Below are positions 1-32,125 of a DNA stretch of 32,125 nucleotides, one piece after another. Every line of letters begins with the position of its first letter. Position 1 is the first letter of the stretch. A program made the translations under genes and the position numbers. Where the stretch lies: assembly GCA_031282145.1 (NCBI GenBank), contig JAITEG010000072.1, forward strand, positions 1 through 32,125. The letters are read 5' to 3'. The notes under the pieces were generated by a model. That model searched no databases, was not told the origin of the DNA, and worked only from the letters and a program-made list of their open reading frames with translations. This DNA comes from Spirochaetaceae bacterium (GTDB lineage: Bacteria > Spirochaetota > Spirochaetia > Treponematales > Breznakiellaceae).

Positions 1-59
1 CCGTTTTTCTTTACCTTGTCGCTTCCGCAATGCGGACATTTTACCGGTGCTAATACCAT
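1..59 (-). CDS. IS1-family-like transposase, N-terminal fragment (runs off left edge)
   Basis: The minus strand from the ATG at 59-57 reads MVLAPVKCPHCGSDKVKKNG. This is the N-terminal zinc-ribbon pattern of IS1 InsA-like proteins (CPxCGSxxVxKNG). Only 20 codons are visible. Confidence 0.55.
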   Translation of the reverse strand, partial: MVLAPVKCPHCGSDKVKKN

Positions 60-172
60 GACTATACTCCTGTCTTTGCTTTGATACCTATATAATCTCA
101 TGGCTTTTATATCCTGTCAGCACCTTTCGCCCACTACCCAAGTATCCGGCAGATACTTGTTTACTGAGGCTT

Positions 173-245
173 AGCCGTATGAAGGGAAACTTTCACGTAC
201 GGTTCTGAGGCGGGAAGGGGCGGTGCAATCCGCCCTGACCCAGCC
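173..245 (+). ncRNA. Group II intron 3' end (domain V and probable domain VI)
   Basis: agccgtatgaagggaaactttcacgtacggttct (173-206) matches the highly conserved domain V hairpin (GAGCCGUAUG..GGGAAAC..CACGUACGGUUC). It is followed by a ggggcgg/ccgccc stem consistent with domain VI. The exact 3' splice site was not determined. Confidence 0.8.
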
Positions 246-259
246 GACAATAATTGAGG

Positions 260-292
260 GCCGTCCGGGGGGTAGTCCGGGCGGCTTTTGTT
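260..292 (+). terminator. Rho-independent terminator-like hairpin
   Basis: GCCGTCCGG (260-268) pairs with CCGGGCGGC (277-285), with one G-U pair, followed by ttttgttt. Confidence 0.6.
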
Positions 293-307
293 TAGAAGTA
301 TTTGTTT

Positions 308-546
308 ATTCGAAAGTCTGGTTTAATACCTGCAAGCAAGCTTGCTTCAGCTTGCTCCGGCTCAAACAACACAACACTTACAAAAATTTGGTATTAAACC
401 AAAGAACCCGCTCCCGCGGGGGAGGGTACTATAAATTTCCTCTCGAACGAGCCTCCGCTCCGAATCAGGCAACGCTTAAGATACCGGCAAGCAAGCTTGC
501 TTCAGCTTGCTCCGCGGAGGCTCATTCGGGAGTCTGATTTAATACC
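308..546. repeat. Nested direct/inverted repeat cluster
   Basis: A perfect 28-nt direct repeat, gcaagcaagcttgcttcagcttgctccg, occurs at 332-359 and 487-514. It is flanked by near-identical attcg(a/g)(a/g)agtctg(g/a)tttaatacc at 308-330 and 524-546. An inverted copy of the ggtttaatacc core lies at 390-400. GAGCCTCCGC (449-458) is inverted relative to GCGGAGGCTC (514-523). Confidence 0.85.
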
Positions 547-762
547 CTATAAGGATGGGGTATCGTCAATGATGGCAAAGCGGGCAGTCTTTTTGCCGCG
601 ATGGTTTGCGTAAATGGCAATGTCGTTATTGGTGATATGAAGGACATATCCCGCTTTGGTGGCGGCTTTGGCGGTACGAAAAATCCGGCTGATTTTGAAT
701 TCTCCCTGGGGGGTGATGAGGGAGGAATTCTTGAAAACCCGTAATACGGTTGCTACGTTCAT
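547..762 (-). CDS. Small hypothetical protein (MNVATVLRVFKNSSLITPQGEF...)
   Basis: ORF with an aaaggag ribosome-binding site just upstream of the internal ATG at 762. Non-biased composition. Confidence 0.6.
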   Translation of the reverse strand: MNVATVLRVFKNSSLITPQGEFKISRIFRTAKAATKAGYVLHITNNDIAIYANHRGKKTARFAIIDDTPSL

Positions 763-805
763 TTGTTTTGCTCCTTTGCCCCCGGTGTGAACGGGGGCTT
801 TTATA

Positions 806-1418
806 CTATGCGGACAATTCCGCATAGTAACGAGGATGAGCCTCCAAATACCTATACCAGATATGGGAGATTTCTTCTAAACAGAACCAGGCAAACACAT
901 TGTAGAGGGAGGTGAGATTGTCCTGTAGTTTGCCGGTATCCCATAGGGCTTTGCCTACTTCCCCGGCGGCTGGGGGGCTTGATAATTTTCCGCATATCGC
1001 GGCATTTATAGAGCCCCACGCCATGCGATATTATTCCAAGTAACGCCCTCACCGGTTCGGGCGCAGGTAATTGGGCGGGGGTGGAATACCTGAATACGCC
1101 GAAGTTCTGAACCAGTTTTATCACGTCCTCGCCGAGTTCCGCGGCGGTCCCCAGGAGGTTGTTTACAATGTCTTTGCGATTGTGGAGGAAAAAGGCTATG
1201 GTTTCCCGGTGATAGATAAAGCCGGGGAAACCACCGTCCGCGCCATGTTTGGCGCAATCCGCCAGGCTGCCGGAGAGTTCTATGAGACTTTCCCAGCCGG
1301 CGTTGGGATTATACCCTAACGCGGTGATCACCTGGCGAATGGTGGCCGTTTGCCATGGTGAGTTTTCTTTGACATAGGCTATTAAGTCGGGTATGGTGGT
1401 GATTTTACGGTTGTCCAT
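806..1418 (-). pseudogene. Accessory-element hypothetical protein, apparently frameshifted (DUF7222-like pattern, tentative)
   Basis: The N-terminal part (852-1418 frame, ATG at 1418 preceded by aaggag) reads as a normal protein up to about ...KCRDMRKIIK and then becomes low-quality. The protein-like C-terminus ...GKALWDTGKLQDNLTSLYNVFAWFCLEEISHIWYRYLEAH lies in the adjacent frame (806-1024). The frames meet near a G6/C6 homopolymer at 972-977. Confidence 0.55.
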
Positions 1419-1428
1419 GATAAGCTCC

Positions 1429-1650
1429 TTATTTAACCGTGGTGATAAGCGCCGAGTTGGTGGTTTTCAGAAAGCCACAGGCGCCGCATTTGGATTTGTC
1501 TTTGCAGTGGGAACAGACAAAGGACATATCCATTTTTTGGGGGAGGTAGAGGGCCATAAAGTCTATGGCCTCCGCCATGTTTGTTCCGATAGCCCAGGCC
1601 AGGCGGCGGACGGAGACGGAACCGAATTCAGAAAGATTAGGACCATACAT
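1429..1650 (-). CDS. Small hypothetical protein with a CxxC...CxxC metal-binding-like motif
   Basis: MYGPNLSEFGSVSVRRLAWAIGTNMAEAIDFMALYLPQKMDMSFVCSHCKDKSKCGACGFLK... with ggaagg upstream of the ATG at 1650. Confidence 0.6.
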   Translation of the reverse strand: MYGPNLSEFGSVSVRRLAWAIGTNMAEAIDFMALYLPQKMDMSFVCSHCKDKSKCGACGFLKTTNSALITTVK

Positions 1651-1663
1651 GATGATACCTTCC

Positions 1664-1699
1664 AAAAATAAAATAGCCTCCGGCAGCCAGGGCCGGAGG
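1664..1699 (-). terminator. Terminator-like hairpin on the minus strand
   Basis: GCCGGAGG/CCTCCGGC arms (1692-1699 and 1677-1684). On the minus strand these are followed by the T-rich stretch ctattttattttt. Confidence 0.5.
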
Positions 1700-1707
1700 A
1701 AAATGGC

Positions 1708-1968
1708 CTAGAACAAGAAAAACTGCCCCCGGGAAAAAAAATTGCTTGTAGGTTTACCGGAGAGGTGGACAGCCTTGAGGTGTTGAAGCCAGGAGAAATA
1801 ATCCTGTTTTGAACGGAAATACCGGTACAGGGTGTGGAAATGATTAGAGGCAAAGACCGGCACGAGGAAATGATGCGGGACCGGTTTAACCGGACGGATA
1901 CGGAAATGAATGGCAAGTTTACCGCCCTGGATGAAATGAAAAGTAGCTGAACCGCGATAACAGGACAT
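1708..1968 (-). CDS. Small hypothetical protein (MSCYRGSATFHFIQGGKLAIHFRIRP...)
   Basis: ORF with ggggagg ribosome-binding site before the ATG at 1968. Followed by a terminator-like hairpin. Confidence 0.5.
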   Translation of the reverse strand: MSCYRGSATFHFIQGGKLAIHFRIRPVKPVPHHFLVPVFASNHFHTLYRYFRSKQDYFSWLQHLKAVHLSGKPTSNFFSRGQFFLF

Positions 1969-2037
1969 AAAGAACCTCCCCAAGTAAGATGAACAGGATG
2001 GATAACCGATCTATTTACGAATGAAAGCGCCCCCTTT

Positions 2038-2115
2038 GTTTTTCCCCGGTTTAAGGGGGAGGGCCGTTGGGGGCCACCGTTACCCCCCAAGGCCCTCCCC
2101 CGTCCGGGGAAAAAC
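2038..2115. repeat. 78-nt near-perfect palindrome / long stem-loop
   Basis: Outer arms GTTTTTCCCCGG (2038-2049) and CCGGGGAAAAAC (2104-2115). Middle arms GGGGGAGGGCC (2055-2065) and GGCCCTCCCCC (2091-2101). Inner arms TTGGGGG (2067-2073) and CCCCCAA (2084-2090). Confidence 0.85.
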
Positions 2116-2574
2116 CACCACCAGGAGGCCGTGCCACTAGGGGGAGTAACGGCGCAATGCGGAGGATGGAGCCGATAAAGGCCCCGATGTGGGAATGGAA
2201 AAGGCCCGGCCCCCGGAGGGGGTGGCGCGGTCCTTGCGTGCCCGCTCACCGGGCACATGAGCAAGGACCGTGACAAGGGTTTTGCGGGGTGATTACCCCG
2301 ATATTGGGGATCAAGGCGGCGGGGGTGGAGATAGATGATTTTTTACCTTTTTTCTTTGGAGATGTTGTGGGGGTAACGGAGTAGACCGGAACGGAGGGGC
2401 ATAGCCCCGAAGTGAGGACTACGGAGTTAGGGGGAGCAGCGTCAAAAAAAGCTTGGTATAGGGGAAAATTGGTTTACCTTTACCATCAAAGGTACTCCCC
2501 CTTCTTAACTTGTTGACAGTGGTGGGACTTCTCCCCCGTTTTGCTGTCCGCTATGGGTAACCAGGATTTGCGTT

Positions 2575-3126
2575 CTATCTCTGCGACAGCCAAACCATCA
2601 TTTTCGCCATTTCATGTACCGGCACATCCATGTTGCTTTTAAGCCATTGCTGGATAAGGCGGATAGAGCCGCTCACCACAAAAGCAGAGACATATGTCTG
2701 TATTTTATCATCGGAAGTAACGTGTGCGGGGGTGGGGTAATAGCGCAATACCTGTTTTTGGCTGAAACTAAAGAGTTTTTTCTGGAAATTGCTATCTCCA
2801 TTTTCGCTTATAAGCACCTGAATTGATTCGTTATCGGCAATATAGCGCAGAACTTCCTCTGTCATCCGTGTAATATTCTTCTTGTTTTCCTTGCTGTTAT
2901 ACTTCGCAAACAGGCTCTCCAGATTTGCTATGGTCTCCTCCTGAATCTGCCGGAGCAAGTCGTATTGGTCCTTATAATGAGCATAGAAAGTTGACCGGCT
3001 GATATCGGCAATATCACATATATCTTTAATGGTTATTCGCAAAATAGATTTTTCTTTGATTAAGTTAATGAGACTGTCCCGCAGAACCATCTTTGTATAG
3101 CGTATCTTACGATTTGGTTTTGGCAT
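2575..3126 (-). CDS. TetR/AcrR-family transcriptional regulator
   Basis: MPKPNRKIRYTKMVLRDSLINLIKEKSILRITIKDICDIADISRSTFYAHYKDQYDLLRQI is a typical TetR-type helix-turn-helix. The start was re-assigned to the internal ATG at 3126. Confidence 0.85.
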   Translation of the reverse strand: MPKPNRKIRYTKMVLRDSLINLIKEKSILRITIKDICDIADISRSTFYAHYKDQYDLLRQIQEETIANLESLFAKYNSKENKKNITRMTEEVLRYIADNESIQVLISENGDSNFQKKLFSFSQKQVLRYYPTPAHVTSDDKIQTYVSAFVVSGSIRLIQQWLKSNMDVPVHEMAKMMVWLSQR

Positions 3127-3347
3127 ATCAACCCCCTTAAAACTTCGACTTAACACCTCTGATGGTAAATTATCGTACATTTTACATGGTTCTGTCCAGA
3201 GCAATACAAAAATATAACGTATGGTCCGATTCAGGATATATCGAACAATATTGTATGTTGCATTTTTCTCTTACTGTAGTTATCCTCTGGCTAACAGTCA
3301 AGGGTGCCCCTGAGCTCCGATGTTTGGGGCGGAATATGTACAGAACA

Positions 3348-3365
3348 GATCGATAACAATCGATC
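3348..3365. promoter_or_regulatory. Candidate operator: perfect inverted repeat GATCGAT-aaca-ATCGATC
   Basis: 7-bp perfect arms with a 4-nt spacer, in the intergenic region between divergent TetR and ABC-transporter genes. Confidence 0.4.
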
Positions 3366-3439
3366 ATACAAAACAGGGTTTCTATGCTGATGTTGCATCG
3401 TTATAGTGTCGGGCAATAAACATTTAAGGAGAGAATAGT

Positions 3440-4966
3440 ATGAAGAAGTTGCTTTGTATCATGTTATGCTTTGGCTTCACTGTGGTTCTAATGTCTTCTT
3501 GTGGAAACAAACAGGCGGACAAGCAGTCAGAAAATGCGGCCGGACAAGAAATCACGGAAATTATTTGGCAGTACCCATCTCCTGGAAACCTTGGGGTTGG
3601 TTTCCAGGAGATGGAAGATGCCTTAAATGAGATGATGGAAAGGGATATTGGAGTCCATGTAACTTTTCACCCGGTTGCTCTTGGGGAGGCCCAACAAAAA
3701 GCCATGCTATCGGCATCAAGTGGTGAACAACTCGACATTAGCTTAACGGCCTTTACTACTGTTGGTACTGCAGTTGATAGCGGACTACTAATTCCCATTG
3801 ATGAATTGATCGAGAAATATGGTGCGGATATAAAAGAGCAGTGCGGGGTCCTTCTTGACGGTTGTTATTATGAGGGCAAGCTATACGGCGTTCCAAGCGT
3901 TAATCATATAGGGAATGCCTATGGGTTTGAAATATTTGATGATATAGCGAAAAAATATGGCTTTACTTTGGATGAGAATAAGAAGTATACCTTGACAGAT
4001 GTTGAAGCCGTTTTTGCCAAAGTGAAAGCCGGTGAAGGGCCGAACTTTTACTGTTACATCCCGGATGTACCCCACGAAGGACCTTTGGGTAATGCTTTTA
4101 TTGAATATGATAGGGTTTCGGGGTCAACTTCGGCCGGTGTCCTCATGCTGAACCGCAGCTTTACCGACTTAACTCTGCATAACTTGTATGAGACGGATGA
4201 ATATAAACAATACGCACGGAAGATGTACGATTGGGCGCAGAAAGGTTATATTGCGCCTGATGCAGCGGTTACTACCGATTTTTCCGATACGCTTATGCAT
4301 TCGGGAAACTATCTTGGCAGAATGTATTGGTATCAGCCGAAGGCAGTTCATCCGGATACAGGGATTTTTGGCAGGGATGTAACAGTCATGAAACTGATAG
4401 ATGATTATGTGGCCTTTAACGCGGGTAATCTTTGTCAGTGGAATATTCCGGTAACTTCAGGTAATCCTGAAAAGGCAATCCAGGCCCTCAATTATATTCA
4501 CAAGGTCCCGGAAGCTACATGGCTCATACAGTTCGGCATTGAAGGAAAATCGTATAAAGTAATAGAGGATGGTCCTGACGGCAAGGTTATACAGTATCTC
4601 AATGAAGATACTACCAAATTACCTTATTTCAATCCCTATGGGCTTTGGGGCAATCGGCTTGAGTGGCCTGCCGTATGGCCTTCTCCTGCTAACATGAATA
4701 AGATAATAAGGGAAATAGATCAGGCCATACCCGTATCACGCTATTCACCAGCATTGGGCTATAATTTTGTTCAGGAATCAGTGGCATCCGAGATTGCCGC
4801 GATCAACGCAGTAATTGCCCAATATATTCCCGGTATTAACTGCGGAACCGCCGACCCTGATATCGTGCTGCCCAGATTTATCGCGGCCCTCAAAGCCGCT
4901 GGTATTGACCGGGTAATCGCTGAAAACCAAAAGCAGCTCAACGCATGGGCTGCCGCAAAGAAATAA
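3440..4966 (+). CDS. ABC transporter extracellular solute-binding lipoprotein (sugar/oligosaccharide type)
   Basis: Lipobox-like signal MKKLLCIMLCFGFTVVLMSSCGNK. Large SBP-type protein upstream of two permeases. Confidence 0.85.
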   Translation: MKKLLCIMLCFGFTVVLMSSCGNKQADKQSENAAGQEITEIIWQYPSPGNLGVGFQEMEDALNEMMERDIGVHVTFHPVALGEAQQKAMLSASSGEQLDISLTAFTTVGTAVDSGLLIPIDELIEKYGADIKEQCGVLLDGCYYEGKLYGVPSVNHIGNAYGFEIFDDIAKKYGFTLDENKKYTLTDVEAVFAKVKAGEGPNFYCYIPDVPHEGPLGNAFIEYDRVSGSTSAGVLMLNRSFTDLTLHNLYETDEYKQYARKMYDWAQKGYIAPDAAVTTDFSDTLMHSGNYLGRMYWYQPKAVHPDTGIFGRDVTVMKLIDDYVAFNAGNLCQWNIPVTSGNPEKAIQALNYIHKVPEATWLIQFGIEGKSYKVIEDGPDGKVIQYLNEDTTKLPYFNPYGLWGNRLEWPAVWPSPANMNKIIREIDQAIPVSRYSPALGYNFVQESVASEIAAINAVIAQYIPGINCGTADPDIVLPRFIAALKAAGIDRVIAENQKQLNAWAAAKK

Positions 4967-4989
4967 TTATCGCTCGAAATATGTTATTT

Positions 4990-5022
4990 GCTGTCCGGGG
5001 TCCTGTATGGTTTCCGGACAGC
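4990..5022 (+). promoter_or_regulatory. Stem-loop between SBP and permease genes
   Basis: Perfect 9-bp arms GCTGTCCGG (4990-4998) and CCGGACAGC (5014-5022) in the SBP-permease spacer. Confidence 0.6.
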
Positions 5023-5040
5023 CTTCCTTAAGAGGTTGCC

Positions 5041-5985
5041 ATGGCCGGAACAGATGCATATTTTCAAAAAAACAAGAAAAAAGAAAAGTGGCGCCGCATT
5101 CTGCCTTTTTATATCCTGGCATTACCAGGTATTATTTATCTTCTCATTAACAATTATATTCCCATATATGGTATGGTAATCGCATTTAAGAAATTTAATA
5201 TTCAAAAAGGTATTTTTGGAAGCGACTGGTATGGATTAAAGAACTTCGAATTTCTTTTTAAAACAAATGACGCATGGATAATCACGAGGAATACTATTTG
5301 TTACAATATCGTCTTCTTTATTGTTGGAACATTTCTTGCTGTAACACTGGCAATATTGCTTAACGAACTAAAGGGCAAAATATATTCAAAGATTTGCCAG
5401 AGCCTAACGCTGCTTCCTTTCTTAATGAGCTGGGTAGTGGTAAGTTATCTTGGCTATGCTTTTTTGTCAAGTGAATCCGGTTTGATAAACAAGTCTATTC
5501 TTGAACCGCTGGGGCTTGAGAAAATGAACTGGTATCAGGAAATTAAATATTGGCCTTATATCCTGGTTTTAATTAACGCATGGAAGGGTGTTGGGTATAG
5601 TATGATTATATATTTATCAAGCATTGTAGGAATAAATCAGGATTATTATGAGGCGGCATTGATTGACGGATCAAACAAATGGCAGCAGATCACTAAAATA
5701 ACATTACCGCTTTTAAAACCGACAGTGTTAACTTTATTAATATTAAGCCTTGGTCAGATATTTCGTTCAGACTTCGGATTGTTTTATCAGATACCCCGGA
5801 ACAGCGGGGCATTGTTTCCTGTAACAAGAACTTTGGACGTATATGTATATCAGGCATTGATGAAGAACAGCAATTATGGGATGTCAAGCGCCGCAAGCGT
5901 TTATCAGTCGGTAGTCTGTTTTATCTGTTTAGTGGGAGCAAATTTGGTGATAAAGAAGTATCGGCCTGAAAGCGCATTGTTTTGA
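5041..5985 (+). CDS. ABC sugar transporter permease (LplB/YtcP-associated type)
   Basis: Multi-spanning membrane protein with the EAA-like motif YYEAALIDGSNKWQQITKITLPLLKP. Confidence 0.9.
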   Translation: MAGTDAYFQKNKKKEKWRRILPFYILALPGIIYLLINNYIPIYGMVIAFKKFNIQKGIFGSDWYGLKNFEFLFKTNDAWIITRNTICYNIVFFIVGTFLAVTLAILLNELKGKIYSKICQSLTLLPFLMSWVVVSYLGYAFLSSESGLINKSILEPLGLEKMNWYQEIKYWPYILVLINAWKGVGYSMIIYLSSIVGINQDYYEAALIDGSNKWQQITKITLPLLKPTVLTLLILSLGQIFRSDFGLFYQIPRNSGALFPVTRTLDVYVYQALMKNSNYGMSSAASVYQSVVCFICLVGANLVIKKYRPESALF

Positions 5986-6002
5986 TAAGGAGATTAAGAT
6001 AG

Positions 6003-6905
6003 ATGCATTCACTTGAATACCGAATAACACAAGTAATAGCCTATACAATTTGCGGGGCAGCGGCATTATGCGCGTTACTTCCGTTTATTCTATTAGGAAT
6101 AGCATCTTTTACCGACAATACATGGGCCGCGGTAAACGGATATTCATTTTTTCCGAAGAAATGGAGCTTGGAAGCGTATCGATACATAGGCGTACAATGG
6201 GATCAATTGGGCCGGGCATACTTAACGACCATTGTAATAACCGCCCTTGGAACTATTGCAAGCGTGAGTATAACAACATCCTTTGCCTATGCCATCTCGG
6301 AAAAGGAAATACCGGGAATGAATGTCGTAAGTTTTATGTTAATTTTTACGATGCTGTTTAACGGAGGTCTGGTAGCGACATATTACAGTTATGTCCGGCT
6401 TTTTCAGATAAAAGATACAATATTCGCGTTGTTAGTACCAAATTTATTGATGAATTCGTTTAACGTGATACTGGTAAGAAATTATTTTACAAACAGCATA
6501 TCCGTAAGTTTAAAAGAGGCGGCACGGATAGACGGGGCAAGCGAGCTTAGGATATTCGGACAGATAATGATACCGTTAAGTTTGCCGATAGTCGCGACAA
6601 TAAGTTTAATGACGGCGATAGCATACTGGAACGACTGGATGAACGGAATGTATTATTTGACTGAGAGAGGCGGAGGACATTTATATACGATACAGATAAT
6701 TCTAAATAATATAAATGAAAACATACAAATACTGATGCAGAATGCATCTGCCGCTTCACAAATGGGCATAAACCTGTCAAAGATGCCATCAACGACGATA
6801 CGAATGGCGATTGCGGCAATTGGGATAATACCTATTATAATCATGTATCCATTTTTCCAGAGGTACTTTGTAAAGGGCATTACTATGGGCGGTGTTAAAG
6901 AGTAA
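6003..6905 (+). CDS. ABC sugar transporter permease (MalG/LplC/YtcP type)
   Basis: EAA-like motif LKEAARIDGASELRIFGQIMIPLSLP. Directly downstream of the first permease. Confidence 0.9.
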   Translation: MHSLEYRITQVIAYTICGAAALCALLPFILLGIASFTDNTWAAVNGYSFFPKKWSLEAYRYIGVQWDQLGRAYLTTIVITALGTIASVSITTSFAYAISEKEIPGMNVVSFMLIFTMLFNGGLVATYYSYVRLFQIKDTIFALLVPNLLMNSFNVILVRNYFTNSISVSLKEAARIDGASELRIFGQIMIPLSLPIVATISLMTAIAYWNDWMNGMYYLTERGGGHLYTIQIILNNINENIQILMQNASAASQMGINLSKMPSTTIRMAIAAIGIIPIIIMYPFFQRYFVKGITMGGVKE

Positions 6906-7042
6906 TGATCCCCCATGGGCCGCGAGAGAGCATCCGTAGGTTGTCTATTTATCTGCTGAAAACCAGAAAGACAATTACGATGCCTGGTGTCCCGGTTGTT
7001 TCCGCCATTATACTGCAAATTTATTTGAGAAGGAGTTGAAAT

Positions 7043-8578
7043 ATGGAAATGACATTTAGCCGGCAGGTAGAACGCTGGGACATCTTTGAAGCCATCTGTC
7101 CTGGAAAAACAGCGGGTAACCCCTTTACCGATTATACCATACGGGGGACATTCAAAAGCAAGAATGAAACAAAATCAGTTGACGGTTTTTATGACGGCGA
7201 TGGGATCTACAAAGTGCGCTTTATGCCTTCTTTTGCTGAAGAATATCATTTTGAAATAACAGGAAATTTTTCCGGTGAGAAGTACTCCGGTAGTTTCCCG
7301 GTAACACCTGCGTCCGTCAACAATCACGGGCCGGTACGTGTCGCCTATACCTATCACTTCGCCTATGAGGACGGTACGCCCTACTTTTCCGTGGGTACTA
7401 CCTGCTATGTCTGGGAACTGCAAAGCGAAGAACTGCAGAAAAAGACTCTTGAAACTTTGAAAAAATCCGCTTTCAATAAAATCCGTTTTTGTATTCTACC
7501 AAAACATCTTGATTATAACCTTAAAGAACCCCGCTCGTATCCTTATATCGGAAAGCCCATGGACAGTTCAGTTTTGACAAAAGAAAATTTTCATGAATAC
7601 GATGGGAATCCTCCGGGTAACGAGTGGGATTTTAAACGGTTTAATGTGGAACATTTCAGACACATCGAAAAGTGCATCGGTGAACTGCGGAATCTGGGGA
7701 TAGAGGCGGATCTAATCGTCATGCACCCTTATGACCGCTGGGGGTTCAGCATGATGGACGCGGAATGTGATGACCTTTACTGGAACTATGTAATAGCCCG
7801 TTTTGCCGCCTACCGGAACGTATGGTGGTCCCTCGCCAACGAGTACAATACCATGCGGCAAAAGAAGACATGCGACTGGGAACGTTACGCCGCCATCATC
7901 TGCGAGAAGGATGTTTATAATCATCCGAGAAGCATACACAACTGTGGTGTTTACTTCTACGATCACTCCCGGCCATGGATAACCCATTGCAGCATACAAA
8001 AGTTCGATATCTACAAGACCACGGAATTCGCCGCCGAATACCGGGTACGCTACCGGAAGCCGGTGGTATTTGATGAAATTTCTTATGAAGGCAACATTCA
8101 ACATGATTGGGGGAATATTTCGGGGAAAGAACTGGTACGCCGTTTTTGGGAAGCCACAGTCAGAGGCGCATATGCGGGCCACGGCGAAACGTACATACAT
8201 CCCGATGACATTTTGTGGTGGTCCCACGGCGGCGAGCTTTATGGTGAAAGTCCCCCACGACTCAAGTTTTTATACAGGATACTTTCCGAAACGCCGGGGC
8301 CCGGACTTAAACCCTTGGCTGGTCCCAGTTGGATGGATCCGGCAGCCACTGTGGAAGAACTTTTCGGTACTTCGGGTTATTATCTTTATTATTTCGGATT
8401 TCTGCGGCCCTCTTTCAAAGATTTTTACTTTGACGATACCAATGAGTATGAAGCGGAAGTAATTGATACCTGGAAGATGACCATTAAGAAGACAGGCGTA
8501 TTCAGGGGAAGGTTCCGTGTAGATTTGCCGGGTAAAGAATATATGGCAATCAGAATCCAGAGGAAAAAGAATGGATAG
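7043..8578 (+). CDS. Putative glycoside hydrolase, DUF5060/DUF4038 (DUF5605) type
   Basis: N-terminal VERWDIFEAICPGKTAGNPFTDYTIRGTF resembles DUF5060. TIM-barrel-like region with WWSLANEYN and VVFDEISYEG as candidate catalytic acidic motifs. Confidence 0.8.
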   Translation: MEMTFSRQVERWDIFEAICPGKTAGNPFTDYTIRGTFKSKNETKSVDGFYDGDGIYKVRFMPSFAEEYHFEITGNFSGEKYSGSFPVTPASVNNHGPVRVAYTYHFAYEDGTPYFSVGTTCYVWELQSEELQKKTLETLKKSAFNKIRFCILPKHLDYNLKEPRSYPYIGKPMDSSVLTKENFHEYDGNPPGNEWDFKRFNVEHFRHIEKCIGELRNLGIEADLIVMHPYDRWGFSMMDAECDDLYWNYVIARFAAYRNVWWSLANEYNTMRQKKTCDWERYAAIICEKDVYNHPRSIHNCGVYFYDHSRPWITHCSIQKFDIYKTTEFAAEYRVRYRKPVVFDEISYEGNIQHDWGNISGKELVRRFWEATVRGAYAGHGETYIHPDDILWWSHGGELYGESPPRLKFLYRILSETPGPGLKPLAGPSWMDPAATVEELFGTSGYYLYYFGFLRPSFKDFYFDDTNEYEAEVIDTWKMTIKKTGVFRGRFRVDLPGKEYMAIRIQRKKNG

Positions 8579-8692
8579 CGTCATCCTTCCGTTCTGTCCG
8601 GGTATATAATTCCGTTGACTCACGGTTTATTCTGGAAGATATGTTTTGCAAACTAAAACTTTTTGTCGAAAAAGATCCTTTGGGGAGGATAA

Positions 8693-9751
8693 ATGAACAC
8701 TTCAATCAAACCCGGCCGGCCATGGTTTGATACCACGGGCCGCCGCATTCAGGCCCACGGGGGCAGCATCTTTTTTGAAAAGGATACCTTCTATTGGTAC
8801 GGGGAAAACAAGGAAAGGTCCCTGCCCGGGAGCGGAATCTGGCATTGGGGGGTACGGGCCTATTCCTCGAAAGACCTCTACAACTGGAAGGACGAAGGCC
8901 TCCTCATTCCTCCCGACGAAAATGACAGGAACAGTCCCCTCCACCCTTCCCAATGTATGGATCGTCCTCACATACTGTACAACGACCGTACCGGAAAATA
9001 CGTACTCTGGATGAAGATCATGGGCAGGCGGGATACGGACTACTATGTCCAATATATGACCATAGCCCAGGCGGATCGTTTGCTGGGACCTTATACCATT
9101 ACTAACATCTTGCATCCCCTGGGGATGAATTCCGGCGACTTTGATCTGGTACAAAACGAAAGCGATCATAAGGGGTATATCTATTTTGAACGGGTTCATT
9201 CGGAGTTGATCTGTGCGGACCTGACCAATGATTATACCAATGTTACCGGGTATTATTCCTCCCATTTCCCCCGTCCCTTTCCGCCCTATGTACGGGAGGC
9301 GCCAGCCTTTTTCCGCCGCCGGGGAAAACTCTATCTGATTACTTCCGGTACCACCGGCTATTTTCCAAACCCATCAGAAGCCGCCGTAGCGGATCTGTAC
9401 CATGGCCCCTGGACGCTGCTGGGGGACCCCCACGAAGGCGATCCGAGCCGTACCAGTTTTTGTTCCCAGATAAGTTCCGTGTTTAAGCATCCCCATAAAA
9501 GGGACCTCTATATCGCGCTGGCGGATCGGTGGCTGGTAGACCTTCCGGAAACCATGCCCGACATGGGGGCGGTTTTTGAGGGGATGTTCAATCCTGAAAA
9601 GGAACCGGTTCTTTCCCGGGAAGCCATGAACGCCCTATCGGCACAAAACACCGCTATTGCCGATTACGTGTGGCTACCCGTAGAATTTACCGCTTCCGGC
9701 AAGCCGATTATTCGCTGGCGGGATGAGTGGCAGATAGATGAGTATGAATAA
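8693..9751 (+). CDS. GH43-like five-bladed beta-propeller glycosidase
   Basis: AHGGSIFFEKDTFYWYGENK..., YSSKDLYNWKDEG, MDRPHILYNDRTGKYVLWM and GDFDLVQNESDHKGYIYFE resemble GH43 / exo-beta-galactanase-like proteins. Confidence 0.75.
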   Translation: MNTSIKPGRPWFDTTGRRIQAHGGSIFFEKDTFYWYGENKERSLPGSGIWHWGVRAYSSKDLYNWKDEGLLIPPDENDRNSPLHPSQCMDRPHILYNDRTGKYVLWMKIMGRRDTDYYVQYMTIAQADRLLGPYTITNILHPLGMNSGDFDLVQNESDHKGYIYFERVHSELICADLTNDYTNVTGYYSSHFPRPFPPYVREAPAFFRRRGKLYLITSGTTGYFPNPSEAAVADLYHGPWTLLGDPHEGDPSRTSFCSQISSVFKHPHKRDLYIALADRWLVDLPETMPDMGAVFEGMFNPEKEPVLSREAMNALSAQNTAIADYVWLPVEFTASGKPIIRWRDEWQIDEYE

Positions 9752-9816
9752 TGGGTTTTCCCATCATAAATATTAAGAGGTAATCGGCGGTATGCTAACC
9801 GGCATGGAGGGACAGT

Positions 9817-12483
9817 ATGATAACGTTGGAGGATCTGCGGGTAGAATACCGGACTAATCCGATTGATGTCGGTACCGGTACGCCCCGGTTTAGCTGGAAA
9901 ATCGAATCCGACGGCCAGGGCATCACGCAAAGCGCCTACGCGGTTGAGGTGGCGTTGGACGATGCCTTTGACTCTTTCCTCTGGCAAAGCGGGAAAATCC
10001 CCTCCCGGAAATCCCACCTGGTGCGGTATGGCGGTCTGACTCTGGAATCGTCCAAGCGATATTTTTGGCGGGTAAAAGTCTGGGACAACCATAGCGAGGA
10101 AAGCCCCTGGAGCGAAACCGCTTTTTTTGAGACCACCCTGCTCAGTACCGACGAATGGCGGGCGGTCTTTATCAGCGCCGAGGACGAAGACGCCGGGGCA
10201 AGTTCCGTGGGAACACTGCTGCGGAAGGAATTTGTTTTATCCGCCGGTATCAGGTCCACCCGGCTGTACGCCGGCGCCAAGGGTTTGTACCGGGCCACGG
10301 TGAATGGCCGCCGGGCCGGGGCGGAAGAGTTGTGCCCCGGCTGGACGGAATACCAAAAACGCATCCTCTTTCAAACCTACGACGTAACCGGTTCCGTGAG
10401 CCCTGGGCCCAATGTCCTGGGCTTGATGGCGGGTCCCGGCTGGTACAAAGGAGACCTCGCCGGTTGGGTTGGCAAGCGGAACGTTTATGGAAAACGTACC
10501 GCGGTGATCGCCCAGCTCCGGGTGGAGTACGATGACGGCCGGGTAGAGATCATCCCCACCGACGCAAGCTGGCAGGGGACAGCGGGGCCGGTTGAGTATT
10601 CGGAGATCTACCACGGCGAAACCTATGATGCCCGGCGGGAACAGCCCGGCTGGGATTGTCCCGGCTTTACCGGGACCGGCTGGCGGCCCGCGGCGGTCGA
10701 AAGCGGCGATACGGGGCTCCTCCGGCCCCAGGACGGCCCCCCGGTAACGGAACACGAACACTTCAAGCCCCTCTCCCTTTTCACCACCCCCCAGGGGGAG
10801 CGGGTGATCGACTTTGGTCAGAACATATCCGGGTGGGTGCGGTTTAGTGTTCAGGGCACGGCCGGGGACCGGGTCAAGCTCCGCCACGCCGAGACCCTGG
10901 ACGCGGCGGGGAATTTTTATACCGAAAACCTGCGCACGGCAAAACAGACCATTGAGTACACCCTCAAGGGCGGCGGCATTGAAACCTATGCTCCCTTGTT
11001 TACCTTCCAGGGCTTCCGGTACATCGCCGTTGACGAATACCCCGGCGGGCTCGACGGGATCAATAAAGATAATTTTGAGGCGGTCGCTGTTTATTCGGAT
11101 ATGCGCCCCGTTGGGGAATTTTCCTGTTCCCATCCTAAACTCAACCAATTTATGAGCAATGTCCGCTGGAGCATGAAGGACAACTTTGTGGACATTCCCA
11201 CCGACTGCCCCCAGCGGGATGAACGGCTGGGGTGGACCGGGGACGCGGAGAACTTCTGCCGGGCCGCCGCTTATTTCATGGAGACTGCCCCGTTCTTCAA
11301 AAAATGGCTCCGGGATCTTGTCCTTAGCCAACTCCCCGACGGCCAGGTTCCCCACGTGGTGCCCGATATCTTTAACAGTACCGCCGGTCCGGGTGATAAA
11401 ATCGAAGCGGGGGCCTGCGCCTGGGCGGACGCGGCGGTGATCATCCCCTGGACCGTCTACACCTATTTCGGCGACCGGGAGATCCTGGAGGAACAGTACC
11501 CCTCCATGAAGAACTGGGTTGAATATATCCGCGGCGTTGCCCAGGACGGGCTTTTGTTTAACGTGGGCTTCCATTTCGGCGATTGGGTTGCCCTGGATGC
11601 TAAAGAGGGGAGTTGCTTCGGCGCTACTCCCAACGATTTGACCGCCACCGCTTTTTATGCCTATTCGACTGCCCTCTTGGCCCGATCTGCAGCAATCCTC
11701 GGTAAGACGGAAGACACGGCCCGGTACCGGAAACTACGGGAGGATATTGGGGACGCCTACCGAAATGAATTTTTTACCCCCTCGGGACGGCTCGCCGCCC
11801 CGACCCAGACCGCCCACATCCTCTCCCTAGCCTTTGACCTTGTCCCGGCGGTCTATAAACAACGCACTGTGGATACCCTGGTTGCCCTGATAGCGGAACA
11901 GAACAATCATTTAACCACCGGCTTTGTGGGTACCCCCTTTGTATGTCAGGTCCTGGCGGATAACGGCCACTTGGATCTGGCCTATGAGCTGTTGTTAAAA
12001 GAGGATTTCCCTTCCTGGCTGTATCAGGTTACTAAGGGGGCTACGACGATTTGGGAGCATTGGGACGGCTTAAAGCCCGACGGGACCATGTGGAGCCCGG
12101 ACATGAATTCCTTCAACCACTACGCCTATGGCGCGGTGAGCGATTGGGTGTTCAGTACCATAGGAGGGCTGGATACGGATAGGGAACAACCGGCCTTTGC
12201 CCGTAGCATCCTCCGTCCCTGTCCCGGCGGCGGTATCACCTGGGCGGAAACCAAATACGAATCGGTCTACGGCCCCATCGCCTTGCGCTGGGAGACGGGC
12301 GGGGGAAAGATCACCCTCGCGGTCACCATTCCCCCCAACACCGAAGCGGAACTCACCCTGCCCAAGGCAGAGCCGGGAAACATCGGCGGCCTGGATTTCG
12401 CCCCGGCCAAGGGAGGCGCCGTTGCGGTACTGGGTTCCGGGTCCTATTCCTTTGAGTATCCCTGGCCATCCGGTAGTTTATAG
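9817..12483 (+). CDS. Alpha-L-rhamnosidase (GH78)
   Basis: Hallmarks: PRFSWKIESDGQGITQSAYAVEVA, DFGQNISGWVRFSVQG, VDIPTDCPQRDERLGWTGDAE, GATTIWEHWDG. Confidence 0.95.
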   Translation: MITLEDLRVEYRTNPIDVGTGTPRFSWKIESDGQGITQSAYAVEVALDDAFDSFLWQSGKIPSRKSHLVRYGGLTLESSKRYFWRVKVWDNHSEESPWSETAFFETTLLSTDEWRAVFISAEDEDAGASSVGTLLRKEFVLSAGIRSTRLYAGAKGLYRATVNGRRAGAEELCPGWTEYQKRILFQTYDVTGSVSPGPNVLGLMAGPGWYKGDLAGWVGKRNVYGKRTAVIAQLRVEYDDGRVEIIPTDASWQGTAGPVEYSEIYHGETYDARREQPGWDCPGFTGTGWRPAAVESGDTGLLRPQDGPPVTEHEHFKPLSLFTTPQGERVIDFGQNISGWVRFSVQGTAGDRVKLRHAETLDAAGNFYTENLRTAKQTIEYTLKGGGIETYAPLFTFQGFRYIAVDEYPGGLDGINKDNFEAVAVYSDMRPVGEFSCSHPKLNQFMSNVRWSMKDNFVDIPTDCPQRDERLGWTGDAENFCRAAAYFMETAPFFKKWLRDLVLSQLPDGQVPHVVPDIFNSTAGPGDKIEAGACAWADAAVIIPWTVYTYFGDREILEEQYPSMKNWVEYIRGVAQDGLLFNVGFHFGDWVALDAKEGSCFGATPNDLTATAFYAYSTALLARSAAILGKTEDTARYRKLREDIGDAYRNEFFTPSGRLAAPTQTAHILSLAFDLVPAVYKQRTVDTLVALIAEQNNHLTTGFVGTPFVCQVLADNGHLDLAYELLLKEDFPSWLYQVTKGATTIWEHWDGLKPDGTMWSPDMNSFNHYAYGAVSDWVFSTIGGLDTDREQPAFARSILRPCPGGGITWAETKYESVYGPIALRWETGGGKITLAVTIPPNTEAELTLPKAEPGNIGGLDFAPAKGGAVAVLGSGSYSFEYPWPSGSL

Positions 12484-12661
12484 CCCGCCTATAGGGGTTA
12501 GCCTCTGCCGGCTTTGATCAACAAAGGGTGGATATAGCGGGAAAAGCTCCCTACTCATTTAAGCCTGGTTCCGGCTGCGTTGCTTTTGCCTGACGAGTGT
12601 CAAGGGCCGTGCCTCCCTTTGCGGAGGCGGCCTCTCCGCTCCTCGGCCGTTCTCATCCGTA

Positions 12662-12690
12662 TTGACAAAATTTTTTTATTTATATATCCT
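12662..12690 (+). promoter_or_regulatory. Candidate sigma70-like promoter
   Basis: TTGACA (12662-12667), 17-nt spacer, TATCCT (12685-12690), upstream of the PLP lyase gene. Confidence 0.4.
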
Positions 12691-12725
12691 ATTAAAACGA
12701 TAATATTACTATAAAAGGATGGGTC

Positions 12726-13859
12726 ATGCAATTTACTACCATCGCGGTTCATGGAGAGGGGAAAACAAGAGAGGATACGGGTGATGTCATCTCTGCCGTT
12801 CATCTCGCAACGGCCTACAGTCAGCCGAAACTGGGTGAATTCCAGGAACACGTCTACACCAGGGGAACCAATCCGACGAGGCTTGCCCTGGAAAGACGCC
12901 TTGCCCTGCTGGAGGATGCCCGTTATGCCTTTGCCTTCAGTTCCGGCATGGCGGCAATCAGTACGGCTTTTCATCTGTTCAAGATCGGCGACCGGATTCT
13001 GCTGAACGATAATGTATACGGCGGGACTTTTCGTTATGCCTCAAAACTGTTTGGCGATATGGGGCTTTCCTACGATCTGGTGGAAGATTTTAACACCCTG
13101 GATTTTGGTACGCTTCCCGGCGATGTACGGGGAATTTTTCTGGAAAGCCCCTCCAATCCACTGCTTCGGGTTACGGATATACGGCTTCTGGCGGAAAAGG
13201 CCCATGCTGCAGGCATTACCCTGATTGTGGACAATACTTTTATGTCGGCCTATCTGCAAAAGCCCCTCAGCCTAGGGGCCGATATGGTGGTCTATTCGGC
13301 AACCAAGTACTATGGGGGTCATTCGGATATTCTGGCCGGAGCGCTTGTTCTTAATGACGAGGAAAAGGCCGGAAAGGTAAAGCTGCTCCAGAATACTCTG
13401 GGGAATCCCCTGAGTCCGGCGGATGCGTATCAGCTTGAAAGGAGTATAAAAACCCTCGCCCTCAGGATGGATCGCCAGTGCGCCAACACTGCTGCTGTGG
13501 TGGATCTGCTCTGTACCCACCCAAAAGTCAAGCGGGTTTTCTACCCCTCAATAGGCGGGGAGAACCGCCGTATTCAGGAATCCCAAAGCCGCGGCTTCGG
13601 CGCGGTGCTGTCCTTTGTTCTATGTGACGGCTGTGATCCCGCGCGCTTTATTGACACGCTTTCGCTTTTTAACTTTGCCGTCAGTCTGGGCAGCGTTGAA
13701 TCCCTGGTATGCCATCCGGCAAGTCAGACCCACGAATCCTTCTCTCCGGAACTGAGAAAAAAGGCGGGTATAGAGGAGGGACTTCTGCGCCTTTCCATCG
13801 GAATTGAGGATATCGAAGATCTACTTCTGGATTTGGAAAGGGCGCTGAAAGCGGCGTAA
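12726..13859 (+). CDS. Cys/Met-metabolism PLP enzyme (cystathionine gamma-synthase / gamma-lyase family)
   Basis: TRGTNPTRLALERRLALLEDA, FSSGMAAIS, ESPSNPLLRVTDI, SATKYYGGHSD (PLP lysine), SLGSVESLVCHPASQTHESF. Confidence 0.92.
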   Translation: MQFTTIAVHGEGKTREDTGDVISAVHLATAYSQPKLGEFQEHVYTRGTNPTRLALERRLALLEDARYAFAFSSGMAAISTAFHLFKIGDRILLNDNVYGGTFRYASKLFGDMGLSYDLVEDFNTLDFGTLPGDVRGIFLESPSNPLLRVTDIRLLAEKAHAAGITLIVDNTFMSAYLQKPLSLGADMVVYSATKYYGGHSDILAGALVLNDEEKAGKVKLLQNTLGNPLSPADAYQLERSIKTLALRMDRQCANTAAVVDLLCTHPKVKRVFYPSIGGENRRIQESQSRGFGAVLSFVLCDGCDPARFIDTLSLFNFAVSLGSVESLVCHPASQTHESFSPELRKKAGIEEGLLRLSIGIEDIEDLLLDLERALKAA

Positions 13860-13874
13860 CGGAATGGGAATTAG

Positions 13875-13908
13875 GCGGATATACAGCCGGTCGTTGACCG
13901 GTATCCGC
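13875..13908 (+). promoter_or_regulatory. Stem-loop in the lyase-SBP spacer
   Basis: GCGGATA-(tacag bulge)-CCGGTC-gtt-GACCGG-TATCCGC. Confidence 0.5.
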
Positions 13909-14010
13909 AATAAATATAGGCGTCATACCGGGACGAGGAATTTGGAACATTCCCCTCAAGAATAAACCATCGTGAAAGGTTTTATCCCGGGACGCCGGAA
14001 GAGGTTTTGT

Positions 14011-14799
14011 ATGAAAAAACTGTTTGTTCTTGGACTGGTCCTTGTGCTGGCGGGTTCCGCCTTTGCCGGGGCAAAAAAAGAAAGCGCCGCCAATTCGCTT
14101 GAGCGGATCAAGGCCGTTGGGGAACTGGTTATCGGCATTGAGGGAACTTATCCGCCCTATACCTACCACGACGCCGCAACCAATAAGCTGGTCGGGTACG
14201 ATGTGGAAGTGGCCGAAGCCATTGCCGCAAAACTCGGCGTAAAACCCCGGTTTGTCGAATCCAGGTGGGACTCCCTTATTATCGGGCTTGATTCCGCCCT
14301 TTGGGATACGGTAATTAACCAGGTGGGTGTTACCGAAGCGCGGAAAGAAAAATACGATTTCAGCGTTCCCTATACTTATACCCATGGGGTGGTGATCGTT
14401 AGAGAAGATAACGACAGCATTAAATCTTTTGAAGACTTGAATGGAAAATCCTCGGCCCAGACCATTACGAGCAACTGGGCTCAGCTTGGCGAACGTTACG
14501 GCGCAAAGACAATCGGAACCGATGGGTTCAACGAATCGATACAGTTGGTTATTGACCGGCGGGCCGACGCAACAATCAACGACGATGTAACCTTTGCCGA
14601 CTACCTTAAGGAACATCCCAAAAGCCCCACAAAGGTTGTAGCCGTTTCCACGGATGTAACCGAAAGTGCGGTGATCCTCGTAAAAAACCAAAATGAACTG
14701 CGCGAGGCTATCAACAAGGCCCTGGCGGAACTTTCCGCCGACGGGACATTGACAAGTCTTTCGCAGAAATACCTCAACCTTGATGTGTCCAAACGGTAG
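14011..14799 (+). CDS. Polar amino acid ABC transporter substrate-binding protein (cystine/glutamine type)
   Basis: Signal peptide MKKLFVLGLVLVLAGSAFA. SBP family 3 pattern (LVIGIEGTYPPYTYHD...LVGYDVEVAEAIAAKLGVKPRFVESRWDSLIIGLDS). Confidence 0.93.
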   Translation: MKKLFVLGLVLVLAGSAFAGAKKESAANSLERIKAVGELVIGIEGTYPPYTYHDAATNKLVGYDVEVAEAIAAKLGVKPRFVESRWDSLIIGLDSALWDTVINQVGVTEARKEKYDFSVPYTYTHGVVIVREDNDSIKSFEDLNGKSSAQTITSNWAQLGERYGAKTIGTDGFNESIQLVIDRRADATINDDVTFADYLKEHPKSPTKVVAVSTDVTESAVILVKNQNELREAINKALAELSADGTLTSLSQKYLNLDVSKR

Positions 14800-14809
14800 G
14801 CAAAAATAG

Positions 14810-15478
14810 ATGGCAGACTGGTCGCGGCCCCTCAGGATAATCGGTGAATCCTTTTGGCCCATGCTCAAGGCAGGACTGCTGCTTACCATGCCCATGACGG
14901 TGGCTTCTTTCGGCGTGGGCCTGGTAATCGCATCCATCACCGCGTTTATGCGCCTTTCCAAATTAAAGGTTTTGCAGAAAATCGCCTCATGTTATGTCTG
15001 GATATTCCGGGGAACCCCTCTTTTGGTACAACTCTACATCGTGTTTTTCGGACTCCCCAGTATTGGCATTAAACTAGGGGCCATAGCATCGGCCATAGCG
15101 GCCTTTTCACTTAATGTGGGGGCCTACTGTTCCGAATCAATCAGGGCTTCCATCCTGGCGATACAGAAGGGCCAATGGGAAGCGGCCTATTCCCTGAGTA
15201 TGACTAAATGGCAGGCCCTGAGGCGCATTGTCGCGCCTCAGAGTTTTGCCATAGCCGTACCGCCCTTAAGCAATACCTTTATCGGCCTGGTAAAGGATAC
15301 ATCCCTGGCGGCGAACATCACCATCGCGGAGATGTTTCAGACAACCCAGCGCATCGCTGCCCGTACCTACGAACCGATGCTCCTTTACTGTCTGGCCGCG
15401 CTCATCTACCTTGTCTTTTCTACCATCCTTACCGCTCTCCAGGGAAAGATTGAAAAGGTTCTTTCCAAAGGACGCTGA
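14810..15478 (+). CDS. Polar amino acid ABC transporter permease (His/Glu/Gln/cystine family)
   Basis: GLLLTMPMTVASFGVGLVIA, YVWIFRGTPLLVQLYIVFFGLP, IQKGQWEAAYSLSMTKWQALRRIVAPQ. Confidence 0.93.
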   Translation: MADWSRPLRIIGESFWPMLKAGLLLTMPMTVASFGVGLVIASITAFMRLSKLKVLQKIASCYVWIFRGTPLLVQLYIVFFGLPSIGIKLGAIASAIAAFSLNVGAYCSESIRASILAIQKGQWEAAYSLSMTKWQALRRIVAPQSFAIAVPPLSNTFIGLVKDTSLAANITIAEMFQTTQRIAARTYEPMLLYCLAALIYLVFSTILTALQGKIEKVLSKGR

Positions 15479-15479
15479 T

Positions 15480-16280
15480 ATGGTCTACCTTAACGCGGTG
15501 AAAAAGAGCTTTAAACAGGGACCTCACAAAACGCTACCGGTGCTGCGGAACATCAACTTTCACGCTCCCCGGGGAAAGACCACCGCGCTTATCGGTCCCT
15601 CAGGCGCGGGAAAATCAACGATGCTGCGGTGTATCAACCTGCTCGAAATCCCTGATGAAGGGGCGCTCCGGGTGGCCGGTAAGGAAATCCGTTTTGATAA
15701 AAACGAAAAATACCCGCCCCTGGGTAAATCCCATTTTATCCGTCAAAAGGAAATTCTGGATCTCAGGCGGCATACCGGCATGGTGTTCCAGAACTTTCAA
15801 CTTTTCCCCCATAAAACGGTGCTGGAAAACATTATGGAAGGACCGGTACTGGTAAAAAAAGAGTCGCCGAGGGAGGCCCGGGCCTTCGCCCTTGCCCTCC
15901 TTGAAAAAGTCGAAATGTCCGAAAAAAAGGATAGCTACCCTTCCACCCTTTCCGGCGGCCAGCAGCAGCGGGTCGCCATCGCTCGAGCCCTGGGTATGAG
16001 GCCGGACGTACTGCTCTTTGACGAACCCACCAGCGCCCTTGATCCGGAACTTGAACGGGAGGTCCTTAAAGTTATACGGACCCTGGTAGAGGAAAACAAC
16101 ACCATGATAATCGTGACGCATAATTTGCTGTTTGCCCGGGAAGTCGCGGACTTTATCGCCTTTCTTGACGATGGTGAAGTGGCCACCTATGGTACGCCGG
16201 CGGAAATTTTCGGCAGGGCCATGCCGAAGCGGGTAACGGATTTTATCGCCGCCATGTCGCCGGAGGATTATACGATATGA
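15480..16280 (+). CDS. Polar amino acid ABC transporter ATPase
   Basis: Walker A GPSGAGKST, signature LSGGQQQRVAIARAL, Walker B VLLFDEPTSALDPE. The start was re-assigned to the ATG at 15480. Confidence 0.95.
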   Translation: MVYLNAVKKSFKQGPHKTLPVLRNINFHAPRGKTTALIGPSGAGKSTMLRCINLLEIPDEGALRVAGKEIRFDKNEKYPPLGKSHFIRQKEILDLRRHTGMVFQNFQLFPHKTVLENIMEGPVLVKKESPREARAFALALLEKVEMSEKKDSYPSTLSGGQQQRVAIARALGMRPDVLLFDEPTSALDPELEREVLKVIRTLVEENNTMIIVTHNLLFAREVADFIAFLDDGEVATYGTPAEIFGRAMPKRVTDFIAAMSPEDYTI

Positions 16281-17164
16281 ATTTTTACAAATTCCAGGGA
16301 ACGGGAAACGATTTTATCATCATCAACAATATTAGAGAAAAACTACCGGAGGAAAAAATTTCTACAATCGCCAAACGTATTTGTACCAGAAAGCTGTCTT
16401 TAGGCGCGGACGGCCTCCTCCTGATCGAGGAGGCAAAGCATGGGGGCGATATTGCCGTCAGGGTATTCAATTCCGACGGCAGCGAATCGGAAATGTGCGG
16501 AAATGGAATGCGCTGTGTCTCCCGCTACGCCTTTGAGGAGGGCATGGCGGGGGAACCGGCGGGATCTGCGGGCGGCCGCATCGTTATAGAGACCATGGCC
16601 GGGGATATTGATGCCTGGCGGCTTTCCCGGAGGTCTTTCAAAATACGGCTGCAGAGTCCATCGATTTTGGAAGAAGGCCGTTCGGTAGGTATTCAAAACA
16701 GGATAGTACCGTATACTTACGTTGAACTGGGGAACCCTGGCATTCCCCACATCGTCCTTGATGAGATTTCGTGGAAAGATGTGGACCCGGCCGTTCCGGG
16801 ATTAGGTGAAGATTTTTCGCCCAATGGATTGCGGGAACTTGCGAGGATCCTGCGTTTTCACCCTGACTTTCCCAAAGGGACCAATGTTAATTTTTGCCGG
16901 CTCCGCGAAGACGGCGGCGCGGACCTTTTAACCTACGAGCGGGGAGTGGAAGATTTCACCTTTGCCTGCGGAACCGGGGCCGGGTCCGCGGCATTTGTCC
17001 TGAAACGCCGGGGGGTAGTAAATGGGGAAACCGTATCGCTTTTCGCCCCGGGAGGGCTTTTGGTTGTCGAAGTAGTCAGGAAGGAAGCGAACGGGTATGA
17101 TCTTTTCCTTATCGGCGATACCAATTTTGTCGCCCGGGGTGAAATTTTTGACGATGATCTATAA
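16277..17164 (+). CDS. dapF: Diaminopimelate epimerase
   Basis: FYKFQGTGNDFIIINN, both catalytic cysteine motifs (SEMCGNGMRC and FACGTGAGSAA). The ATGA overlaps the upstream ATPase stop. Confidence 0.93.
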   Translation: MNFYKFQGTGNDFIIINNIREKLPEEKISTIAKRICTRKLSLGADGLLLIEEAKHGGDIAVRVFNSDGSESEMCGNGMRCVSRYAFEEGMAGEPAGSAGGRIVIETMAGDIDAWRLSRRSFKIRLQSPSILEEGRSVGIQNRIVPYTYVELGNPGIPHIVLDEISWKDVDPAVPGLGEDFSPNGLRELARILRFHPDFPKGTNVNFCRLREDGGADLLTYERGVEDFTFACGTGAGSAAFVLKRRGVVNGETVSLFAPGGLLVVEVVRKEANGYDLFLIGDTNFVARGEIFDDDL

Positions 17165-17178
17165 AAGGAACGGATGAC

Positions 17179-18150
17179 ATGCAAAAAACAATACGGCGGG
17201 GCATAGAAAAAATACACTTGGGGCATTACCCAACGCCCCTCGAGCGGTTGGAAAATATCAGCAGGGAAACGAGCCTTAATTTTTACATAAAGCGGGATGA
17301 TCTTTGTGGTGTTGTTTTCGGTGGAAACAAGGTGCGTAAATTGGAGTATTTGCTTGCCCACGCGAAAGCCCGCGGCTTCGATACCATTCTGACTGCGGGC
17401 GGCGCCCAGAGTAACCACGCTGTTTTGACCGCCGCGTGCTGCAAAAAACTTGGACTTGACGCGCTGCTGCTCCTCAAAAAACGGGGGGTAACCGAAACCA
17501 GGGGAAATCTTCTACTCGCCGGTCTTATGCATATACCGGTACGATTCATTGATACCGATAGTTACGCCGATGTATATGCCGAAGCGGAGACCATTATGGA
17601 AGCAATGCGGGGTGAGGGCAAAAATCCCTGGCTCATTCCCGTAGGAGGTTCGGTACCCCTCGGCGCTCTTGGTTACCTTGACGCGGCCGAAGAAATCGCA
17701 TCCCAGGCCGGGGAACTGGGTTTTCCCGTAGACCACATCGTTTGCTGTTCAGGATCCGGCGGCACCCACGCGGGACTTATCCTGGGGGCGAAAAAAATGG
17801 ACGCCAGGGTAACGGGTATCGCGGTTTCTGTCGAGGAGGATTTTCAGGCGGAGATATATAAACTTGCCCTGGAAACGGCAAAACTCGCCGGAATTGAAAC
17901 GGATATTGTTTTAGACGATGTGGTACTGAAAGAATATATAGGCCCCGGTTACGCGCGGCCTTCGGAAGAAGGAGAGGCTGCCATCCGGTTTATGGCGGAA
18001 AAAGAAGGGATCTTCCTCGATCCGGTATACACCGGCAAGACCTTCGCCGGTTTTCTGGACCTGCTCTCGAAGGGTTTTTTTGCCCCAGGCGAAAATGTGG
18101 TCTTTGTACATACCGGCGGCGGTCCCGCACTATTTGCCATGTATCAATGA
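17179..18150 (+). CDS. D-cysteine desulfhydrase / ACC deaminase-family PLP enzyme
   Basis: GHYPTPLERLENISRE..FYIKRDDLCGVVFGGNKVRKLEYLLA, ILTAGGAQSNHAVLTAACCKKLGL, VGGSVPLGALGYLDAAEEI, CCSGSGGTHAGLILG. Confidence 0.88.
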   Translation: MQKTIRRGIEKIHLGHYPTPLERLENISRETSLNFYIKRDDLCGVVFGGNKVRKLEYLLAHAKARGFDTILTAGGAQSNHAVLTAACCKKLGLDALLLLKKRGVTETRGNLLLAGLMHIPVRFIDTDSYADVYAEAETIMEAMRGEGKNPWLIPVGGSVPLGALGYLDAAEEIASQAGELGFPVDHIVCCSGSGGTHAGLILGAKKMDARVTGIAVSVEEDFQAEIYKLALETAKLAGIETDIVLDDVVLKEYIGPGYARPSEEGEAAIRFMAEKEGIFLDPVYTGKTFAGFLDLLSKGFFAPGENVVFVHTGGGPALFAMYQ

Positions 18151-18289
18151 TCGTGGCATGTTTAACGCCGGAGGACCCTAAAAGATGCCCAGGTAAAACT
18201 TCATGGCTTGTATCCGATTTTTTAGTCTCATCAAGATACGAGCGGGTTGTTCAAAGTAATCCGGGGGCGGCGCCGAATTCGACCTTTTT

Positions 18290-19780
18290 TCAAGAAATAC
18301 TACGATCCCGGCTCCGTATATAGTCCGACGGCGATTGCCCCGTCACGGACCGGAACACCCGGCTGAAATAAAACTGATCCGTAAAGCCGGCCATGGCGGC
18401 GGCGTCTTTAATCAGGGTGTCTTTCTCCAAGAGATAGTCCTTGGCCTTTTCGATTCTAAGGGAGGTAAGGTAATTGATAAAGGAAAGGCCCGTATATTTT
18501 CTGAAAAGACGGCTCATATAGGTTTGGGAAATTCCAAAATGTTTGCATAACGATTGAAGATTTATGGTTTCTTTCACATGGGCGTTGAGGTAATCCCGGA
18601 TGAGTTCAAAAAACAGCGGGGTATCAACCTTACAGATCCGCTGCCGGGGATCGGGCAATAGTTTTTCCAGAATAAAAAGCAGGCTCTCCTGAAGTTCCTC
18701 ATAGGAAGCGGCGTAAAAGAACGCGTCGTCGATCATAAATTCAAAGCCCTCGTCCCCGGCGGAACATTCAAATTCCCGGCGCAGGGTTTCAAAGATCGAC
18801 CGGACCATTTCTTCCACCTGTAATTGGGTCTGCCCCTGGGTTTCACATTTTTTTAGCTTGTCCAATAACAGGGACCAGACAAGATCAACTTTGTTTTCTT
18901 TAAGGTAATAAGCAAGCCGCTGTTTAAATTCTCCGCCGGGCGGGGGGTGCTTAACAGCGTGTTTCGTATGCCGGGCGCCCACGGAGATAAGCTGGGTTTT
19001 TCCTATCACCAAGCGGCGGTCCAGGGCGGCATACAGGGTGTCAATGATTCCCGGCAGTTCTTCGATAGGAAAAGCCTCATGCCATACCACGGTAGTGGTG
19101 TAGCCCGGGATATCCTGGTGCAGCCAATTTACCGTTTCCAAAACCGAAGCTGATAACCTGATCTCCCCGGATGAAAGACGGAGGCTTTCCATTTCATCCC
19201 GTCCGTACATATCAATGGTTTCTCCGTCAACGCGGTATTGGATAGGAGCAAACATATTGCGGCGGAACCGGCCCGGAAGTCCGTTTTTTCTGCTAATCGC
19301 CACGGTATACCCCGGGGCGGGGAACTGTTTTTTCAGAGCCTCCCGGTCAAAGGGTTCTTTATTGAGGAGGGCGCGGATCAGGGGCAGCCGACGCTGGCCT
19401 ATGGCGTCATTGAGGAGGGGGATGATCCGGTCCAGGGCGGATACCATTGCCTGGGGACTTATGGGTTTGAGGAGATAATCGGCGGCCCCGCATTGCAGGG
19501 CGGTCCGGGCATAATCAAAATCCTGGTAGCCTGAGAGGATCATGGTTTTAAGCTCAGGTCTCTCCTCGTGGAGAGCGCGGATCAATTCCAGGCCGTCCAT
19601 GACGGGCATCCTGATATCGGTGAGGAGCAGATCCGGCTGGTATACACGCGCCAGGGCAAGGCCCGCCGCGCCGTTGTCCCCGCCGGCAACGATTTCAAAT
19701 TGGGGACAGTAGAGCCGGATGATATCGTGGATGTTTTCCGCCGCCGCAGGTTCATCCTCTACCAGGACTATCCGGTACAT
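18290..19780 (-). CDS. AraC-family response regulator (YesN-like)
   Basis: Receiver domain YRIVLVEDEPAAAENIHDII...DLLLTDIRMPVMDGLELI...LKPIS. C-terminal AraC HTH (LCKHFGISQTYMSRLFRKYTGLSFINYLTSLRIEKAKDYLLEKD...). Confidence 0.95.
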   Translation of the reverse strand: MYRIVLVEDEPAAAENIHDIIRLYCPQFEIVAGGDNGAAGLALARVYQPDLLLTDIRMPVMDGLELIRALHEERPELKTMILSGYQDFDYARTALQCGAADYLLKPISPQAMVSALDRIIPLLNDAIGQRRLPLIRALLNKEPFDREALKKQFPAPGYTVAISRKNGLPGRFRRNMFAPIQYRVDGETIDMYGRDEMESLRLSSGEIRLSASVLETVNWLHQDIPGYTTTVVWHEAFPIEELPGIIDTLYAALDRRLVIGKTQLISVGARHTKHAVKHPPPGGEFKQRLAYYLKENKVDLVWSLLLDKLKKCETQGQTQLQVEEMVRSIFETLRREFECSAGDEGFEFMIDDAFFYAASYEELQESLLFILEKLLPDPRQRICKVDTPLFFELIRDYLNAHVKETINLQSLCKHFGISQTYMSRLFRKYTGLSFINYLTSLRIEKAKDYLLEKDTLIKDAAAMAGFTDQFYFSRVFRSVTGQSPSDYIRSRDRSIS

Positions 19781-19782
19781 GC

Positions 19783-21600
19783 CTACCCTTCCACCGCTAC
19801 CGGCTCCGGCAGCCGGAGGTCCCGAATGGGGGTCCCGGGGCTTTTTTTCATGCCGATGGTAACCACCGCTCCCTCCGCGGCATTGGCAAGCCGGAAGATC
19901 ACGGTGTCTCCAAATAAAATCAAAAACCGGGTGTATATGTTGAGCAGCCCCATTCCGCCTATATCCAAATTTAAATTGGCCTCCCCTACCCGGCTTTTTA
20001 TTTCCGCCATCCGCTGTTCCAGAGCGGCCTTCCCGGTTTCGGAAAATCCCCCGCCGTTGTCCCGTACTTCCATATACCAGTAAGGGCCCTCTATCCAGCC
20101 CCGCACCGACAGGGTCATGATCCGGGATAAATTTTTAAACCCATGGGTAATAGAATTTTCGATAAACTGCTGTAACACGATCTTGGGGATCCGCTGTTCC
20201 TGTACCGCTTCTTCCACGTCAATCGTGTATTCCAGCTTGTCCCGGTACCGGGTTTTGAGGAGGTAGAGGTAACCCTCCAGGTAATCCAGTTCTTCCCGGA
20301 TGGTCACCAACCGTTGGGAGGTCCCCGCGGCGTACCGGAGCATGGAGGCGAGTTTCTCGCAGATCCCGCAGATCTCCTCGTCATGGTTGATAACCCCCCG
20401 GTGGGATATGACATTAAGAACATTGTAGATGAAGTGGGGATTAACCTGGGCCTGAAGGGCGTCGAATTCCGCCTGGAGGTGGAGCAGACTCATCTGCTCC
20501 TCTTGACGGCGGGCATGGTTCAGCCGTTTCAACAGGTGATTGTAACTGTTGCAGAGCTGGACCAATTCATCATCGGTGTATTCAATGACCACATCACAAT
20601 CGAGGTTTTCCAGATTCGTTTGTTCTATCCGGGTGATAAGCTGCCCTATGGGGGCGATGATCCGCCCGGATAAACCATAAATAAAAAAGACCGACACAAG
20701 GCATAGTAACAGCGATATACCTATGGTTATCATGGAAAATGCAGTTATAGTAGCTTTCATTTTTCCTTCATTTTGTACGATAACGGTATAGGTATCGGTA
20801 TAGGGGGAATAAGAGGACGCCGCCATATTATTTCCGATGCGGGTTATGGGCTGATTCCGCGGGTCCCGATTATCGGCCAAGGTCTGTAAGAGCAGGTCCT
20901 GTTCCTTAGGTTCCAGTTGGGAATAAAAAATCTCCCCTCGTCCGTTTATCACCGCTACCCGTATGGAATTGGGATAATGGAGATTAAAGATACTCTCCAA
21001 AATATCGTAGGATTTTTGAACCTCAATGTATGAAGGAATATTATTCCCCATTATCAGACGAATCATACTGAATATCCGCTTCGGATGCCGGCGGGACCAG
21101 GTGTCAAGATGGGGAACCAATAAAACGGGTTTCCCCTCTGCCGCATCAACAAGGGGAAGCTCCGGAATATAGCCGGGATCTCCCTCTCCATCGGATATGG
21201 TATGGATTCTTACATTACTGGACAAAATATCCCCGGCACTACTGAAAAAAGAGACCCGGTAAAAATTAACATCATTACAATAGGTAGAAAAACTGATTTG
21301 AATTTCTTTTTTTGCCAGAGTGATATACGAAAGACCGGGATCGGTCCGGTCCGCCCGGGTAAGGGTGGTGATCGCCGAAAGGGTTCTGTTGTCCGAAAGA
21401 AGAAATTCCGTTATAAACTGCATGGGCCTGACAATTTCATCCAATTGATTGGACATGGTTTTACTGAGTACATCCAGATCCTGCAGGGAAAGAGCCTTAA
21501 TCTGCCGCAGATTATATTGATAAAAAAGAAAGGCCAAAAGGCTTATTAACACCGTAACGAGCAGGGAATAGGTCATGATAAGTCGAGTTCTGAACCGCAT
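19783..21600 (-). CDS. Sensor histidine kinase (YesM-like, HisKA_7TM/His_kinase type)
   Basis: N-terminal TM, HAMP-like region, phosphoacceptor QAQVNPHFIYNVLNVIS, ATPase motifs FIENSITHGFKN and VRDNGGGF. Confidence 0.94.
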   Translation of the reverse strand: MRFRTRLIMTYSLLVTVLISLLAFLFYQYNLRQIKALSLQDLDVLSKTMSNQLDEIVRPMQFITEFLLSDNRTLSAITTLTRADRTDPGLSYITLAKKEIQISFSTYCNDVNFYRVSFFSSAGDILSSNVRIHTISDGEGDPGYIPELPLVDAAEGKPVLLVPHLDTWSRRHPKRIFSMIRLIMGNNIPSYIEVQKSYDILESIFNLHYPNSIRVAVINGRGEIFYSQLEPKEQDLLLQTLADNRDPRNQPITRIGNNMAASSYSPYTDTYTVIVQNEGKMKATITAFSMITIGISLLLCLVSVFFIYGLSGRIIAPIGQLITRIEQTNLENLDCDVVIEYTDDELVQLCNSYNHLLKRLNHARRQEEQMSLLHLQAEFDALQAQVNPHFIYNVLNVISHRGVINHDEEICGICEKLASMLRYAAGTSQRLVTIREELDYLEGYLYLLKTRYRDKLEYTIDVEEAVQEQRIPKIVLQQFIENSITHGFKNLSRIMTLSVRGWIEGPYWYMEVRDNGGGFSETGKAALEQRMAEIKSRVGEANLNLDIGGMGLLNIYTRFLILFGDTVIFRLANAAEGAVVTIGMKKSPGTPIRDLRLPEPVAVEG

Positions 21601-21720
21601 GGCTTGCCTTTTACGTTATTTTATACCGATCCATCGTAATTGTATACAAAATAACTTCCGATATTGGATATTATAGATCTTTTTACTTGATAATCCATAT
21701 ACGATCTCTTCAATCAATTT

Positions 21721-21740
21721 CTATAATGGTTCTATTATAG
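21721..21740. promoter_or_regulatory. Inverted repeat CTATAAT-ggttct-ATTATAG in the divergent promoter region
   Basis: 7-bp perfect arms, between the kinase and the divergent sugar transporter. Confidence 0.35.
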
Positions 21741-21804
21741 TGAGCTTTTTTCAAAATTCGGTTGGTTTTGAAAACGCCCCTAATGTTTTAATTTGGAGGA
21801 AAAG

Positions 21805-23130
21805 ATGAAACAAAGAAAAAATCTCGTCGGGTTATTGGCAGCCGGACTCTCCCTGCTGATCCTGCTGACAGCCTGTCAGGGCAAGTCCACAAGCGCCGGT
21901 TCCGGCGACCAATCGACGGAGGGAAGACGCGCGGAGGAGCCAAAGGTCGTTACCTTTTTGGTTGACAAGGATAGTGATTTTACCGGCGCCCAAGCGGTCA
22001 TTGACGCCATAGAGCAGCAGCTTGGTATCCGGACCGAAGTGGAAGTCCGGGCAGGGGGTACCGAAGGGGATAATATCATTAAAACCCGGTTGGCCACCGG
22101 CGATATGGCGGATCTCTTCTGGTACAATACCGGTTCTCTGCTCCAGGCCATCAACCCCGAGCGGAATATTATGGATATAACCGATGAACCCTTTGCCGCT
22201 CAGCTGACCGATGACTTTAAGCGCTCGGCGTCGGTGAACGGCCGGCTCTATGCGGTTCCCCAGGGTTCAACCCAGGCCGGAGCCATCCTTTACAACAAGA
22301 AAATATACCGGGATCTTGGCCTTTCCGTGCCCCATACCTGGAAAGATTTTATAGCCAACTGCGAAAAAGTTCAGGCTGCCGGATTGATCGGGGTTATCGC
22401 ATCCCTCAAGGACAGCTGGACCTCTCAGCTTTTTATCCTGGGAGATGAATACAATGTAAAGGCCCTCCAGCCCAATTTCCCTGAGGAGTATACCGCCAAT
22501 CGGGCCAAATATGCCACCAATGCCGTGGCCCGGCGGGGTTTTGAAAAGATCGCCGAAACCGGCCGGTTTTTGAACCGGGATTATTTGGCAACCACCTACG
22601 ATATGGCCGCCGAGATGCTTGCGGAAGGGCAGGGCGCCCATTGGGCCATATTAACCCAGGCGCTCAGTACCATCAACACGAATTATCCCGACAAAATCGA
22701 TGATATTGGGGTATTTGGTATTCCCGGGGATGATCCCAATAATCACGGATTAACCGTATGGATTTCCAATGGTCTTTATATTTATAAAAACACCCCCAAT
22801 GCGGAACTGGCGAAACAGTGGGTTGACTTCTATGTCTCCCAGGAAGGGGTTTCCATTTACAGTTCCGCCCGGAAACCCGACGGGCCCTTCTCCATTAAAG
22901 GCATCACTCTTCCCGCCGATTCCTATGCGGGGGTTAGGGAGATGCAGCCCTATTTTAACGATGGAAAAACCGATGTGGCCCTGGAATTTGAGTCCCCGGT
23001 TAAGGGTCCAAATCTGGAGCAGATTTGTATTGAGGTTTTCTCCGGCATAACCAGTCCGCAGGCGGCGGCGGCGGCCTACGATCAGGATGTGCAGAAGCAG
23101 GCGGTACAGTTAAATCTGCCGGGCTGGTAG
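21805..23130 (+). CDS. ABC sugar transporter solute-binding lipoprotein
   Basis: MKQRKNLVGLLAAGLSLLILLTACQGKS (lipobox). SBP family 1 type sequence. ATG at 21805 with upstream ggagg. Confidence 0.92.
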   Translation: MKQRKNLVGLLAAGLSLLILLTACQGKSTSAGSGDQSTEGRRAEEPKVVTFLVDKDSDFTGAQAVIDAIEQQLGIRTEVEVRAGGTEGDNIIKTRLATGDMADLFWYNTGSLLQAINPERNIMDITDEPFAAQLTDDFKRSASVNGRLYAVPQGSTQAGAILYNKKIYRDLGLSVPHTWKDFIANCEKVQAAGLIGVIASLKDSWTSQLFILGDEYNVKALQPNFPEEYTANRAKYATNAVARRGFEKIAETGRFLNRDYLATTYDMAAEMLAEGQGAHWAILTQALSTINTNYPDKIDDIGVFGIPGDDPNNHGLTVWISNGLYIYKNTPNAELAKQWVDFYVSQEGVSIYSSARKPDGPFSIKGITLPADSYAGVREMQPYFNDGKTDVALEFESPVKGPNLEQICIEVFSGITSPQAAAAAYDQDVQKQAVQLNLPGW

Positions 23131-23163
23131 ACCAGTAAAAAAACTGATTTTTTACTTGGCCCG

Positions 23164-23216
23164 GAGTTTGGGTGGCATTTTAAAAAAATACCGCCCAAAC
23201 TCTATGGTCTTTTTTT
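23164..23216 (+). terminator. Stem-loop plus T-run between SBP and permease genes (attenuator/partial terminator)
   Basis: GAGTTTGGGTGG (23164-23175) pairs with CCGCCCAAACTC (23191-23202), with one G-U pair. T-run at about 23210-23216. Confidence 0.7.
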
Positions 23217-23255
23217 CGGACATCTGCCGATATCGTTTTGACCGGAGTATGAAAA

Positions 23256-24113
23256 TTGCAAAGTAAAATTTACAATCCATGGTTTTTGATGCCCTTGCTG
23301 CTTGTTTATGGCGTATTGTTTATAATTCCTACAATTATCTCATTCTTTTTCAGCTTAACCGTATGGACCCTGTTTGATTTTCGTTTTGTGGGATTCTATA
23401 ATTTTGTTACCTTCTTTTCTGAATATTCCCTGCGGATAGGCGTCAAGAATACCCTTATTTATGCGGCCTTGACCTGCGGATTTAAGGCAGTGATCGGCTT
23501 GGGCCTGGCAGTACTGCTTACGTCAAAAATAAAAACCAAACACATTATCCGCTCGATCCTCTTTTTCCCCAATCTGGTAAGCACTATCGCCGTGGGTTTG
23601 ACCTTTAGCGCACTGATGCACCCTACCAAAGGCCTCTTTAATAGCCTCTTGGCGGGTCTGGGCATTGAGGGTCCTGATTGGCTGGGTAATATCTCCCTGG
23701 CCCTCTACTCGGTGATCTTTACCGATGTCTGGAAAGGGGTTGGGGTAGCCACGGTGATCTACATTGCCGGTCTCCAGGCGATACCGGAAACCTACTATGA
23801 GGCGGCCGCTATTGACGGCGCCGGAGGGTTTCTCCGCTTCCGCCATATCACCTTGCCGCTGGTTCGTTCTTCTATTAATACGGTTATCATCCTTGCCTTT
23901 ATCGGGGGGATCCGTACTTTCGATTTGATATGGTCCATGACCAAGGGAGGCCCCGGCTTTGCCACCGATACTTTGGCATCCATTATTTATAAACAGTACG
24001 CATACGGATTTTACGGGTTGGCAACCGCGGGGAATGTGGTTATGTTTTTCCTCATTGCCTTTATTGCTTTTCCCCTGTATAAATTCCTCATCAGCAGGGA
24101 GGTAGACCTTTGA
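23256..24113 (+). CDS. ABC sugar transporter permease (MalF/UgpA type)
   Basis: Multi-TM protein, EAA-like motif YYEAAAIDGAGGFLRFRHITLPLVR. Possible TTG start. Confidence 0.92.
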   Translation: MQSKIYNPWFLMPLLLVYGVLFIIPTIISFFFSLTVWTLFDFRFVGFYNFVTFFSEYSLRIGVKNTLIYAALTCGFKAVIGLGLAVLLTSKIKTKHIIRSILFFPNLVSTIAVGLTFSALMHPTKGLFNSLLAGLGIEGPDWLGNISLALYSVIFTDVWKGVGVATVIYIAGLQAIPETYYEAAAIDGAGGFLRFRHITLPLVRSSINTVIILAFIGGIRTFDLIWSMTKGGPGFATDTLASIIYKQYAYGFYGLATAGNVVMFFLIAFIAFPLYKFLISREVDL

Positions 24114-24940
24114 TGAAAAAGAAACGGGTTGCCCTTTTAGCTGATATTGTCTCCATGGTTCTGGCTTTTATCATTTTTATTATTCCCTTTTATTTCATCT
24201 TTCTTAATTCTCTTAAAAACCGCAGGGAATCGGGATTGATGAATCTTAAATGGCCCGATGCCCTGCATTTTGAAAATTATCCTGAAGTCATAAGCACCCA
24301 AAATTATATGATTGTCCGGGCTTTCCTGAACAGCGTTGTTATTACCGCCGGGGGAATCGTATGTCTGGTGGTGATATGCGCCCTGGGGGGATATATTTTG
24401 CAGCGGGTGACCAGCAAACTGATGACGGGGATCAACTTTCTTATCCTCACGGGGCTCATGCTGCCCCCGGCCATTTTGCCTACCATTTGGGTTATGCAGG
24501 TTATCGGCATATACCGTTCCCTCTTTGGGATGATCCTGGTGGAGGCCGCTTTAAACATCCCCTTTACGGTCATGCTCTACCGGGGTTATACCGCGTCCAT
24601 ACCCCGGGAAATAGAAGAGGCCGCCTATGTAGACGGCTGCAACTCGGTGCGTTTGTTTGTACAAATTATTTTTCCCCTGCTCCTGCCGGTAACCGCTACC
24701 GTAATTGTCCTTTCCTCCGTTAACATCTTTAATGATTTCGTAAACCCCCTGTACTTTTTGCCCGGATCAAGAAGTCCCACCGTACAGCTGACGCTGTATA
24801 ATTTTATGGGCCGTTACGCCAGCTCCTGGAACCTGCTTTTTGCCGATGTGGTGTTGATCACCATTCCGCCGTTGCTGCTGTTTATTTTCTTCAACAGAAA
24901 AATCGTCTCCGGCATTACCGCCGGTGCGGTGAAGGGTTGA
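24113..24940 (+). CDS. ABC sugar transporter permease (MalG/UgpE type)
   Basis: EAA-like motif IEEAAYVDGCNSVRLFVQIIFPLLLP. TGATG-type overlap with the upstream gene. Confidence 0.92.
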   Translation: MKKKRVALLADIVSMVLAFIIFIIPFYFIFLNSLKNRRESGLMNLKWPDALHFENYPEVISTQNYMIVRAFLNSVVITAGGIVCLVVICALGGYILQRVTSKLMTGINFLILTGLMLPPAILPTIWVMQVIGIYRSLFGMILVEAALNIPFTVMLYRGYTASIPREIEEAAYVDGCNSVRLFVQIIFPLLLPVTATVIVLSSVNIFNDFVNPLYFLPGSRSPTVQLTLYNFMGRYASSWNLLFADVVLITIPPLLLFIFFNRKIVSGITAGAVKG

Positions 24941-25000
24941 TGGCAGAGGGAACATGAGCCTAAACCGCCTCTGATTCGGGGTAATTTATCTTCGCCCTAC

Positions 25001-25037
25001 TTGTGTCCTCATTAGTTCTCTACTATACTACAGTATA
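25001..25037 (+). promoter_or_regulatory. Candidate promoter with overlapping palindromic operator
   Basis: TTGTGT (25001-25006), 17-nt spacer, TATACT (25024-25029). The -10 box forms one arm of the palindrome TATACT-ac-AGTATA (25024-25037). Confidence 0.4.
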
Positions 25038-25061
25038 AATCCCCTTCATAAAGGACATAGT

Positions 25062-26027
25062 ATGGTTGCCGTATTGGAAAAACTTGGAAAAATCGGTATT
25101 GTGCCGGTTATTAAGATCGATGATCCGGAAAAGGCGGTTCCCCTGGCCCGGGCCCTTCTGGCCGGCGGGATTCCCTGTGCGGAGATCACTTTCCGGACCA
25201 GTCAAGGAGAAGCGGCCCTGGGCCGGATAAGCAGGGAAGTTCCGGAGATCCTCCTTGGGGCCGGGACGGTATTAACGGTTGAACAGGTCGATAAGGCGAT
25301 CGCCGCAGGGGCGAAGTTCATCGTTAGTCCCGGTTTTAATCCCCGGGTGGTACAGCACTGTATTGACCAGGGTATCCCCATTACCCCGGGATGCTCCAAC
25401 CCTTCGGATATGGAGGCCGCCCTGGAAGCGGGGCTTGAGGTAGTTAAGTTTTTTCCTGCCGAACAATCGGGGGGGCTGGATTATATCAAAGCCGTGGCAG
25501 CCCCCTACACCACCTTAAAATTCATGCCCACCGGGGGCATTAACGCGCTTAATATCGCCGCCTATACCTCCTATGAAAAGATCCTCGCCTGCGGCGGTTC
25601 CTGGATGGTTCCCGCCGACCGGATCAACGCGGGAGATTTTGACACCATCACGGCCCTTTGCAAAGAAGCGGTGTCCAAAATTTTGGGATTCTCCCTGGTC
25701 CATGTGGGGATCAACGCGGCCAATGAAAATGAAGCGCTCAAGGCGGCCCGGCTCTTTGAGACCATGTTCGGTTTTACCGCCAAAAGCGGGACCAGTTCTA
25801 TTTTTTCCGGAGAGGGTATCGAAATCATGAAGTCCCCCTACCTGGGTAAAAACGGGCACATCGCCATCGGAACCAACAGCCTCAAACGGGGAATCGCGTA
25901 CCTGGAGCGGAAAGGCTTCACCTTTAACCCCGACAGCCTAAAAACCGATGCCCGGGGAGTCATGGCCGCCCTTTATCTCTCTGATGAAATTGCCGGTTTC
26001 GCGGTACATTTGGTACAAAAGAAGTAA
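25062..26027 (+). CDS. eda: KDPG/KHG aldolase with C-terminal glyoxalase/VOC-like domain
   Basis: Aldolase part: IGIVPVIKIDDPEKAVPLARALLAGGIPCAEITFRT, GAGTVLTVEQVDKAIAAGAKFIVSPGFNP, VKFFPAEQSGGLDYIKAV, FMPTGGIN. The C-terminal ~110 aa (FSLVHVGINAANENEALKAARLFETMFGF...GHIAIGTNSLKRGIAYLERKGF) has a VOC-like pattern. Confidence 0.9.
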   Translation: MVAVLEKLGKIGIVPVIKIDDPEKAVPLARALLAGGIPCAEITFRTSQGEAALGRISREVPEILLGAGTVLTVEQVDKAIAAGAKFIVSPGFNPRVVQHCIDQGIPITPGCSNPSDMEAALEAGLEVVKFFPAEQSGGLDYIKAVAAPYTTLKFMPTGGINALNIAAYTSYEKILACGGSWMVPADRINAGDFDTITALCKEAVSKILGFSLVHVGINAANENEALKAARLFETMFGFTAKSGTSSIFSGEGIEIMKSPYLGKNGHIAIGTNSLKRGIAYLERKGFTFNPDSLKTDARGVMAALYLSDEIAGFAVHLVQKK

Positions 26028-26038
26028 AGGAGCTCTAT

Positions 26039-27061
26039 ATGGAACGGGTTGTTACCTTTGGTGAAATTATGCTGCGCCTGGCCCCTGAGGGCTATTATCG
26101 TTTTGTCCAGGCCCATACCCTGGGGGCTACCTTTGGCGGGGGGGAGGCTAATGTGGCGATTTCCCTGGCCAATTTCGGCCTTAGCGCCGCCTTTGTCACC
26201 AAGCTGCCGAAACACGAGATAGGCCAGGCCGCGGTGAACAAGCTCCGGGAATTCGGGGTAGATACCTCCGGTATTGTCCGGGGCGGGAACCGGGTGGGGA
26301 TCTACTTCCTGGAAAAGGGGGCCTCCCAACGGCCCTCAAAGGTTATCTATGACCGGGCCCATTCCGCCATTGCCGAGGCCGCCCCGGAGGATTTTAACTG
26401 GAAGGCCCTTTTAACGGATGCGGCCTGGTTCCACTTTACCGGCATTACCCCCGCGTTGGGGGATACGGTAGCGGCCATAATGGAGGACGCCTGCAAACAG
26501 GCCAAAGCCCAGGGCATCACGGTCTCCTGCGACCTTAACTACCGCAAAAACCTCTGGTCCCGGGAAAAGGCCGGGGAAGTTATGGGCCGTCTTATGGACT
26601 ATGTGGACGTCTGCATTGCCAATGAGGAGGATGCCGCGGATGTTTTTGGTATTCATGCGGATAATTCCGATGTCTCAGGCGGAAAGATAAACCGGGAAGG
26701 GTATCAGGGGGTAGCCCGGGCCCTTGCGGAACGGTTTGGATTTAAGAAGGTGGCCATTACCTTGCGGGAATCCATTTCGGCCAATGATAATAATTGGGCC
26801 GCCATGCTCTACGAGGGCGGGGCCTTTTATTTTTCCAAGAAATACCCCGTCCGGATCGTTGACCGTGTGGGAGGCGGCGACAGTTTCGGCGCGGGCCTTA
26901 TCTATGGGACCCTCAAGTCCCTGCCTCCTCAAGCGGCCATCGAATTCGCCGTGGCCGCAAGCTGCCTTAAACACAGCGTCGAAGGGGACTTTAACCACGT
27001 CTCGGTGGATGAGGTGCAAAAACTCGCCGGAGGAGACGCCTCGGGAAGGGTTCAGCGCTAA
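26039..27061 (+). CDS. kdgK: 2-keto-3-deoxygluconate kinase (PfkB family)
   Basis: VVTFGEIMLRLAPEGYYRFVQAHTLGATFGGGEANVAISLANFG, and the PfkB C-terminal motif VDRVGGGDSFGAGLIYG. Confidence 0.93.
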   Translation: MERVVTFGEIMLRLAPEGYYRFVQAHTLGATFGGGEANVAISLANFGLSAAFVTKLPKHEIGQAAVNKLREFGVDTSGIVRGGNRVGIYFLEKGASQRPSKVIYDRAHSAIAEAAPEDFNWKALLTDAAWFHFTGITPALGDTVAAIMEDACKQAKAQGITVSCDLNYRKNLWSREKAGEVMGRLMDYVDVCIANEEDAADVFGIHADNSDVSGGKINREGYQGVARALAERFGFKKVAITLRESISANDNNWAAMLYEGGAFYFSKKYPVRIVDRVGGGDSFGAGLIYGTLKSLPPQAAIEFAVAASCLKHSVEGDFNHVSVDEVQKLAGGDASGRVQR

Positions 27062-27070
27062 GGGCCCGGA

Positions 27071-27098
27071 GCAGGGGACGGCTTGCCCCGTCCCCTGC
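27071..27098 (+). terminator. Hairpin downstream of kdgK
   Basis: GCAGGGGACGG (27071-27081) and CCGTCCCCTGC (27088-27098) form a perfect 11-bp stem with a 6-nt loop. There is no strong T-run. Confidence 0.5.
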
Positions 27099-27160
27099 TT
27101 CGCCCTCTCCGCGCGGCGCTTATCGCGGCATTTGGCGCAACGATTATTGACGGATGCAGA

Positions 27161-27962
27161 ATGGACAATATCATAGATTTTCTGAAAAACTATTCATTGC
27201 TCAAGCATAAAAACGTTGATTCGAACTTCTTTCAGATTACGGGATTTCCTCATTACGAAAATGTAAGTAGTAATGTTTTAAGTTTTTACTTTAAAAAGTG
27301 CCCCCTCGTTCTAAAAGCATTCTTGAATTGTATATCTTTTGTATAAGGATTTTTCCACTGAATTGAAAAAATATTATCCTGAACTGTTGAATAGTTTAGG
27401 GCATAAGTATTTCTTCCTTTTAACGGAATATATTGCAAATCTTGACTTTTTGGAAGGAGACTATTGTATGAACAAGGAATTTGTTGAAATTGCAAAACAG
27501 GACGACAACAGAGAAAAGATTGTACAGATTATGTCTGAAGGGAATCGTTTGCGTAATGACCTGAAAAATATGGCTTGCCAAATTAAAGATGATTTAATGA
27601 AATACAGTAAATCATTTGATAAGCAATCAGTTGATCAGGAGAAAGATCAAATGGCTGCTACTGCTTATTTTCAAAACTGTTGTTTGCCTGAAACAAAATA
27701 CAATGTCGCCATCGAGGTGATTGTTGATGTTGATGGGTTTGATATTCAGATATATGAAATTGAAAATCAATTTGATCCGGAATTCAAGAATATTCTGTTG
27801 GGGGAAATATTATCCGATAAAGAATATGAAATTAGATATTCTACCCGAGTAAATTATAAAGATCCAATAGAACTAGAAGAATACGACAAACTGATAAAAA
27901 TTCTTATAGATTTATTTAAGGCTTTTGATAATTATATTAACAACAAAAAGCATGGTGCATAA
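27161..27962 (+). pseudogene. Decayed AT-rich gene, PD-(D/E)XK nuclease-type N-terminus, apparently frameshifted and internally deleted
   Basis: MDNIIDFLKNYSLLKHKNVDSNFFQITGFPHYENVSSNVLSFYFKKCPLVLKAFLNCISFV resembles the N-terminal region of PDDEXK_4-like proteins. A continuation (YKDFSTELKKYYPELLNSLGHKYFFLLTEYIANLDFL...) lies in another frame starting about 27339. No catalytic D...ExK block is apparent between them. Confidence 0.5.
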
Positions 27963-28010
27963 ATGTCGTTTGCGTTTCTGGCGCCCCCTGGTCTTTGCTG
28001 TGCAAAGCTC

Positions 28011-29498
28011 TCATTCGGGCCGCCAAACCGTCGTAAACAACCGGTAGTCGATTATCTCCTGTTCCACCCCAAGGGCGGTCTCTTCTATCCGCCGGATGAG
28101 TTCCTCCACGCCCGGGAGGGAGCGGGTTTCACGGGTGATAAGCCCTATCCGCCGCAGCATGGTTGGTTCCAGTTTCCTGCCGCAGTTCCGGTAACGGTCA
28201 AAAGTGGCGGCGTTCATCCCGACCGGTTGTATTTTTTTGCCCGTGATTTCCCCCAGTTCCTGGAGGATGAGGAGGCCGTCGGGGTCCAGGTCGCCGGCGT
28301 GGAAAAAGGTGAACCCTGATTGGGCGAGAAGCGACGCCAGGGTCTGGGCCGCCCGGTTAGGATGGCCCCCGGTATAGAGAAAACAGGTATAACCCGGCAG
28401 AGATTCCGCCAAGGCGAAAAAGGTTTCCTTGTTTTCGATCATCAGCACCGATGGGGTCTTTCCTTTTATGGGCGTGATGGACCGCACTTTCCGGATCGTC
28501 CCCAGGGGAAGGGCAAGAATGCTTCCCGTGGCGTTTACCATGGGGGCCGTTTCCGGGGAACCGGGCGGTGTCCCGTTCCCAAAACCGGATGGGGTGTTCC
28601 CGGAGCCGGGGGTTTCTTCAAACTGAAACAGGATCTTCCCGGCAATAAAGGTTTCCGGGAAAGAACGATCCAAAAAAGCAAAGTCCGGAACCGCAACCCC
28701 CAATCTCCGGGCCCGGGAGAGGAGGGGGGTAAATCGGCTAATCAGGGCTTCCAACCGCTTGGAATCCCCGTAGAGGGCAACCGACAGGGCCCGGGGGGTG
28801 ATCCCCTCAGGCCAGCCGGTTTTGGCCCCTGGAGTAGGGCGAAGGGCGGACATCTCGCGCCCTGCTAGGCCATCTACGCCCTCCGCGTCACCCAAGTAAC
28901 CCCCCTGGGGAGCCGCGCCGGAAAAAAAGCCCGTGAGCCGGGCCAGATCCCGTACCGCCTTCACCTCGAGCCCCAGGGCCGCGTCCTGGGGGGTGAAATT
29001 TTGAGCGATAAAGGCAAAAAGGGCGATTTCAATTTCCCCGGCTTCAGGGGCGATGCCGCTCCGCTCTTGACGGCGCCCTTCGGCGGCAAGCGCCAAAGTC
29101 CGGGCGGTTTCCCGGACCTCTTCAGCCACGGTTCGGGGAGAGGGCTTTCCCGCCAGCTCAAAGAGCAGCTCCGCTTTCCGGCAAACCAGGGCGCGGATCG
29201 CCTCGCCCTTTCGGTGGCGGACCCAGACCAGGGAGAGGAGGCCCCGCTGTTCCAGGGCCTCGGCGGCCTCCAAAAAAGATTCCCGCTCATCCGGGGACGC
29301 CTGCTCAAAACCGGGAAAGATCCGGTCCGGCTGCAGCCTGAGCGGGCGGCCTTCCCGGCTCGGGGCCTCCCCGCCATTGGCGCGGCTTTCATTACCGGCG
29401 GCTTTGACAAATCCCTCCACCCCGGAAACCGCGGCCGCCGCGGACACGGGGTATCGTTCCACAAAAGCCTCGATAATCCGCTTTTCCCAAACCGTCAC
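28011..29498 (-). CDS. jetD: Wadjet system protein JetD (Toprim-like nuclease subunit)
   Basis: C-terminal Toprim-like motifs VLMIENKETFF and FTFFHAGDLDPDGLLILQEL. It lies 2 bp downstream of the jetC stop. Overall layout matches DUF2220/JetD proteins. Confidence 0.85.
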   Translation of the reverse strand: MTVWEKRIIEAFVERYPVSAAAAVSGVEGFVKAAGNESRANGGEAPSREGRPLRLQPDRIFPGFEQASPDERESFLEAAEALEQRGLLSLVWVRHRKGEAIRALVCRKAELLFELAGKPSPRTVAEEVRETARTLALAAEGRRQERSGIAPEAGEIEIALFAFIAQNFTPQDAALGLEVKAVRDLARLTGFFSGAAPQGGYLGDAEGVDGLAGREMSALRPTPGAKTGWPEGITPRALSVALYGDSKRLEALISRFTPLLSRARRLGVAVPDFAFLDRSFPETFIAGKILFQFEETPGSGNTPSGFGNGTPPGSPETAPMVNATGSILALPLGTIRKVRSITPIKGKTPSVLMIENKETFFALAESLPGYTCFLYTGGHPNRAAQTLASLLAQSGFTFFHAGDLDPDGLLILQELGEITGKKIQPVGMNAATFDRYRNCGRKLEPTMLRRIGLITRETRSLPGVEELIRRIEETALGVEQEIIDYRLFTTVWRPE

Positions 29499-29500
29499 GG

Positions 29501-32125
29501 TCAGGTCTCCGCGGCGGCCGCATGGGCGCTACCGGCATCCCTCACCATACCGGCACTGGTATCGGTGTGGAAATCCCGTACCCGGGCGGAGTAGCCGTGG
29601 CGGATTACCAGGTTGATCCGGTCCATGTGGGGGGCGATGGCCTCGATCTTTTCCGTGGGAACGGAGCTGATAATCTGGATATTCAGGTCCCGGTAAAATT
29701 TCAGGATCTTGCCGATGCGCTCATCATCCATACGGTTAAAGGCCTCGTCAAACATCACCAGCCGTATGGTATCTTCGGGCCGGGCCTTGTAGAAGCGGTA
29801 AAAACTCGCCGCAATGGCCACATAGTACGGAGTCTGGGTTTCGCCGCCGGATTTTTCCCGGAGGACCTTGGAAAGGGAAAGCTCCACCGGTTTTCCCGTG
29901 TTTTGATCGATCACATCGGTCTCTTTGATCTTAATATCGTAATGAAAGTAGGTCCGGTAGTCGCAGATACTCCGCAGTTCCGGAGAGTCGAGGTTGGCGT
30001 TGAGGATCCGTTCAAACAGATCCTGGGCGGCCTTTAACTCCGCGGGGTCCACCAGTTGGGAAAAGAGACTGTCCTCCTGGGCGGGAATCTCCGCGGCCTT
30101 CCGGATAATTTCGATCTGCCCCTTCCGGTCATTCCGTTCCTCCAGGGTAAAGCGGTACTGATCCTGACCGAAACTCAAGGTCCGCAGGATTTCGTTGATC
30201 TCCCGGAAACTTTCCCGGGCATCCTCAATAAGCTCGTTGAGGCGGGAGATGAAGTGATCCTTGAATTCCTTTTCCGCATCCTGCCGGGCCCGGGCGATCT
30301 TTTCCCGGTATTCCGGCAGTTCCGACGTTTCCAGCCGTTTCAAAATCCGCTCGGCCTCGCCGTTCTCCGAAGGTTCCAGGGAGAGGAGGGCGTTAAACTC
30401 CCGGTCATAGGCTTGGGCCAGGTTCTGATATTCCTTTTTGAGATTCTCCACCCGGCTTCTGAAACCCTTGAGGGTGGATTCATAATTGTTTGCCAAATCC
30501 CGGAGGCTGTTTTTTTCGATCTGTTTCTCCGCGTAACCTTCACATTCCCCGATTTCCAGGGGGTGTTCCTCGGTAAAACGACGGATATCCCCTTCTTTTT
30601 CCTCCAGCGTACGGGCAATATCCAGAAGCTCCTCCTGGTAGGCGGCCGCGCTCCGATTCACGGCGCCCAGGCTTTCGTGGAGGCGGTTGATCCCGGTTTC
30701 GGCGTCCCGGATCTTCCTGGCCAGGGCATCCCGTTTTTCCTGCAGTTCCCGGAAACTCTTTGTGTCCACGGCGGCCAGCTCCTCCCGGGAGCGGGCCAGA
30801 TCCGCGGTGAGTTTTTCGCAAGCCTCCACCGCGGGGAGGAGAAATTGGAGTTCCGTGAGGGTCCGCGCCGCCCGGTGAAAGAGATCCTCCCGGAGCGCGG
30901 CTTCCTTTTCCCGCGCTTCCGCCTGGTCCCGTTCCTGCCGGAGCCGTTCCGACTCAAGCAGGAGGAACTCCCGCCGTTCCTTCCGGGCGGCCTGGCCCAG
31001 ATAGTGCCGGCGGTAAACGTCCTCCCGGATCCGGGAGGCGGTATGATTGCCGTAGGTCATACATTCTTTGGTAACGGCAAAAGCGTATTTCTTGAGGCTT
31101 CCGATGTCGGCGCGGATCACCTCCCCCAGCACATAGTCTAGGTAGATCCGGGCATAGGGGGAAGCGGTGCTGACCAGTTCAGCCAGGCTCTCCTTCCGTT
31201 TTTCGGCGTCCCGCATTTTTTCCAGGTTGGGGAGGAAGGCCCCGGCAACGCTCCGGGGAAGACCGTCGTAAATTTCCAGCGCCCGCTGAAAGTCGGAACT
31301 TTCCACCAGGAGGGCAAAGCGGCGGGTGTTAAGCCAGCCCTCCACCGCGTCGGCCCAGGCGGGATCGTCGACATCGGCGACGTCCGCAAGGAACCAGGCG
31401 GAAATTCCGGCTTTTTCCAGGGCATCCCGAAGGGCGGTGGGGGCGTCGGGATAGCGGAGAATACCCTTCTCTAAGTCCGCGAGTTCCGCCAATACCTCCC
31501 GGAGGGCCAAAATCGTCTCGGTCTTTAGCCGCCGGGCATCCTCCTTTTCCGCCCGGCTTTTCCCTTCCTCCTCCTCCACGGCCCGCATATCCTCCCCGGG
31601 ATTTTCCCCCAGGGGCCGGCCTAAAAGACTTTCACACTGAGACTTGAGGAGCCGGTACCGGTCCGCCCGGGGCTGGGCCTCCTCCAGGTCCTTTTGCAGA
31701 CGGCTGATCCGCTCCTCAATACGCTGGTAGAGGAGGTGGGTTTCATTGGCCGCGAGGCTCATATCGGTTTCCCGTTGTTCCTGCTCCCATTCAAACCGCT
31801 GCCGTTCCTGGGCTTCAATTTCCTTTTTAAGAAAAAGGGCCTTCTCCTCGACTTCGGCCAGGCGGCGGAGCCGGTCCTGCTGCTTTTGTTCCTCCAGGTC
31901 CCGCTCAATCTTAAGTTTTAAATATTCCTGTTTCATGATGAGGCCCTGGTAGTTCCGCCACTCCGCCGCCCGGAGGTTTATTTTCCGCAGGGCCTCGATC
32001 CGCAGCACCGCGCCCCGGGCCTGGCGGTCCGCTTCCTTGTAGCTTTCCAGGTTATCCTTCATGGTGGTAATTTCCACCGGCCGGTCCTCCAGGATATAGT
32101 CGCACACAAAACGATCCACCGATAC
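29501..32125 (-). CDS. jetC: Wadjet system protein JetC (SMC/MukB-like ATPase), partial; N-terminus beyond right edge
   Basis: Long coiled-coil region, then the ABC signature-like LREKSGGETQTPYYVAIAASFYRFY and Walker B/D-loop IRLVMFDEAFNRMDDERIGKILKFYRDLNIQIISSVP. No Walker A in the window. The frame stays open to the edge, so the GTG at 32119 is probably not the true start. Confidence 0.85.
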   Translation of the reverse strand, partial: VSVDRFVCDYILEDRPVEITTMKDNLESYKEADRQARGAVLRIEALRKINLRAAEWRNYQGLIMKQEYLKLKIERDLEEQKQQDRLRRLAEVEEKALFLKKEIEAQERQRFEWEQEQRETDMSLAANETHLLYQRIEERISRLQKDLEEAQPRADRYRLLKSQCESLLGRPLGENPGEDMRAVEEEEGKSRAEKEDARRLKTETILALREVLAELADLEKGILRYPDAPTALRDALEKAGISAWFLADVADVDDPAWADAVEGWLNTRRFALLVESSDFQRALEIYDGLPRSVAGAFLPNLEKMRDAEKRKESLAELVSTASPYARIYLDYVLGEVIRADIGSLKKYAFAVTKECMTYGNHTASRIREDVYRRHYLGQAARKERREFLLLESERLRQERDQAEAREKEAALREDLFHRAARTLTELQFLLPAVEACEKLTADLARSREELAAVDTKSFRELQEKRDALARKIRDAETGINRLHESLGAVNRSAAAYQEELLDIARTLEEKEGDIRRFTEEHPLEIGECEGYAEKQIEKNSLRDLANNYESTLKGFRSRVENLKKEYQNLAQAYDREFNALLSLEPSENGEAERILKRLETSELPEYREKIARARQDAEKEFKDHFISRLNELIEDARESFREINEILRTLSFGQDQYRFTLEERNDRKGQIEIIRKAAEIPAQEDSLFSQLVDPAELKAAQDLFERILNANLDSPELRSICDYRTYFHYDIKIKETDVIDQNTGKPVELSLSKVLREKSGGETQTPYYVAIAASFYRFYKARPEDTIRLVMFDEAFNRMDDERIGKILKFYRDLNIQIISSVPTEKIEAIAPHMDRINLVIRHGYSARVRDFHTDTSAGMVRDAGSAHAAAAET

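What the first reader, a model, noticed from the sequence alone, without database searches (positions are those of the whole stretch)
28011..32125. Wadjet-type SMC defence operon (jetC-jetD), partly outside the window
A MukB/SMC-like ATPase with SGGETQT signature and FDEAFNRMDD Walker B is directly followed, with a 2-bp gap, by a Toprim-containing JetD-like protein. Wadjet systems (JetABCD) are established anti-plasmid complexes that cleave small circular DNA. jetA and jetB should lie just right of 32125. The layout suggests a non-type-I variant, but this was not verified.
Basis: partly seen in the sequence, partly recalled or inferred. Interest (0 to 1): 0.6.

Follow-up and report, generated by a model that had tools for sequence, protein, structure and literature searches.

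The report
Type I Wadjet anti-plasmid genes jetC-jetD
These are two genes (motor and nuclease) of a known bacterial system that destroys small plasmids, from a termite-gut spirochaete; the machine looks ordinary, but in this bacterium's close relatives its other two genes have been moved away from their usual place.

Summary
In detail: 28011-29498 (-) encodes JetD and 29501-32125 (-) encodes JetC, 2 bp apart, with JetC cut by the contig end after losing about 208 N-terminal residues, Walker A included. JetD keeps the Toprim and proposed nucleophile residues and models as a topoisomerase VI-A/Spo11 fold. Both genes are under purifying selection (dN/dS 0.11 and 0.33). The host is a termite-gut Treponema-like MAG that also has Smc and ScpA, so this is not its only condensin.

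jetA and jetB are nowhere in the host's 268 contigs, although the same profiles find them in 36 of 39 genomes with related JetC. They cannot be assumed to lie just right of 32125. The window's JetC belongs to a supported 10-member clade (95/99) with no canonical jetB-jetC junction in any of the eight members where it can be seen. Single contigs there show jetAB-gap-jetCD, jetCDAB and jetCD-4 kb-jetAB, and jetA carries its own conserved, leaderless-type promoter. The complex is probably a functional type I Wadjet encoded as two rearranged modules. New member of a known kind; modest interest.

The parts
29501..32125 (-). jetC (mksB/eptC): MukB/SMC-like ATPase, 874 aa present, 5' end cut by the contig end; about 208 N-terminal residues including Walker A missing
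   Evidence: ORF; JetC1 PDLC00519 671 bits, profile 415-1090/1097 in best stretch; alignment with complete relatives; contig end
29831..29851 (-). JetC ABC signature motif SGGETQT
   Evidence: SGGE and QT invariant in 10 sequences, with ETQT, ESQT or EAQT variants
29726..29758 (-). JetC Walker B region VMFDEAFNRMD
   Evidence: (SbcC_Walker_B); FDEAFNRMD invariant
28011..29498 (-). jetD (mksG): Toprim nuclease, 495 aa; low-confidence, probably disordered insertions at residues 25-48, 197-232 and 297-315
   Evidence: JetD1; JetD_C PF09983; alignment; model resembles topoisomerase VI-A
28434..28436 (-). JetD Toprim glutamate E355 (IENKE)
   Evidence: invariant in 15 sequences
28275..28295 (-). 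JetD Toprim DxD motif GDLDPDG (D403, D405)
   Evidence: D403 and D405 invariant in 15 sequences; one search aligns it to the solved MksG 8b7f
28056..28064 (-). JetD EQE (E479, E481), proposed equivalents of MksG E349/E351 (candidate nucleophiles)
   Evidence: invariant; role from PMC10123090; equivalence by pattern and position only

Best explanation
The locus is the jetC-jetD half of a type I Wadjet (MksBEFG/EptABCD) in a termite-gut Treponema-like spirochaete. JetC is the SMC motor that, with kleisin JetA and KITE JetB, extrudes DNA; when a small circular molecule is fully extruded, the Toprim nuclease JetD is released and cuts it, so small plasmids are lost. In this lineage the system is probably encoded as two separately transcribed modules, jetAB and jetCD, with jetAB missing from this assembly or on an unbinned contig. 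Shown: identity, type, intact visible motifs, purifying selection, and rearrangement in relatives. Inferred: the window's own missing jetAB, and plasmid cleavage (from characterised type I systems).
For: JetC1/JetD1 profile hits; relatives' JetA1/JetB1; catalytic residues invariant; JetD model matches topoisomerase VI-A 1d3y, E=3.7e-6; dN/dS 0.11 (JetC) and 0.33 (JetD) against the closest relative; JetA present in 39 of 44 JetC-bearing genomes of the family and never without JetC, patchy overall (44 of 115) as for a defence system; separate Smc and ScpA in the host; split clade 95/99; no jetB-jetC junction in visible clade members; jetA promoter-like TTGACA-17-TAGCGT/GAGCGT ending 6-7 nt before the ATG in 8/8 clade loci against a 0.4% background.
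Against: jetA, jetB and the JetC N-terminus are not seen in this genome; a decayed system is not excluded. One clade member (L008) has jetC without jetA, jetB or jetD on its contig. The PDC-S26-like gene beside jetD is a pseudogene, so local decay happens. JetD model confidence is moderate (pTM 0.56). No plasmid assay.
Confidence: 0.85

Rival explanations
1. A decaying or orphan jetC-jetD remnant: jetA and jetB have been lost in this strain and the pair no longer functions.
For: jetA/jetB absent from 268 contigs by three queries and two profiles; a neighbouring candidate defence gene is broken; L008 shows loss of jetD beside a retained jetC.
Against: Visible reading frames intact; strong purifying selection since divergence from L005, whose genome has jetA and jetB; MAG is about 91% complete and the contig breaks right here.
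Confidence: 0.12
2. A MukBEF/MksBEF-like condensin used for chromosome organisation rather than plasmid defence.
For: MksBEF in Pseudomonas organises chromosomes and JetC is MukB-like (PMC10586767).
Against: JetD nuclease with invariant catalytic residues is retained next to jetC; JetC is patchy, 44 of 115 genomes of the family; host has Smc and ScpA.
Confidence: 0.05
3. Canonical jetABCD operon whose jetA and jetB lie directly upstream of jetC and were merely cut off by the contig end.
For: Canonical order in most other spirochaete relatives and in two single-contig genomes.
Against: None of the eight testable members of the window's own 10-member clade has jetB adjoining jetC; the sister L005 has jetA divergent from jetC.
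Confidence: 0.15

Closest known systems
Type I Wadjet JetABCD (MksBEFG of Corynebacterium glutamicum, EptABCD of Mycobacterium smegmatis)
   Same: JetC1 SMC with SGGExQT and FDEAFNRMD; JetD1 with Toprim E and DxD and a C-terminal EQE; jetC-jetD order
   Different: Only jetC-jetD visible; JetD 495 aa with disordered insertions; in close relatives jetAB is moved away from jetCD, whereas mksFEBG order is described as conserved (PMC10123090)
MukBEF / MksBEF condensins
   Same: MukB-like SMC ATPase head and coiled coils
   Different: Accompanied by a JetD nuclease; host has Smc and ScpA for chromosome work
Wadjet types II and III
   Same: Same subunit classes; weak cross-hits of JetC and JetD to type II models
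   Different: Scores far lower (JetC2 best 46 bits against 671 for JetC1)
Topoisomerase VI-A / Spo11
   Same: Toprim fold of the JetD model
   Different: Part of an SMC gene pair; membership rests on JetD profiles, not this fold

Membership tests
Wadjet type I | JetC1 MukB-like SMC ATPase (DUF3584 class) | tested here: met
   PDLC00519 671 bits over the visible 874 aa
Wadjet type I | JetC Walker A | not testable with these tools
   Beyond the contig end; present in relatives as GDNGSGKST
Wadjet type I | JetD with C-terminal Toprim and conserved acidic residues | tested here: met
   JetD1 and JetD_C hits; E355, D403, D405, E479, E481 invariant; topo VI-A fold
Wadjet type I | JetA kleisin and JetB KITE in the same genome | tested here: inconclusive
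   Not found in the 268 contigs, but assembly 91% complete and contig broken inside jetC; both present in the same-genus genome G001 = G068
Wadjet type I | jetA-jetB-jetC-jetD contiguous operon | tested here: inconclusive
   C-D junction met; A-B side not visible; canonical junction absent in all testable clade members
Wadjet type I | Restriction of small circular plasmids | not testable with these tools
   Needs a plasmid assay
Wadjet type II or III | Best match to type II/III JetC and JetD models | tested here: not met
   JetC2 46 bits, JetD2 59 bits, JetD3 18 bits against 671 and 105 for type I
MksBEF/MukBEF without nuclease | No JetD/MksG gene | tested here: not met
   jetD is 2 bp downstream of jetC

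The most novel reading that the evidence does not exclude
A clade of type I Wadjet systems in termite-gut treponemes has broken the otherwise conserved jetABCD operon into two independently promoted modules (jetAB and jetCD) that are repeatedly relocated, while the genes are retained together and under selection; the window's system belongs to it. Operon-based defence finders would miss or mis-call such systems.
Probability: 0.7. Interest if true: 0.4.

Novelty: new member of a known kind. Interest (0 to 1): 0.3.

Why it matters
It extends type I Wadjet to termite-gut spirochaetes and suggests that its jetAB (kleisin and KITE) module and its jetCD (motor and nuclease) module need not be co-transcribed. 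That raises a testable regulatory question (how the stoichiometry of nuclease and sensor is kept when the genes are apart), and it warns that annotation rules requiring all four genes side by side will undercount Wadjet.

Tried and rejected
Extending the contig right: impossible, the window is the whole contig. jetB by Pfam DUF4194 and jetA/jetB by single proteins and by profiles in the host genome: nothing. Single-sequence search of the PDB: nothing; profiles reach MksG 8b7f and JetC 8dk1. Literature on split Wadjet operons, or on Wadjet in spirochaetes or termites: nothing relevant in the held library. Type II/III assignment rejected on scores. A phase-variable jetA in the sister genome was considered from two contigs sharing the jetA 5' end, but strain mixture or a chimeric contig explains it as well, so it is not claimed.

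Full report
What is there. The minus strand carries JetD at 28011-29498 (495 aa) and JetC at 29501-32125 (874 aa, open at the contig end), 2 bp apart. The window is the whole of contig C44 of a 3.04 Mb, 268-contig assembly, so the JetC start cannot be read. Aligned with complete relatives, the window JetC lacks about 208 N-terminal residues, which hold Walker A; the ABC signature and Walker B are intact.

Which family. PADLOC profiles give JetC1 at 671 bits and JetD1 at 105 bits, against 46 and 59 bits for the best type II models. Pfam gives JetD_C and SbcC Walker B. A JetD family profile reaches the solved MksG 8b7f (E=1.6e-4) and a JetC profile reaches solved JetC 8dk1 (E=7e-12). The JetD model (mean pLDDT 77.9, pTM 0.56) resembles topoisomerase VI-A 1d3y and Spo11, as described for MksG (PMC10123090). 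E355, D403, D405, E479 and E481 are invariant in 15 JetD sequences; the last two look equivalent to MksG E349/E351, by pattern only. So this is type I Wadjet, not a non-type-I variant.

Is it alive. Against the nearest relative (L005, JetC 91% identical over the aligned residues), dN/dS is 0.11 for JetC and 0.33 for JetD. The host also has Smc (C47) and ScpA (C91), so JetC is not its only condensin. In the GTDB family, 44 of 115 genomes have a strong JetC match; 39 of these have JetA, and no genome has JetA without JetC. Patchy presence with tight co-occurrence fits a defence complex that needs all its parts.

Where are jetA and jetB. They are not in the host assembly, although the same two profiles find them in 36 of 39 genomes. 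Most spirochaete relatives, including two single-contig genomes (loci L144 and L145), have the canonical jetABCD. The window's JetC, however, falls in a 10-member clade (support 95/99) in which no member shows the canonical jetB-jetC junction. In L010 jetAB and jetCD are separated by about 0.7 kb; L012 is jetC-jetD-jetA-jetB; L007 is jetC-jetD, about 4 kb, jetA-jetB, all on single contigs. In the sister L005 jetA is divergent from jetC. L006, L008, L009 and L031 have no jetA or jetB upstream of jetC over 1.6 to 5.1 kb. L011 and the window cannot be tested because the contig begins inside jetC. Other splits occur elsewhere in the tree: L014/L037 (AB-4.6 kb-CD) and L023/L025 (jetA apart from jetBCD).

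Why the modules can move. jetA has its own promoter-like sequence: TTGACA, 17 bp, TAGCGT or GAGCGT, ending 6-7 nt before the ATG, in 8 of 8 clade loci with a visible jetA start, and similar sequences in four canonical relatives; random 80-nt stretches of the same loci match the pattern in 0.4%. This spacing suggests a leaderless mRNA (inference). In L012 it overlaps the end of jetD, and in L135/L137 the two flanks diverge just upstream of it.

Mechanism. By analogy with characterised type I systems (PMC10586767; PMC10123090), JetABC extrudes DNA and JetD cuts circles that are completely extruded. [quoted passage not shown] None of this was tested for the present proteins.

Limits. Nearly all relatives in the clade are MAGs; strain mixture or misassembly could create some of the odd arrangements, but three different orders on uninterrupted contigs are hard to explain that way. 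The window genome's own jetAB and jetC start remain unseen.

Noticed in passing
window 27161-27959 (+): Broken gene of the candidate defence family PDC-S26: profile positions 1-46 in the first piece and 155-343 in the second, so an internal deletion of about 108 residues with a frame change.
   Followed up: partly
L008:1306-7697: Relative with jetC but no jetA, jetB or jetD on its contig; a repeat-like ORF follows jetC.
   Followed up: partly
L135:1-313 and L137:5354-5666: Two contigs of one MAG share 313 bp at the jetA 5' end (2 mismatches) but differ completely upstream of the promoter: two gene orders in near-identical strains, or a chimera.
   Followed up: partly
L023:5856-10574 and L025:5212-7359: jetA is on another contig while jetB-jetC-jetD stay together; in L023 a DNA-methyltransferase-like ORF (by sequence inspection only) lies between jetB and jetC.
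   Followed up: no
window 21793-27061 (+): Apparent sugar-acid utilisation cluster beside the Wadjet genes: solute-binding protein, two permease-like ORFs, KDPG/KHG aldolase and pfkB kinase.
   Followed up: no
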